DNA from: Paracoccaceae bacterium
GTDB taxonomy: Bacteria > Pseudomonadota > Alphaproteobacteria > Rhodobacterales > Rhodobacteraceae
Length of the DNA stretch: 64,000 nt
Assembly: GCA_026706985.1 (NCBI GenBank)
Contig: JAPOXR010000061.1
Location: 45,145-109,144 of the forward strand
Reading direction: 5' to 3'
In this document: positions 1-64,000 of the stretch, piece after piece
How the letters are laid out: every line of letters starts with the position of its first letter
Position numbering within the stretch: position 1 is the first letter of the stretch
Notes under the pieces: model-generated
The model's input: the letters and a program-made list of their open reading frames with translations, nothing else
Told to the model about the DNA's origin: nothing
Database searches by the model: none
Program-made: the position numbers and the translations under genes

Positions 1-39
1 AAGAATGAAATCGTGTCCATGATCACCGGTCTGGCCTGA
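1..39 (+). CDS. C-terminal end of an upstream CDS truncated by the window edge (...KNEIVSMITGLA*); possibly a sugar ABC transporter ATPase
   Basis: Open frame from base 1 to TGA at 37-39, directly abutting the next CDS at 41; the family is a guess from the short tail. Confidence 0.3.
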   Translation, partial: KNEIVSMITGLA

Positions 40-40
40 C

Positions 41-1075
41 ATGACTATGCAGCGGAAATCTCAAATGGCTCTCGACATCGCCGAGATTCCGGAAGTCGCA
101 AGGCACCAGATTTCGGAGGGACTCGATTTCTATTTTGAAGAAGGCACTCGAATCGCGGAGCTTGCTCCGCCAGTCATCGTAACCTGTGCCCGCGGCACGT
201 CCCACTGCGCCGCCACGTATTTCAAGTATCTCGTGGAAACCGGGCTTGGCTTGCCGGTTGCGTCAATTGGCCCGTCCATATCATCCGTCTACGGTGCAAG
301 AATGCGTCTTCCCGGCAGTGTCTGCATTACGGTATCGCAATCCGGGGCGAGTCCCGACCTGGTTGCAATGCAGGCCTGTGCGATTGCGGGCGGCGCCAAA
401 TCCCTTGCCGTCGTGAACCAGACGGAGTCCCCAGTTGCAAGAGATGCGGAAAGAGCCATCCCAATCCTTGCCGGCCCCGAACGGGCCGTGGCGGCAACCA
501 AGACGTTCATTGCAAGCTTGATTGCGCTTTGTGGCTTGTATGCAGGAATGTCCGGCTCCCGCGAACTGGCTGAATCCCTGCAACAACTGCCGGATGCGCT
601 TGCCAAGACCTGGGACAGCGATTGGTCATCCGCCTTTGACCAGTTCGCCGGTGTCGGCCATCTTTTTGTAATCAGCCGTGGCGTGGGCCTTGCCATTGCA
701 CAGGAGGCCGCCTTGAAGCTCAAGGAGATGTGCGGTGTGCATGCCGAAGGCATAAGTTCTGCGGAAATACTGCATGGCCCGGTCGCGCTCGCAGACGACG
801 GGATGCCAGTATTGGCGTTTGTTCCGGATGATGCCGGGCAACGTGCTGTGCTTGAATCCGTGCAAATTTTGGAGCAAGGCGGAGCATCCGTGATCTGCGT
901 TGGAAATGGGTTGGAGAGATCACCTTTTCTGCCTGTGCCACAATCTTCTCATCCAGCATTCACGCCCATATGTCAGATTGCCTGCTTCTACGGATTTGCG
1001 GAAGCGCTCGCCGGTCGTCTCGGTGCGAATCCCGACACGCATCATCGGCTTTCCAAGGTTACAAGGACGATCTAA
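41..1075 (+). CDS. SIS-domain sugar isomerase / glucosamine-6-phosphate deaminase-like protein (GlmS C-terminal-like, NagB-II type)
   Basis: 344-aa ORF with two SIS-like halves (CARGTSHCAATYFKYLVE, ITVSQSGASPDLV, FVISRGVGLAIAQEAALKLKEMCGVHAEGISSAEILHGP). Confidence 0.88.
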   Translation: MTMQRKSQMALDIAEIPEVARHQISEGLDFYFEEGTRIAELAPPVIVTCARGTSHCAATYFKYLVETGLGLPVASIGPSISSVYGARMRLPGSVCITVSQSGASPDLVAMQACAIAGGAKSLAVVNQTESPVARDAERAIPILAGPERAVAATKTFIASLIALCGLYAGMSGSRELAESLQQLPDALAKTWDSDWSSAFDQFAGVGHLFVISRGVGLAIAQEAALKLKEMCGVHAEGISSAEILHGPVALADDGMPVLAFVPDDAGQRAVLESVQILEQGGASVICVGNGLERSPFLPVPQSSHPAFTPICQIACFYGFAEALAGRLGANPDTHHRLSKVTRTI

Positions 1076-1381
1076 TGCTCCGTCCAAGAATATTCGCATC
1101 AACTTTGATCTGTTGTTTCAGGCGTCAGATCGTCCGGGATTCCTCAGGACTGCGGGAAAGGGGCGTCAGGTCGGTGGCGTTGATCGGGGGATTCACACCA
1201 GTGGGATTGCCTGGCTGGCATTTGCGAGTCCGCGGAGCAACTGACCCGCCGCTCATATGTGTGTGAGCAGGTACACGGTATTGCCAATGGATTGCTAATT
1301 GAATAGCAGGCAACGGTTTCATTCCGCGGCCTCCGAAATCAGCTTTGATGCCGCCAAGACAGTCGAGCGGACCAAATTGTC

Positions 1382-2131
1382 ATGAAAATTCCGTGCCGGA
1401 TTTGCACCCTGTCGGCGGTTATCCTGTTGTCGGTCGGTGCCGGATGCGATGTGCAGCAGGTTCCGGTCTCCACAGAACGGGGATTGCAGAATGCGGTTCT
1501 GACGGAGGCGCAGGTTAATCAGGCGATCGCAGTGATTGCGGATGTGGAAGAGGTGGCTGAGATTTACTGTGTCGAAATGCTTCCCGGACAGGACTGTGAT
1601 TTTGTCACATATGTCGCCGGTTATGATGACAATACCGTCAATGCGTATCAAGTCCGTGGCGAGCCGACGATCATCTTCACCCGGCCATTGCTGGCGGAAT
1701 TTCAAAACAGGCACGAGATCGCCTTTGTCTACGGCCACGAAGCGGCGCACTACATCCTGCGGCATGGCGCGAAACGCGCTGCCAGAGAAACGATCGGCGG
1801 GCTGATTCTCGGCGGGTTGGCCTACAGCCAGACCTCGGGAGCACAGAACAGCGGCCAGGTGGCCATGGAATGGGCGGGGATCGGCTCGCAGGTGGGTGGG
1901 CGGATTTATTCACCCGAGGAAGAATTGGAGGCCGATCGGTTGGGTGCTGAATTGGCGATGCAGGCCGGCTATGATCCGGCTGTCGGTGTGCTGTTATTCG
2001 CACGGTTTACGGATGGCACTTCCTTCGAGGTGTTGCCCACACATCCGCCGCATCATCAACGCATCACCGCCGTACAGACGCATGTGGATACGCTGGATGC
2101 CGCGTTCAGCGATCCGGATACGCAATATTAA
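1382..2131 (+). CDS. M48-family metallopeptidase, probable lipoprotein/secreted
   Basis: HExxH motif (YGHEAAHYI), downstream EELEADRLGAELA, N-terminal signal with Cys (LLSVGAGC). Confidence 0.85.
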   Translation: MKIPCRICTLSAVILLSVGAGCDVQQVPVSTERGLQNAVLTEAQVNQAIAVIADVEEVAEIYCVEMLPGQDCDFVTYVAGYDDNTVNAYQVRGEPTIIFTRPLLAEFQNRHEIAFVYGHEAAHYILRHGAKRAARETIGGLILGGLAYSQTSGAQNSGQVAMEWAGIGSQVGGRIYSPEEELEADRLGAELAMQAGYDPAVGVLLFARFTDGTSFEVLPTHPPHHQRITAVQTHVDTLDAAFSDPDTQY

Positions 2132-2185
2132 CCGCGCCGGATATTATCATTCAGTTTCATGATTGGAGATGCATCAGGAGCAGAA

Positions 2186-3478
2186 ATGAACATCACGGTC
2201 GCAGGAATTCAGTGGGGCGACGAGGGCAAGGGCAAAATCGTCGACTGGCTCTGCGGACGTTTTGATGTGGTTGTCCGTTTCCAGGGTGGAAACAATGCCG
2301 GCCATACGCTGGTTGCGGGTGATGAGACCTACAAGCTTTCAAATATTCCATCGGGAATTCTGCACCGCGGCAAGCTGAATGTCATCGGCGGCGGCACGGT
2401 GCTGGACCCGGTGTCCCTGCGGAAAGAGGTCCGGGCACTGCGGGACAGGGGGGTTGCTGTGTCGCCGGAAAACCTGGCAATCGCGGACAATGTGCCCTTG
2501 CTGCTCTCCGTGCATCGAGAACTCGACAGGCTCCGCGAGACGGCGGCGGGAAAAGGGAAAATCGGCACGACGCTTCGGGGCATCGGTCCCGCTTATGAAG
2601 ACAAGATCGGCAGACGGGCAATCCGCCTTTGCGATCTCAGCGACCCGGAGGGGATTCCGGTACGGGTCGACACGCTGCTGCGGCATCACAATGCGCTGCG
2701 CAGGGGTATGGGTGCGCCTCTGATCGGTGACGCTGCGATTTGCGACGAAATTCTGCAGGTTGCTGATTGGATTCTTCCCTTTGCCCAGCCGGTGTGGAAA
2801 CTCCTGCACAACCGCCAGGAAAAGGGCGAGAGAATTCTGTTCGAAGGTGCACAGGGCGCGCTTCTGGATATTGACCATGGAACCTATCCTTTTGTCACCT
2901 CATCCTCGACGCTGCCCGGCGGAATTGCCACCGGTGCCGGCGTTGGCCCTGACCGCGCCGGCCATGTGCTGGGCGTTTGCAAAGCCTACACGACACGCGT
3001 CGGCGCAGGACCGTTTCCAACCGAATTATTCGATACGGCCGGTCAGCGGATTGCATCGCGTGGCGCCGAAAAGGGAACCGTAACCGGAAGGAACCGGCGT
3101 TGTGGATGGTTTGATGCGGCTTTGGTGCGGCAGATCTGCACGATCTCCGGCGTCGACAGCCTGGCCCTGACAAAGATTGATGTGCTCGACGGCATGGATG
3201 AAATCAAGATCTGTGTCGGCTACCGGCTGGGGAGTCGGAGACTGGACCATATGCCGCCGTCAACCACGGACCAGCAACGGCTCGAACCGATCTGGGAGAG
3301 CGTTCCGGGCTGGCAGGAGGCCACAGAGGGTGTGCGTGAGATTGGCGGCCTTCCCGCAGGTGCCTTGAATTATATCCGACGGCTACAGGATATCACCGGT
3401 GTTCCGATTGACATTCTATCCACCTCGGCACGGCGGGAGGATATCGTGCTGATCAACCAAGACTGGAAACTGCGGTGA
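2186..3478 (+). CDS. purA: Adenylosuccinate synthetase
   Basis: MNITVAGIQWGDEGKGKIVDWL, FEGAQGALLDIDHGTYPFVTSS, GRNRRCGWFDAALVR; Met within ORF 2159..3478 chosen by family N-terminus. Confidence 0.97.
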   Translation: MNITVAGIQWGDEGKGKIVDWLCGRFDVVVRFQGGNNAGHTLVAGDETYKLSNIPSGILHRGKLNVIGGGTVLDPVSLRKEVRALRDRGVAVSPENLAIADNVPLLLSVHRELDRLRETAAGKGKIGTTLRGIGPAYEDKIGRRAIRLCDLSDPEGIPVRVDTLLRHHNALRRGMGAPLIGDAAICDEILQVADWILPFAQPVWKLLHNRQEKGERILFEGAQGALLDIDHGTYPFVTSSSTLPGGIATGAGVGPDRAGHVLGVCKAYTTRVGAGPFPTELFDTAGQRIASRGAEKGTVTGRNRRCGWFDAALVRQICTISGVDSLALTKIDVLDGMDEIKICVGYRLGSRRLDHMPPSTTDQQRLEPIWESVPGWQEATEGVREIGGLPAGALNYIRRLQDITGVPIDILSTSARREDIVLINQDWKLR

Positions 3479-3708
3479 ATTTGTCACTCCGCGCGAAGCG
3501 CAGGATCTCCATCCTCCTGCTGTGCATCGGACTGCCCTGCTACATCATTGCCGCGGTCACAATATTGGGAATGATTGAAAGACCCCCGGTACTGGTTGAG
3601 TTCGGCGTGTATGCGTTGGCCGGGATTTTGTGGGCTTTGCCATTCAGGACCCTGTTCCGCGGAATTTGCACCGACGAAATGGAAGAGCAAAAATCCGGCG
3701 AGGCTTGA
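3475..3708 (+). CDS. DUF2842-type small membrane protein
   Basis: 77 aa with two TM segments (LLLCIGLPCYIIAAVTILGM, EFGVYALAGILWALPF); GTG start overlaps the purA stop (GTGA). Confidence 0.75.
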   Translation: MNLSLRAKRRISILLLCIGLPCYIIAAVTILGMIERPPVLVEFGVYALAGILWALPFRTLFRGICTDEMEEQKSGEA

Positions 3709-3739
3709 GAACTCCGATTTTGGCAAATATCTTCCACCC

Positions 3740-4183
3740 ATGCTGAAGAATCTGCTTTCACTGCTCAACGAACCGGAACCCGAACCGCTCGGTGAGGAAG
3801 ATTCGAAACTTGCCCTGGCAGTGCTGCTGGTGAGGGTGGGAAGATCGGATGATGACTATGCCGATGTTGAAAAGCAGCGCACCGACCACATTCTGGCCCG
3901 ACGCTTCGGATTGTCGCCGGAGCAAGCGGAAGCTCTGCGCCTTGAAGCCGAGTCCATCGAGGGCGAAGTCGCCGATAATGTCAGTTTCACCCGCACCCTG
4001 AAGCGCGCGGTCCCAATCGAAGAGCGGGTCGGGCTGATTGAGGCTTTGTGGGAAATCGTCTTGTCCGATGAACAGCGCGACTACACGGAAGACGGCTATC
4101 TGCGACTTGTCTGCCGCCTGCTCGGCGTCAATGACCGCGATAGCGCGCTGGCACGCAGGAGGGTGGCAAGGAAGTTCAAGTGA
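3740..4183 (+). CDS. TerB-family (tellurite resistance-like) protein
   Basis: MLKNLLSLLNEPEP...LALAVLLVRVGRSDDDYADVEKQRTDHILARRFGLSPEQAEAL...LIEALWEIVLSDEQRDYTEDGYLRLVCRLLGV. Confidence 0.85.
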   Translation: MLKNLLSLLNEPEPEPLGEEDSKLALAVLLVRVGRSDDDYADVEKQRTDHILARRFGLSPEQAEALRLEAESIEGEVADNVSFTRTLKRAVPIEERVGLIEALWEIVLSDEQRDYTEDGYLRLVCRLLGVNDRDSALARRRVARKFK

Positions 4184-4998
4184 TTGCCAGTCTGCCCATT
4201 TATTTTCGGCCGGAATTATCCGCCGTGTATGAGAAATTCTGGCAGACTATGCGCCGCCGGCTTCGCCGGTCAGGCATTGAAGCCCCCGACTCGCTTTCCT
4301 ATCCTGAGCGGCTGAATGAACATTGGCAGAATCCGGATCTCCTGTTTTCACAGACCTGCGGAATGCCGTTCCGAACCTATCTCAAAGGAAAGGTGCATTT
4401 GGTCGGCACACCGGATGCCGGACTGCCGGACTGCCAAGCGGGGCATTATTGCAGCCTATTCGTGGTCCATTCCGGCGATGCGCGCCGCCACCTTAAGGAT
4501 TTTGCCGCCGCTGCATTCGCGTTCAACAGTGATGACTCACATTCCGGTTGGGCGGCGGCATTGTTTGAAACTGAAACAGCAGGCGTTGAATTCGGCAGCT
4601 TTCTCGAGACCGGAAGCCATTTGAGTTCATGCCATGCGATTGCCGAAGGTCAGGCGGAGATTGCCGCAATTGATGCTCATTCCTGGCGTCTTATCACTCG
4701 ATTTGACGGGTTGAGCAGCCGCTTGCGGACAATTGGAAGCACCGCCGCATCGCCGTCACCGCCCTTCATCACCGCAAGGGCGGAACTCGTGGATGCATTG
4801 TGCTCTGCGGTGATTTCGGCAAACCGGCATATGAATTCCCGGGAGCGGATGGCGATGGGTTTTCTGCAACTCCTACACATACCCGCCGCCCACTATTTCT
4901 CGGTTCCCGAACCCAGCCCGACAGCAGCGCATAGCGGTCGGCGGATGCGGAAGGTCTGTAAACAGCCGCAATGTCGGCAAGCAACGGAGTTCGAATGA
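4180..4998 (+). CDS. PhnD-like substrate-binding protein (phosphate/phosphonate ABC SBP fold)
   Basis: 272 aa; FRTYLKGKVHLVGTPDAGLPDCQAGHYCSLFVVHS, FNSDDSHSGWAAAL; GTG start overlaps the upstream TGA. Confidence 0.65.
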   Translation: MIASLPIYFRPELSAVYEKFWQTMRRRLRRSGIEAPDSLSYPERLNEHWQNPDLLFSQTCGMPFRTYLKGKVHLVGTPDAGLPDCQAGHYCSLFVVHSGDARRHLKDFAAAAFAFNSDDSHSGWAAALFETETAGVEFGSFLETGSHLSSCHAIAEGQAEIAAIDAHSWRLITRFDGLSSRLRTIGSTAASPSPPFITARAELVDALCSAVISANRHMNSRERMAMGFLQLLHIPAAHYFSVPEPSPTAAHSGRRMRKVCKQPQCRQATEFE

Positions 4999-5687
4999 AA
5001 ATCGGAATTCTGCAAACCGGGCATGTCGCCACTGAACTCGCGCAGGAGCACGGGGAATACAGCGATATGTTTCAACGCTTCCTTGCCGGGCACGGCTTTG
5101 CATTCCAGGTCTGGAATGTGGTTGACGATGAGTTTCCCGAGGCACCGGACATCGCCGGTGGCTGGCTGATCACCGGCTCCAGATTTTCAGTCAATGATGA
5201 TTTTCCCTGGATCCGCAGGTTGGAGGAGTTTCTCCGCCGCTGTTACGCCGAAACCGTGCCCATCGTGGGAATTTGTTTTGGCCACCAAATTCTCGCATCA
5301 GCACTTGGCGGAAAGGTCGAACAAGCGTCACAGGGATGGGGTGTCGGGCGTCACCGTTACGAAACCCCGGAAGGTCCGCTGAATTTGAATGCCTGGCACC
5401 AGGATCAGGTGATCGTTCCGCCTGCCGGCGCTGAAATCATTGGATCCTCCCGGTTCTGCCGTTACGCAATGCTTTCCTACGGACCACATGGCCTTTCCTT
5501 TCAGCCGCATCCGGAATTCGACGCCGGGTTTCTTTCCGGTCTGATTGAGGTGCGTGGAGTTGGCCTGGTTCCCGCCGAGCGGCTGAGCCGCGCCCGCGAC
5601 GATCTCGGCAAAGACACAGATTCGGAAAGAGTCGCCGACCGGATTGCCTCTTTCTTCCATACCGCTGGGCAGAAAAACTGCGAGTGA
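4995..5687 (+). CDS. Class I glutamine amidotransferase (GMP synthase-like)
   Basis: MKIGILQTGHVATELAQEHGEYSDMF; nucleophile elbow VGICFGHQILASALGG; SFQPHPEF; ATGA overlap with upstream gene. Confidence 0.9.
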   Translation: MKIGILQTGHVATELAQEHGEYSDMFQRFLAGHGFAFQVWNVVDDEFPEAPDIAGGWLITGSRFSVNDDFPWIRRLEEFLRRCYAETVPIVGICFGHQILASALGGKVEQASQGWGVGRHRYETPEGPLNLNAWHQDQVIVPPAGAEIIGSSRFCRYAMLSYGPHGLSFQPHPEFDAGFLSGLIEVRGVGLVPAERLSRARDDLGKDTDSERVADRIASFFHTAGQKNCE

Positions 5688-5931
5688 TGCCTCTATGCCA
5701 TAATGCGCGGGTGTTGCCTGTCGATACCGCGGGACAGCTGAAGAACGGCATTGACGCGCTTCGGAGCCCTGCGGCCCCCGCACGGTATTGGAGAACTCTG
5801 CCAAACGCTCGCATCGGAACTCCGGAAAATCATAGATGATGTCCCGGCCTCAATGCCGAATAGCCGAGACAGGAACACGCCGATCACAATACCCGGGGGG
5901 CCGGTGATCGTGTCGACGATGACTCAGTGGT

Positions 5932-7002
5932 TCACGCGTCACTTATTGGGAAAGACAGTCGACCCGGAATGCGCGCTTTGTTGAATTCACGCAATCGGGC
6001 AAAGACATCCACGCCCAACTGCCGATAGGTGTCGAGCAAGTCGACCATTACCCAGTTTTCACGGATTCTGCCGTTCTCAATCCGCCAGAAATCCAAGGAC
6101 TTCATGATGATGCGTTTGCCGGTCGGCGCGATGCCCATCCAGCCGTCATCGGAGATCGTCTGGATCATGTTCGGCCAGCCGGTTACAGCCGCGTAATCGC
6201 CGTCGCCGAAGAAATGGTAGATGATCTCGTCCATATATTGCCCGCGGTCCGGCATGGCGTTCAGAAACGGGATCTGGTGCCAGTTACGAAAACCGGCGAT
6301 GCCGCGCGTTGTGCCAATGCCGGCGGGTCCGTACCAGTTGAAGCGATCGCTCCAGAAACGCGACATTTCCATCACTTCAGGTCCGCCCTGCACAGGGTGC
6401 CTTTTCATGTATAGAAGCATGGTGACGATATGATCGCGGGAGGCATTCGCGCGCGCCTCATCCCAGGGCCCGGGTGCAATGCCGTCATTCGTGGCCGGAC
6501 CGGGGATACAGAATTCCAGCCCCAGTGACGGGGCCATGGGCCATGCGTTTGCCTGTATCATGACTTCGGGGATGTCCCATAGCGTTTGGATTTCGACCAC
6601 GCGGCCCATTTCGAGCCTGTAGAACTCGTGAAACCGCATGTGTGTCAGGTGCCCCGTCGGCGGAATATCAAGCCAAGGCCCGATGAATGTTCCAACGTAA
6701 TGGCCGCCACATCCGATCCAGTCGCCGCCATGTTCAGTTTTTCCGCCAACCACAATCCAATCCCGGCGTTCCAGATCCGGCATGGCATCAAGAAGCGGGG
6801 CATAGCAGGTGTCGTAAAAGTCGTCCGGACCGGTCAAATCGCCGAATGGATGTGGCATATGGACGACTGCATCCGCGGCTAAAATTTCTGCGAGTACGGC
6901 ACGGACGCCGCCTTCATCGAAATCGGTCATCGCGGCGCGAAGCTTCGCGATAATCGCTTTGTTCGCAGTGTGGACGTCGTTAATGGCACCGGTCTCCAAC
7001 AT
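5932..7002 (-). CDS. NTF2/SnoaL-like fold protein with two tandem domains
   Basis: Two repeats of NTF2-like composition (ADAVVHMPHPFGDLTGPDDFYDTCYAPLLDAMPDL; WYGPAGIGTTRGIAGFRNWHQIPFLNAMPD). Confidence 0.75.
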   Translation of the reverse strand: MLETGAINDVHTANKAIIAKLRAAMTDFDEGGVRAVLAEILAADAVVHMPHPFGDLTGPDDFYDTCYAPLLDAMPDLERRDWIVVGGKTEHGGDWIGCGGHYVGTFIGPWLDIPPTGHLTHMRFHEFYRLEMGRVVEIQTLWDIPEVMIQANAWPMAPSLGLEFCIPGPATNDGIAPGPWDEARANASRDHIVTMLLYMKRHPVQGGPEVMEMSRFWSDRFNWYGPAGIGTTRGIAGFRNWHQIPFLNAMPDRGQYMDEIIYHFFGDGDYAAVTGWPNMIQTISDDGWMGIAPTGKRIIMKSLDFWRIENGRIRENWVMVDLLDTYRQLGVDVFARLREFNKARIPGRLSFPISDA

Positions 7003-7006
7003 CTGG

Positions 7007-7888
7007 TTATCCCTTTACCGCTCCGGTCGTCAGTCCGCTGACAATTTGCCGCTGAAAGAAAAGAATGAGAACGAACAGCGGGGCCGTCGCTGATACCACT
7101 GCCGCCACGGCGTACATCACCTTGCCTTCGACTTGCGTGGTGCCAAGGAAGCTGTTGATGGCCGGGATGATAGTTTCGTTCTCTTCGCTGAGCAGCATCG
7201 CGGTCACGGCGAAGTCGTTGTATGCCAATAAGAAGCTGAAAAGCCCGGTGGTGATCACGCCGGGCCACATAACCGGCACGATTACATGTCGGAAAGCCTG
7301 AAACCTCGTGCAACCATCGACCATGGCGCTTTCGTCCATATCCTTCGGGATGTTCAGAAAAAACGAATGCAGCATCCACAATGTGAATGGCTGGTTGATC
7401 GCGACCAAAACGATAATGGTTGTTGGTAAATGGCCCCAGATGTTCCACTCAAAGAACGGTAACAAATAGCCCGAGACCAGCGTGATATGCGGCATCGCCC
7501 GAAAGACCAGCGCCGCCATCAGGATCCAGAAGGCATAGCGAAAGCCTGACCGCGCCAACGCATAGCCGCCCAGGGTTCCAAAGGTCAGCGAGATCACGAC
7601 GGTAAAAAAAACAACAATCCCGGAATTGACCGCGTTTTTCCAGAATCCTTCGATGACCCAGGCGCCATGGTATCCAGCGTCCGTGAACGCGCCGCCGGTT
7701 TCCTTTGCCGTGTTGGTCCCCCACAGGGCGTTTGTCCAATCAGCCTTCGAAAAGAAGTCGGCCTGAACCTTGAAACTGCCCCAGAACGTCCAGAGGAACG
7801 GGAAAGCGGCTATGAAAAGCCATAGCCCGACGAGACCGAAGGAAACGGCCATGCCAACCGTCATGCGACTATGTGCCTGAGTTGCCAT
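7007..7888 (-). CDS. Carbohydrate ABC transporter permease (MalG-like)
   Basis: Six TM segments; EAA-like loop DESAMVDGCTRFQAFRHVIVPVMWPGV. Confidence 0.92.
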   Translation of the reverse strand: MATQAHSRMTVGMAVSFGLVGLWLFIAAFPFLWTFWGSFKVQADFFSKADWTNALWGTNTAKETGGAFTDAGYHGAWVIEGFWKNAVNSGIVVFFTVVISLTFGTLGGYALARSGFRYAFWILMAALVFRAMPHITLVSGYLLPFFEWNIWGHLPTTIIVLVAINQPFTLWMLHSFFLNIPKDMDESAMVDGCTRFQAFRHVIVPVMWPGVITTGLFSFLLAYNDFAVTAMLLSEENETIIPAINSFLGTTQVEGKVMYAVAAVVSATAPLFVLILFFQRQIVSGLTTGAVKG

Positions 7889-7898
7889 CGCCTCTGCC

Positions 7899-8930
7899 TC
7901 AGCGTGCTTTGAGGTTGAAGCCGCGCCAGGTGCGGATCAGCACCGGTGTCAGAAGAATGGCCACACCAATGATCGTCAGGATTGAGGTCGACCCGGCAGA
8001 CGCGTACAGCGGGTTGCCGCTTTCGCGCAGATCATTGTAAATGATCCAGCTCAGAGATCTGGCGTGTGCCTCAGCCGAAAAACTGACAATCGGCTCAAAA
8101 ACACGAAAGTTGTCCATCAAAAGCATCAGCGTGACAAAGGACACCAGCGGCATCAGGTGCGGAACGACCACGTAGATCGTCCGTTGCCATTTGCTGGCGC
8201 CATCAATTTGCGCGGCTTCCAACGTGACTGATGGGACCGTCTGAAGTCCGGCATAAAATGTGATGAAGCTGAACGGCAGCGTATGCCAGACGCCATAGAC
8301 GATGAGCATCGTCCAAGTCAGCGCGGTGGATGCCTTCAGGCTCAAATTCGGATCATTGAAAATATGCTGGATCGTTGCGCCAATCACGCCGTCGCCATCA
8401 ACCATCCAGAAGAGTATCAGCGAGCCGACCAACGGGGTCACTAGGAAAGGCAGGAGCGAAACAAAAATGGATGGCCCCTTCATCAGCTTTGGCAGGCCAT
8501 TGACACCAATCGCGATTGCCAGCCCAAGTATGAGCACCAGCGGAGTGACTACAGCTGTATAGGTCAGCGTGAATGTCAAAGCGCCGTAGAACGGAAGGTT
8601 GATCACCTCATCCCAAAAATCACCGAATGTTTCGGAAACGGCCCAGGCATCGCCAATCTCGGCAATGGCAAGGTGCGAGCGGTTGAAATACGTGCCCAGG
8701 CCGTTGAACTGACCCAACGGGGCTTCTTCGCGCAGCTTCTCAGTTGCATCCAGATCAACCGCCGTTTCCTCTTTGCAGCCGAATGGCCCACAATTCTCAG
8801 AGACAACCAGAACCTGCTCGTGCTGCACGAAAAGTGACTGCACGAAGACCGATACGATCGGTAACGCTATGAACAGGATCATCGCGGAAAGCGTGGGCAA
8901 TATGAACCAGAAGAAGGTGCGGTGCTTCAC
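7899..8930 (-). CDS. Sugar ABC transporter permease (MalF-like)
   Basis: Multiple TM segments; EAA-like loop LEAAQIDGASKWQRTIYVVVPHLMPLV. Confidence 0.92.
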   Translation of the reverse strand: MKHRTFFWFILPTLSAMILFIALPIVSVFVQSLFVQHEQVLVVSENCGPFGCKEETAVDLDATEKLREEAPLGQFNGLGTYFNRSHLAIAEIGDAWAVSETFGDFWDEVINLPFYGALTFTLTYTAVVTPLVLILGLAIAIGVNGLPKLMKGPSIFVSLLPFLVTPLVGSLILFWMVDGDGVIGATIQHIFNDPNLSLKASTALTWTMLIVYGVWHTLPFSFITFYAGLQTVPSVTLEAAQIDGASKWQRTIYVVVPHLMPLVSFVTLMLLMDNFRVFEPIVSFSAEAHARSLSWIIYNDLRESGNPLYASAGSTSILTIIGVAILLTPVLIRTWRGFNLKAR

Positions 8931-9014
8931 TGATTGCGTTCCAACATCAATCTATTGGCGAGTGTGAGGGGGAAAGATTGCAAGCCCCCCTCACGCATGT
9001 CTCTTCAATTGGAG

Positions 9015-10259
9015 TTACTGAAGGAAACCCGCTTCTTTTGCCGCGGTGACGTAAGCCGCTTCGACATCCGCAAGCGCCTCTTCCGCACTCTCGTCGCCTT
9101 TCAGGAAATCAGCCAGTTCCGCGCCCAGCGCGTTGTGCAGTAAGCCAATTTGCGGAAGCATCGGATACGGCGCAGCACCGCCCTGTGCCGTTGCCGAAAC
9201 GCCTGCCGCGGCAGCCCCCGGTTTGAAACCGTCGAGCAGCCAGACCGCTGCGTCATTGTTGGCTGCAACCATGTCCGCGTTCAAAGCGCTTGCCAACGCG
9301 GCAAATGTCGCTTCCGCTTCGCCCTCGGAGACATTGGTGGAAATGGTGAAACCATCCCACCACAGAGTCGCGCCCGGCACGCCGCCAGGTTCGACGGATG
9401 GCGCTGACGACAGCACTGTATTCGACGTGACCTCCTCAGACGAACCTTCGTTATCCAGGATCGGCGCACCACGCGAACCCCACATGATGCCCAGCGCGGC
9501 CTGCCCTGCTTCCCAGATCGCCTGAGTTTCATTGGAAGCCTGTGTCAAGTGGTCGGGATGCGCATATTCGACCAACTGCTTCAGCGTGTTCAAAGCAGCT
9601 ATGCCTGCAGCGCTGTTGACCGACGGCTCGGCACTGCCCGGTTTGAAAAACTCACCACCGTGCGCGAGAAACACAAGGTTGAAGGATTCGCCCACATTCC
9701 ATCCGGTTTTCATGTTCATCACGATCGGGAATTCCATGATTCCGGCGGCGCGGATCGCTGCCGCAGCCGCGATCATTTCGTCATAGGTGCCTGGCACACT
9801 GTTAATTCCCGCCTGTTCCAGAATGTCGGTGCGCGAAAACAGATGTTGCGAATTGGCCATGAACGCCACGGCCATGATGTTGCCATTGATAGTGATCATG
9901 AGGCTCCTGGGCAGATCAGCGCCGTATTTTTCCACCAAATCGTTCAGCGGGCGAACGAGCCCGTCGTTCATCAACTGCGTCAGCGTCGAGTTGGCGACGA
10001 TCACGCTGGTATATTCCGCCGGGTTCGGTGTCAGCGCCGCGTTCATGATCTGACGCGCTTCTGTCGTGTGGTTGCGGGTGAATTCCGCAGCGCCGGAAGC
10101 GCAATTTTCTTCGGCGGTTCCCGCCACCGCGTGAATGGCTGGAAAGTCACTGGCCAGAATGCGGATCGACTGACCGGACGGACCGCAATCCGCAGCATAG
10201 GCCGCCGAACCCATCAGGCCGGAAATCGCCCCGGCCAATATTAGTTTTTTGAGATACAT
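9015..10259 (-). CDS. Extracellular solute-binding protein (family 1 type)
   Basis: N-terminal signal MYLKKLILAGAISGLMGSAAYAADC; SBP-like body; in ABC operon. Confidence 0.9.
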   Translation of the reverse strand: MYLKKLILAGAISGLMGSAAYAADCGPSGQSIRILASDFPAIHAVAGTAEENCASGAAEFTRNHTTEARQIMNAALTPNPAEYTSVIVANSTLTQLMNDGLVRPLNDLVEKYGADLPRSLMITINGNIMAVAFMANSQHLFSRTDILEQAGINSVPGTYDEMIAAAAAIRAAGIMEFPIVMNMKTGWNVGESFNLVFLAHGGEFFKPGSAEPSVNSAAGIAALNTLKQLVEYAHPDHLTQASNETQAIWEAGQAALGIMWGSRGAPILDNEGSSEEVTSNTVLSSAPSVEPGGVPGATLWWDGFTISTNVSEGEAEATFAALASALNADMVAANNDAAVWLLDGFKPGAAAAGVSATAQGGAAPYPMLPQIGLLHNALGAELADFLKGDESAEEALADVEAAYVTAAKEAGFLQ

Positions 10260-10338
10260 TTACCCTCTCCCTACTTTGCTGGGCGCACCTTCGAAGCCTG
10301 CACCCGATTTCGCCGCGTTCGCGGCATTGGAGCCGGAG

Positions 10339-11388
10339 TCAGTCTCCGGCACGTGTTCCTGTCGTCGAATCGAACAGATGGCAGTGCGGCGGCGGGACCG
10401 AAATCGACACCGGGTCTCCGATCTTGCCCTTAAATGATTTGCCTGCCTTCACGGCGACAAGTTCCCGACCGATCCGGACGGACACCATCGTTGCGTCGCC
10501 CAACAGTTCCATTGTGTAAATCGGCGCGTTGATCTGGCCATCTTCGTTTGAAATCACCGCATCCTCGGCACGAAATCCAAGTGTGACCCTGCCATCGGGC
10601 CCTGAAACCCCGTCAATCTCGACACATTCGGCCCGAAACTTTCCCGTAGATAACTCACCATTGATCAAGTTCATTGCCGGATTGCCGATGAAGCTGGCCA
10701 CAAAGGCATTTGCGGGCTGATCGTAGATTTCGACCGGGGTTCCGATCTGTTGAACCACGCCCCGCTTCATGATCACGACGCGGTCCGCCAAGGTCATCGC
10801 CTCAACTTGATCGTGGGTAACATAGATCGTCCTGACAGCCAGCTCGTGATTGAGGTTCTTGATACGGGCTCGGGTTGAAACGCGCAGCTTTGCGTCCAGG
10901 TTGAACAGGGGTTCGTCCATCAAAAAGACACTCGGTTCGCGCACGATGGCACTCGCCAGCGCCACACGTTGCCGCTGTCCACCGGACAGCTCCGCGGGCC
11001 GACGATGCAGAAATTCGTCCAGTTCGACCATTGAACTGGCCCGCCGAACCTTTGAATCATGGGTGGAAGGATCAACGCCGTGAACTCTCAGTGGAAAGCG
11101 GATATTCTCGTAGACATTCATGTTGGGATAGAGCGCATAGCTCTGAAAAACCATCGCGACGTCACGGTCTTTCGACTCAAGGTCATTCACCACCTTGCCG
11201 TCGATAGCGATTTCGCCTGCGCTCGCCTCTTCAAGGCCCGCGATCATCCGCATGGTCGTGGTATTACCGCACCCCGACGGACCCAACAAAACCAGAAACT
11301 CCTTGTCGGCAACGGTCAGGTCGAAATTGTCGACACCAACAAAGCTGCCCCATCGTTCGCCGACGTTGCGAAGTTGAATCTCAGCCAT
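10339..11388 (-). CDS. ABC transporter ATP-binding protein (MalK/UgpC type) with atypical Walker A and D-loop
   Basis: MAEIQLRNVGERWGSF; GPSGCGNTTT (canonical GPSGCGKSTT); LSGGQRQRVALA; FLMDEPLFNLDAKLR; TIYVTHDQVEAM; C-terminal TOBE-like region. Met internal to ORF 10339..11559. Confidence 0.93.
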   Translation of the reverse strand: MAEIQLRNVGERWGSFVGVDNFDLTVADKEFLVLLGPSGCGNTTTMRMIAGLEEASAGEIAIDGKVVNDLESKDRDVAMVFQSYALYPNMNVYENIRFPLRVHGVDPSTHDSKVRRASSMVELDEFLHRRPAELSGGQRQRVALASAIVREPSVFLMDEPLFNLDAKLRVSTRARIKNLNHELAVRTIYVTHDQVEAMTLADRVVIMKRGVVQQIGTPVEIYDQPANAFVASFIGNPAMNLINGELSTGKFRAECVEIDGVSGPDGRVTLGFRAEDAVISNEDGQINAPIYTMELLGDATMVSVRIGRELVAVKAGKSFKGKIGDPVSISVPPPHCHLFDSTTGTRAGD

Positions 11389-11470
11389 AGGTCCCCCGGG
11401 CGAGGAATCAATTACGTGTGCCCGCAGCAGGCTATACGGCAACCAAGTTTCAGTATAATGAATTCGTTCT

Positions 11471-12400
11471 ATGACTGATATAAATACTATTGATCTCAGA
11501 TTAATCGATACCACGATTCTGTTGGTGTTCCTTGGAACCATGCGGCATCGGAAGGCCACAACAGTCGCCCGTGAGATGGGACTTACCCAACCTGCCGTCA
11601 GCCACGCATTGAAACGCCTGCGTAATATTTATGACGATCCCTTGTTTCTTCGTCGTGCGCATGGGTTGGAACCGACGGCGTTGGCCCACGAATTGGAGCC
11701 CAAAATCCGCAGGATCGTCCGGCTGATTTCTGAAACACTCGAAGGGGCCGAAGAGTTTGATCCGCGTTCAACCGTCGCCGATCTGAGGATTGGCGCATTC
11801 GATTACGAACTGACTGGCATTATCCCTCGGCTCGTGTCCGTACTGCGCAAGGTCAGTCCGAATATCAGCGTTCACGCCTTTCCGCTTTACAATATTGAGG
11901 CTCTGGATGCGTTGGGGCAGGGCCGAATCGATCTGTCCATAGGGTATTTCGATTTTCCCGCAAAAGGCGAAAGCACTTTTGTCGCCGAAGAACTCATTTC
12001 CGAGCACTACGTTCTCGCCGGCCGCCAGAATCATCCTCTGCTGTCAGGTGATCTGACATTGGAGAAAATCGCAGCGGCGGATCACCTGCTTGTCTCTCCC
12101 CATGGCCCAATCCGAAACCTTGTGGATCACGCTTTGCACCTACATGGCTACAACAGAAACATACAGATCATCGTTCCATCCCTGTTTTCCGCACTTTCTA
12201 TCGTGGAAAACTCTGACCTGGTGGTTACCTTGCCCAGCCGGGTCGCCCGAAGCAATGCGCGCCGGTTCCGGATTACCCACACGTCCCTACCGATCGAGGG
12301 ATGCTCGTTTCAGCTTCAGGCCGTTCGCCATGTGCGCGACGCCACCAATCCGCTGCACATCTGGCTCTTGGAACATCTGCGGGGTGTGATTTCAGAATAG
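11471..12400 (+). CDS. LysR-family transcriptional regulator
   Basis: N-terminal HTH TTVAREMGLTQPAVSHALKRLRNIYDDPLFLRRAHGLEPT; divergent from the ABC operon. Confidence 0.93.
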   Translation: MTDINTIDLRLIDTTILLVFLGTMRHRKATTVAREMGLTQPAVSHALKRLRNIYDDPLFLRRAHGLEPTALAHELEPKIRRIVRLISETLEGAEEFDPRSTVADLRIGAFDYELTGIIPRLVSVLRKVSPNISVHAFPLYNIEALDALGQGRIDLSIGYFDFPAKGESTFVAEELISEHYVLAGRQNHPLLSGDLTLEKIAAADHLLVSPHGPIRNLVDHALHLHGYNRNIQIIVPSLFSALSIVENSDLVVTLPSRVARSNARRFRITHTSLPIEGCSFQLQAVRHVRDATNPLHIWLLEHLRGVISE

Positions 12401-12601
12401 TTCACTGGTATAGCGAAACCTGAGAGCCGAAAGCCATTCGCCATGTCCAAGGCCTTTCGGCACGCTTTGATCGCCGCCCCGACCGGGCTCAGTCAAGACA
12501 CACACTTAACTCCCAAGCCGTTTCCGTGTGAATCACGCGAGCATGCCGATCGGCATGCGTCAGATTTCGGTGGAGGCTGTGGAATGGCTCGGCTCCGCCG
12601 G

Positions 12602-12910
12602 CAAGGGTAGCGAGTTGACGCGAACGACTGGCTGGCGATGAACCGGCTCACGGCAATCGAGGGTCGGAACCGACATCGGCCCGATGCAGCTCGTTTCGTG
12701 AACGGCCTTCCGCTGGCCGTGATCGAACTCAAGAACCCCGATGATGAAAACGCGACACTCCAAGGCGCGTTCAATGTACTCCAATCCTGCAAGGGCAAGA
12801 TTCCGTCCCTGTTCCGCACCAATGGGCGGGCCAGAACTCAAGGCGTCATCGAAGGCGTGCTCGAGAAGAACCGGTTCCTGGGCCTGATCCGGTGTTTTAC
12901 GGTTATTGTG
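12602..12910 (+). pseudogene. Degenerate fragment of type I restriction endonuclease R subunit (HsdR N-terminal region)
   Basis: Frame reads ANDWLAMNRLTAIEGRNRHRPDAARFVNGLPLAVIELKNPDDENATLQGAFNVLQSCKGKIPSLFRTN, then IEGVLEKNRFLGLIRCFTVI: typical HsdR N-terminal blocks, followed by unrelated sequence. Boundaries approximate. Confidence 0.75.
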
Positions 12911-13398
12911 GATACGCGACCATGTCTGGAAATCTTCAGTCCACACTGTTCGGCGCGCGGGCAAAGCGGCCAGACGCATGTTTCAATGCACTTTGAGCGC
13001 TTTAACCAATTATGGCTGCTTGAAGCGCGGTGTGTATGGGAAAACTCAGACGATGAGTGTTCCGGAAGACAATCGATGCGCCTGATGGGATGGCGCCGGA
13101 CGAAGCAAATCAGTGAGAGCCGCGGGTCCCATATGTAGTGATCATGTAAAGTAGACAAAGTGATCGCGGTGATGGAAGCCAGGCACCCGAAACTCTTGAC
13201 GCGGAAGAGCTGCTGCGTCGAGACCCTGACGAGAAACAATCCGGGTGCACTCAGGGCCGCGAACGCGGCCATCGCCACCTCGCCTTGAGCACTTTTGATA
13301 GCGTATCCCTCCATCCCGGAGGTTCCATCATTTTTCAACCTCTACCGGCTACAATCCCCGGTCTGACGGGCAGATTGAACCCGAAGCTGGACAGTCAC

Positions 13399-13584
13399 AT
13401 GAGAAATTATCTCTACGCCGAAAACATCGCCATCAATGGCGGCATGCAGCAACCCGTTCACTTCAGCTTGGAGGAAGAACTGCAACTTGCGGATGTGGAA
13501 GGCACCGAATTGCAGGTTCGCGTTGTCGACATTCTCGGGCAATCAGCTCTGATCCAGTACCATTCGAATGAAGAACGGGATTGA
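13399..13584 (+). CDS. Hypothetical small protein
   Basis: 61-aa ORF MRNYLYAENIAINGGMQQPVHFSLEEELQLADVEGTELQVRVVDILGQSALIQYHSNEERD; no recognised family. Confidence 0.25.
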   Translation: MRNYLYAENIAINGGMQQPVHFSLEEELQLADVEGTELQVRVVDILGQSALIQYHSNEERD

Positions 13585-13791
13585 GGGCTTCAATCGGAGA
13601 CAGTTCGGTTAAGACCGGGGAGAGTGCCGGGACCATCATTTCGCGGGTGATGCAAGCTTGACTTGCCGGTTGAAGACGGCCAGTTAATTCGGCACCGCGT
13701 AGTAGTCGCATCAACAAGGATGCAGCGCTTCCTTCCAACAACCTTGGCAGGGTGAGAACAGCAATGACAGCCAAATCAATTGGAAAGGACC

Positions 13792-14205
13792 ATGAAAACG
13801 CACAACCTATTCATCAGCCACTCATGGAACGATTCCAATTCGTATGATCGTTTGGTAGATTTGCTCGAATCAAAGACCAACTTCTTATACAGAAATTACT
13901 CCGTTTCCCGCGACGATCCGATTCACAATGCAGGAACGGACTCACTTCTGACGGCAGCAATCCAAAGAAAAATGAAACCCTGCGGGGTGATACTCATACT
14001 GGCTGGCGTATACGCTACGTACAGCAAGTGGATAATAAAAGAAATCCGTCTGGCCAAATCCGGATTTCAAGTGAATAAACCTATCATTGCCATCGAACTA
14101 TACGGCAGTGAAAGAACGTCTGTGCCTGTAAAACAGGCGGCCTCGAGAGTAGTACGATGGAACAGCGATAGCATCGTTACCGCAATAAGGGATTTACACA
14201 ATTGA
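13792..14205 (+). CDS. TIR-like (MTH538/DUF1863-type, ThsB-like) domain protein
   Basis: MKTHNLFISHSWNDSNSYDRLVDLLE...NYSVSRDDPIHNAGTDSLLTAAIQRKMKPCGVILILAGVYATYSKWIIKEIRLAKSGFQVNKPIIAIELYGSE; start placed at the ATG of MKTHNLF inside ORF 13780..14205. Confidence 0.82.
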   Translation: MKTHNLFISHSWNDSNSYDRLVDLLESKTNFLYRNYSVSRDDPIHNAGTDSLLTAAIQRKMKPCGVILILAGVYATYSKWIIKEIRLAKSGFQVNKPIIAIELYGSERTSVPVKQAASRVVRWNSDSIVTAIRDLHN

Positions 14206-14657
14206 ACGATCTTCAGAAACACGAACTCTTGGAATTATACAAGCTCCACTCGGAGTTTGCCGATAGAGTGAGCCAAAGGCGGGAAGGAGCCAACCGGCTG
14301 TTTGTCAGCTTACTCGTGGGACTGACATTATTTCTCGGCATTTTCTTTCGATTTGGGTCTAATGACGAGTTTCTTGCGGTCATTTTGATGTTTGCGGGGT
14401 TAATCGGCATCGCATTGTCGGTTTCCTGGTACATCGTGATTCGTTCTTATCGTCAGCTGAACACTGGAAAATTTCAAGTGTTGCAAGAGCTTGAGAAGAA
14501 GTTGAGCTTCCAGTTTTTTGAAAGGGAATGGAAGGTTCTGGAAAGTGGGACAAAGCCTAGTCGCTACTGGAAATTAACAGTTGTAGAGACAAGTCTTCCT
14601 GTCATCTTTTTTGTTCTTTCGTCCGTGCTCGCGACAATTGGATTGTATCAGCTTTAG
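14202..14657 (+). CDS. Small membrane protein (about 3 TM segments), candidate effector/partner of the TIR-like protein
   Basis: 151 aa; TM segments LFVSLLVGLTLFLGIFF, FLAVILMFAGLIGIALSVSWYIVI, TSLPVIFFVLSSVLATIGLY; TTG start overlaps the upstream TGA (TTGA). Confidence 0.8.
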   Translation: MNDLQKHELLELYKLHSEFADRVSQRREGANRLFVSLLVGLTLFLGIFFRFGSNDEFLAVILMFAGLIGIALSVSWYIVIRSYRQLNTGKFQVLQELEKKLSFQFFEREWKVLESGTKPSRYWKLTVVETSLPVIFFVLSSVLATIGLYQL

Positions 14658-14928
14658 TAGCTCCGGCACAAAGGGCGTCGCAATGGGCACGAACCTCATC
14701 CAGCCATAGACACACCAGACAGCAAGGCTTCGTCAAGCGGCAACCCGGATCTGTGGGTTGAATGCGGAGCCGGCAAAGAACATCGACAACGGCTAAGATT
14801 TCAACCACATGATTGCAGCCATCCAAGCGCTGCTCGCGAAATGCATTCACTGTCTGCTGGCTTGAGCGGTCAGAAGGCGTGAACAGGGCACCGTTTGATA
14901 TGTTGGTTCACACGACCTTGCGCTTCGT

Positions 14929-15735
14929 TCAGACAAAATCCATGTCAATCCGGCCCAGTGGGCCGAATTCAGCTGTCAGTTTTGATCCGGGTTTGACTGG
15001 GAAATACTGTGTGCAGGACCCCGACAAAATGACATCACCTTTCTCGATTGCGCCATCCCGCCCGTTCGACATGGCAAATCTCTCAGCCAGCCAGGCGACA
15101 GCGGCTGCCGGATGTCCCATAACATGTCCGGTGTTACTTTCCGCGTGCTGGTCATCGACGGTTATCGAAACCGGTATCGAGGTTAAGTCATGCTCCCTCA
15201 GGTCGAAACGGTCAGGGCCGAGAAGAATTCGGCCGAACTGAACATTGTCGGCAACCATATCCACATTGGTTGCGATATCCATTCCAATGCGTGAATCGAC
15301 AATTTCAATCGCCGAGGTGATACACTCGGTGGCTTCTATGACATCCTCGACCGTTACATCTGGTCCGACGAGAGAGGATCCCATGATGAAGGCGATTTCC
15401 GGCTCAGCATGCGGGTCGCATAACCTACTGGTGTCCACCGGAACTCCGTATTCCAATTCAAATTCGGTGAACAGATGCCCGAATTCCGGCCCATCGAATC
15501 CCAAAAGCCGCTGCGTGGCAGGCGAAGTGAAGGCAAGCTTGTAGCCGAGCGGCATCCCGGAATACCGTCCGAGAAGATTTGCCATTCTCCGGCGGATTTC
15601 GACCGCGGCACCATAGTCAATGGCGTGGGATTTGCTGGGAGCCTCAATTCGTTCCCCGGATTTGACCGCATCGTGAATCCGGAGCGCGATTTCGTCCAGC
15701 ACAAGTTCTGAAAACCGCTTTTTCTGCATTTCCAC
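14929..15735 (-). CDS. 2-keto-4-pentenoate hydratase / fumarylacetoacetate hydrolase-family protein
   Basis: GYKLAFTSPATQRLLGFDGPEFGHLF...PHAEPEIAFIMGSSLVG...AIEIVDSRIG...GHPAAAVAWLAE. Confidence 0.88.
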   Translation of the reverse strand: MEMQKKRFSELVLDEIALRIHDAVKSGERIEAPSKSHAIDYGAAVEIRRRMANLLGRYSGMPLGYKLAFTSPATQRLLGFDGPEFGHLFTEFELEYGVPVDTSRLCDPHAEPEIAFIMGSSLVGPDVTVEDVIEATECITSAIEIVDSRIGMDIATNVDMVADNVQFGRILLGPDRFDLREHDLTSIPVSITVDDQHAESNTGHVMGHPAAAVAWLAERFAMSNGRDGAIEKGDVILSGSCTQYFPVKPGSKLTAEFGPLGRIDMDFV

Positions 15736-15761
15736 TCCTTGCCGCCCATATGGCTTTCAAT

Positions 15762-16298
15762 TCACATATTGGCAACTTTGGATTGAAGTTCCGCCACCAT
15801 GCGTTTGAGTTCGTCAAGTTCTGTTTCCACGGATCCGGTTGGTTTGTCATCGGGTTCTTTTTCACCCATCCACCCGTTCAGAGCCTGCGTCAGAAACGCC
15901 TGCTGCGACTTTCCGAGCTCCTCAAAAGCCGCCATCGGATTGGCAATCGCTTTCATACTCTCGAGCGTCCGGTCCTGGTTTTTCTTGAGAATTTCAAACG
16001 ACGTATCGAGGAATTGCGGCACCATGGCAAACGCCTGATCATTGCATGTCCGCACCGCTTCCATAAGAACATTGACCGGAAGAATCTGTTCGCCGCGTGC
16101 TTCATGGTCAGCGATGATCTGGATCAGATACTGCCGTGTCAGGTCATCGCCTGTTTTTCGATCCACAATCCTGACATCTCTGCCACTGCGGATGCAGTCG
16201 GAAATCTCCTGCAGCGTGATGTATTCGCTGGTCTCGGTATTGTAGAATCGGCGGCTGGCATAGCGCTTGATCAATAACGGCCGCTTGTCGTCACTCAT
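15762..16298 (-). CDS. phaR: Polyhydroxyalkanoate synthesis repressor PhaR
   Basis: LLIKRYASRRFYNTETSEYITLQEISDCIRSGRDVRIVDRKTGDDLTRQYLIQIIADHE. Confidence 0.93.
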   Translation of the reverse strand: MSDDKRPLLIKRYASRRFYNTETSEYITLQEISDCIRSGRDVRIVDRKTGDDLTRQYLIQIIADHEARGEQILPVNVLMEAVRTCNDQAFAMVPQFLDTSFEILKKNQDRTLESMKAIANPMAAFEELGKSQQAFLTQALNGWMGEKEPDDKPTGSVETELDELKRMVAELQSKVANM

Positions 16299-16547
16299 CT
16301 CAGGATCCGCTTCCGCACAGCCGGGCAACCCTGCCCTGAAGCTGTCGTAATCCCGCATCAGCCGGCGACAGACCGGACGGGCACCCTGGCACCTATCCGC
16401 GCTACATTCGCACGGAAGCCAAAGCAGCGCAAGCCGCAGGGAATCAAGCGAAATGACGCCAATTCCGAGGTCTGGAGCGCCGTCGCGACAGCCCGTCTGA
16501 AGGTGAAGCCGCTAGACGATTCATGCCCGCCGGGTTAATGGGGCTAC

Positions 16548-16709
16548 ATGAATGACAATCTCCGGAAGGCGGTCAAACCGGCCCGGCGGCGGGATGTGGC
16601 GGGCAGATCCGATGACCGGCTGAAGGCGGCGCTGAAAGCCAATATGCGCAAACGCCGGAAGCTGCTCCGGGAAAGAAAAAACAGTGACGGGCAGGGCACA
16701 GCAGACTGA
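16548..16709 (+). CDS. Small basic hypothetical protein upstream of murA
   Basis: 53 codons, MNDNLRKAVKPARRRDVAGRSDDRLKAALKANMRKRRKLLRERKNSDGQGTAD*; stop directly abuts the murA ATG. Confidence 0.55.
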   Translation: MNDNLRKAVKPARRRDVAGRSDDRLKAALKANMRKRRKLLRERKNSDGQGTAD

Positions 16710-17972
16710 ATGGACTCGATCAAAATCAGGGGCCCGGGGCCGCTTAAAGGTTGCATTTCCATAGCAGGCGCCAAGAACGCGTGCCTGGCCCTCATGCCGG
16801 CGGCATTGCTGACCGATCAGCCCTTAACCCTTACCAACACGCCGAGGCTTTCCGACATCACAACCATGACGCGGCTGCTGCAATCCGTCGGCGTGGAAGT
16901 GCGGTCGTCGCAGGAAGGCCGCGTGCTGACCATGCGCGCCCGCCAGCTGATCAATCGCCAGGCCGATTACAACATTGTCAGAAAGATGCGCGCCTCCATC
17001 CTCGTGCTAGGTCCGTTGCTGGCACGTACAGGCCGTGCCGCCGTATCGCTGCCCGGCGGTTGCGCCATCGGCGCAAGACCGGTCAACCTGCACCTGCAGG
17101 CATTGACCAGGTTAGGGGCCGAAATTCAGCTCGATAACGGCTACATTGAGGCCACTGCCAACTCCGGACTGCGCGGTGCAATCATCGAATTCCCGTCGGT
17201 CTCGGTCGGAGCGACTGAGAATGTTCTGATGGCCGCCTGCCTGGCGGCGGGAACCACTGAAATCCGCAATGCGGCACGGGAGCCGGAAATCATCGATCTT
17301 GCGAATTGTCTCGACAGCATGGGTGCCAGAATTCATGGTGCCGGCACACATACCATAACCGTCGAGGGGGTGCCGACCCTGGCAGGAGGAACGCATTCGG
17401 TCATTCCCGACCGGATTGAGCTCGGCACCTATATGCTGGCCGGGGCGATCGCCGGCGGAGAGTTGATGCTCGAAGGCGGGCGGCTCGACCTGGTTGGCAA
17501 ATTCGTGGAAAAACTTGCAGAGGCGGGCGTCGGCGTCAGCGAAGCAGAAGGCCGCATCCATGTGCAGCGGAACTCGGACCGGTTATTGCCCGTGAATGTG
17601 GTCACTGAACCCTATCCGGGTTTTCCAACCGATCTGCAGGCGCAGATGATGGCGGCGATGACACTGGCGGATGGAGTCAGTAGAATTGAGGAAAATGTGT
17701 TTGAAAACCGTTTCATGCACGCACCTGAACTGATGCGGATGGGCGCCCGTATCGAGGTGTCGGGCGGCAAGGCAAAAGTAACCGGAGTTGATACGCTGCG
17801 CGGTGCGCCGGTTATGGCCACGGATCTACGCGCTTCGGTGTCACTGATACTGGCCGGGCTCGCCGCCGAAGGAACCACAACCGTGAACCGGATTTACCAT
17901 CTCGACCGTGGATATGAACAGATTGAGGATAAACTATCCGCCTGCGGTGCCGATATTCGGAGAATCGCCTGA
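16710..17972 (+). CDS. murA: UDP-N-acetylglucosamine 1-carboxyvinyltransferase
   Basis: [88 protein letters not shown]. Confidence 0.97.
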
Positions 17973-18439
17973 TGCCGGATGCGCTGTTCGAAGATGCCTC
18001 CCCAACGCCTTTGCGCCTGAGGGCATGTGACGGGGAAGATCTGAAAGTCATTGCCACCCTGGTCCAGGATGCCATTTTCACCCGGCAGGAGATCCAGTGG
18101 CACCGAAAACGGCGTGAGTTTTCATTGTTGCTCAGCCGGATGAAGTGGGAAACACAGCCTGATTCCGCCGATGGTTGCCCGGACCGGGTGCGCTCTGTCC
18201 TGCGAATCGCGGATGTTCTTGAACTCAACCTCGACGAATTGTCGGCTGATGATGTTCCGGAGGTTTTTTCGGTGCTTGATATCGCGTTCACACCCGGTGC
18301 CGATGGCACCGGTAAACTGACGGCAGTGCTTGCAGGTGACTTTGATATCACATTGCGGGTTGAGTGCATCGAAATCACTTTGACCGATGTCGAGCTCCCA
18401 TACCGCGCCGCATCGGGCAAATTGCCCGACCACGGATGA
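17972..18439 (+). CDS. DUF2948-family protein
   Basis: LRLRACDGEDLKVIATLVQDAIFTRQEIQWHRKRREFSLLLSRMKWE, located between murA and hisD. Confidence 0.85.
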   Translation: MPDALFEDASPTPLRLRACDGEDLKVIATLVQDAIFTRQEIQWHRKRREFSLLLSRMKWETQPDSADGCPDRVRSVLRIADVLELNLDELSADDVPEVFSVLDIAFTPGADGTGKLTAVLAGDFDITLRVECIEITLTDVELPYRAASGKLPDHG

Positions 18440-18446
18440 TTTTCTG

Positions 18447-19760
18447 ATGGCCGTCAAGCTGACCAGTTCAGATCCCGGATTTGAACAGGCGCTTCCACAA
18501 CTGCTCGCTGTCCGCGGATCGGTCAGCGAAAAGATCGGAAAGGTCGCCGCCTCGATCGTCAGGGATGTGCGCAGGCGTGGAGATGCCGCTCTCTTTGAAC
18601 ATACGGAAAAACTCGATGGCTGTGTCATCGGCGCCGATTCGATCCGCATTGGCCCGAATGAAATTGACCGGGCGGCGCGGATCGTGCCACCCGATCAGCA
18701 ACGGGCGCTGGAACTCGCGGCGAACCGCATTCGGGACTATCACAGGAAGCAAATTCCACAGGATCAGATGCAGCGCGGTGCCGACGGCTCGCTTCTCGGC
18801 TGGCGATGGACGGCAATTGAATCTGTTGGAATCTATGTGCCCGGCGGCTCGGCCTCATACCCCTCATCTGTTCTGATGAATGCCATTCCGGCACAGGTTG
18901 CCGGCGTCAAGACTGTCAGCATGGCGGTGCCGACGCCTGACGGAACAGTTAATCCGCTGGTTTTGCTGGCGGCGAAACTCGCCGGTGTGGAGCAGATTTT
19001 CAGAATTGGCGGCGCCCAGGCCATCGCCGCCTTCGCCTACGGCACCGAATCAATCGCGCCCGTCGACAAAATCACCGGTCCCGGGAATGCCTATGTCGCC
19101 GCAGCGAAGAAACTGGTGTTCGGAGATGTCGGTATCGATCTGGTCGCCGGCCCTTCGGAAGTTGCAGTGATCGCCGATGCCAACGCCGAGCCGGAATGGA
19201 TTGCCGCCGATCTGCTGGCACAGGCGGAGCATGACCCGGTCGCGCAATCGATCCTGCTGACCGACTGCGTTGCATTGGCAGACTCCGTGGACAAGCGGGT
19301 CACGGATCGCCTGACCCGCCTTCCCCGCCAGGCCATCGCCGCTGCCAGTTGGGCGGATTGCGGTGCCATCATCACCGTCAGTGACATGGCGGAGGCGGTC
19401 AGCCTTGTGAACAGAATTGCCCCTGAGCATGTTCAACTCTGCGTATCAGAATCGGGTAGGCTGGTCGCAGGAATCCGCAATGCCGGAGCGATCTTCTGCG
19501 GTATATGGACTCCTGAAGCCATCGGCGATTATGTTGCCGGCCCGAACCACATCCTGCCCACCATGGGGGCTGCACGGTTTGCGTCAGGACTTTCTGTGTT
19601 GGATTTTATGAAACGGACAACAATCACTGAACTGACCCCCGCCGGTTTTGCCGGGATTGCCCCGGCGGCTGAATTGCTCGCAACCGCCGAAGGCCTGGAG
19701 GGTCACGCGGATTCAATCCGGGTGAGGCTTGCCGCCATCGATGGGTCCGGCAATGGATGA
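18447..19760 (+). CDS. hisD: Histidinol dehydrogenase
   Basis: YVPGGSASYPSSVLMNAIPAQVAGV; ITGPGNAYVAAAKKLVFGDVGIDLVAGPSEVAVIAD; GDYVAGPNHILPT. Confidence 0.97.
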   Translation: MAVKLTSSDPGFEQALPQLLAVRGSVSEKIGKVAASIVRDVRRRGDAALFEHTEKLDGCVIGADSIRIGPNEIDRAARIVPPDQQRALELAANRIRDYHRKQIPQDQMQRGADGSLLGWRWTAIESVGIYVPGGSASYPSSVLMNAIPAQVAGVKTVSMAVPTPDGTVNPLVLLAAKLAGVEQIFRIGGAQAIAAFAYGTESIAPVDKITGPGNAYVAAAKKLVFGDVGIDLVAGPSEVAVIADANAEPEWIAADLLAQAEHDPVAQSILLTDCVALADSVDKRVTDRLTRLPRQAIAAASWADCGAIITVSDMAEAVSLVNRIAPEHVQLCVSESGRLVAGIRNAGAIFCGIWTPEAIGDYVAGPNHILPTMGAARFASGLSVLDFMKRTTITELTPAGFAGIAPAAELLATAEGLEGHADSIRVRLAAIDGSGNG

Positions 19761-20241
19761 AAGCAATCGCATCGTTGATGTCGTGATTGAGAACGAAAAT
19801 GAACGTGCAATCGCGGCCGACATCATCCAGGAGCGCAATGTCGCCATCTACGATCTGTGCAGCGGCAACAGTTTTACCCTTAATCCGCGCAAGGGGAAAC
19901 TGCCCCCGCCCGGCCCCTACAAGCTGAGACTCTCACTGAAGCCGAGGCATGTCGTTTTCGATGTGCGCACAGAGGATGACAATGAAACCATGGCATTTCA
20001 TCTGGCGCTTGAGCATATACGGCGGCAATTGAGTTCCTATTGCAGGATCTGTCAGGAATATAATGATGCCATCTGCACAATGCCGCGTGATTCCATCGAT
20101 CAGGTCGACAGAATCCGCCGCACGATTCATGATGAAGGCGCGCAAAGGCTGCAGGAACGTCTCAGCGCCTGGATCACAGTGGACATGCAGACGGCGCGGC
20201 TGTTGTTCACTCTCATTCATGCCGCTCATCCAACCCGCTAG
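19753..20241 (+). CDS. UPF0262-family protein
   Basis: DESNRIVDVVIENENERAIAADIIQERNVAIYDLCSGNSFTLN; directly downstream of hisD. Confidence 0.88.
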   Translation: MDESNRIVDVVIENENERAIAADIIQERNVAIYDLCSGNSFTLNPRKGKLPPPGPYKLRLSLKPRHVVFDVRTEDDNETMAFHLALEHIRRQLSSYCRICQEYNDAICTMPRDSIDQVDRIRRTIHDEGAQRLQERLSAWITVDMQTARLLFTLIHAAHPTR

Positions 20242-20246
20242 GCATT

Positions 20247-20708
20247 ATGGTGGCAATTCAGCTGCCGACATCGATCCTGTTCTGCTGTGATTTCAATGCG
20301 GTGCGCTCGCCGATGGCGGAAGGCATCATGAAAAAAATTTACGGCAATCGGACCTATATCCAGTCTGCAGGTGTACGCAGCGATCTCGATATAAATGGCT
20401 ACGCTGTTTCGGTGTGCCACGAAATCGGCATTGAATTATCCAGGCACCGTACCCGCGCCATGCATGAAATGCGCGAATTCGGGGATGATCTTGCCAGTTT
20501 TGAGCTCATCGTCGCATTGTCACCGGCGGCGCAGAAGGTTGCCAGCGAACATACGCGGTATTTCGCACTCGATCTGGAATATTGGCCGGTATTGGACCCG
20601 ACCGGTATGGCGGAGAAGCGGGACGAGAATTTGCTTTACTTCCGCAAGACCCGTGATCAGATCATGAATAAAATCCTCGAACGTTTCGGCGAACCCGAAG
20701 CGTCGTGA
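20247..20708 (+). CDS. Low molecular weight phosphatase-family protein
   Basis: CX5R(S) loop ILFCCDFNAVRSPMAEGIMK; downstream of UPF0262. Confidence 0.85.
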   Translation: MVAIQLPTSILFCCDFNAVRSPMAEGIMKKIYGNRTYIQSAGVRSDLDINGYAVSVCHEIGIELSRHRTRAMHEMREFGDDLASFELIVALSPAAQKVASEHTRYFALDLEYWPVLDPTGMAEKRDENLLYFRKTRDQIMNKILERFGEPEAS

Positions 20709-20735
20709 TTCTGTTTTCCGCACGCACTGGCCTGC

Positions 20736-21665
20736 ATGATGAATTCAAGCGATGAATCGGGACAGACTCTGCATGGTGGCCTGCTGATTGTCGGCTCCAT
20801 GGCCATCATCGGGCTGACTGACAATCTCATACCTCTCATCGCGGAAATGGCTGGATTGTGGCAGTTTCACACCATCCGGTCGCTGATGTCAGTACCGCTG
20901 ATTGCCCTGATCATCCTCGCCCGGGGAAGGTCGCTGCGCCCGCATAACCCCTGGCTCCTGTCAATCCGCTCAGCTCTGATTGCCGGATCAATGATCCTGT
21001 ATTTCGGTTCGCTGACTCTCATGCCGGTTGCCGCCGCCGGCGCCGGCCTGTTCACAGCGCCGATATTCGTGCTGCTGTTTTCGGTCATTCTGTTCCGGAC
21101 ACGTGTCGGCATCTGGCGGGTTCTCGCGGTCACTATCGGATTCGTCGGCGTCCTTCTGGTCCTCAAACCCGATCCCGGTAATCTCGACATCTCCGTTCTG
21201 TTCCCGCTCTTCGCGGCAGTGCTCTACGGACTTGGGCAATTGATGACCCGCCATCATTGCTCGCATGAAGACACTCTCGTCGTTCTGCTCATGTTTTACG
21301 TTGCCATTGGCCTCGGCTGCGCTGCCGGGTTGCTGATTTTCAGCCTTTGGCCGGCACCCGAGGAATGGCGGCAGGCGGCACCTTTTTTCACCGGCGGTTG
21401 GGTGCCGGTGACAGGTGAGTTCATATTCTGGACCTCTGTGCATGCGCTGGGATCAATAATCGCGATTGCAGGACTGATCCGCGGCTATCAGATCGCCGAC
21501 CCAACCTATCTCGGCGTGTTTGAGTTCAGCTTTCTCCTGTTTGCCGGCGTCTGGGGTTATGTGATTTGGCGCCACCTGCTTGACCCGGCTTCACTGGCGG
21601 GAATTGCCGCCATCATCGCCGCCGGAATTGCGATCACGCTGCGCTCGCGGGGCAGGCTCCCCTAG
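20736..21665 (+). CDS. DMT/EamA-family transporter
   Basis: ~10 TM segments with EamA-type repeats. Confidence 0.85.
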   Translation: MMNSSDESGQTLHGGLLIVGSMAIIGLTDNLIPLIAEMAGLWQFHTIRSLMSVPLIALIILARGRSLRPHNPWLLSIRSALIAGSMILYFGSLTLMPVAAAGAGLFTAPIFVLLFSVILFRTRVGIWRVLAVTIGFVGVLLVLKPDPGNLDISVLFPLFAAVLYGLGQLMTRHHCSHEDTLVVLLMFYVAIGLGCAAGLLIFSLWPAPEEWRQAAPFFTGGWVPVTGEFIFWTSVHALGSIIAIAGLIRGYQIADPTYLGVFEFSFLLFAGVWGYVIWRHLLDPASLAGIAAIIAAGIAITLRSRGRLP

Positions 21666-21673
21666 ATGGCCGA

Positions 21674-22888
21674 CTACCATTGTGCCCGTGGTGCCCGCGG
21701 CTCCACCAGCACCAGCAGCATGGCCGCCACGATAAGCACTGCTGAGAGAAGGAACGGCGCGCCCGGCAGATAGAACAAGGCACCCGCGGTGACAAATTCG
21801 TAGAATATCGCCGTCATGATTAGCGGCGACAGGATGATGCCCAGTGAATTGACGCTGGCGACCACACCCTGCAGTTCACCCTGCTGGTTATCAAAGGCAA
21901 TCCTCGACATGATGCCCTGCAGGGCGGGCAGCGCGACACCACCCAGTGCGCCAATCGGAATAAGGGCAAAGGCCATCCAGGTCTCGGTCACAAACCCGTA
22001 TCCGACAAAGGTCACGCATTCGAAACACAGGCCGAACAGCAACGTCCTGGTTTCACCGATCCGGCGCAGGAAGTACCGGATCAGCCATCCTTGGACGAGG
22101 GCCATGAGCACGCCATAGGCGGCCAGCGACAAACCGATCATCCGGGGCTCCCAGCCGAACTGTTCGGCACAGTAGAATGACCAGACCGCGGGGTAGACTG
22201 TGAACGCGACCTGCAACAGGAACAGTACCGTCAGCAGGATACGCAACCCCGGCAAACGACCGATCTGCATGAGCCCGCCGACCGGGTTTGCACGCTTCCA
22301 TTCAAACGGCCGGCGAATTTCGTCAGTAACCGTTTCCGGCAGGACGAACCATCCAAGCACCATATTGCCGAAGGCGAAGGCAGCGGCGGCGTAGAAAGGC
22401 GCGCGGACACCGAATTCGGCGAAAAAAGCGCCGAACAGCGGCCCGAGCACAAATCCGATGCCGAAGGCGGCGCCGATGAGGCCGAAATTCTGCGCCTTTT
22501 CCTCCGGCTTGGAGACATCGGCGATATAGGCGGCGACTGTGGCCTGTGTTGATGCCGTGATGCCGCCGATAATCCGCCCGATCAGCAGCAGCCAGATCGA
22601 GTGGGCAATGCCCATGACCAGGTAATCGGCAGCCATGAACAGCAGTGACACCAGCAATACCGGCCGTCTGCCGAAACGGTCAGACAGGTTGCCGAGGGTG
22701 GGGCTGCAGAGAAACTGCATGACCGCGAATGATGCCGCCATAATTCCGCCCCAGACCGCCGCCGAACCGAGATGGCCGCCTTCGACCTCCAGAATCAGAT
22801 CCGGCATCACCGGCGCGATGATACCGATGCCAATGGCATCTATCCCCATCGTCAACAGCACAAACAGTAACGGCAGTCTGGATTTCAT
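21674..22888 (-). CDS. MFS transporter, TetA-like (TCR/Tet) subfamily
   Basis: MKSRLPLLFVLLTMGIDAIGIGIIAPVMPDLI; GNLSDRFGRRPVLLVSLL; RIIGGITASTQATVAAYIADVS. Confidence 0.88.
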   Translation of the reverse strand: MKSRLPLLFVLLTMGIDAIGIGIIAPVMPDLILEVEGGHLGSAAVWGGIMAASFAVMQFLCSPTLGNLSDRFGRRPVLLVSLLFMAADYLVMGIAHSIWLLLIGRIIGGITASTQATVAAYIADVSKPEEKAQNFGLIGAAFGIGFVLGPLFGAFFAEFGVRAPFYAAAAFAFGNMVLGWFVLPETVTDEIRRPFEWKRANPVGGLMQIGRLPGLRILLTVLFLLQVAFTVYPAVWSFYCAEQFGWEPRMIGLSLAAYGVLMALVQGWLIRYFLRRIGETRTLLFGLCFECVTFVGYGFVTETWMAFALIPIGALGGVALPALQGIMSRIAFDNQQGELQGVVASVNSLGIILSPLIMTAIFYEFVTAGALFYLPGAPFLLSAVLIVAAMLLVLVEPRAPRAQW

Positions 22889-22954
22889 GGGTTCCTTTCC
22901 ACCCGGCGTCCGGCAACCGCGGTTGCCTGCGGTCTCAACCGCAGCCAATCTGAG

Positions 22955-24184
22955 TCATGCCGGCGCACCGCCCTGAAATCGGTTTTCACTGGAATAGTCA
23001 CAGGGTTCGTGCTGCATCTCAAGATGCAGACCCTTGCCATTCCATTCATGTGCACGTGCCAGCTCCTCGTCAAATTCTATCCCCAGGCCTGGCGTCCGCG
23101 GTGCGCTGACATAACCGTCTTCCCAGCGGATCGAATTGCCGATCAGGCGCAGGTGAAATTCGCCGCCTGTCTCAATGGTTTCCAGCAGCAGCAGATTTGG
23201 AAGCGTCGCCGCCAGTTGAATATTCGCTGCCCATTCGACTGGACCCGCATAGAGGTGCGGCGCCACCGACGCCTGGAACACTTCCGCCACCGCAGCGATT
23301 TTCTTGCCCTCCAGAATGCCCCCGGCGCGGCCGAGTGCGGGTTGAATGATCGCAGCGGCTCCGGCACGCAGTGCGGCGGCGAACTCAGACTTGGTGCAGA
23401 GCCGCTCCCCGGTGGCGACAGGGATACGAACCGATCGGGCAACCTCTGCCATGGCTTCATAATTGTCCGGTGGCACCGGCTCCTCGAACCAGAGCGGATC
23501 GAACTCCTCAAGTCCTCTGCCTAACCTGATGGCACCGGCGGGTGTGAACTGGCCATGTGTGCCGAACAGAAGGTCAGCATCCGCCCCGACCGCTTCCCTG
23601 ATACGTCGGCAAAAATTCACCGAGCGCTCAATATCCCGCATCGAGGGCTGATGACCGCCGAAAATCGTATACGGTCCGGCAGGATCGAATTTCACCGCCG
23701 TGAAGCCTTGACCGACCATGGCCGCCGCAGTTTCCGCGGCGAGATCGGCATCGTTCCAAAAAGATTCCGCATCCTGATCCGCCCTGGGATACAGATAACT
23801 GTAAGTCCTGATACGCTCGTTGACAGTACCGCCGAGAAAATCCTGAACCGGCCGGTCCTGCGATTTGCCTACGATGTCCCAACAGGCCATTTCAAGGCCC
23901 GAAAACGCCCCGATGAGTGTCAGATCCGGCCGCTGCGTGAATCCGGATGAATAACAGCGCCTGAACATCAATTCGATCCGCTCGGGACGTTCACCCAGCA
24001 TATGCCGCTCGAACACATCCAGAATCACCGCCCGCATGGCCTCGGCTCCGACGGAAGCCGCATAGACCTCACCGATGCCGGAAATCCCGTTATCCGTGGT
24101 CAGCTTGACAAAATTCCAGTAGCGGCCGCCCCACCCGGGCGGCGGTGGCTGCACGCAGAATATTTCGATATCTTTGAGCCGCAT
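22955..24184 (-). CDS. Mandelate racemase/muconate lactonizing enzyme-family protein (enolase superfamily)
   Basis: GISGIGEVYAASVGAEAM, CWDIVGKSQDRPVQDFLGG, FTAVKFDPAGPY, LWFEEPVPPDNYEAMAEVARSVRIPVATGERL. Confidence 0.92.
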   Translation of the reverse strand: MRLKDIEIFCVQPPPPGWGGRYWNFVKLTTDNGISGIGEVYAASVGAEAMRAVILDVFERHMLGERPERIELMFRRCYSSGFTQRPDLTLIGAFSGLEMACWDIVGKSQDRPVQDFLGGTVNERIRTYSYLYPRADQDAESFWNDADLAAETAAAMVGQGFTAVKFDPAGPYTIFGGHQPSMRDIERSVNFCRRIREAVGADADLLFGTHGQFTPAGAIRLGRGLEEFDPLWFEEPVPPDNYEAMAEVARSVRIPVATGERLCTKSEFAAALRAGAAAIIQPALGRAGGILEGKKIAAVAEVFQASVAPHLYAGPVEWAANIQLAATLPNLLLLETIETGGEFHLRLIGNSIRWEDGYVSAPRTPGLGIEFDEELARAHEWNGKGLHLEMQHEPCDYSSENRFQGGAPA

Positions 24185-24196
24185 GCAGCCAGCCCG

Positions 24197-25273
24197 TCAG
24201 AAGAGAATGACGTTGCGGCGGGCTTTTCCATCGACGGTGTTTTCAATCGCCTCATTGATCTGGTCCAGGGAATACCGTCCGGTAACCAACTCATCGACTT
24301 TGAGCCGGCCTTCCGCATGCAGCTTCAGTAACCAGGGGATATCCTTGCTCAAATCGGTGTCACCCATGGAGGAGCCGAGCATCCTCTGGCTCTGGTGCGC
24401 GAGGATCACGGGTTCGAAGTTGAGTTCCACACCCGAAGGCGGCATACCGACGATCACCAAAGCACCACCCTGACAGATGAATCGCAGCGCCGACGCCATA
24501 GCCTCCACCGCACCGACTGTAACCAGGGCATAATCGACGCCGCGCCCCCCGGTCAGCCTGCGGATTTCCTTATGCGTGGATTTCCCGGCTGCCAGAACCG
24601 TATCAGTGGCGCCGAAAAACCTGGCATCGGCCAGTTTCTGTTCCGAGATATCAACCGCGATCACTTTTGACGCGCCACGGATTCTTGCACCCTGAATCGC
24701 GTTCAGCCCGACACCGCCGGCTCCGACCACGGCCACGGTTGCGCCGGGTTCAATCTCCGCGGTGTTCACCGCCGCCCCGACGCCGGTAATGACGCCACAT
24801 GACAGAAGACAGGCCGTATCCGCCGGCATTGATTGCGGAATGGGGGCAATCTGGGTCTGATCAACAACCGTTCGTTCGGCGAAACAGCCTGTGCCCAGAC
24901 CCTGTGCCAGCGGTGAGCCGTCCGCCAGTTTGAAGGGACTGTTCTGCGGATTGGATGGCACTTCGCAGCGTGCGGTCAGACCGCGCCCGCAATTGACGCA
25001 TTCTCCACAATGGCGGAGCAAAGTGACCAGAACCCTTTCTCCGACCCGCCGGTCTCCGACCCCTTCGCCAATCCTGACGATACGGCCCGCCGCCTCGTGC
25101 CCGTAGACCGCCGGCAGGACGCCCTTCCACGCACCGTCGATATAGTGAATATCGGAATGGCAAATGGCACAGGCTTCTATGACCACTTCAACCTGACCCC
25201 GTCCCGGGGGTGCCAGTCTCACCGTCTCTATACTGAGCGGCTTTCCGTGTTCACGGCATACAGCGGCGCGCAT
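24197..25273 (-). CDS. Zinc-dependent alcohol dehydrogenase (MDR superfamily)
   Basis: CAICHSDIHYIDG, GHEAAGRIVRIGEGV, GAVVGAGGVGLNAIQGARIRGASKVIAVDI-type NAD fold. Confidence 0.92.
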   Translation of the reverse strand: MRAAVCREHGKPLSIETVRLAPPGRGQVEVVIEACAICHSDIHYIDGAWKGVLPAVYGHEAAGRIVRIGEGVGDRRVGERVLVTLLRHCGECVNCGRGLTARCEVPSNPQNSPFKLADGSPLAQGLGTGCFAERTVVDQTQIAPIPQSMPADTACLLSCGVITGVGAAVNTAEIEPGATVAVVGAGGVGLNAIQGARIRGASKVIAVDISEQKLADARFFGATDTVLAAGKSTHKEIRRLTGGRGVDYALVTVGAVEAMASALRFICQGGALVIVGMPPSGVELNFEPVILAHQSQRMLGSSMGDTDLSKDIPWLLKLHAEGRLKVDELVTGRYSLDQINEAIENTVDGKARRNVILF

Positions 25274-25443
25274 GGTACAACCTCCCCTGAAAGCAGCCCG
25301 TTCTTAATCAGAATCCCTGACAGGGCAAGCCGATTTTGGATTCCGGCAGCACGATCAGAGGTCCTGAAAACCTGTGGCTACCGGGTCTGAATTTTAGTGA
25401 ACAATCGGCGGCTCCTGATGCGTAGCCGGTCTGATGAGTTAGA

Positions 25444-25519
25444 TGGCGACCCCTCGAGGACTCGAACCCCGAACCTGCTGATTAGAAGTCAGCTGCTCTA
25501 TCCATTGAGCTAAGGGGCC
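25444..25519 (-). tRNA. tRNA-Arg (anticodon TCT), CCA encoded
   Basis: Reverse complement GGCCCCTTAGCTCAATGGATAGAGCAGCTGACTTCTAATCAGCAGGTTCGGGGTTCGAGTCCTCGAGGGGTCGCCA folds as a cloverleaf; anticodon loop CTTCTAA. Confidence 0.96.
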
Positions 25520-25549
25520 ACAATTTGCGGCCAAAAAGCCACGACGATA

Positions 25550-25861
25550 TCAGTGCGTCCACGCCTCGCGCCGCTCGTAAGCGAAATTCTCGCCATATCC
25601 ACGCGGGCGCTTGATATGGCTTCTCCGGTTAGGCATCACCACAGTAAAGGGAATTCGGTTCGCTTTGGCGTAATCCACCGCCGCTTCCTGAGAATCAAAG
25701 CTGATCCGGACCTGCGCCATCATGTCGCCCGACCCGGTCCAACCCATCAGCGGATCCAGTTTCCGAGGCGAATCCGGAACATATTCCAGAACCCAGTTTT
25801 TTGACCCGGCTGTCCCCGATTGCATCGCATTGCGTGCGGGCTGGTAAATGCGCGCGTGCAT
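25550..25861 (-). CDS. NADH dehydrogenase/ETC complex I subunit (NDUFS4-like)
   Basis: MHARIYQPARNAMQSGTAGSKNWVLEYVPDSPRKLDPLMGWTGSGDMMAQVRISFDSQEAAVDYAKANRIPFTVV. Confidence 0.92.
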   Translation of the reverse strand: MHARIYQPARNAMQSGTAGSKNWVLEYVPDSPRKLDPLMGWTGSGDMMAQVRISFDSQEAAVDYAKANRIPFTVVMPNRRSHIKRPRGYGENFAYERREAWTH

Positions 25862-25946
25862 CCGTCTCGTTCCTGCATCACTACCTGACTGCAATATGGC
25901 CATGAATACGGCTTTGTGCAAGATGGGCCAAGGCCGGATGCGGCTT

Positions 25947-26954
25947 TCAAACGTGGAGCAGCCGATGCGCAAGTTCCAAAGTATCCGCCGGCCAATAGGT
26001 TTTCGGCCGCGGCTGCCCGGCAGCCGCGCCGTCGGGACAGCAATTGAGCACCGCTTGCTGCCATCTCACCGGCACCGCATCGCGTCCATAGACCGCTCCC
26101 AGGAGGGCACCGCAGACGGCGGCATTCGTGCCTGACGCGCCGCCCCGCCCGGCTGTGTTGATGACGGCTTCTTCCAGATTCGGGGCATGCAGTAACTGCC
26201 AGAGAGCATTCTGCAGCGCCACCAGCACCCAGGCATGTTTGCCGCCTGAACGGTCAATCCAGGTCTCATGCTCCGCCGCTTCCACCGCCTCAACCAACTC
26301 CGCCGACGCCTGCATTTCCGCCGCCCAACCACGAATCAATTGATACAGCGGCACCGGTCCGGCATTTTCACCAATCTCGGTTGCGATCGCCATGACAAAC
26401 AATGCGTTGGCATCCTGGCAGATCCGGTTCGGGTGGGTAATTGCCGCATCCTGCCGCGCCCATTCGGCAACGAGATGCGGATCACGCCCGGCCCCGAACA
26501 ATCCGAGCGGGCTGGCGCGCATGAGTGCCCCGTTGCCCTGACTGTCACCGGTCGCCCTGCCGCACAATGCCGCGGCAATGGTTTCGCCACAGTCGAACGG
26601 TCCTGATTCAAACCATTCGAGATAGGCTTCGAGTGCCTTGGCGCGGTCAAATCCACCGGCCTCCACCAGGGTCCGTGCCAAGGCCAGCGCCATTTCGGAA
26701 TCATCCGTCGGCTGGCCCGCCAAGGTATCGAAAGGCCCGCCATCTTCCATGTCACGCGGCCCGTCGGGAAAATCCAGCTGGATTTCAGCGGCGGTGTCGT
26801 AAAACTCAACCGAACTTCCCAGAGCGTCGCCGCAGATCTGGCCGAGCAGGCATCCTTGAGCCCGCTGCAATTGCCACGGCCTGTCGCAGGTCCGACGACT
26901 CCATCTCCGGGCAGGTAGTGCGTGTTCAGCGGTGTGGTCGAGCATTTCCGGCAT
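25947..26954 (-). CDS. ADP-ribosylglycohydrolase-family protein
   Basis: GCLLGQICGDALGSSVEF, GQPTDDSEMALALARTLVE, GNGALMRASPLGLFG. Confidence 0.9.
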   Translation of the reverse strand: MPEMLDHTAEHALPARRWSRRTCDRPWQLQRAQGCLLGQICGDALGSSVEFYDTAAEIQLDFPDGPRDMEDGGPFDTLAGQPTDDSEMALALARTLVEAGGFDRAKALEAYLEWFESGPFDCGETIAAALCGRATGDSQGNGALMRASPLGLFGAGRDPHLVAEWARQDAAITHPNRICQDANALFVMAIATEIGENAGPVPLYQLIRGWAAEMQASAELVEAVEAAEHETWIDRSGGKHAWVLVALQNALWQLLHAPNLEEAVINTAGRGGASGTNAAVCGALLGAVYGRDAVPVRWQQAVLNCCPDGAAAGQPRPKTYWPADTLELAHRLLHV

Positions 26955-27086
26955 CAGCTGGTCATCAAGATAAGGTGTTCCGGAGCCCCCAACTCCGAGG
27001 TGGAAGCTGCGCTTCCGATATGCACCAATTACCCGATTTAGCCATGCACCTCAAATCCGCGTCGGCGGATAAGCCGGTTCATGGAT

Positions 27087-27782
27087 TCAGTATCCGAGCA
27101 ACTCATCGACCCATCGGGGAACGATTTCGCCGGCCGGTCCCCGGCGCGCTTCCGAAAAAGCGTGCGTAATGATGGTTTCGACAAGATTGAATTCGATGGT
27201 CCGCGCACCGGCATCGGCGGCGTCGAAGACGAGCGAATTCGCCGGGCTGACTTCACCCGAAGTTCCGATGGCGGCAAAAATATCCGCCGCCGCGACGAGC
27301 TCATCAATCCGCTGTGTGTGGTACGGCATCTCGCCGAACCAAACGACATCGGGCCGCACCCGGCAGCACTTGCATACCGGACATTTGTCGCCGCAGGATA
27401 TGTCTCCCCCTGCCGGCCAGCGATGCCCGCAGTTTCCACACAAGGCACCGCTCAGTTCGCCATGCATGTGCAGAACATCCCGGGAGCCGGCCCGCTCATG
27501 CAGATCGTCAACATTCTGGGTGACTATGCAGGTGTCCATCTGCGACTCCAATCGCGCAAGCGCCAGATGCGCCGCATTCGGTTCGACCTTCCTCAGCGCT
27601 GATCTGCGGGCATTGTAGAATGCCTGCACCAGTTCCGGGTTGCGTCGAAATCCATCCGGCGTCGCAACTTCGTTGAGATCGTATCTGCTCCACACCCCGT
27701 CCGGGTCACGGAAAGTGGAAATCCCGCTCTCAGCGGAAATCCCCGCACCTGTGAGAATGACAATCCGCCTGGCACCGCGCAT
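27087..27782 (-). CDS. cobB: Sir2-family NAD-dependent protein deacylase
   Basis: VILTGAGISAESGISTFRDPDGVW; TQNVDDLHERAGSRDVLHMHGEL; Cys pairs CGNCGHRW/CPVCKCC; VVWFGEMPYH. Confidence 0.93.
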   Translation of the reverse strand: MRGARRIVILTGAGISAESGISTFRDPDGVWSRYDLNEVATPDGFRRNPELVQAFYNARRSALRKVEPNAAHLALARLESQMDTCIVTQNVDDLHERAGSRDVLHMHGELSGALCGNCGHRWPAGGDISCGDKCPVCKCCRVRPDVVWFGEMPYHTQRIDELVAAADIFAAIGTSGEVSPANSLVFDAADAGARTIEFNLVETIITHAFSEARRGPAGEIVPRWVDELLGY

Positions 27783-27785
27783 GTT

Positions 27786-29456
27786 TCAATTGACGCCCGG
27801 CTTCAACGACTGAGCCGCGATAACCCCGGCCTGGATTTCGGATGCACCCTCAAAAATGCTGAGGATCCTGGCGTCGCACAGGATTCGACTGACAGGGGAT
27901 TCAAGGGCAAATCCGTTACCGCCATGAATCTGCACCGCATTGTCGGCCGCCGTCCAGGCAACGCGGGCGGCCAGCATTTTCGCCATTCCCGCCTCAAGAT
28001 CGCAGCGCCGCCCGCTATCCTTGCTGTCGGCGGCAAAATAGGTCAATTGCCGGCAGGCCATGATCTCCGCCGCCATCAGCGCCAATTTTGATGCGACGCG
28101 CGGGAAGTCGATCAGTCTTTTTCCGAATTGCCGTCTTTCGGATGCGTATCGCAGAGCCGCATCCAGCGCCGACTGAGCGACGCCGATGGCACGGGCGGCG
28201 GTCTGAATCCGTGCCGATTCGAAGGTTTCCATCAGCTGTCTGAAACCCTGACCCTCGACTCCCCCGAGCAGCGAGTCCGCATCCACCCGGAAGCCATCAA
28301 ATTCGACACTGTATTCCTTCATTCCCCGGTAACCGATAACTTCGATTTCGAATCCTGAAATCCCCTCATCCGGAAACATATCGGAGCCTTCACACGGCCG
28401 CTTCTCGGCGACAAACATCGACAATCCCCGATAGTCCCGGCTGCTGCGGTCCGTGCGTGCCAGCAAGGTCAGCATATTGGCTCTGGCCGCATGGGTGATC
28501 CATGTCTTGGAGCCCTGTATACGGTAACCATCACTGGATTTCTCAGCCCGGGTCGACAGCGATCCGAGATCAGATCCGGCTCCCGGCTCGGTAAACACCG
28601 CGGTCGGCAGAATCTCGCCGCAGGCGATTTTCGGCAGCCAGCTGCCTTTCTGCGTTTCGGTGCCGCCGCAACGGATCAATTCCGCGGCGATTTCGGACCG
28701 TGTGGCAAGCGATCCCACTCCGAGATGGCCGCGCGACAATTCCTCCGAGACCACGCACATCGCGGTTTTCGGCATTCCGGCACCGCCGAACCGTTCCGGA
28801 ATCGTCAGCCCGAACACGCCCATTTCGGCGATTTCTTCAACCAAAGCGGTTGGGATGAGCAGATCATCCAGATGCCAGCCCTGTGCGTATGGCACAATTC
28901 TGTCATCAGAGAAGCGTCGGATCTGGCCGCGGATTTCCTCCATTTCATCGTCTAACCCGCTGGCACCGAACATCGCCGCGCCGACATCATGCAGCATGAG
29001 TTCGACCAGGCGGGCCCGCGCATCGGCACTGTTTCCGGCGATGAGATGACGGATCGGGAGCGGCATGTCCGTCTGCGCCGACTGGTCTTCCGGCATGAGA
29101 TCGTGAAGGCGGGCGAATTCACTCTGGTTCATCGGAATACCGCCGAAAAACTGCGCCGCATACTCGCCGCACACGATCTGCAGCAACAGCCGTTCGATCT
29201 CACCGAAACGGCCCTCGGATTCGAGACTCTGTGACCAGCGATGCATTTGCCTCAGCGCTTCCAGCACCGTCGCGAACCAGGCGAATGCATGTCCCGCGGA
29301 TTGCTCATGCGCATGCACCCGTCCCTTTTGGTCGCAAATCCTGCCCTGCAATGATGACTTCACATCCTGCAGAAGCTGTTCAAGAAGGGTTATGCATGTG
29401 CCAAGCTGCGGACCGGACTGCCGGTCGTGACTCGATTCCTGTATGGGCTGCGACAT
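27786..29456 (-). CDS. Acyl-CoA dehydrogenase-family protein
   Basis: FGLTIPERFGGAGM; PTAVFTEPGAGSDLGSLSTRAEKSSDGYRIQGSKTWITHA; QIHGGNGFALESPVSRILCDARILSIFEGASEIQ. Confidence 0.93.
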   Translation of the reverse strand: MSQPIQESSHDRQSGPQLGTCITLLEQLLQDVKSSLQGRICDQKGRVHAHEQSAGHAFAWFATVLEALRQMHRWSQSLESEGRFGEIERLLLQIVCGEYAAQFFGGIPMNQSEFARLHDLMPEDQSAQTDMPLPIRHLIAGNSADARARLVELMLHDVGAAMFGASGLDDEMEEIRGQIRRFSDDRIVPYAQGWHLDDLLIPTALVEEIAEMGVFGLTIPERFGGAGMPKTAMCVVSEELSRGHLGVGSLATRSEIAAELIRCGGTETQKGSWLPKIACGEILPTAVFTEPGAGSDLGSLSTRAEKSSDGYRIQGSKTWITHAARANMLTLLARTDRSSRDYRGLSMFVAEKRPCEGSDMFPDEGISGFEIEVIGYRGMKEYSVEFDGFRVDADSLLGGVEGQGFRQLMETFESARIQTAARAIGVAQSALDAALRYASERRQFGKRLIDFPRVASKLALMAAEIMACRQLTYFAADSKDSGRRCDLEAGMAKMLAARVAWTAADNAVQIHGGNGFALESPVSRILCDARILSIFEGASEIQAGVIAAQSLKPGVN

Positions 29457-29533
29457 GAAAGGTAATTCGATCCTGGGACGGGTGCAGCTAAACCGCCCGG
29501 CGCAAACCCGCAAGAGTTATACGTTCTGAACAG

Positions 29534-30280
29534 ATGGAACCCCACCTGCTCATTGCACTCATATGTCTGGCGCTGAGCGCCGGCTTCATCAAAGGCATCA
29601 CCGGATTCGCCTTTCCGATGATCATGTTTTCCGGAATGTCCGTCTTCCTCGAGCCGGGTGAAGCTGTGGCTCTGCTTGCCTTCCCGCTGCTTGCGGTCAA
29701 TCTGCTGCAGGCATTTCAATTCGGCCCCGCCGCCGCCCGGCGTGAAATCCGGGCATGTCTTCCGATGACAGTGGCGCTCTGTATCGCCATCATCGCAGCC
29801 GCTCCGCTGGTGAACATCCTCGAGCCGGCGCAGCTTTTCACCGTGCTCGGGCTCGTGATCACGGTCACAGCCGCCATTCAATTGGTCGGCGTCAGGCTTC
29901 GACTTCCCGCGCATCTGCACCGACCCGGCGCCATTGCCGCCGGCATAGCGGCGGGGTTCTGCGGCGGCTTTGCCGGAGTCTGGGCGCCGCTGATTGTCCT
30001 GTTTCTGCTCGCACTGGAAATCGACAAACAAACCCAGATTGTGCGTCAGGGCATCATCTACAGCGCCGGTTCACTGGTACTCATCGCCGCGCATCACCGC
30101 ACCGGTGTGCTCGGAGCAGAAAACCTCCCGCTCTCGCTGCTGCTCATCCTGCCGGCGGTGCTTGGACTGGGTGCCGGAGCAATCGTGCTCAGTCGCCTCA
30201 ATCGAACCGTTTTCGTGAAGGCCACATTGCTGGTTCTGATCGCAGCGGGCATTAATCTGCTCTGGCGGGCGGTCAGTTGA
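29534..30280 (+). CDS. TauE/SafE-family sulfite exporter-like membrane protein
   Basis: ~8 TM; LSAGFIKGITGFAFPMIMFSGMSVFL; AGIAAGFCGGFAGVWAPLIVLFL. Confidence 0.85.
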   Translation: MEPHLLIALICLALSAGFIKGITGFAFPMIMFSGMSVFLEPGEAVALLAFPLLAVNLLQAFQFGPAAARREIRACLPMTVALCIAIIAAAPLVNILEPAQLFTVLGLVITVTAAIQLVGVRLRLPAHLHRPGAIAAGIAAGFCGGFAGVWAPLIVLFLLALEIDKQTQIVRQGIIYSAGSLVLIAAHHRTGVLGAENLPLSLLLILPAVLGLGAGAIVLSRLNRTVFVKATLLVLIAAGINLLWRAVS

Positions 30281-30297
30281 CCAGTCGCCGAATGCAT

Positions 30298-31857
30298 CTA
30301 ACTGCGCTTGAACCTGGCAAAATTGTCACTGAATTCCCCGGCGATTTTCGCCGCCGCGGCATCATATTCAGTTTCGCTCTGCCAACTCCTGCGTGGCATG
30401 AGCATATCCCCGGGAACGGAAGGCACCGACTGCGGGACGGCGAGGCCGAAGCCTGTTTCCACGGCAAACCGGCAGTCCTCCAGGGAGCCCGAAAGCGCCG
30501 CCGAAATCAGGGCGCGTGTGACGGCGAGCGGAATCCGTTTGCCGACACCATAGCCGCCACCGGTCCAACCTGTGTTCACCAGCCAGCAGGCGGCGCCGGT
30601 CTCCTGGATTCTCCGCTTCAGAAGGCGGCCGTATATTTCCGGATGCAGGGGCAGAAAGGGGCTGCCGAAACATGCGGAAAAGATCGATTTCGGCTGTGTC
30701 AGACCTTGCTCGGTGCCCGGAATCCGGGCCGTGTAGCCGGAAAGGAAGTGATGCATGGCCTGATCCGGAGTCAGCTTCGCTATCGGCGGCAGCACAGCAT
30801 TCATGTCGCAGGTCAGCATAAAGATGTGCTTCGGATGCCCGGCCATGCCGGATGATGATGCGCCCGCCACCGCGCTCAGCGGATAGGAACTGCGCCCATT
30901 TGCGGTAATGCTGTCATCGGCGAAATCGGGTTGACGCGTCTGCGGGTCGAAAACAACATTTTCCAGGATTGTGCCGGCCGCTGTGGATGCGGCGTAAATT
31001 TCCGGCTCCGACAACGCGGTTAAATTCAACACCTTGGCATAGCAGCCATTTTCAATATTGAAGATGCCGTCAGCCGTCCAGGCATGCTCATCATCACCGA
31101 TCAATTCGCGCTCGGAAGTGGCTGACAATGTGGTTTTTCCGGTGCCGGAAAGGCCGAAAAATATTGCCGAATCCGTGGTATCGCCGGGTGCCTGATTGGC
31201 GGCGCAGTGCATCGGCAGCACATCCCGGTCAGGATACAGGAAATTGACCAGGGTGAAGACCGACTTCTTGATCTCGCCGGAGTAACCTGTGCCGCCGATC
31301 AGGACGATCCGTTTCTCAAGATTGATCGCGATCACGGTTTCCGACCGACAGCCATGGCGTTCCGGCCGCGCCCGGAATGACGGGCAGTCAATGAGCAGAA
31401 AATCAGGTGACGGCTCCCGCCCGGTGGGTTCGGGGCGCAGCATGTACCGGCTGTACAGGCTGTGCCAGGCCAGTTCGGTCACGATACGTACCTTTAGGCT
31501 GCATGATGGGTCAGCCCCGGCGAGCGTATCCTGAATAAAGACCTCCCGATCGGACAGATGCCGGCAAAAATCGGCCCAGAGCAGGTCAAATTTTCCGCTG
31601 TCCAGTAATTTGTTCTGTTCAAGCCAGATGCGTTCCACCTGAGCCGGGGCGGCGGTGAAATATTTATCCTCCGCCGAACGGCCGGTCCGCGCACCTGACT
31701 TCACCAGCAATGTATAACCGGCACCGGTCTTTGCCTCGCCGCGCAACAGTGCCAACTCCAAAAGCCGTGGCCCGGTCAATCCCGTATGCAGGGCGGCCGC
31801 CGCGATCTTTTCCCCGTTGAAGTGAAATGATGCGTGACCGGGCATCGGGGATTTCAA
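30298..31857 (-). CDS. pckA: Phosphoenolpyruvate carboxykinase (ATP)
   Basis: RTGRSAEDKYF; GGTGYSGEIKKSVFTLVNFLYP; FFGLSGTGKTTLSA; IGDDEHAWTADGIFNIENGCYAK. Confidence 0.97.
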   Translation of the reverse strand: MKSPMPGHASFHFNGEKIAAAALHTGLTGPRLLELALLRGEAKTGAGYTLLVKSGARTGRSAEDKYFTAAPAQVERIWLEQNKLLDSGKFDLLWADFCRHLSDREVFIQDTLAGADPSCSLKVRIVTELAWHSLYSRYMLRPEPTGREPSPDFLLIDCPSFRARPERHGCRSETVIAINLEKRIVLIGGTGYSGEIKKSVFTLVNFLYPDRDVLPMHCAANQAPGDTTDSAIFFGLSGTGKTTLSATSERELIGDDEHAWTADGIFNIENGCYAKVLNLTALSEPEIYAASTAAGTILENVVFDPQTRQPDFADDSITANGRSSYPLSAVAGASSSGMAGHPKHIFMLTCDMNAVLPPIAKLTPDQAMHHFLSGYTARIPGTEQGLTQPKSIFSACFGSPFLPLHPEIYGRLLKRRIQETGAACWLVNTGWTGGGYGVGKRIPLAVTRALISAALSGSLEDCRFAVETGFGLAVPQSVPSVPGDMLMPRRSWQSETEYDAAAAKIAGEFSDNFARFKRS

Positions 31858-32519
31858 CCGGCGACAGCGGTAAGGCGACGGGTCAACAGGCGAAACGGCA
31901 ACAGTGCAAGCAGCGCGACCGCCAGTTTCACGCCCAAATCGGCTGCCGCCAAACTCATCCAGAAAGGGACATCCGCCCCGAAGCCGAGAAACCGGCTTGA
32001 TTCGTTTGCCCAGGAGACATCATTCGATGGCTCAAGAAAGGATAGCTGGGCCGAGAACGCGATGCCGAAAAACACGAAACTGTCCACCAAAGACCCGACA
32101 AAGGTCGAGACCAGCGGCGGCTTCCACCAAACGCCCAGCCGCAGCCGGTCGAACAGGGCAATATCCAGCAACTGGGCGATTAGGAAAGCGGTTCCCGAAC
32201 CAATGGCGATACGGAAACTGACCAAACTACCGGACGGCCCCTCAATCATACTGCCGACCAACGAGCACAGTATGCCGGTTGCGAATCCCCAGGCGACAAC
32301 CCGCCTTGCCGCCGACGGTCCATGCACCCGGTTGATGATGTCCGTCACCAGAAACGCGAACGGATATGTGAAAGCCCCCCAGGTCAGGAAATCACCGAAC
32401 AGGAACTGCACCAGTATATTGGACAGCAGAACGATCGCGGCCATGGCCGCTATGCCGCCGGCAATCGATGTATTGGAAGAAGCGTTCATGTTCTGGAAGT
32501 CGGGTTGCTGCGCGGCCAA
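31854..32519 (-). CDS. Queuosine precursor transporter (VUT/YhhQ family)
   Basis: LTWGAFTYPFAFLVTDIINRVHGPSAARRVVAWGF; IGSGTAFLIAQLLDIALFDRLR; start may be the internal Met at 32489. Confidence 0.9.
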   Translation of the reverse strand: MAAQQPDFQNMNASSNTSIAGGIAAMAAIVLLSNILVQFLFGDFLTWGAFTYPFAFLVTDIINRVHGPSAARRVVAWGFATGILCSLVGSMIEGPSGSLVSFRIAIGSGTAFLIAQLLDIALFDRLRLGVWWKPPLVSTFVGSLVDSFVFFGIAFSAQLSFLEPSNDVSWANESSRFLGFGADVPFWMSLAAADLGVKLAVALLALLPFRLLTRRLTAVAG

Positions 32520-32621
32520 GTGGCGAGATTCCGGATATTGTGCATGCCGGTTCCGGCCGGCCGGATACGGAGCCCTATAGAGACGGTAACACCCTGTCTC
32601 AAGTGCGTATCATGTGCCCGA

Positions 32622-33809
32622 TCACAACCCGACCTCCAACATCGCGCCGGCAAGAACCGGAATCGACTCCTCATTCAGCCCCGCCACATTGATGCGGCTG
32701 TCTCCGACCATATAGATGCCCTTGTCCGAGCGCATCCGCATCACCTGTTTCCCGGTGGCTCCGAGTAGCGAGAACATGCCTCTGTGGGCTGCGATGAATC
32801 CAAACCGGTCGGAACCCGAGAGACGACGCAGCTCGCCGGCCAGCGACTGGCGGAGTCGAAGCATGCGTTCGCGGATTTCACGCAACTCACTTTCCCACTC
32901 GGCCCTGAGTTCGTGATCCTGCAGAATCATGGTGACAAGCCTGGCGCCATGATCCGGTGGAAAGGAGAAATTCTGCCGGTTCAGATGCGCCAGCGTTGCC
33001 TGGGTCCTGGTGGCGGCTGCCGCGGATTCGGCGATCGCTAACAACAACCCTGTGCGTTCCCGGTAAATTCCGAAATTCTTTGAACAGCTGGCGGCGATCA
33101 ACATCTCCGGCAGTCGCGACGCAAGTAGCCGCACCCCCGCCGCATCCTCGTCCAGCCCATCTCCGAACCCCTGATAGGCAATATCGATCAGGGGGACCAA
33201 TCCTTTCGCCAGAACCAGATCGGAGACCGCCTGCCAGGCGGCCGCATCCAGATTTGCACCGGTCGGATTATGGCAACAGCCATGCAGGACGAGAACGTCA
33301 CCCGCATGCGCTTCCTCCAGATCCCGCATCATCGCATCAAAATCGACAGCCCGGCTGTGCCCGTCGAAATAACGGTAATTGCGGGTCGGAAGTCCGAGAT
33401 GGTCAGCTATCGAAAGATGGTTCGGCCAAGAGGGATCCGATATCCAGACTCGGGCGGAGGGTGAGGCGAGTTTGACCAGTTCAAGCGCCTGGCGCACCGC
33501 ACCGGTGCCGCCGGGCGTATGCACCGACGCCAGCCTGCCGGAGGGAACGCTGTCGGCGAGTGTCAACCCGGTCATTGCGTCGCGGAATTCAGCTTCACCG
33601 GCAAGCCCGGTATAGGCCTTTGTTTTTTCGGTTTCCCACAACCGCATTTCGGCGCGTTTGACGGCGCTCATGATCGGCGTGGTGCCGGACCGATCACGGT
33701 AGACCCCGACCCCAAGGTCATATTTCTGCGTCCTCGGATCGTCGCGGAATTCCTGAATGAGCCGGATTATCTTGTCCTGTGGCTGTTCTTTCAGGGATTG
33801 CAGCATCAT
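32622..33809 (-). CDS. Aromatic amino acid/aspartate aminotransferase (PLP, class I)
   Basis: DPRTQKYDLGVGVYRDRSGTTPIMSAVKRAE; HGCCHNPTGANLD; DIAYQGFGDGLDEDA; SCSKNFGIYRERTG. Confidence 0.94.
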   Translation of the reverse strand: MMLQSLKEQPQDKIIRLIQEFRDDPRTQKYDLGVGVYRDRSGTTPIMSAVKRAEMRLWETEKTKAYTGLAGEAEFRDAMTGLTLADSVPSGRLASVHTPGGTGAVRQALELVKLASPSARVWISDPSWPNHLSIADHLGLPTRNYRYFDGHSRAVDFDAMMRDLEEAHAGDVLVLHGCCHNPTGANLDAAAWQAVSDLVLAKGLVPLIDIAYQGFGDGLDEDAAGVRLLASRLPEMLIAASCSKNFGIYRERTGLLLAIAESAAAATRTQATLAHLNRQNFSFPPDHGARLVTMILQDHELRAEWESELREIRERMLRLRQSLAGELRRLSGSDRFGFIAAHRGMFSLLGATGKQVMRMRSDKGIYMVGDSRINVAGLNEESIPVLAGAMLEVGL

Positions 33810-34369
33810 TTATCCTTTCCTTGCGGATTGAGCCGGGAGCTCCGGACCGACCGCGTCCGTTCCTCACTTCTGACATGTGTGAAGCCCCGGCTTTCATATA
33901 GAGGCAGGGCACGGGGATGATCCAGCGTGCAGGTGTTTACGGTGATTTTCCTCACCCCGGGCATGGCCCAGCCACGGGCAATGGCCTGATCAAGCAGCCA
34001 ACCGCCCAGACCCTTTCCGATGGCCTGTTTCACCAGGCCAAAATAGGAAATATCGCAGATCCCGGCGCTCCGCGTATCCAGAACGAAGAAACCCTGCGGC
34101 CAGCCACCGATTATCATAGTGAACATGCGTGTCTCCGGAGACCGGACATAGGCTGCGACGATATCCGCATCTTCCAGATGCATGTCCTCCCACACATACT
34201 CGCCTCCGACGGCGTCATACATGGCGAAGAAATACCAAGTCGGGAAATCCCTGGCTTCCAGCAACTGGACATTCCGCTCCGGCGAACGACCCGCCCCTTG
34301 GGACGGCGCACGCATCTCCAGCCAATCCACCCGATAGCTGAGAACGTGGCATTCCTTTGCCGATGTCAT
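33806..34369 (-). CDS. GNAT-family N-acetyltransferase
   Basis: ICDISYFGLVKQAIGKGLGGWLLDQAIARGW...VNTCTLDHPRALPLYESRGF. Confidence 0.88.
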   Translation of the reverse strand: MTSAKECHVLSYRVDWLEMRAPSQGAGRSPERNVQLLEARDFPTWYFFAMYDAVGGEYVWEDMHLEDADIVAAYVRSPETRMFTMIIGGWPQGFFVLDTRSAGICDISYFGLVKQAIGKGLGGWLLDQAIARGWAMPGVRKITVNTCTLDHPRALPLYESRGFTHVRSEERTRSVRSSRLNPQGKDK

Positions 34370-35214
34370 CCGGTTTCGATCGGCAGATCGGCGCGCCCAC
34401 CCCATTCTGACCATGATCCGTCATAGAGTGAATGATCACGATGGCCGAGAATCTCGAGCGCCAGACTAATGATCGCCGCTGCAACTCCGGAGCCGCAGCT
34501 GGTGATGACCGGTTGGTCAAGATTGACGCCGGCGGCGGCAAACACCTCCGTGAGCTCGCCGTGACTCTTGAAAGTCCGGTCCGGTCGAAGCAGCGAACTG
34601 TATGGAATATTGAGCGAATTCGGAATGTGGCCTGAACGCAGTCCGGGTCGCGGCTCCTGCGCCTCGCCACGGAAACGGTCCGACGGACGCGCATCAATGA
34701 TCTGAGCGCCGCCGCAGTCGGATGCCCGGGCGACTTCCTCCACCTGGCGCAGCATATAGGATTGCCGCCTCGGAGTCAGATGGTACCGCTTGCCGGCAAC
34801 CACTTCCGCCGTGGTTTCCCTGCCCTCCCGCATCCATTTCGGTAAACCGCCATCAAGGACTGCGACATCAAAAAAACCCATATAGCGGAACAGCCACCAG
34901 ACACGCGCCGCCGAGAACATACCGACGCTGTCATAGACAACAATCTGATGACCATCGCCGATGCCGGCATGGCGCAGTTTGGAGACAAACACTTCCGGCG
35001 GCGGAGCCATATGCGGCAAGGCTGAATCTCGGTCACAGATCTCATCAATGTCGAAAAACACCGCCCCTGGAATGTGGCACCCGGCGAATTCCGCACGGCC
35101 ATCGCGGCCCGCATTCGGCAGATGCCAGGAACCGTCGATGATCCGGATATCCGGCTTGCCGATATGCCGGCCCAGCCAATCGGTGGACACCAGTAGCTGC
35201 GGTTCCTCATATGC
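34366..35214 (-). CDS. Thiosulfate/3-mercaptopyruvate sulfurtransferase (rhodanese pair)
   Basis: LVSTDWLGRHIGKPDIRIIDGSWHLP; GAVFFDIDEICD; PVITSCGSGVAAAIISLALE. Confidence 0.92.
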   Translation of the reverse strand, partial: AYEEPQLLVSTDWLGRHIGKPDIRIIDGSWHLPNAGRDGRAEFAGCHIPGAVFFDIDEICDRDSALPHMAPPPEVFVSKLRHAGIGDGHQIVVYDSVGMFSAARVWWLFRYMGFFDVAVLDGGLPKWMREGRETTAEVVAGKRYHLTPRRQSYMLRQVEEVARASDCGGAQIIDARPSDRFRGEAQEPRPGLRSGHIPNSLNIPYSSLLRPDRTFKSHGELTEVFAAAGVNLDQPVITSCGSGVAAAIISLALEILGHRDHSLYDGSWSEWGGRADLPIETG

Positions 35215-35227
35215 CATCTTCAATCTT

Positions 35228-35704
35228 TCAACCCCGTTCGCGAAGTAGGCGTGCCTGCTCACGCTGCCAGTCGCGCCGGCGTTGCAACTGTCGCTTGTCG
35301 ACCCGTTTGCGTCCCCGCGCGATGCCTATTTTCAATTTGGCAATTCCCTTATGGTTGAAAAACAACCGCATGGGAACCAGCGTGAATCCTTCGCGCTTAG
35401 TCGCCGACCAGAGCTTGGCGAGTTCCCGTTGGCGGACCAGGAGCTTACGCTTCCGCCGGTCATCATGGTTAAATGCGCTGGATTTCGAATACGGCGAGAT
35501 CGACCCGTTGATCAGCCATAATTCGCCGTCTTCAACCGCGGCATAACTCTCAACTATGGAAGCCTGGCCGGCGCGCAGGGATTTCACCTCTGAACCGACG
35601 AGAACCATACCGCATTCAATCTCATCCATGATCATGAAATCGAACCGGGCACGTCGGTTTTCAGCCACCACGCGAAAGTTTTTCTGCGTCGGTTTTTCCG
35701 CCAT
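35228..35704 (-). CDS. smpB: SsrA-binding protein
   Basis: [83 protein letters not shown]. Confidence 0.96.
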
Positions 35705-36197
35705 CACTCTGCCAGTCCCAACCAATACAACCACTTGCGCTCAATCAGAAGCTGCCCAATGACACAAGAATATTGCCGCCGGGTTTGACCCGATTTTCGA
35801 ACTACCGATGACGAAGGACAATTCGTGAGGCCTGGGACGGAACGACAATGGAACTCGAGCAACAAATGCCGATTTCACTGCCCTTTTGCCAGACAACCTC
35901 TGATCGAACCTCCTCCACAATACTGGCATCCGGCAAATGGCACTCAACATTCAGTGCTCGTGAATAGACGCCCTCATCGATTGCAAGCCACTATCATTGG
36001 ACACGCCGTGCTGTGTGAGCCGGTTCTGCCACGTATTCTGCCTCTTCTGAAATAACAACCAGTGTTGACGGCATCTTGCACATCCGGCGGTTGTCACACA
36101 GGCACCGCATCGTCAGCACTCAATAACTCCACATACAATCCTCGACTGCGAATAGCGCTTTGAGGCCTGCTTAAGCTTTTGCGGCACCAGCCTGTGT

Positions 36198-37091
36198 ATG
36201 ATACCATTTCGCGCAAATCTGAGGGAGGGAGGAGACACCTTGTTGCGACCTTTGGACAATCACATAAAGAGTCAGTTGACGCAGGGGCTCGTCGCAATCG
36301 GAGATAGGCTTGAGAGTGATGTGGTCACCATCATCAGCCCGATTGTTCCAGGGCTTGAGCTTCGATTACGCCAAGCCATCGAAGGGCTTCCAGAACACAA
36401 CAATGTCGTAACCGTCATCTTGGATACGCCCGGCGGAGTGGTCGAGGTCGTAGAACGGATGGTTAATGTGCTTCGGTCAGTGTATGAGGAAGTGATTGTC
36501 ATAGTGCCAGATCGAGCCATGTCTGCTGGCACGATTTTGGCACTGAGCGCTGACAGAATAATGATGGACCATCTGTCTTGTCTGGGACCGATTGACCCTC
36601 AGATCGAGAGAGACGGCAAATTGGTCCCGGCGCTGTCTTATCTGAATCAGTTCGAGAGATTGAACGAAAAGGCACAAAATGACCAATTGACTACAGCAGA
36701 ATATGCGTTGTTAAACAAATTGGATTTGGGAGAACTGTATCAATTCGAACAAGCGAGAGAATTGTCAATTGACCTGCTCATTAGATGGCTGACAAAGTAC
36801 AAGTTCAAAGACTGGAAATGGACAGAAACAAAAAGGAAAAAAGTCTCAATTGGCATGAAGGAGGAACGGGCTGGGGAGATAGCAGCATTGCTAAATGATC
36901 CTGAGAAGTGGCATTCTCATGGTCGTGCGATTGATGCGAAAACATTGCGTGAAGAAGTGAATCTAAAAATCGATAGTTTTGAAGAAAATGATGCGCTGTA
37001 CGCGGCAATTCGAGAATACTTTGAACTGCTTCGTGACTATATGCAACAAGGAAACCTCATCTCCTTCGTTCACACAAGGGAGTTCTTCTGA
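36198..37091 (+). CDS. SDH-type (serine dehydrogenase proteinase-like) ClpP/crotonase-fold serine protease
   Basis: NVVTVILDTPGGVVEVVERMVNVLR...VIVIVPDRAMSAGTILALSADRIMMDHLSCLGPIDPQI (candidate catalytic Ser in MSAGT). Confidence 0.82.
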   Translation: MIPFRANLREGGDTLLRPLDNHIKSQLTQGLVAIGDRLESDVVTIISPIVPGLELRLRQAIEGLPEHNNVVTVILDTPGGVVEVVERMVNVLRSVYEEVIVIVPDRAMSAGTILALSADRIMMDHLSCLGPIDPQIERDGKLVPALSYLNQFERLNEKAQNDQLTTAEYALLNKLDLGELYQFEQARELSIDLLIRWLTKYKFKDWKWTETKRKKVSIGMKEERAGEIAALLNDPEKWHSHGRAIDAKTLREEVNLKIDSFEENDALYAAIREYFELLRDYMQQGNLISFVHTREFF

Positions 37092-37092
37092 A

Positions 37093-37293
37093 ATGATCAA
37101 GGAAACAAGGTTCTTGCAGTTGAAAAAGGCCGAGATACTGAAACGCAACAAGAAAATTGATTCAAAGCTGGTCAACGCGCATGAAGGTCTTGAGCGTCAG
37201 CTAAAGAGAATTAGTGTAGAGATCAAACCGGAGTTCAAGTTAGAGCCTCCACTGGGCCGGGGGAGAATGCGATTGTCCAATAGAAACTATTGA
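37093..37293 (+). CDS. Small charged hypothetical protein immediately downstream of the SDH-type protease
   Basis: 66 aa, MIKETRFLQLKKAEILKRNKKIDSKLVNAHEGLERQLKRISVEIKPEFKLEPPLGRGRMRLSNRNY; starts 1 nt after the upstream stop. Confidence 0.55.
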   Translation: MIKETRFLQLKKAEILKRNKKIDSKLVNAHEGLERQLKRISVEIKPEFKLEPPLGRGRMRLSNRNY

Positions 37294-37453
37294 AGTCAAG
37301 AATGCATGGACGTGCAGTGACAGCGTTTTACTCAACCCCTTTCAATAATCCGCGTGTACATTGATTATCATTCAAATTTGGCACAACTTCCTTCCTCCAG
37401 CTAACCACAGTTCAGCATTCGACGTTTTCGCAGTTATTCACTAAACTCGGCTC

Positions 37454-40400
37454 ATGCGATTTCATGCCGATGGTCCCGCGATTCCTGACATTCTTCTGGA
37501 GCGCAGCGACGCCGGCCGTGTCGTGTTTCTCTGCGGTGCGGGTGTTTCCCTGTCATCCGGCATGCCCGACTTCGTCGGTCTTACCAAGCATGTAATCGAT
37601 TTCCTTGAGCCTCCCGAAGATTCCGACATCATGGCGGCATTCAAGCCGTGGCTTCACAACCAGCCAGGTCCAAAGGTGCCCTTGGACCAGATTTTCAACC
37701 TGCTGCATCAGGAATATGGAAGGAACGATGTCAACGTCCTTGTCACCGAACGGCTTACGGAAGGTCAGAGAGCAAGAGAATTCGCTCGTGAGCACGATCT
37801 GATCAAACGGATATCTTTCAGCCGGTCAGGTGTTCCCCAGATTGTCACCACTAACTTCGACAGGCTCTTCGAGACTGACGTTCCGGACACAATGGTAAAA
37901 CTTCATGTTCCGCCCGCGCTTCCTGACCTTGCCCATGGCGCATCGATAGAGGGCATAACCTACCTGCATGGTCGAATCGCGGAAGCGGACGCCGTTGAAC
38001 ACAGATATGTGCTAAGCAGTGCGGACCTTGGCCGCGCATACCTTTCGGAAGCATGGGCGACGAAGTTCATCAGGAACCTTTTAGGCCGGTACACGGTTGT
38101 TTTGGTCGGCTACCAGGCCGAAGACTCGCCGATCAAGTACCTGCTCCAGGGGCTGAACGAGGACGGAGAGCGTAACCGTTCACGACTCTACGTAATTGAC
38201 AAGGGTATGCCCGAAGAGATCGAGGCAAAATGGCGTGATCGCGGCGCGACGGCCATCGCATATGCGGATCATCCTCAACTGTGGCACACGATGGAAGCCT
38301 GGGCAGAACGCGCCGATGACCCGCGCGGCTGGAGAGCTTCAGTCATTTCGACCACGAAGCGAGATCCGAAGAGCATTGCCGCGCATGAACGAGGTCAGGT
38401 CGCGCACGTTCTGCGCACAGTACAGGGAGCGAAACTCCTTTCCCAAGCTGGGTCGGCAGTCCATCCCGAGTGGATATGCGTTCTCGATGCAGACGTTCGT
38501 TCCGCTGAACTGTACAGTGGTGCCGCCGATGGCAACAGGAGTTTCGATCCTTGGCTTGCCTACGGCCTTGACGATGACCGTCGGCGAGATCCGGGCAACG
38601 ATAACCTGCTTGTCTGGCGTCCAGGAGATGACAATCCGCACGAATTTCATCGGCTTGGGGGAAGACAGGCCGACGGCTCCATAGAGTCGCCCGCCAGGCT
38701 TGGGTATCTAATCACCTGGATCATGGAGTCAGTCCATAGCCCCGTTCTGGCCTGGTGGGCCATTCGACAGAACAGTCTTCACCCTTGCCAGCTTCATCGC
38801 ATTGATCATGAAATTTTATACAACAAGAATCTCCCGCGGAATGCGCGCCACGTCTGGAACCTAATCCTCGAACACCAACGCGACCTGAGGAATCACCTGT
38901 GGTTGGACGATAGCTGGTTTCACCTGAAGAACAGAATTGACGCTGAAGGTTGGAGCAACAGCGTTATCCGCGACTTCCGCCAAGCGTCCCGGCCCAGAGT
39001 GAAAATTCGGCCGCTGGTCGGACTCGGCAATGTCAAGCCGCCGACTGCGGGCTGGAGCGGCATCCAACTGCGCAACCTGGGCAGGGTCGAGCTGAAATTC
39101 CTAGAGACGCAAATTAACGATCTTGAGATTCCCGACACGGCGTTGCCCCAAGTGTTCAAGATCATGGAAGATCAGCTTGCCGTTGCGTCCGGGCTACTGG
39201 CAGATGTCGATCAAAGGTATTTCACGACGCCGACCTGCTACCCGAACCGGGAGGTGAATGGCGAAATGCGCCATTCCGAAGCCGCGGAATTCATGACGCA
39301 GTTCATTGAGTTGTTCGAAAGGCTCGTGGAATTGAGGCCCGAACTTGGCAGAGCCCACGCCATAACTTGGTCCGAGTCGGACAGATTCTATTTTCGCAAG
39401 CTCAAGCTGTTCGGGCTTTCAAAGGAGCGCATTTTCGAGGCCGATCAAGTGCTTCAGACAGTCTTGTCCTTCGATCAGGAAGCCTTTTGGGACAGTGAAA
39501 TCGCCCGCGAACTGCTGTTCCTACTCGTTGACAGATGGAAAGAGTTCTCGCTGGAAGGCAGGGCTCAGTTAGCCGAGCGTATCCTGAAGGGACCGGAGCA
39601 GCCCGACCACTGCCCGGATGAAAAGTTTCCGCGCCTGCGGAACGTATACGCGGCGCGCTATGGAAAGTACCTCGAATTGGAGGGCTGTGCATTGCCCAAA
39701 GATCACGAGTTAAGGCTTGCCAAGATCATCAACGAAATTCCGCAGTGGCACGACAGCTGGGCAACCGCGACGGTCACGGCATGGGGCGTTCACGTCGGCT
39801 GGGTTGGCATCAATACAGCACCGGACGTATTGACGAACCTCCCCATGAACGAGGTCGTTGCCAAAGCCATGGAAGTCTCGGACACAAAATTCGGTGACTT
39901 CACTGAAATGCAACCCTTCAAGGGGCTGGTCAAGAGGAGCCCACAAAGGGCACTTACCGCGCTGACGTCGGCAGGGAAAACGGGCGATCATCCAACGGAG
40001 TTGTGGTCTGCGATGATCGACGAGTTACCTGAAGATGCCTCACCTCGGCTAAAGCAGCAGTTCCTGCGCAGGATCGCGCGTCTGCCGCAAGACGTGATCG
40101 TTGAACTGCGGCATCCCTTGGGACGTTGGCTGAACGGGCAGCTTGCCTCTGCCATAGAACTGGACGAGAATCTGGCCTGGTCAGTATACGATCACGTGGT
40201 TGACAACATTCTCAGCGGTTGTGAAGAGGCCGGAAGTAGTAGTCGTGGAGACGTGCTCCTGAATGGCAAGGTCGTCCATCAGTCGCGGCGTACGCTCGAT
40301 CATGCGATCAACGCTCCCCTTGGAATGTGCACTGAAGCACTCTTCAAAGCGGTTCCCGGGGAAGCGCACGAAGCGGGATCCCTGATCCCCGATCACGTCA

Positions 40401-41242
40401 AGGCCCGTCTGGAACGACTTCTCTCGGCGTCGGGCGAAGGAGCGGATCACGCAGTCTCAGTGACGGCGAGCAAGCTCAACTGGATCATGCAGGTAGACCC
40501 AGAATGGACAAAGGAACGGCTGTTTCCCATGCTGGATTTCAACAACCCGGCCTCGGAACCGGCATGGAACGGCTTTCTCCATTCAAGAGAGCCCCCCTTG
40601 CCTGCGCTGGCGGCTCTCGTGAAGCCGTTGCTACTGAATCTCCATCCGTGGATCGACAGATTCACTTGGGGTGATGAACTCTCCGAAGTTGCAGGCGAGT
40701 GGCTCGGCTCAATGCGCATCTTCCGTCCAGATCAGCCTGACGGCCTCACGAAGAAGGAGATGCGGTCCGCTCTTCGGTCGATGTCCGATGACACCAGATG
40801 CCGGTTTATCCTATGGCTAGGGCTGGTCGGCGGGGACAACGATGATGGCTGGGCGAATCTTGTCGTTCCTTTCGTGGATACGGTTTGGCCAAGAGAACTG
40901 ATGTTCCGCACATCGTCGTCGGCACGGGCTTGGCTTCGCCTTCTCGAAAACACGGGCGACAGTTTTCCTGCCGTATATCCCGCCGTGAAAAAATTCCTGG
41001 CTCCGGTCGAACCGAACGGCTATCCGTTCTATCGGCTCACTCGCGGGACGGATGATGGTGAATCAATCACGACCCGCTTCCCCGAAGCAATGCTCGACCT
41101 GATGAATACCGTTACACCTGTAGTGGTACAGCATTTACCGTACAAATTGCCAGAGATTCTGGAAATGATCTCCGAATCTGATGAGTCGCTTACCTCCGAT
41201 CCCCGTTACCTGCGGCTGATAGATCTGGTTGAGCGAAGTTGA
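37454..41242 (+). CDS. Large SIR2-domain protein (1262 aa), candidate defence-associated sirtuin
   Basis: VVFLCGAGVSLSSGMPDFVGL; QIVTTNFDRLFE; ITYLHGRI; VVLVGYQAEDSPIKYLLQGL; then a ~950-aa C-terminal region without recognised motifs. Confidence 0.87.
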   Translation: MRFHADGPAIPDILLERSDAGRVVFLCGAGVSLSSGMPDFVGLTKHVIDFLEPPEDSDIMAAFKPWLHNQPGPKVPLDQIFNLLHQEYGRNDVNVLVTERLTEGQRAREFAREHDLIKRISFSRSGVPQIVTTNFDRLFETDVPDTMVKLHVPPALPDLAHGASIEGITYLHGRIAEADAVEHRYVLSSADLGRAYLSEAWATKFIRNLLGRYTVVLVGYQAEDSPIKYLLQGLNEDGERNRSRLYVIDKGMPEEIEAKWRDRGATAIAYADHPQLWHTMEAWAERADDPRGWRASVISTTKRDPKSIAAHERGQVAHVLRTVQGAKLLSQAGSAVHPEWICVLDADVRSAELYSGAADGNRSFDPWLAYGLDDDRRRDPGNDNLLVWRPGDDNPHEFHRLGGRQADGSIESPARLGYLITWIMESVHSPVLAWWAIRQNSLHPCQLHRIDHEILYNKNLPRNARHVWNLILEHQRDLRNHLWLDDSWFHLKNRIDAEGWSNSVIRDFRQASRPRVKIRPLVGLGNVKPPTAGWSGIQLRNLGRVELKFLETQINDLEIPDTALPQVFKIMEDQLAVASGLLADVDQRYFTTPTCYPNREVNGEMRHSEAAEFMTQFIELFERLVELRPELGRAHAITWSESDRFYFRKLKLFGLSKERIFEADQVLQTVLSFDQEAFWDSEIARELLFLLVDRWKEFSLEGRAQLAERILKGPEQPDHCPDEKFPRLRNVYAARYGKYLELEGCALPKDHELRLAKIINEIPQWHDSWATATVTAWGVHVGWVGINTAPDVLTNLPMNEVVAKAMEVSDTKFGDFTEMQPFKGLVKRSPQRALTALTSAGKTGDHPTELWSAMIDELPEDASPRLKQQFLRRIARLPQDVIVELRHPLGRWLNGQLASAIELDENLAWSVYDHVVDNILSGCEEAGSSSRGDVLLNGKVVHQSRRTLDHAINAPLGMCTEALFKAVPGEAHEAGSLIPDHVKARLERLLSASGEGADHAVSVTASKLNWIMQVDPEWTKERLFPMLDFNNPASEPAWNGFLHSREPPLPALAALVKPLLLNLHPWIDRFTWGDELSEVAGEWLGSMRIFRPDQPDGLTKKEMRSALRSMSDDTRCRFILWLGLVGGDNDDGWANLVVPFVDTVWPRELMFRTSSSARAWLRLLENTGDSFPAVYPAVKKFLAPVEPNGYPFYRLTRGTDDGESITTRFPEAMLDLMNTVTPVVVQHLPYKLPEILEMISESDESLTSDPRYLRLIDLVERS

Positions 41243-41584
41243 ACAAAGGAGCGCGAGAAATCAGCGTCGATGATGTATGCTGAGTATTTCTCACGCATCC
41301 ACTATGTGACGATATTGGAAATTGCAGGTGCTCGATCCTTGATGACGGCATTGGTGAGTAAAAAGGAAGGCAATACCCTCGGCACTTTCATTGCCGAAGT
41401 TTCAATATCCGCTAAGCCGCATTCAGGCGGGGACCCGGCGGCTGGGTCCAAATCGGTCTTCAGAAATATAGAAATTGGGCCGTAAAACCGCGCCAGGCAC
41501 CCAACTCCACTTGCCGCTCAAAAGCAATTTTCGGTGTCGCTGCACCAATGGTGCTCAGCTGTAGAATTGCCGGTTCGAATACGG

Positions 41585-42460
41585 TCAGTCAAGAATGCCC
41601 GCATGCCGCATCGCCGCTTTGATGCGGTCTTCGACAGGTTGGCTGACGGGAAGCAGCGGCAGACGCACCTCATTCGCACAGTGTCCGAGAACCGACAGCC
41701 CGTATTTGGCACCGGCGAGACCCGGTTCGGCGAAGATCGCTTCATGCAGCGGCAGCAGACGGTCCTGGAACTTCCTTGCCAGTGCGAAATCTCCCGCAAG
41801 CGTCGCATTTTGAAATTCGGCGCATAGTTTCGGCGCCACATTCGCCGTGACCGAGATACAGCCAACACCGCCATGCGCATTGAATCCGAGCGCCGAGGCA
41901 TCTTCTCCGGAAAGTTGAATGAAATCCTGACCGCAGCTTACACGTTGCTCCGAGACCCTGACGACATCGCCGGTGGCGTCTTTCACTCCGATGATTCTGG
42001 GCAATTCGGCGAGCCGTCCCATAATCTCCGGCTGCATATCCACAACCGAGCGGCCGGGTATATTGTAAATGATGATCGGGATGCCGGACTGATCGTGCAA
42101 TGTCTTGAAATGGCTGAACAAACCCTCCTGAGTCGGCTTATTGTAATAGGGTGTGACAACCAGGGCGGCATCGGCACCGACGGTTTCGGCAAAACATACC
42201 AACCGCAGCGCTTCCTCGGTTGAATTCGACCCGGCGCCGGCGATGACAGGAATACGCCCGGCCACCTTCTCGGTGACCGCCCGAATCACCTGCTCATGCT
42301 CCGCATGCGTCAGCGTCGGACTTTCGCCGGTGGTGCCAACCGGCACAACTCCATGGGAACCCTGTTCAATCTGCCATTCGACAAGCGCATCCAGGGCGGC
42401 GAAATCGACGCGCTGCCCGCAAAACGGCGTCACCAGAGCTGGCAATGATCCTTTGATCAT
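41585..42460 (-). CDS. dapA: 4-hydroxy-tetrahydrodipicolinate synthase
   Basis: [67 protein letters not shown]. Confidence 0.96.
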
Positions 42461-42581
42461 AATTCGATTTCCTGCAATTTCGGCTCTTGATCGGAAAATC
42501 ACAGACTAGCCTTGTCAATTCGGCTTGCCAAGACGCCCACTATAGCTAGATTCCGCCGAAAACGAGGTTTGGGCAGTCTTC

Positions 42582-44609
42582 ATGACCTCATTCAGGAATT
42601 TGTGGCAAGGGCTTGCCGCAGCAGCTGTCATCTGCGCAACAGATCCCGTCGGTGCAGCAAGCTGGAGCGAAGATGGTGAGGTCTTCGCAGAGCTACTCAA
42701 GGCCGGGCGATCCGGCAATTGGGAAAAAGCCGGGCGGTATGCGGAGGAAATTTCGCGGCCCGAAGCGACCATAGTCGTCGAGTGGCTCCGGTTGCGCGAT
42801 GGCGCCGATGACTGGCAGAGTTATCTGGATTTTCTGCGTCAGCACGGAGACTGGCCGGGCTTGAAAATCCTTCGTGCCTCGGGAGAGGCGGCAATCACTG
42901 CCGACGCCGATCCGGAAAGCGTCGTCGCCTATTTCAGTGATCAGGCGCCACAAACAGGAAATGGCGCGGTACGGCTTGCCGAGGCCTGGTCGAGGCTACA
43001 GCGCGGTGAACGGTCGGTTCAGGCTATTCAGGATGGCTGGAAGTCGCTGCCGTTCACCGATGCCGAGCAGGCCGAGGCGCTTACTCTGTATGGCGAAGAA
43101 CTCGGACAGTTGCATTTTACCCGACTGGATAACCTGTTGTGGGAAAACCGCCGCGACGAAGTCCAGCAGATTTTTCCTTTGCTGGACAAGGGGACGCAGC
43201 GACTCGCAGATGCACGCATGGCATTGCGCAACCGTTTGAACGGTGTCGATGCGCGGGTCCGTCGGATCCCGGCCTCATTGCTGAACGATCCAGGGTTGGC
43301 GTTCGATCGAATTGTCTGGCGGTTGGTCAATGAGCGCGAAGCGCAGGCACTCGAACTCCTGCATGTGGTCAGCGCCTCACCGGATTCGCTCGGACGACCT
43401 GACAAATGGGCCAGCAGACGTCTTGGTATTGCCCATTGGCTGATGCGCGAAGGACGCTATGGAGAAGCCTACCGGGTAGCTTCGCAGCATCATTTGGCGG
43501 ATTCTGACGGTTTGCCGGAACTGACCCTGCTCTCAGCCTCGCGGCGGGGGCGCGCCGAACGCGAACAACTGGCTAAGTATGCGGAACTTGAGTGGCTCTC
43601 GGGTTACCTGCAATACCGCTTCCTGAATGATGATGCGGCGGCGGTCGGACATTTTCAGACCTTTCGCAGCATCGTGACATCGCCGATCAGTCTGGCGCGG
43701 GCCGGATATTGGCTGGGCCTCGCTCATGATGCCAACGGGGCGCAGGAGCTTGCGGCGCAGGCATTCGCATTCGGTGCCGGTTTTCAGACTACATTCTATG
43801 GCCAATTGTCGGCGGAAATCGCCGGCGTCGCCACTGACGCCCGTCTTACCGGGCGAAGGATGGCGGAGCCGCCGGAGTCAGCATCATTGCAGGCGCATCC
43901 GGTGGTGCGGGTCGGACTCTTATTTCACCACGCGAATCATGATTCGCATGCCGCCTGGTTCCTGGCCCACGTTGCCGAATCCCTGGATGAGGTGGAACGA
44001 ATTTCCCTCGCTGCCATGGCATACCGGCACGGGGCGGAGTTTTCGACGGTGAAAGTCGCCAAGGAAGGGGTAAAACTAGGCCATTCCGATATCGGACATC
44101 TGTTCCCGCTTGTCGGTATCGAAGAGCTTGATCTGCCGGTCGCACCTGAAATCGCCATGTCGGTGGCACGCCAGGAAACCGAGTTCCGTGACTCCGCGGT
44201 CAGCGGCAAAGGCGCCGTTGGTGTCATGCAGATCAAACCCAGCACCGGGCGGGAACTTGCCCGGCAGATCGGACTTTCCGGAAACATCAACCATCTCCTC
44301 AGGCACCGTGAAACCAACCTCCTCCTCGGCGCGACGTATCTACGCGATCGACTCGATGAATTCGACGGTTCCTACATTCTGGCATTCGCCTCCTATAATG
44401 CCGGACCGGCGCGGGTGCAGAGTTGGTTGCCGCAGATCGGTGATCCCCGTTCCCGGTCCATCGATGCCATCGACTGGATAGAGCATATTCCCTATGGCGA
44501 GACCCGAAACTACGTCATGCGGGTCATGGAAGCGATTTCCGTCTACCGTATTCGTTTGGCCGGCGAGAGTCTGCCTATTCGAATTTCCGATGATCTCGGG
44601 AACGGCTGA
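42582..44609 (+). CDS. Soluble lytic murein transglycosylase (Slt70-like)
   Basis: C-terminal SLT domain: ARQETEFRDSAVSGKGAVGVMQIKPSTGRELARQIG...LLLGATYLRDRLDEFDGSYILAFASYNAGPARVQSW. Confidence 0.93.
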   Translation: MTSFRNLWQGLAAAAVICATDPVGAASWSEDGEVFAELLKAGRSGNWEKAGRYAEEISRPEATIVVEWLRLRDGADDWQSYLDFLRQHGDWPGLKILRASGEAAITADADPESVVAYFSDQAPQTGNGAVRLAEAWSRLQRGERSVQAIQDGWKSLPFTDAEQAEALTLYGEELGQLHFTRLDNLLWENRRDEVQQIFPLLDKGTQRLADARMALRNRLNGVDARVRRIPASLLNDPGLAFDRIVWRLVNEREAQALELLHVVSASPDSLGRPDKWASRRLGIAHWLMREGRYGEAYRVASQHHLADSDGLPELTLLSASRRGRAEREQLAKYAELEWLSGYLQYRFLNDDAAAVGHFQTFRSIVTSPISLARAGYWLGLAHDANGAQELAAQAFAFGAGFQTTFYGQLSAEIAGVATDARLTGRRMAEPPESASLQAHPVVRVGLLFHHANHDSHAAWFLAHVAESLDEVERISLAAMAYRHGAEFSTVKVAKEGVKLGHSDIGHLFPLVGIEELDLPVAPEIAMSVARQETEFRDSAVSGKGAVGVMQIKPSTGRELARQIGLSGNINHLLRHRETNLLLGATYLRDRLDEFDGSYILAFASYNAGPARVQSWLPQIGDPRSRSIDAIDWIEHIPYGETRNYVMRVMEAISVYRIRLAGESLPIRISDDLGNG

Positions 44610-44676
44610 CGGTTCCGGTTGTCACCCGCTGCCGCCATAATGTGAACAGCCCGGCGAGCACAATCAAAACACTGCC
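44507..44676. repeat. Left copy of the ~170-bp direct repeat flanking the IS element (target site duplication)
   Basis: AAACTACGTCATGCGGGTC...AATCAAAACACTGCC, repeated at 46622..46791 (offset 2115) in manual alignment. Confidence 0.93.
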
Positions 44677-46621
44677 CTTGACTTCAGACTTTTTCAAAGA
44701 CAACTTATTGAAAAAGCTTGACTGCTGCCCCGAAAGGGGCACTACAGCTGCGGATTTCCGGGGGGCTCAGGACTGTTTTCGGGGGCGGCCGCGCCGTTTT
44801 TGCCGCGTTTCGGCCCGCGGCGGCTCCGGCGGTTCGATCACGAACGGCCGGGCGGGCCATTTCAGGCCCAGCGTCCTGTAGATCTCCTTCGCGTCGGGCG
44901 GCGCGGCGTGCGGCAGGCCGTATTTTCCGCGCCCGCCCTTTCCGCTCAGCACGCTGAACTGCAGCTCGGCGAGCGCCCTGCGTATGCGGTCCGGGCTCAT
45001 CGGATTCCCGCGCGCCTCCAGGCGGCGGCGCAGATGCTGCAGGCAGCAGAAGGCCATGTAGCAGATGGCGATGTGGGCGCGGATCCGCCGCGGTTTCCAA
45101 TGGAACACCGGGCGGATCCTGAGATCGCTCTTGTTGGCCCGGAAGCAGGCCTCGATCTCGGAGAGCTTCCGGTACTGGGTGACCAGACCGCGCGGATCGG
45201 CGTCATCACAGCCCCAGGCCATGATCCCCCGCAGCCCGTCCCAGCGGGCCGCGGCGGCGATCTTCGCCTCGTTCAGCGTCACCCTGCCGTCCGGAAAGTC
45301 GAGAAAGCGCGCCACGCCGCGGCCGCACTGCGCGGCCGCGGTTCCGCTTCTTGCGAGGCGGGCCCGCAGCCTTTCGATCCGGCGGGCGCGGTCCCTCCCG
45401 TCCTTGCGGGCCCGCTTCGGCGAATGCGTGGCGATCAGCCGGCCGCCGCCGGTTTCGATTTCGCGCAGGCTCCCGGCGGATTCACCCCAGGGGGCGTAGC
45501 CCTCAGGGTCGAGAATCAGCCGTTTCTCGGCCGCGCTCCGGTTTTTCAGCCGCGCGCCGAGAATATACGGCGTGCCCCGCGCCCGGAGGGCGGCCTCGTC
45601 CGCGGCGCTGATCATGGCCGCGTCGGCGACCACGGTGAGCCGCGTCCCCGGAAGCCGGCTCTCCAGCCTCTCAAGGGCCGAGACCAGCGTTCCGCCCTCG
45701 TAGGCGTTGCCGGGGAACAGCTCGTATCCCACCGGCAGCCCCTCAGGGGTGATCAGGATGGCGAACAGAACCTGGACCCGGTGCGGCTTTCCGTCCTTGC
45801 TGTGCCCCCTGGCCCGCAGCCCGTCCTCCCGCCCGCTCTCAAAATGCAGGGTCGTGGTGTCGTGGAAGACCGCCGTCATCGGCCCGGGAAGCAGCGTCTC
45901 CGCCGCCCTGAGCGAGCTCTCGCGGATCTCGGCCGTCCTGGCGTCGTCAATCAGGTCCATGGTCCGGTACACATAGTCGAGGTTCAGCGGCAGGGCGCCG
46001 TGAGCGTCCAGCCCGCGCACCGCCGCCCTTTTCGACAGCGGCTGCGCGATCCGCGCCAGCGCCAGCTCCTTGACAATCCTGTTGGCGCTCATTCTGCGCG
46101 CCCCGAACAGCCTGTCCCAGCCGAATCCGCTGTAGACCGCCCCGAAGGCCTGCCGCGTCCCGGCCTCGACCCGCCCCCCGTGCCTGCAGTCGGTGATGTC
46201 GGCGCCGGCGGGCTGCGGATTCTCCGCCGCCCGCCGGGCGAGATCGGTCAGCCCGCCGAGCTCCCTGGCGGAGAACAGCGGCTCCGTGCCGCAGCCCCGG
46301 AGCTCCTCCATCACGACCCTGGCGACGCCCTCGAGCGCCTCCAGCCCGGCACCGCTGTGCGCGGTTCCGACATGCCGCAGTACCTGCTGGCGGACCTTCG
46401 CGCCGATCCGCTCCGACCTGACGATCTGGACCTTGGTCCGGGTTTCGTCGATTCGCTTGCGCCTGATGAACATGCCCCCTCATGCCCCGAAAGCACACCC
46501 TTGTCAAGCCAAAAATTTACCAAGGGCACTACATTTGAAAAACAGCGGCCCAAAAGACACAACCCGTTGATCAACAACGATTCCCAAAAAACGGATCCGG
46601 TCAGAAAGGTATGAAGTCAAG
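44677..46621 (-). mobile_element. Insertion sequence, IS1634-type, ~1.95 kb
   Basis: Terminal inverted repeats CTTGACTTCAgACtTTT / CTTGACTTCAtACcTTT; one transposase ORF; flanked by 170-bp direct repeats. Confidence 0.88.
44767..46473 (-). CDS. IS1634-type (IS4-superfamily, DDE) transposase
   Basis: 568 aa; MFIRRKRIDETRTKVQIVRSERIGAKVRQQVLRHVG; FHDTTTLHFES; RLTVVADAAMISA; LSEIEACFRANKSDLRIRPVFHW...IRAHIAICYMAF. Confidence 0.9.
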   Translation of the reverse strand: MFIRRKRIDETRTKVQIVRSERIGAKVRQQVLRHVGTAHSGAGLEALEGVARVVMEELRGCGTEPLFSARELGGLTDLARRAAENPQPAGADITDCRHGGRVEAGTRQAFGAVYSGFGWDRLFGARRMSANRIVKELALARIAQPLSKRAAVRGLDAHGALPLNLDYVYRTMDLIDDARTAEIRESSLRAAETLLPGPMTAVFHDTTTLHFESGREDGLRARGHSKDGKPHRVQVLFAILITPEGLPVGYELFPGNAYEGGTLVSALERLESRLPGTRLTVVADAAMISAADEAALRARGTPYILGARLKNRSAAEKRLILDPEGYAPWGESAGSLREIETGGGRLIATHSPKRARKDGRDRARRIERLRARLARSGTAAAQCGRGVARFLDFPDGRVTLNEAKIAAAARWDGLRGIMAWGCDDADPRGLVTQYRKLSEIEACFRANKSDLRIRPVFHWKPRRIRAHIAICYMAFCCLQHLRRRLEARGNPMSPDRIRRALAELQFSVLSGKGGRGKYGLPHAAPPDAKEIYRTLGLKWPARPFVIEPPEPPRAETRQKRRGRPRKQS

Positions 46622-46791
46622 AAACTACGTCATGCGGGTCATGGAAGCGATTTCCGTCTACCGTATTCGTTTGGCCGGCGAGAGTCTGCCTATTCGAATT
46701 TCCGATGATCTCGGGAACGGCTGACGGTTCCGGTTGTCACCCGCTGCCGCCATAATGTGAACAGCCCGGCGAGCACAATCAAAACACTGCC
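46622..46791. repeat. Right copy of the ~170-bp direct repeat
   Basis: Matches 44507..44676 in manual alignment. Confidence 0.93.
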
Positions 46792-47619
46792 GGAGACCAC
46801 ATGCGTGGCAAGTTCCTCGCCGAAAACCGTAAGCCCAATGGCCGACGCGAACACCAGGTGAAAATAGGCGAAAGGCTGAACAACACTGGCTTCCGAGGCT
46901 TCATAGCATTTGATCAGGCAGAAATGGCCGGCGGAACCGGTCAGGCACAGCAGCGCCATCCATAACCAGTCTGAACCCGACATCGGTTGCCAAAACCAAA
47001 TACAGGCGATGGTCGCTGTCAGGGTGCCGCCGATTCCAGTCCAGAAAAAACTTGTCTCGGCCGAATCCCGCCTTGCGGCATAGCGCGTCAGCAGACTGTA
47101 AAGTGCAAACATACCGGCGCTTAGAAACGCGGCAAGCGACCAGGGTGAGAACACCGCCGCACCCGGTTGAACAATCACCAGCATGCCGGCGAATCCGACA
47201 AGAATTGCCACCCAGCGACGCCATCCGACACTTTCGCCCAGCACCACGCCGGAAAGTGCCGCCACAAGCAAAGGATGACAGGCGAACAGGGCATGCGCAT
47301 CAACTAGGCCGACACGGACAATCGCCCACATCATCACGATCATTTCGGTTGCCAGCAATGCGCCTCGGAACATCTGCAATATCGGCTGCGAAGTCCTGGC
47401 AACCGCACGGATGCCGCCGCGTTTCGAAGCTGAAACCGCCAGCACGAAGATCGCGAAGAACCAGTAGCGGATCAGCACCACCATCATCGGGTTGTAGGTC
47501 ACGGAAAGATATTTCGAGATTCCGTCCTGAAAGGCGAAAATGAGCGACGCCGCAGTCATGAAAGCGATCCCGAGGCGGTGATTGGAACCGGTCACCGGCT
47601 GACTCCCTTGCGACCACAA
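46690..47619 (-). CDS. DMT/EamA-family transporter
   Basis: ~10 TM protein; LIFAFQDGISKYLSVTYNPMMVVLIRYWFFAIFV; LGESVGWRRWVAILVGFAGMLVIVQPG. Confidence 0.88.
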   Translation of the reverse strand: MWSQGSQPVTGSNHRLGIAFMTAASLIFAFQDGISKYLSVTYNPMMVVLIRYWFFAIFVLAVSASKRGGIRAVARTSQPILQMFRGALLATEMIVMMWAIVRVGLVDAHALFACHPLLVAALSGVVLGESVGWRRWVAILVGFAGMLVIVQPGAAVFSPWSLAAFLSAGMFALYSLLTRYAARRDSAETSFFWTGIGGTLTATIACIWFWQPMSGSDWLWMALLCLTGSAGHFCLIKCYEASEASVVQPFAYFHLVFASAIGLTVFGEELATHVVSGSVLIVLAGLFTLWRQRVTTGTVSRSRDHRKFE

Positions 47620-48281
47620 CTCATATGTCTCTTGTCACCGAAACCGGCCTGCCTCCGCACATTGAACCCGGCATCGGCAAGCGACCGGCGGATCTGACCG
47701 GCGGCGGTATAGGTGGCAAAGCTTCCCCCTTCCGCGGTTTTTGATGCCACAGCCCGAAGAAGATCCGGTTCCCATAACTCGGGATTGCACCGGGGAGCAA
47801 ACCCGTCGAGGAACCATGCATCGGCTTCGCCGATCCATTGCGGCACCGTGTCGCGCGCATCGCCGATGATCAGTGTGAACTCGATCCCGGCAAGTCTGAA
47901 ACCGGTCATGCCGGGATCCCAGCGTTCGATCACGGCTTCGGCAATGTGCCTCAGTTCCGGGAATTGCGCGGCGGCGCGGCGCATCTCCGAAGCGGGCAGC
48001 GGATAGGCCTCGAAACCCGTATAGCGCAGTCGACCCGCAATGCCGTTCAGTTTCCAGCATTGCATTGCGGCGAATAGGTTCAGACCGGTGCCGAAGCCGA
48101 GTTCGGCGATACGGAACCCCGGTTGGAACCGGGCTGGCAGATCATTGCCGCGGAGAAAGACATACCGTGCCTCGGCCAGCCCGTCCGTGGAGTCATAATA
48201 GCGATCACCATAGCGCCGCGAGTGCGGTGTCTTTCCATCCGGCCAACGCAGCGGTTCTTCCTGAAGTTGGTCAATATGCAT
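47592..48281 (-). CDS. mnmD: tRNA (5-methylaminomethyl-2-thiouridylate) methyltransferase MnmD-type
   Basis: YYDSTDGLAEARYVFLRGNDLPARF; IAELGFGTGLNLFAAMQCW; AWFLDGFAPRCNPELWEPDLL. Confidence 0.9.
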   Translation of the reverse strand: MHIDQLQEEPLRWPDGKTPHSRRYGDRYYDSTDGLAEARYVFLRGNDLPARFQPGFRIAELGFGTGLNLFAAMQCWKLNGIAGRLRYTGFEAYPLPASEMRRAAAQFPELRHIAEAVIERWDPGMTGFRLAGIEFTLIIGDARDTVPQWIGEADAWFLDGFAPRCNPELWEPDLLRAVASKTAEGGSFATYTAAGQIRRSLADAGFNVRRQAGFGDKRHMSCGRKGVSR

Positions 48282-48329
48282 GGCGTCAATTAAGATTCGG
48301 GAAAACGACAATGGGAGACTGCGGAGCCC

Positions 48330-49367
48330 ATGGCAATTGCGGATGTCGAGATATTCGGAGGTGGCATTTTCGGTCTGGCGGTGGCTTTCTCCTGCGCCAG
48401 ACGCGGAGTGTCAGTCCGGGTCGTCGAAAAGCGGCGCATCGGTTCCGGTGCCAGCGGCGGAATTCTAGGCACATTGGCTCCGCATGTGCCCGACAATTGG
48501 AACCCGAAGAAGCAGTTCCAGTTCGAAAGTCTCACCATGGCAGGCACCTGGTGGTCTGATGCCGAACACCACAGCGGTCTCGCTTGCTCATATGTGCGGA
48601 ACGGGCGCTTCCAGCCTATCGCCGATGAAAGCGCTATGCGGCTTGCCGTTGAGCGGCAGAAGGCGGCCCGGCGAAACTGGGGTCGTGCCGCCGAGTGGCA
48701 AATCCTGAAGCCGGAATCCACTTGGGTTCCCGAAACAGAAACCGGATATGCGGTCTTTGACACGCTCTCGGCGCAAATCCAGCCAAGAAATGCGCTGCAC
48801 TGTCTGGCCGAAGCGGTACGCAGGCTCGGCGGCGACATCAGCGAGGGCTGTGCCGACAGCAACGGAGCCGCCGCCACAGTGCACGCAACAGGATTTGAAG
48901 GGCTGCTCACACTCAACTCTGAACTCGGATTGACCGTCGGCAGAGGCGAAAAGGGTCAGGCGGCGTTGTTCGTCTGCGACCATGCGGACAGCGCGCAGGT
49001 CTTCGCCGAGGGTATCCATCTTGTGCCGCATCAGGATGGGAACATCGCTGTCGGCTCGACATCTGAACGCAATCACAATGGCCGAACGGATACGGATCAA
49101 CGTCTTGAGCGGTTGATTGAAAAGTCACGGCACCTGTTTCCGCGCCTGCGCAAAGTGCCCGTTATCGGTCGCTGGGCCGGTATCAGGCCCCGCGCATCAA
49201 GCCGGGCACCGCTGTTGGGACCCTATCCGGGTAAGCCAGACCACTACATTGTCAATGGCGGGTTCAAGATCGGATTCGGCCTCGCGCCGAAAATCGGCGA
49301 AACCATGGCCGACCTCATTCTGCTCGGCAGAGACAACATCCCCGATGCGTTTCTGCCGCCGGGATGA
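48330..49367 (+). CDS. FAD-dependent oxidoreductase (DAO type; possible MnmC2-like or glycine oxidase-like)
   Basis: N-terminal dinucleotide fold VEIFGGGIFGLAVAFSCARRGVSVRVVEKRRIGSGASGG; GRWAGIRPRASSRAPLLGPYPGKPDHYIVNGGFKIGFGLAPKIGETMADLI. Confidence 0.88.
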   Translation: MAIADVEIFGGGIFGLAVAFSCARRGVSVRVVEKRRIGSGASGGILGTLAPHVPDNWNPKKQFQFESLTMAGTWWSDAEHHSGLACSYVRNGRFQPIADESAMRLAVERQKAARRNWGRAAEWQILKPESTWVPETETGYAVFDTLSAQIQPRNALHCLAEAVRRLGGDISEGCADSNGAAATVHATGFEGLLTLNSELGLTVGRGEKGQAALFVCDHADSAQVFAEGIHLVPHQDGNIAVGSTSERNHNGRTDTDQRLERLIEKSRHLFPRLRKVPVIGRWAGIRPRASSRAPLLGPYPGKPDHYIVNGGFKIGFGLAPKIGETMADLILLGRDNIPDAFLPPG

Positions 49368-49447
49368 AGCACTGCCGGTTGCTTGAGACCGACAGAGGCT
49401 GCTTGTATGGAACCATCGGCTGGAGTGGCTGAAAAGGCAGACGAAAG

Positions 49448-50374
49448 ATGGATAATGTTGTCGCGCCAAAGGGTGTCTATGCGGCCGTCGCCACTCCCCT
49501 GAAAGCCAATCTCGACCCCGACCATACCCGCTTTCTGGAACATTGCCGCTGGTTGCTGAGCCATGGCTGTGATGGTCTGGCACCGCTCGGGACAACCGGA
49601 GAAGCCAATTCAATCGGGATGACCGGAAAATTGGAACTGATCCGATTCCTGGCGGAAAGCGGGCTACCGATGCGGCGCATGATCATCGGCACCGGCTCAA
49701 CATCAATCGAAGACACGGTTGAACTTTCGCGGGCGGCGATCAAAGCGGGAGCCGCCGGCCTGCTCATGCTGCCGCCTTTCTATTACACCAACCCAACCGA
49801 AGACGGGCTGTTCGACTATTTCTCGGAAGTGGTGAAGCGCCTGGCTCCGCCGCAGCCGCAGATCTATCTCTACCATATTCCGATGTTCACTGATGTGGGA
49901 ATTCCCCTTGGGCTTGTCGGCCGGTTACGGCAGACCTTCCCGGGCATCTTTGTGGGCCTCAAGGACAGTGACGGAAATTTCGATTACACATTGTCCTTTC
50001 TGCAGGCTTTCCCGGGCTTTGCCGCGTTTTCCGGATCCGAGGAATTCGCCATGCGCAACCTGGTTGCAGGTGGCTGGGGCTGTATTTCAGCGACTGTCAA
50101 TTTTTCTGCCCCGCTGGTGGCGCATCGGATCGCTAACCGATCAACGGATAACCGCGCATTGGAGGAATCCATCAATCAATTGCGCCGGAAAATTGCCGCT
50201 GCCGGCACCATCAGTGGCACCAAGGCCTGCCTCGCCCAGTATAAGAATGACCCGGAATGGAAACGGTGCATGCCGCCGAACATCGAAGCGGAAGGCGATT
50301 TCTCACTGTCGCGCCTGTTCGAATCACTCCAGCCGATCGACGAATTGCAGGAGCTGTACCGCCCGGTCAGATGA
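49448..50374 (+). CDS. Dihydrodipicolinate synthase/N-acetylneuraminate lyase-family protein
   Basis: GVYAAVATPLKANLDPDHTRFLEHCRWLLSHGCDGLAPLGTTGEANSI; LLMLPPFYYTNPTEDGLFDYFSEVV. Confidence 0.92.
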   Translation: MDNVVAPKGVYAAVATPLKANLDPDHTRFLEHCRWLLSHGCDGLAPLGTTGEANSIGMTGKLELIRFLAESGLPMRRMIIGTGSTSIEDTVELSRAAIKAGAAGLLMLPPFYYTNPTEDGLFDYFSEVVKRLAPPQPQIYLYHIPMFTDVGIPLGLVGRLRQTFPGIFVGLKDSDGNFDYTLSFLQAFPGFAAFSGSEEFAMRNLVAGGWGCISATVNFSAPLVAHRIANRSTDNRALEESINQLRRKIAAAGTISGTKACLAQYKNDPEWKRCMPPNIEAEGDFSLSRLFESLQPIDELQELYRPVR

Positions 50375-51578
50375 GCGCCCTGACACTTTCCTCCAGCCGA
50401 TCAACCGCCTCGTCAAGCACCTCGTCAGCGACCGAGAAACTCAATCTGAAATAGCCGCCGCCGGAAAATTCCAGCCCCGGTACCAGCGATACACCCGCCG
50501 CATGCAGGAAATACTCGCACAGACCGGTATCATCCTGCAGCCTGATACCGGCGGGAGTGGTTCGGCCGAATAGATGTCGGCATTCAACGAAACTGTAAAA
50601 TGCGCCTTCCGGCTTGATCGGGCGGAGACCGGGTATTGCCGAGATTCGCTGCAGCAGGCGGTCGCGCCGGCGCAGATAGGCGGCTTTACAGGCGGCGATA
50701 AAGCGATCTGACTGCTCCGTTTCCGTCAATGCCGCCAGCGCCGCCGCCTGCCCGATCGAGGATGGGTTGGTGGTGGACTGGCTTTGCAGTCTGGCCATCG
50801 CGGTAATCAATTGCCGCGGCCCGGTGGCATAGCCGATACGCCACCCGGTCATGGCGTGGGACTTTGAAACACCGTTGACGGTCAACACCCGCCCGGCGAT
50901 ATCCGGTGCGACTTCGGCCATGGTAGCGAAGCGCAGCCCGTCAAAAGTGATCTTTTCGTAAATGTCGTCACACATCACAGCGACACGCGGATGGTGGCGC
51001 AGCAATCCGGCGATCTCGCCGAGTTCCTCCCTGCTGTAAACTGAACCTGTAGGATTGCAGGGCGAATTGAGAATAATCCAGCGTGTGCTGTCGCTGATTT
51101 TCGCCTCCAACTGCGTCACATCCACCTTGAACCCGTCCACTTCGGCGCAGGCAACCAAAACCGGCCGTCCGCCGGCAATCATTGTCATGTCCGGATAGCT
51201 GACCCAGGAAGGGGTTGGTATGAGAACCTCATCCCCCGGCTCAACACTCGCCATCAGTGCATTGAAAATGAGCTGCTTGGCACCGGTGCCGACGATAACG
51301 CTGTCCCCGGTGCAGTCGATATTGTTTTCCCTACGGAACTTTTCCGCAACCGCGGCGCGGAGTTCCACTGTGCCGGTGATTTCGGTGTAGCGTGTCTGTC
51401 CCGCCACCATGGCGCGGTGGGCAGCTTCAACGATGAAACCGGGCGTGTCAAAATCCGGCTCTCCGACATTCAGCTTCAACACACGCTTGCCCGAAGCTTC
51501 CAATTTTCCGGTGATCCGCGCGATCCGCGCTGTGCCGGATTCGCGGGCGGTTGCCATCCGGCCGGCGATTTGCATCAT
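50367..51578 (-). CDS. Pyridoxal phosphate-dependent aminotransferase (class I/II)
   Basis: LNVGEPDFDTPGFIVEAAHRAM; ILNSPCNPTGSVYSREELGEIAGL; VNGVSKSHAMTGWRIGYATGP. Confidence 0.95.
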   Translation of the reverse strand: MMQIAGRMATARESGTARIARITGKLEASGKRVLKLNVGEPDFDTPGFIVEAAHRAMVAGQTRYTEITGTVELRAAVAEKFRRENNIDCTGDSVIVGTGAKQLIFNALMASVEPGDEVLIPTPSWVSYPDMTMIAGGRPVLVACAEVDGFKVDVTQLEAKISDSTRWIILNSPCNPTGSVYSREELGEIAGLLRHHPRVAVMCDDIYEKITFDGLRFATMAEVAPDIAGRVLTVNGVSKSHAMTGWRIGYATGPRQLITAMARLQSQSTTNPSSIGQAAALAALTETEQSDRFIAACKAAYLRRRDRLLQRISAIPGLRPIKPEGAFYSFVECRHLFGRTTPAGIRLQDDTGLCEYFLHAAGVSLVPGLEFSGGGYFRLSFSVADEVLDEAVDRLEESVRALI

Positions 51579-52208
51579 GATCCGAAAAACAATCTCAAAT
51601 GCCCTGCGGGAAGACCTGCAAAGACAGTTTCAGCGCGCAGCGCAGCCCGGACAGGCCCGGCGGCCAAAGGTTTTGATCCGATCAATCCGCGGATCATGAA
51701 ATGTATCTCCAATTCCGTCCCGGCGGCCTGAAAGGTCTGCACTGTCGGGCGAACACCATGCTCGGCCATTTGCCTGCCTCCTCAGTTCGGTCCGGTAACC
51801 GGTCATGCCAGCATGACATCAGGCTCCATGCAGATTTCTTCAACCAACCGCAAACCCCATTCTTCACCCGGAGATGTTCATGCGCAAAATGACAACCTCT
51901 CATCCTGAATGATGTCGGCTGCAATTCCCCACTTGGATTCATCCTTTGGCTTTCGTGGTGCGGGCACGGCAAAATGCAATCTCCTTCAAGCCTGCGGCAA
52001 ATTCCCTGGCTTTGTGTGATCACTGCTGTCCATCGGCAAGATTGCGGGATGGTTCATACGGCTTCCCCTGCGGAATCCGTACGCTATAATCGGAATTATC
52101 CGTTAACGGTTTTTCATGTGGCGGCCCTATTCTACCGCCGGAATCATTCAGCAGGAGACGTTCATTTCTGCTGAACCAATGACGGTTAACGGAACTGGAG
52201 TTGAAGAT

Positions 52209-53546
52209 ATGGTCAATTTCCCGGGACTTGAGAAATTCATCGAGAGTTCGGAGGGTAAGGATCCGCCCGTGTTCGCGGGTCGGCAGGATGAACTGGATGC
52301 GCTTTCCCACGCCGCCGGGAGCACCTGGAGCCTCGCCCGCGAGGTGGGCAGCCGGGGACTGAGCAAGCGCACCCGCATCATCCACGGTGCCCCGGGAGCC
52401 GGCAAGAGTTCGCTCCTGTCGGAGCTGGCACGCAGGCTGCATGCCTCTCCGGCGGAAACGGGTCAGCCGCGGCTGCTCTACACGACCAGTTCCGCAGTCA
52501 GCGAGGACACAAGCGATATACTGGCGCAGCTTGAGAATCTGGCGCGGCTCGATACCGACAGCTGGAATCAGCGGCTGAAGAGAGTTGCATCCCATTTCAA
52601 TTTTTCAGCGGGCGCGGGGCCGTTCGGTGTCGGATTCAACCCCATGGATGCTACACATGGCAGACCCCGGACCGTCAGTGAACTGAAAACCCGTCTGCCG
52701 GCGGACCGCTGGCAGGCCCCGGTGGTTCTGGCCATTGACGAGTTCCAGAACATTACCGATGGTATGCATATGCCGGAGGTGAAACTGACGCTTCAGTCCC
52801 TGCATGAGGCTGTCCACGGCCTGCCGGTTCTGCTGGTTCTGGCGGGTCTCGGCAACGCACCGGCGATTGCGGGAGGGGCCGGACTGACCCGCGGCCTGAC
52901 GACAACCGGCATCGGCTGTCTGGAAGCGGAGGAGGCCCGCGGGCTGGTGCGTGGCTGGTGCCGGCATTTCGGGGTTGATCCGGCGGGACATGGTGAACGG
53001 CTCGACCGGCTTGCCGCGGACACCGAGGGCTGGCCGCGGCACCTGCACTTCGCGCTGCAGGCCCTCGCGGGTGAAATGGTCCGCCCCGGTGTGGACGGTC
53101 AGCTGTCCGGTGTCCGCTGGAGCGTTGTGATGGAGAGGAACCTGGAGCTGCGGCGCAATTACTACAACAGACAGCAGAGCCCGGTGATGCGTGAGTCTGC
53201 ATATCTCGTCGCCGCTGTGCTGCGGGACCTGCAGCCCGACAGAGGTTTGATAGGTGTTAAATGGTTGATCCGGAAACACAGTAAAGATGAACCGGGCTGG
53301 GACCTTCCGACCGGCATGGATGCGTCTGAATTCGTCGGCCACCTGATTCATCAGGGGGCGTTGCAAGAGGACATCAATGGTGAGGTTGTCTGTCCGATTC
53401 CGAGTTTCCGGAGCTTTCTGGTAAAGAGGGGGGAGCCTGTTCCGGAGCCGGAGGTCGGGGCACCGGAGCCCGAACCCCGTCCGGTGGACAAAAGACTCCT
53501 GGACTATGACGACCCGTCCGGCGGGCCGTCACCCGGTGGCTGGTGA
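52209..53546 (+). CDS. P-loop AAA/STAND-like ATPase of unknown function
   Basis: Walker A IIHGAPGAGKSSLL, Walker B VVLAIDEFQN; ~440 aa with acidic/Pro-rich tail (PVPEPEVGAPEPEPRPVDKRLLDYDDPSGGPSPGGW). Start uncertain (ORF opens at 52116). Confidence 0.75.
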   Translation: MVNFPGLEKFIESSEGKDPPVFAGRQDELDALSHAAGSTWSLAREVGSRGLSKRTRIIHGAPGAGKSSLLSELARRLHASPAETGQPRLLYTTSSAVSEDTSDILAQLENLARLDTDSWNQRLKRVASHFNFSAGAGPFGVGFNPMDATHGRPRTVSELKTRLPADRWQAPVVLAIDEFQNITDGMHMPEVKLTLQSLHEAVHGLPVLLVLAGLGNAPAIAGGAGLTRGLTTTGIGCLEAEEARGLVRGWCRHFGVDPAGHGERLDRLAADTEGWPRHLHFALQALAGEMVRPGVDGQLSGVRWSVVMERNLELRRNYYNRQQSPVMRESAYLVAAVLRDLQPDRGLIGVKWLIRKHSKDEPGWDLPTGMDASEFVGHLIHQGALQEDINGEVVCPIPSFRSFLVKRGEPVPEPEVGAPEPEPRPVDKRLLDYDDPSGGPSPGGW

Positions 53547-53798
53547 CATGGCGTAATGTTCGGAGGGTGGCGCGAATGAAATCGACCGCTGCAGGTAATT
53601 ATACTTCATGGTCGGGCCGGCATATCTTTGCTTTTGCAGTGCGTAACGCGTTGACCTGAATGGGTGACGTGATTGGATAACTCTATAAGCCGGATCGGAA
53701 CCGTCATCTGCGCCGCTTGATGGATTGCCGCTGCCGGGCTGATTTTCGTCTGATCCGGGACGGGTCCAGGCGACGGATGGAGTTCCCGTAATTGGTCT

Positions 53799-56648
53799 TC
53801 AGTTTGTCGTGATTGCCGGAACTTCCCTGTGACATTGATGGGTGGTATCCGGCGTCAGTATGTGACGCAGCAGGGCCAGCGGATGGGCGCGGAGAGTCAG
53901 GCGCATCGCCACATAATCCTCCACAACCTGCTCGCCCATGGTCATGGCAGGCAATTCGACCGTTGGCGTCGCCGGTGGCAACATGTCATCAAAAAGCGGT
54001 GAAGGCGTGTTTTCCTTCACTGCCAAAGCCTCCCAGAGCGCCTGGCGGCGGTTCATGCCCAAAGCCGCAAACATATCCGCCTCGGCAAGGTGTTTCAGCA
54101 CGTTGAGTTTGATTCCAGACCGGCGCCAGACTTCATGAATCCCGCGATAGCCATTGCCGCGGGCAGCGACGATCCTGTCCGCATCTTCCCGGCTCAGAGA
54201 TTTCAGCTGCCGCATGCCAAGCCGCAGGGCCAGACCGCCTCTGCCATCCGGTTCCAGCCCATTTTCCCAGCCGGAGGCATTGATACAGACCGGAAGAATC
54301 TCGACGCCATGTTCCCGCGCATCACGCACGATCTGGGCCGGAGCGTAAAATCCCATGGGCTGAGAATTCAGCAATGTGCATGCAAACACCCCGGGATGAT
54401 GATGTTTCAGCCAAGCCGACACATAGGCCAGAAAGGCAAAACTTGCGGCATGGCTTTCCGGAAATCCGTATTCGCCAAACCCTTCAATCTGTGAAAAACA
54501 ACGTTTGGCAAAATTCTCTTCATGCCCGTTTGCAAGCATCCCCTCGATAAACCGGTCGCGGAACAGATGCACCGTGCCTGATTGACGGAAAGTGGCGAGA
54601 GCCCGGCGCAGACGGTCAGCTTCGCTTGGCGAAAATCCGGCACCGAGAACCGCGATCTGCATTGCCTGCTCCTGAAACAGCGGCACACCGAAAGTTCTTT
54701 TCAGCACCGCACCGAGAGGCCCGTTTGGAAATGACACCGCCTCCTCCCCATTGCGGCGGCGCAGATAGGGATGAACCATATCACCCTGAATGGGACCGGG
54801 ACGGATAATCGCGACTTCAATCACAAGATCATAAAAATTCCGCGGTTTCATCCGCGGCAGGAAATTCATCTGCGCCCGGCTCTCCACTTGAAACACACCG
54901 ACACTGTCGGCCCTGCACAACATATCATAAACCGCCGGATCTTCCCCCGGCACCGATTCCAAAGTCAGGCTTTGCCCATGATATGATTTGATCAATGCGA
55001 AGGCCTTGCGGATGCAGGTCAGCATCCCGAGGGCAAGAATATCCACCTTGAGGATGCCGAGCGCGGAAATGTCATCCTTATTCCAGCAGATAACAGTCCG
55101 ACCCTCCATCGCCGCATTCTCGATCGGAACCAATTCATCAAGCCGGCCTTCGGAGATGACAAAACCTCCGACATGCTGCGACAGGTGGCGCGGAAAGCCC
55201 TGAATCTCCCGGCACAGGCTGATCACTTTCGTCAGCCAGGGATCGGAAGGATCCATCCCCACCTCACGCAGCCTCTGTTCGACGGCATTCCCGCTGCCCC
55301 AACCCCAAACCTGCGAAGCCAGCACTGTGATGGTGTCGGCGGGCATCCCCATGGCCTTTCCGACCTCGCGGATGGCCCGCTTCCCCCGGTAGTGCACAAC
55401 GGTCGCGCAAAGCCCGGCATGATGGCGGCCGAAACGCTCATAGATATGCTGTATGACTTCCTCACGCCGCTCATGCTCGAAATCGACATCAATATCCGGC
55501 GGCTCGTCACGCACTTCGGAAACAAACCGTTCAAACACCATTAACCCGATTTCCGGTGAGACCGAGGTGATGCCCAACGCATAGCAGACAACGGAATTCG
55601 CCGCCGAGCCGCGCCCCTGGCAGAGAATTCCGTGCGATCGGGCAAATGTCACGATGTCGTGCACTGTCAAAAAATACGGCGCATAGCGAAGCTTCCCTAT
55701 CAGATGCAGCTCCCGCTCAAGCAGCTTCCGCGGGCCCGCAGGCACGCCTTCGGGATAGCGGCGACGGATCCCCGCCTCAGCCAGACGTTGAAGGCGCTGC
55801 TGCGGTGTTTCCTGATCGCCGCACTCGGACGGATACTGATAACGCAGCTCATCGAGTGAAAACCGGCATCGCTCAGCGATTTCAGCGCTCCGCTCCACCG
55901 CCTCTTCATGGCTTTGGAAAAGGCGCAGCATTTCGGTTGGCGAACGCAGCCGGCGTTCGGAGTTCGCCTGCGCGCGGCGGCCAAGCTGATCCACCCGAAT
56001 TCCCTCACGGATAGCCGTCAGCACATCCGCAAGACAGCGCCGGTTGCCGACATGCATGACAGGCCGGGCACTGGCTACCGGCGGCAGACGCAGCTTTGCC
56101 GCCCGCCGCCGCAACTCGTCAAACCATTCACGGTCGCGGCCATCATACAGCGGAGCCATCTCCAGGCTGACAGCGGATCGATTTTGCTCGGATAACCGCC
56201 GCACCATACTGATCCAGTCCGGGGACAGTTCAGGCTGCGGCCGGACAAGAAAATCCATACCCTCGGAATGATCCAGAAGATCTGCGAATGCGATTCGGCA
56301 TTGGCCCTTCGGCGCATCCAGCCGTCCCTTGGAAAGCAGCCGTGTCAGCCGTCCCCAGGCCACCCGCGTGTGGAGAAGCGCAACAGCCCTGAAACCCTCT
56401 TTGGTAATGATCCCGGCGGCCGGGAGCAGACGTGGAACGCAGATGAATTCATCTCCTTCCCCCTGCTCGATTCGCCGCGCAATTTCATGCAGCTCCACAT
56501 ATGCGCGGACAATTCCGGCGACGGAGTTCTCATCGGCGATGGCGAATGCCTGCATGCCCAGCCGCGCTGCCATGCGCGCATATTCCTCAGGATGCGAAGC
56601 ACCCTTGAGAAAAGTGAAATTCGATATGATGTCGAGTTCTGCAAACAT
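53799..56648 (-). CDS. dnaE2: Error-prone DNA polymerase (DnaE2-type), apparently C-terminally shortened
   Basis: FAELDIISNFTFLKGASHPEEY; GRGSAANSVVCYALGIT; DIDVDFEHERREEVIQHIYERFGR; RRRNGEEAVSFPNGPLGAVLKRTFGVPLFQEQAM; ends ...LALLRHILTPDTTHQCHREVPAITTN*. Confidence 0.92.
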   Translation of the reverse strand: MFAELDIISNFTFLKGASHPEEYARMAARLGMQAFAIADENSVAGIVRAYVELHEIARRIEQGEGDEFICVPRLLPAAGIITKEGFRAVALLHTRVAWGRLTRLLSKGRLDAPKGQCRIAFADLLDHSEGMDFLVRPQPELSPDWISMVRRLSEQNRSAVSLEMAPLYDGRDREWFDELRRRAAKLRLPPVASARPVMHVGNRRCLADVLTAIREGIRVDQLGRRAQANSERRLRSPTEMLRLFQSHEEAVERSAEIAERCRFSLDELRYQYPSECGDQETPQQRLQRLAEAGIRRRYPEGVPAGPRKLLERELHLIGKLRYAPYFLTVHDIVTFARSHGILCQGRGSAANSVVCYALGITSVSPEIGLMVFERFVSEVRDEPPDIDVDFEHERREEVIQHIYERFGRHHAGLCATVVHYRGKRAIREVGKAMGMPADTITVLASQVWGWGSGNAVEQRLREVGMDPSDPWLTKVISLCREIQGFPRHLSQHVGGFVISEGRLDELVPIENAAMEGRTVICWNKDDISALGILKVDILALGMLTCIRKAFALIKSYHGQSLTLESVPGEDPAVYDMLCRADSVGVFQVESRAQMNFLPRMKPRNFYDLVIEVAIIRPGPIQGDMVHPYLRRRNGEEAVSFPNGPLGAVLKRTFGVPLFQEQAMQIAVLGAGFSPSEADRLRRALATFRQSGTVHLFRDRFIEGMLANGHEENFAKRCFSQIEGFGEYGFPESHAASFAFLAYVSAWLKHHHPGVFACTLLNSQPMGFYAPAQIVRDAREHGVEILPVCINASGWENGLEPDGRGGLALRLGMRQLKSLSREDADRIVAARGNGYRGIHEVWRRSGIKLNVLKHLAEADMFAALGMNRRQALWEALAVKENTPSPLFDDMLPPATPTVELPAMTMGEQVVEDYVAMRLTLRAHPLALLRHILTPDTTHQCHREVPAITTN

Positions 56649-56756
56649 GATTATGAATCATTGTCATTAATGAATACATATACAGAACAAATAAAGTTTA
56701 TTTCAGGAAAATAAAGGTTTTTCTGATATCGGAAAGGAGCTGGATTCAGCCGCCTG

Positions 56757-57668
56757 TCACCGGGTCAGGGAAGGTTTCAGCTTCACAACAAGGTAACGGT
56801 TATAGCGGCGGAAAAGGGAAGCGTTTTTGAAATCGCCGAAAAGGCGCCGCTCCAGCCGGCCAAGCCGACGGCGGTTTAGCAGAAACCGCAGCCCGAAGCG
56901 CAGCAGACGATGCCGCAATGGAAAGGCCAGCGAGAAATCCTCGTTGAACCGCTCTGCCATAAAGCCCAGTAAATTGAAGAGCTGTTGTTCAAGATCCACC
57001 GAAGGCGCAACCGCATCCGTGATATCCTCTTCAAACACAACCTCAAATCCGCTCACCGACAAGGCTTCGCGGAATGCCGCTTCGCCATGCCCACCGCCGA
57101 CAATCCCGACATCCGTGAATTCACTGAAGAATTTTTCGCTGCGGAAGCAGTCAGCCACCAGGATTTCGCCACCTTCGGCAAGGCAGGAACCGGCTTTCGC
57201 AAGCGCTGCAGCCACCGGAATATATTGAAAGCTCTCGGAAAACAGACACAGGTCAAACCGCGCAGCAGACTCAAATTCCTCGAATCGCATCAAATGCACC
57301 GGCACAGCGCCGCCGGTATTTGCTTTACAACGGTCCGCCATGACCCGGCTCGGCACAATGATTTCAACCTTATGTCCGAGATCAGTCAGTGCCCGGGCCG
57401 TCTCTCCACAGCCGCCGCCGATATCAAGAATCCTGATGGACGGCGGCGCAATCAGTTCAAATAACCGCTTCGAATAGGCTTCCTGCGCCTGGCGCAGATT
57501 GGCAGCGCAGACTTCGACACCGGGTTCCCAGATTCCATAATGCAGGTTTTCCCTGCCGGTCAGGAAGCGGGCAAGCTCCGCCGCCACATCAAGTCCGAGC
57601 GCTCTGGTATCTATCCTGCCGCGCCGTGTCGCCATTACCGATGCCTTCATGCAAAACCGGCCAACCAT
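56757..57668 (-). CDS. Class I SAM-dependent methyltransferase (cyclopropane-fatty-acid synthase-like fold)
   Basis: RENLHYGIWEPGVEVCAANLRQAQEAYSKRLFELIAPPSIRILDIGGGCGETARALTDLGHKVEIIVPS. Confidence 0.85.
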   Translation of the reverse strand: MVGRFCMKASVMATRRGRIDTRALGLDVAAELARFLTGRENLHYGIWEPGVEVCAANLRQAQEAYSKRLFELIAPPSIRILDIGGGCGETARALTDLGHKVEIIVPSRVMADRCKANTGGAVPVHLMRFEEFESAARFDLCLFSESFQYIPVAAALAKAGSCLAEGGEILVADCFRSEKFFSEFTDVGIVGGGHGEAAFREALSVSGFEVVFEEDITDAVAPSVDLEQQLFNLLGFMAERFNEDFSLAFPLRHRLLRFGLRFLLNRRRLGRLERRLFGDFKNASLFRRYNRYLVVKLKPSLTR

Positions 57669-57697
57669 TCTGACCGGAAAACAGAACTGTCAATGAT

Positions 57698-58234
57698 TCA
57701 CCGATGCGCTTCGCTGTCCTGGACCGGTTTTATTCTTTGCAGAAACGCGCCGATCACCTGCCTGTAGACATCGCTCTTGAAACTGACGGCATTCCCGATC
57801 ACCGCCTCGGGGCTGAGCCACTTCCAGTTTGAAAACTCTGGGTTAACGGTTTCGATATTCACATCTGAATCATGTCCGAGAAAGCGGAAGAGAAACCATT
57901 TCTGGCGCTGACCGCGGAAGCGGCCGCCCCAGAGCTGCGGAATCAGCTCCCCGGGCAAATCATAGGTGAGCCAATGGGGATATTCCGCTTCAACCGCGAT
58001 TACGCGGCCGCCGATGCCGGTTTCTTCCTCCAATTCGCGCTTCGCCGCGGTCAGCGCGTCCTCATGCGGATCGATGCCGCCCTGCGGCATCTGCCAGGCG
58101 GCAAATTCGCTGTCGATTCTCTGGGCTGCGAAGATCATCCCGTCCGGGTTGGCAAGCACGATTCCGACGCATGGCCGGTATGGAAGAGTTTCGACCCGCC
58201 GGGGCGCCGGCGGCGTTTTTGTGGACACGCTCAC
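57698..58234 (-). CDS. rppH: RNA pyrophosphohydrolase (Nudix)
   Basis: LPYRPCVGIVLANPDGMIFAAQRID...WQMPQGGIDPHEDALTAAKRELEEETGIGG (Nudix box). Confidence 0.94.
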   Translation of the reverse strand: MSVSTKTPPAPRRVETLPYRPCVGIVLANPDGMIFAAQRIDSEFAAWQMPQGGIDPHEDALTAAKRELEEETGIGGRVIAVEAEYPHWLTYDLPGELIPQLWGGRFRGQRQKWFLFRFLGHDSDVNIETVNPEFSNWKWLSPEAVIGNAVSFKSDVYRQVIGAFLQRIKPVQDSEAHR

Positions 58235-59547
58235 TGCTGCCTGAAAATATCAACTGCTGTCAGAACATCGATGGCATGGGAAAGCTGTGGATCCGTCAGG
58301 CGCAACTCCTCGATCACCTTTCTTTTCTCCGCATCCGCTTCAGCAGCTTCCTCATCATCCGGGTTTTCACTTTCGAGGCTGTTTCTCAGCTTGGCTTCAT
58401 TAATGACCCCCGCTTCCGGATCCTCGTCATCAATCAACTCCGTACGCCTATCCTGAACATAGATGTCAGGTACGATTCCCTCACCCTGGATGGATCTTCC
58501 GGCCGGCGTGTAATAGCGGGCTGTTGTCAGTTTGATGCCTCCATGCTCAGGACCGAGATTGATAATCTCCTGAACCGAACCCTTACCGTAGCTCTGGGTT
58601 CCTATGACGACAGCGCGTTTATGGTCCTGCAACGCACCGGCGACAATTTCGGAACCGGAGGCCGATCCGATATTGATCAACACAGCCATCGGTTTACCCT
58701 CAGCCAGATCACCGGCTTCCGCAGTGTAGTTTGATGTGCCGCCACTCTGCCTTCCACGCACCAGCACGATATCGCCGCGTTCAAGGAATGCGTCCGAAAT
58801 ATCAACCGCAGAGGTGAGAACACCGCCCGGATTGTTCCGCAAATCCAGAACCACACCCCGGACACTGTCCATGCCGCCGGCTTCTTCCGCCTGCTCGGCC
58901 ATCGCTTCGGCAAGATTGGCATGCGTGTTCTCGCTGAAGACAATCACGCGCACCACCATGATGTCAGAAACCATACGGGCTTTGACCGAGGTCAACTCAA
59001 TGATGTCGCGTATGATTTCAACCTCTATCGGCCCGTCCTCTCCCTCGCGTTCGATCGTCAGGACAATTTTTTCGCCCACCGGCCCGCGCATGATTTCAAC
59101 TGCCTCTTCCAACGTCAGGCCAAGCACAGACTCGCCATCAAGTTCGGTTATGTAATCGCCGGCGCGGACTCCGGCCTTGGCGGCAGGGGTATCATCAATC
59201 GGAGACACGACTTTGATCCAGCCATTTTCCATTGAGACTTCGATTCCGAGGCCGCCGAATTCACCGGTCGTCTGAATCTTCGTGCTGTCCATACGCTCCG
59301 GCGAAAGGTAGCTGGAATGGGGATCCAGCGAAGACAGCATGCCCTGCACCGCACCCTGAACCAATTCCAGGTCACCGATCTCTTCGACATATTCGTTACG
59401 GGCGATCTGGAATGCCCTGCTGAACAAATCCAAGGCTTCATAAACCGTGGATTCACTGTCTTCCTGGGCTGTCGACGAAGTCATCAGCCAAACTGAGGAC
59501 AGAATGGCTGCTCCTGCGAATAATGCGATCGGCGCGAGAAATCTCAT
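58231..59547 (-). CDS. S41-family C-terminal processing peptidase
   Basis: PDZ (GGLGIEVSMENGWIKVVSPIDDTPAAKAGVRAGDYITELDG); VRGVVLDLRNNPGGVLTSAVDISD; IGSASGSEIVAGALQDHKRAVVIGTQSYGKGSVQ. Confidence 0.95.
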   Translation of the reverse strand: MRFLAPIALFAGAAILSSVWLMTSSTAQEDSESTVYEALDLFSRAFQIARNEYVEEIGDLELVQGAVQGMLSSLDPHSSYLSPERMDSTKIQTTGEFGGLGIEVSMENGWIKVVSPIDDTPAAKAGVRAGDYITELDGESVLGLTLEEAVEIMRGPVGEKIVLTIEREGEDGPIEVEIIRDIIELTSVKARMVSDIMVVRVIVFSENTHANLAEAMAEQAEEAGGMDSVRGVVLDLRNNPGGVLTSAVDISDAFLERGDIVLVRGRQSGGTSNYTAEAGDLAEGKPMAVLINIGSASGSEIVAGALQDHKRAVVIGTQSYGKGSVQEIINLGPEHGGIKLTTARYYTPAGRSIQGEGIVPDIYVQDRRTELIDDEDPEAGVINEAKLRNSLESENPDDEEAAEADAEKRKVIEELRLTDPQLSHAIDVLTAVDIFRQQ

Positions 59548-59657
59548 TTCATTCCAATCCTGTAATCAATGCCGGAAATCGGTTCGGCGTGAAGTGTGCT
59601 TCTATCGGGCTGGGAACAACCTTTAAGCTTTGACACCTGACTTTCCAATCTCTCAAT

Positions 59658-61178
59658 TCACCGCAGCAGGCTTGTGCCGGTCATTGCGGCTGGCTTTTCC
59701 ATGTCCATCAGCTGCAGAATCGTCGGTGCCAGGTCAGACAAGGTACCCGGGTTCAGACAAACCCCGTCCGGCCCGCCGAACAATATCACCGGCACAGGAT
59801 TCATGGTATGGGCGGTGTGCGGCACCCCGGTCGCCGGGTCGATCATCATCTCACAATTTCCATGGTCCGCGGTCACAATCAGACGTCCGCCGACATCACT
59901 GATGGCGGAGAGGACAACTCCAAGCCCCCGGTCGGCGGCTTCGCAGGCCTTGACAGCGGCGGCGAGATTTCCGGTATGGCCCACCATGTCCGGATTAGCG
60001 AAATTGACGATGATCAGATCATGGCCGGCGCGCGTGGCGGCAGCGAATGAGCCGGCGACTTCAGCCGCTGCCATTTCCGGAGCCAGATCATAGGTCGCGA
60101 CCTGAGGACTCTGCGCCATATACCGCTCCTCTCCCGCGAACATTCTCTCCCTTCCACCGTTCAGGAAAAATGTCACATGCGGGTATTTTTCCGTCTCGGC
60201 GAGACGAAACTGGGTACGCCCGCCGGCGGCAACGCACTCGCCCAGGGTTTCCGTGATCACGGGCTTTTCAAATAATGCGCCGATCCAGTCCGGCATCCTG
60301 CTGAAATACGGAACCATGCCGAGCACCGCCCCCGGGCGGGAAGCGTGACCGGTTGCAAATTCGCTGAATTCCGGGTCCGCAAGCGCCGTCATCAGCTGCC
60401 GCACCCGGTCAGATCTGAAATTCGCCATCAGGAAACTGTCACCGCCGCTCAACCCGTCATATCGGTCAATCACAGTCGGCGTGAAGAATTCGTCACTCTC
60501 TCCGCGTTCGACCGCCTGGCGTACGGCGCCGGCGGCCGATCGGGCGTGTAACCCCTGCCCGAGGGCAATTGCCCTCCAGGCCTTGCCGATACGTGGCCAG
60601 CGCCGATCCCTGTCCATTGCAAAATAACGCCCGCACACGGTCGCAATCCGGCTTCCACGGGGCAGCGACTCCGCCAGCCGCGCCAGAAATTCCGGCGCCA
60701 TTCCGGGCAGGGAATCACGGCCATCGGTGAAAGCATGAACCAGCACCGGCACATCATGTGCGGCAATGGCCGTCGCCGCAGCGGCGATATGCGGAGTTAA
60801 AGCATGCACGCCGGTCTCGGTAACCAGACCGGCGATATGCACGGCACCGCCTTTACGACGCGCATGCTCCGCCAGGTCCCGCAGCCCCGGAAGTTCAGCG
60901 AAGCTGCCTGATTCAATGGCCGCATTGATGCGCTGCAACTCCATAGGCACCGTCCGCCCGGCACCGATATGCAAATGCCCGACTTCAGAGTTTCCGATGC
61001 TTCCCGGCGGCAGCCCGACGGCTTCACCATGCGTGCACAGTGTTGATCGGGGGCATGTTGCCCATAGACGGTCGAAATGAGGCGTGTGCGCCTTCGCTAT
61101 GGCATTTCCGTCCAGGGTATCGGACAGGCCCCACCCGTCAAGGATACAGAGCGCTGTGGTTTTCATCGCTAAATTCAT
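59658..61178 (-). CDS. gpmI: 2,3-bisphosphoglycerate-independent phosphoglycerate mutase
   Basis: LCILDGWGLSDTLDGNAIAKAHTPHFDRLWATCPRSTLCTHGEAVGLPPGSIGNSEVGHLHIGAGR; FANPDMVGHTGN; LIVTADHGNCEMM. Confidence 0.96.
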   Translation of the reverse strand: MNLAMKTTALCILDGWGLSDTLDGNAIAKAHTPHFDRLWATCPRSTLCTHGEAVGLPPGSIGNSEVGHLHIGAGRTVPMELQRINAAIESGSFAELPGLRDLAEHARRKGGAVHIAGLVTETGVHALTPHIAAAATAIAAHDVPVLVHAFTDGRDSLPGMAPEFLARLAESLPRGSRIATVCGRYFAMDRDRRWPRIGKAWRAIALGQGLHARSAAGAVRQAVERGESDEFFTPTVIDRYDGLSGGDSFLMANFRSDRVRQLMTALADPEFSEFATGHASRPGAVLGMVPYFSRMPDWIGALFEKPVITETLGECVAAGGRTQFRLAETEKYPHVTFFLNGGRERMFAGEERYMAQSPQVATYDLAPEMAAAEVAGSFAAATRAGHDLIIVNFANPDMVGHTGNLAAAVKACEAADRGLGVVLSAISDVGGRLIVTADHGNCEMMIDPATGVPHTAHTMNPVPVILFGGPDGVCLNPGTLSDLAPTILQLMDMEKPAAMTGTSLLR

Positions 61179-61206
61179 TCCCCGGCATCAACTCAGCCGG
61201 CCGTTT

Positions 61207-61653
61207 TCAACCGGCTTGCGACTCCTGCACGGCAGGCATCCAGAGTTTTTCCAGCTGATAAAATTCGCGCACTTCCGGTCGGAACACATGCACGACAGCG
61301 TCACCGGCATCAATCAACACCCAGTCTCCATTTTCCTTGCCTTCGACACGGGCCAGGATTCCAAGTCCGTGTTTCAGCCGCTCAATCAGTTTTTCGCTGA
61401 TTGAAATCACCTGACGGGTGGACCGGCCGGATGCGATGATCATGTGATCCGCCATATCCGACTTGCCATTCAGATCGATCTGAATGACCTCTTCAGCCTT
61501 ATCGTCATTGAGTGAGTTGAGGATCAATCCGACCAGTGACATTCGCTCCGGTCTCTCTTGAGCCGCGTTTTCCCCCGGCTCGTCAGCAGCCGCAAATCCG
61601 GCTGCGTGCGCAAGTTGCGACAGTTCAATTTCCTCCAAGCTGCTCCGCTGCAC
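61207..61653 (-). CDS. rsfS: Ribosome silencing factor (RsfS)
   Basis: IQIDLNGKSDMADHMIIASGRSTRQVISISEKLIERLKHG...GDWVLIDAGDAVVHVFRPEVREFYQLEKLW; start may be the internal Met at 61542. Confidence 0.94.
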   Translation of the reverse strand: MQRSSLEEIELSQLAHAAGFAAADEPGENAAQERPERMSLVGLILNSLNDDKAEEVIQIDLNGKSDMADHMIIASGRSTRQVISISEKLIERLKHGLGILARVEGKENGDWVLIDAGDAVVHVFRPEVREFYQLEKLWMPAVQESQAG

Positions 61654-61811
61654 CTGAGAATAATGGCAAGGAGGTGGAATTGCAAGTTTTCATGACCCCG
61701 ACGATCAATGATAATCGGCGCAGATAAACTATTAATATATTGTTTTTGTGAGTTTTTTGAGCATAGGCGCGACAATCTTCGTCTGTGTGGCCACACTTGA
61801 CGATAGCCGCT

Positions 61812-62996
61812 TCAGGAAAGAATGACCCACAGTGCCTCCAACCCGTGAAAATGGTATCGGTCGGCGTATGTAGGTGGTTCCGCAAGCGCCAGTTTCGGGC
61901 AGCGTTCAAACAAAGCCGACAGGCCGACCGCCAACTCGAGACGGGCCAGCGGCGCACCGACACAAAAGTGGATTCCGGCACCGAACGAAGTATGCGTGCG
62001 CTGCCGTCGGCCGGGGTCAAACCGTGCAGGCTGATCAAAAATTTCGGGATCGCGGTTGGCGGCCGCAAGCACAAGTGCGACCATATCGCCGCGGTGGAAT
62101 TCGTGACCGAACATCTCCTGGTCTGATTTCGCCCATCGCTCGAAGATATGCAGTGGTGGATCATAACGAAGAATTTCCTCGACCGTTGCCTCACGCATAT
62201 CACTGGACAGAATCTCCGCCGGATCCAACCCTGATTCCAGAATAGTCTTCACCCCATTACCCATGGCATTCGCGGTGGCTTCGTGGCCGGCATTCATCAG
62301 CAGAATGCAGTTTGAGATCATCTCTTCGTTGGTCAGTCGCTGCTCATTGTCCCTGGCCGCGATCAGGCTCGAGATCAGGTCATCGGAAGGGTTTTGCCGC
62401 CGGGCGTCGATTTCACCCTGCATGAATTCAGTGAACTCGGCGGCAGCGCATGCCGCGCGGTCTTCTATCTCCCGGTCGCGGCGTGCCTGGTACATTGCCA
62501 CCATGTCATGTGACCATTCAAGCATCTGGGCGCACATTGCGGTCTGAACGCCGAGCAGTCTTGCGATCACCATGACCGGAAGGCTCTCGCAGAAATTTTT
62601 CTGCAGCTCGGCGGTTGCCGGCAGGCGGTCAATGAGCACGTGTGACAATTCACGTATTTCCGCTTCCATGGACGAGATCTGGCGCGATGTGAAAGCCCGG
62701 TTTACCAAGCCGCGCAGGCGGGTGTGCCGGGGTTGGTCAAGTTCAAGCATCGAATGCCTGTCGAGCCGCTCAAACGGCTCGAGTCTGGGTTCGGGGTGCG
62801 GCCGGGATTCCGCCGGGATTTCCCTTCCCCAATTGCGATCGCGGAAAAACCGGTTCACCGTGCGGTAGGACACAGCCGTCACCCAGCCGAATTCCTCCCA
62901 GTAAAACAGGTTACCCGCACCACGCACGCTCTCATAGAAAGGGTAAGGATTCTGAACAAAACCAACCTCAAGTGGAGACTGAAAGACGCGCCGCAT
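61812..62996 (-). CDS. Cytochrome P450
   Basis: Heme-binding motif FGAGIHFCVGAPLARLE; I-helix-like LLMNAGHEATANAMGNG; EEILRYDPPLHIFERWA. Confidence 0.95.
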   Translation of the reverse strand: MRRVFQSPLEVGFVQNPYPFYESVRGAGNLFYWEEFGWVTAVSYRTVNRFFRDRNWGREIPAESRPHPEPRLEPFERLDRHSMLELDQPRHTRLRGLVNRAFTSRQISSMEAEIRELSHVLIDRLPATAELQKNFCESLPVMVIARLLGVQTAMCAQMLEWSHDMVAMYQARRDREIEDRAACAAAEFTEFMQGEIDARRQNPSDDLISSLIAARDNEQRLTNEEMISNCILLMNAGHEATANAMGNGVKTILESGLDPAEILSSDMREATVEEILRYDPPLHIFERWAKSDQEMFGHEFHRGDMVALVLAAANRDPEIFDQPARFDPGRRQRTHTSFGAGIHFCVGAPLARLELAVGLSALFERCPKLALAEPPTYADRYHFHGLEALWVILS

Positions 62997-63087
62997 TTCT
63001 CACCGCCAGTACTTCCCGGTGATGATAATCGAAACTGGCATCGGGCGTAAATCAACAATAGGCTTCGAAGTTAAGGCTGTCGGTAGA

Positions 63088-64000
63088 CAGGGCTATCGCG
63101 TTTGGATTTTTCCGGGTTTGGCGTCCTTTGCGAGGTTCGATGCGGAGCTGATCAGTTTCAGCAGGAAGTCATTGTCCCATCCGGCTCTCATCAGCTTGCC
63201 GCGCATTGATTCCTTTTTCGCTGTCGGCGTGACCCGCGCCAGGTTGAGCGCCAGCTTCCGCATCAGCGCCAGGTTCTCCGGACCGTTGTCCTTCCGGTTG
63301 CGCAGGCTGTCCTCCCCCATGGTCACATCCAGTACCCAGTGGAGGGAATTCTCCACGGCCCAGTGCGAGCGCACCGTTTTCAGGAAGCGCTCCGGATCAA
63401 GTTTTTCGCTGAGAAGGAAGTAACGGGTGTCCGTGCTCTGTCTCCCCCTGCTCTCCCTCACCGCGGTGACTTTCCCGACAGCCTGAAGACCGGGCCAGTG
63501 ATGCCGGTCCTGCAGCATGTCGATGTCATGGCAGACAACCGCCTCACGGATCTCAATGCGGCCGTGATCCTTGTCCACGTCTTTGAAACACAACATCTTT
63601 TCCGCGTATTCCGGGTCCGCCATGTGGTACCGCACATCATCGTGGAGCGCCCCCTGGTTACCCTTGAGCGCCAGTGCGTAGTCGCCGTCTTTGGCAATGA
63701 TCTCCTCCGCGGTCGGACGCAGCGTGTGCATGGCGTCTACGGTCACCGTGCCGCCCCTGATATCCAGAAGATCCAGAAGCGCCGGCATCGCCGTGATCTC
63801 GTTCGATCTGCCCTCAACCTTCACCTGTCCGAGTGTCAGACGGGCACCGGCGGCGAAGGCGCTGACCACGTGCAGCGGCACACGCTCCGATGCGTCCTCA
63901 AAGGACCGCCTCAGCGTCTTGCCGTCGATGGCGATCACGTCCGTGCCGAGCCGCCGGGACCAGTCCTCCGCCAGACGGGTGAGCACCCCTCCCAGGCTGT
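63088..64000 (-). mobile_element. ISAs1-type insertion sequence, partial (runs off window)
   Basis: Transposase ORF open to the right edge; inferred terminus CAGGGCTATCGCG near 63088. Confidence 0.75.
63093..63986 (-). CDS. ISAs1-family transposase, partial at 5' end
   Basis: VIAIDGKTLRRSFEDASERVPLHVVSAFAAGARLTLGQVKVEGRSNEITAMPALLDLLDIRGGTVTVDAMHT; DYALALKGNQ; HWAVENSLHWVLDVTMGEDS. The frame probably continues beyond the window. Confidence 0.9.
   Translation of the reverse strand: MLTRLAEDWSRRLGTDVIAIDGKTLRRSFEDASERVPLHVVSAFAAGARLTLGQVKVEGRSNEITAMPALLDLLDIRGGTVTVDAMHTLRPTAEEIIAKDGDYALALKGNQGALHDDVRYHMADPEYAEKMLCFKDVDKDHGRIEIREAVVCHDIDMLQDRHHWPGLQAVGKVTAVRESRGRQSTDTRYFLLSEKLDPERFLKTVRSHWAVENSLHWVLDVTMGEDSLRNRKDNGPENLALMRKLALNLARVTPTAKKESMRGKLMRAGWDNDFLLKLISSASNLAKDAKPGKIQTR

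Follow-up and report, generated by a model that had tools for sequence, protein, structure and literature searches.

A diverged sister of Dsr1 inserted between smpB and dapA in a Paracoccaceae bacterium: a probable single-gene anti-phage NADase

Several bacterial defence proteins are built on a SIR2 domain, and four of them are the natural points of reference for the gene described here. DSR2 of Bacillus subtilis 29R, a protein of 1005 residues, combines a SIR2 domain bearing the NADase-type asparagine and histidine pair with helical repeats that follow it, and its trigger is a phage tail tube protein. The SIR2 fold also occurs in KomC, a SIR2 protein of 264 residues, and in ThsA, but these two are without a long helical sensor and are components of multi-gene systems. 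Dsr1 (NF041818 in NCBIfam, also represented in PADLOC) is encoded by a single gene, carries its SIR2 domain at the N-terminus and occurs on plasmids. The named DSR1 (PMC10952713) and DSR2 (PMC10973363) act on phages, and according to a review, cells in which DSR1 inhibits phage do not die (PMC10952713). ThsA bears a SLOG ligand domain, and in NADase assays the N133/H171 double mutant of DSR2 is the inactive control (PMC10973363).

The gene lies in a 64,000-nucleotide stretch of Paracoccaceae DNA, referred to below as the window (Table 1). The original prediction saw in it a SIR2 protein and candidate NADase, and the coordinates of the reading frame, its length and the four SIR2 motifs were exactly as it gave them; the motifs begin at residues 28 (GAGVS), 132 (TTNFD), 171 (LHG) and 219 (GY). 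The frame of 1262 codons is not due to chance, because its relatives are up to 61% identical along the whole length. In a Pfam search, residues 129–268 match SIR2_2 (PF13289, E 9.5e-15) rather than the deacylase family SIR2, and no other family exceeds its own cut-off anywhere in the protein. A match to STAT_int (E 0.003, under its cut-off) was judged a chance hit of a helical protein. The SIR2 part (residues 1–290) contains one cysteine, C27, and therefore no Cys4 zinc module, as had been claimed. The pair N134/H172 corresponds to N133/H171 of DSR2 (PMC10973363) and is invariant in an alignment of the query with 72 full-length relatives. Further invariant positions among these 73 proteins include C27, G28, G30, S32, T132–D136, H172, G219, Y220 and D224, and many of those in the C-terminus are tryptophans.

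Table 1. Features of the inserted locus, in window coordinates
Feature	Coordinates	Strand	Basis
Inserted stretch between smpB (35228-35734) and dapA (41585-42502)	35735..41584	.	smpB next to dapA in three genomes of the same genus
ClpP-like SDH-type protease gene; co-inserted, probably separate cargo	36198..37091	+	PF01972; beside no relative examined
66-aa ORF directly 3' of the ClpP-like gene	37093..37293	+	Sequence
DSR1-like SIR2 protein gene, 1262 aa	37454..41242	+	ORF, full-length relatives, Dsr1 models
SIR2_2 NADase-type domain, N-terminal, residues 1-290	37454..38323	+	PF13289; residue 1-700 model with best PDB matches DSR2, also ThsA and KomC
N134 codon (TTNFD), predicted catalytic residue	37853..37855	+	Invariant in 73 sequences; counterpart of DSR2 N133
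H172 codon (LHG), predicted catalytic residue	37967..37969	+	Invariant in 73 sequences; counterpart of DSR2 H171
Helical-repeat region of the C-terminus (proposed phage sensor), residues 292-1262	38327..41239	+	Structure model; homology to Dsr1 C-terminus

The long C-terminus had been described as free of any recognisable motif, which is wrong: it matches Dsr1 in both NCBIfam and PADLOC. Against the query protein, the NCBIfam Dsr1 model scores 370 bits (E 2.5e-110), its positions 481–1261 (of 1263) aligning with residues 463–1258, and when the model was searched against the genome, its positions 1–310 were matched by the gene as well. Two PADLOC Dsr1 models agree (E 4.6e-83 and E 4.3e-80). The family in which the C-terminus falls is thus one of defence, not the non-defence family that would have spoken against such a role. 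Like Dsr1, the protein carries TTN.D and LHG in a SIR2 domain at its N-terminus, and it has a homologous C-terminal half, a similar length and no conserved partner gene. It differs from Dsr1 in being only about 23% identical to the one named member with which it was compared, in scoring 370 bits where the curated equivalog cut-off of NF041818 is 1400 (nothing in its own genome exceeds that value) and in belonging to a separate clade. A FastTree phylogeny of 93 proteins, rooted at the midpoint and with some long branches, places all six named Dsr1 proteins on a side of 11 rows and the query on the other, of 82 rows, the branch between them having a support of 100; the annotated members of this sister group are called merely “SIR2 family protein” by NCBI. 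From these sequence comparisons the query can be placed as a diverged sister of Dsr1, outside the named Dsr1 clade.

For structural comparison, the protein was modelled as two overlapping parts, residues 1–700 and residues 292–1262. A PDB fold search with the first model (pLDDT 90, pTM 0.85) returned DSR2 entries at the top (E 4.3e-11), followed by ThsA and KomC. Superposed alone, the SIR2 part gives a target TM of about 0.70 on DSR2; for KomC the target TM is 0.71. The whole chain superposes badly on DSR2 (query TM about 0.3, rmsd above 20 Å). The second model is nearly all helix (mean pLDDT 87, pTM 0.57) and its PDB matches, which have low TM-scores, are generic HEAT proteins, among them importins and CAND1; DSR2 is absent from the matches listed for it. 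The C-terminus is modelled as a HEAT-like helical solenoid. In sequence, too, the likeness to DSR2 chains is best in the SIR2 part (profile positions 18–56), and no Dsr2 model appears among the PADLOC matches at E≤1. The protein therefore has a DSR2-like layout, while the sequence of its C-terminus is related to Dsr1. The predicted DSR-like architecture holds in both respects, with a C-terminus homologous to Dsr1 and a SIR2 half folded like that of DSR2, KomC and ThsA, and the suggested comparison with DSR1 and DSR2 ends in a diverged sister of Dsr1 that is neither curated Dsr1 nor DSR2. The suggested kinship with DUF4020 proteins was dropped, there being no Pfam match to DUF4020 at E≤1.

Relatives of the protein are numerous and mobile. 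A scan of genome contigs confirmed at least 521, and among the best 80 of these 72 are intact, with lengths of 1226–1280 residues. By tblastn, 60 plasmid records carry relatives, all of them less than 60% identical to the query, and in 29 at least 80% of the query is covered in one place. One such relative, on an Enterobacter hormaechei plasmid (L042:6001-9419), is about 50% identical, broken, and flanked by IS3-family insertions. Within the query's own class, matches occur in 15 of 385 genomes, weak ones counted in. The close relatives, at 53–61% identity, come from intermixed alpha-, beta- and gammaproteobacteria, and the wider sister group includes Acidobacteriota, Gemmatimonadota, Myxococcota and others, a distribution that fits horizontal spread. 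An alignment-based scan found relatives on 25 IMG/VR contigs; a narrower single-sequence scan of viral contigs found none, nor were there any in a collection of phage records. PHROG 15208, a phage-database family of unknown function with 1275 positions, matches the query (E 5.9e-51). Among 24 close sequences, the C-terminus is more variable than the SIR2 part (1.19 vs 0.69 bits), which would agree with a sensor under pressure and would also fit relaxed constraint. The genome also holds, on contig C37 (L002:1486-1926), what is left of a second Dsr1-type sirtuin: roughly its first 140 residues, stopping before TTNFD, beside an AbiEii gene.

The SIR2 gene was acquired by insertion, since smpB and dapA are neighbours in three genomes of the same genus, where their matches lie 10–41 bp apart; here they are separated by about 5.85 kb. 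The left part of the insert has a GC content of 48–50%, against about 58–60% across most of the window. The insert as a whole holds the genes for the ClpP-like protease and the SIR2 protein, together with the 66-aa ORF, which has no PHROG match. No convincing direct or inverted repeats were found inside either junction region, each scanned singly, and a promoter scan of the gap upstream of the SIR2 gene gave nothing on the + strand. A few kilobases from the insertion, a transposase-like ORF (window 44767-46473) lies in DNA with a GC content of 70%.

Homologues are located among defence genes, as they should be if the gene is one of defence. On plasmids, annotated neighbours include Shedu and an integrase in one record, and type I restriction-modification, retron HNH and RelB/YafQ genes in another; VapC with an integrase, ParD/RelE, and a DUF3427 protein with a relaxase are found in others. 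Next to relatives on genome contigs, 141 ORFs match 105 PADLOC families at E≤1e-10, compared with 8 for 124 control ORFs taken from arbitrary places of five other genomes, a tally of families and not of genes (one methyltransferase hits many models) that gives the direction of the difference and not its size. The commonest shared neighbour family, a KAP NTPase, is present at 6 of 80 loci. With no conserved neighbour, the gene behaves as a single-gene system. In a Roseobacter subclade, the DSR1-like gene has its start codon where a 660-aa KAP NTPase gene (L051:6019-8001, PADLOC candidate PDC-S49) ends; the NTPase gene holds the same position in L052, L054, L065 and L093 and is broken in L056, whereas L026 and L036, from the same clade, lack it. 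The two genes could possibly form a two-gene variant.

Taken with the domain content and the invariant catalytic pair, these data make it very probable that the gene encodes a single-gene, phage-triggered NADase, an anti-phage protein of the Dsr1 kind. By analogy with DSR2 and Dsr1, the protein would wait as an inactive oligomer until a phage-made protein binds the long C-terminal helical solenoid. This binding would switch on the N-terminal SIR2 domain, which through N134 and H172 would hydrolyse NAD+ and so stop phage multiplication. As DSR1 is reported to block phage without killing (PMC10952713), the outcome here need not be cell death. A bolder proposal, which we consider rather unlikely, is that the sister clade forms a separate defence family, sensing a phage component unlike the targets of DSR1 and DSR2 and working in some Roseobacters with a translationally coupled KAP NTPase.

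Could the trigger instead come from an invading plasmid or another mobile element? The same NADase mechanism would then answer to a protein or nucleic acid of that element, and many plasmid relatives do adjoin partition, toxin-antitoxin and relaxase genes, which would fit mobile-element competition. This is nevertheless improbable, for it is against phages that the named DSR1 and DSR2 act, and relatives are found on IMG/VR contigs and beside restriction-modification genes as well. A two-gene system, in which the upstream ClpP-like protease and the SIR2 protein act together, the protease for instance as activator or sensor, is suggested by the common strand and the shared inserted segment, yet it is very improbable: the two genes are about 360 bp apart with the small ORF between them, and no ClpP-like gene was found near any of the more than 80 relatives examined. 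The protease has relatives in other genomes: of 289 from the class, 38 hold scattered matches. It also matches PHROG 11747. Absent beside the relatives and with kin of its own elsewhere, it is probably separate cargo and not part of the system.

The remaining reading, that of an ordinary sirtuin acting as an NAD+-dependent protein deacylase, can draw on the shared SIR2 motifs and on weak matches to CobB-type models across some 20 residues. It is barely credible when the only SIR2 family found is PF13289 and not PF02146, the zinc module is missing, the fold search leads to NADase effectors, and the distribution is mobile and patchy.

The gene thus extends the known Dsr1 kind of defence by an outlying member, which is not surprising in principle. 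What it brings to light is how far the Dsr1-type architecture reaches beyond curated Dsr1, taking in a large and mobile sister group in several phyla that has so far gone under a generic name. Recognition targets are not reported in the Dsr1 literature examined, and for finding them this sister group offers many candidate sensors.
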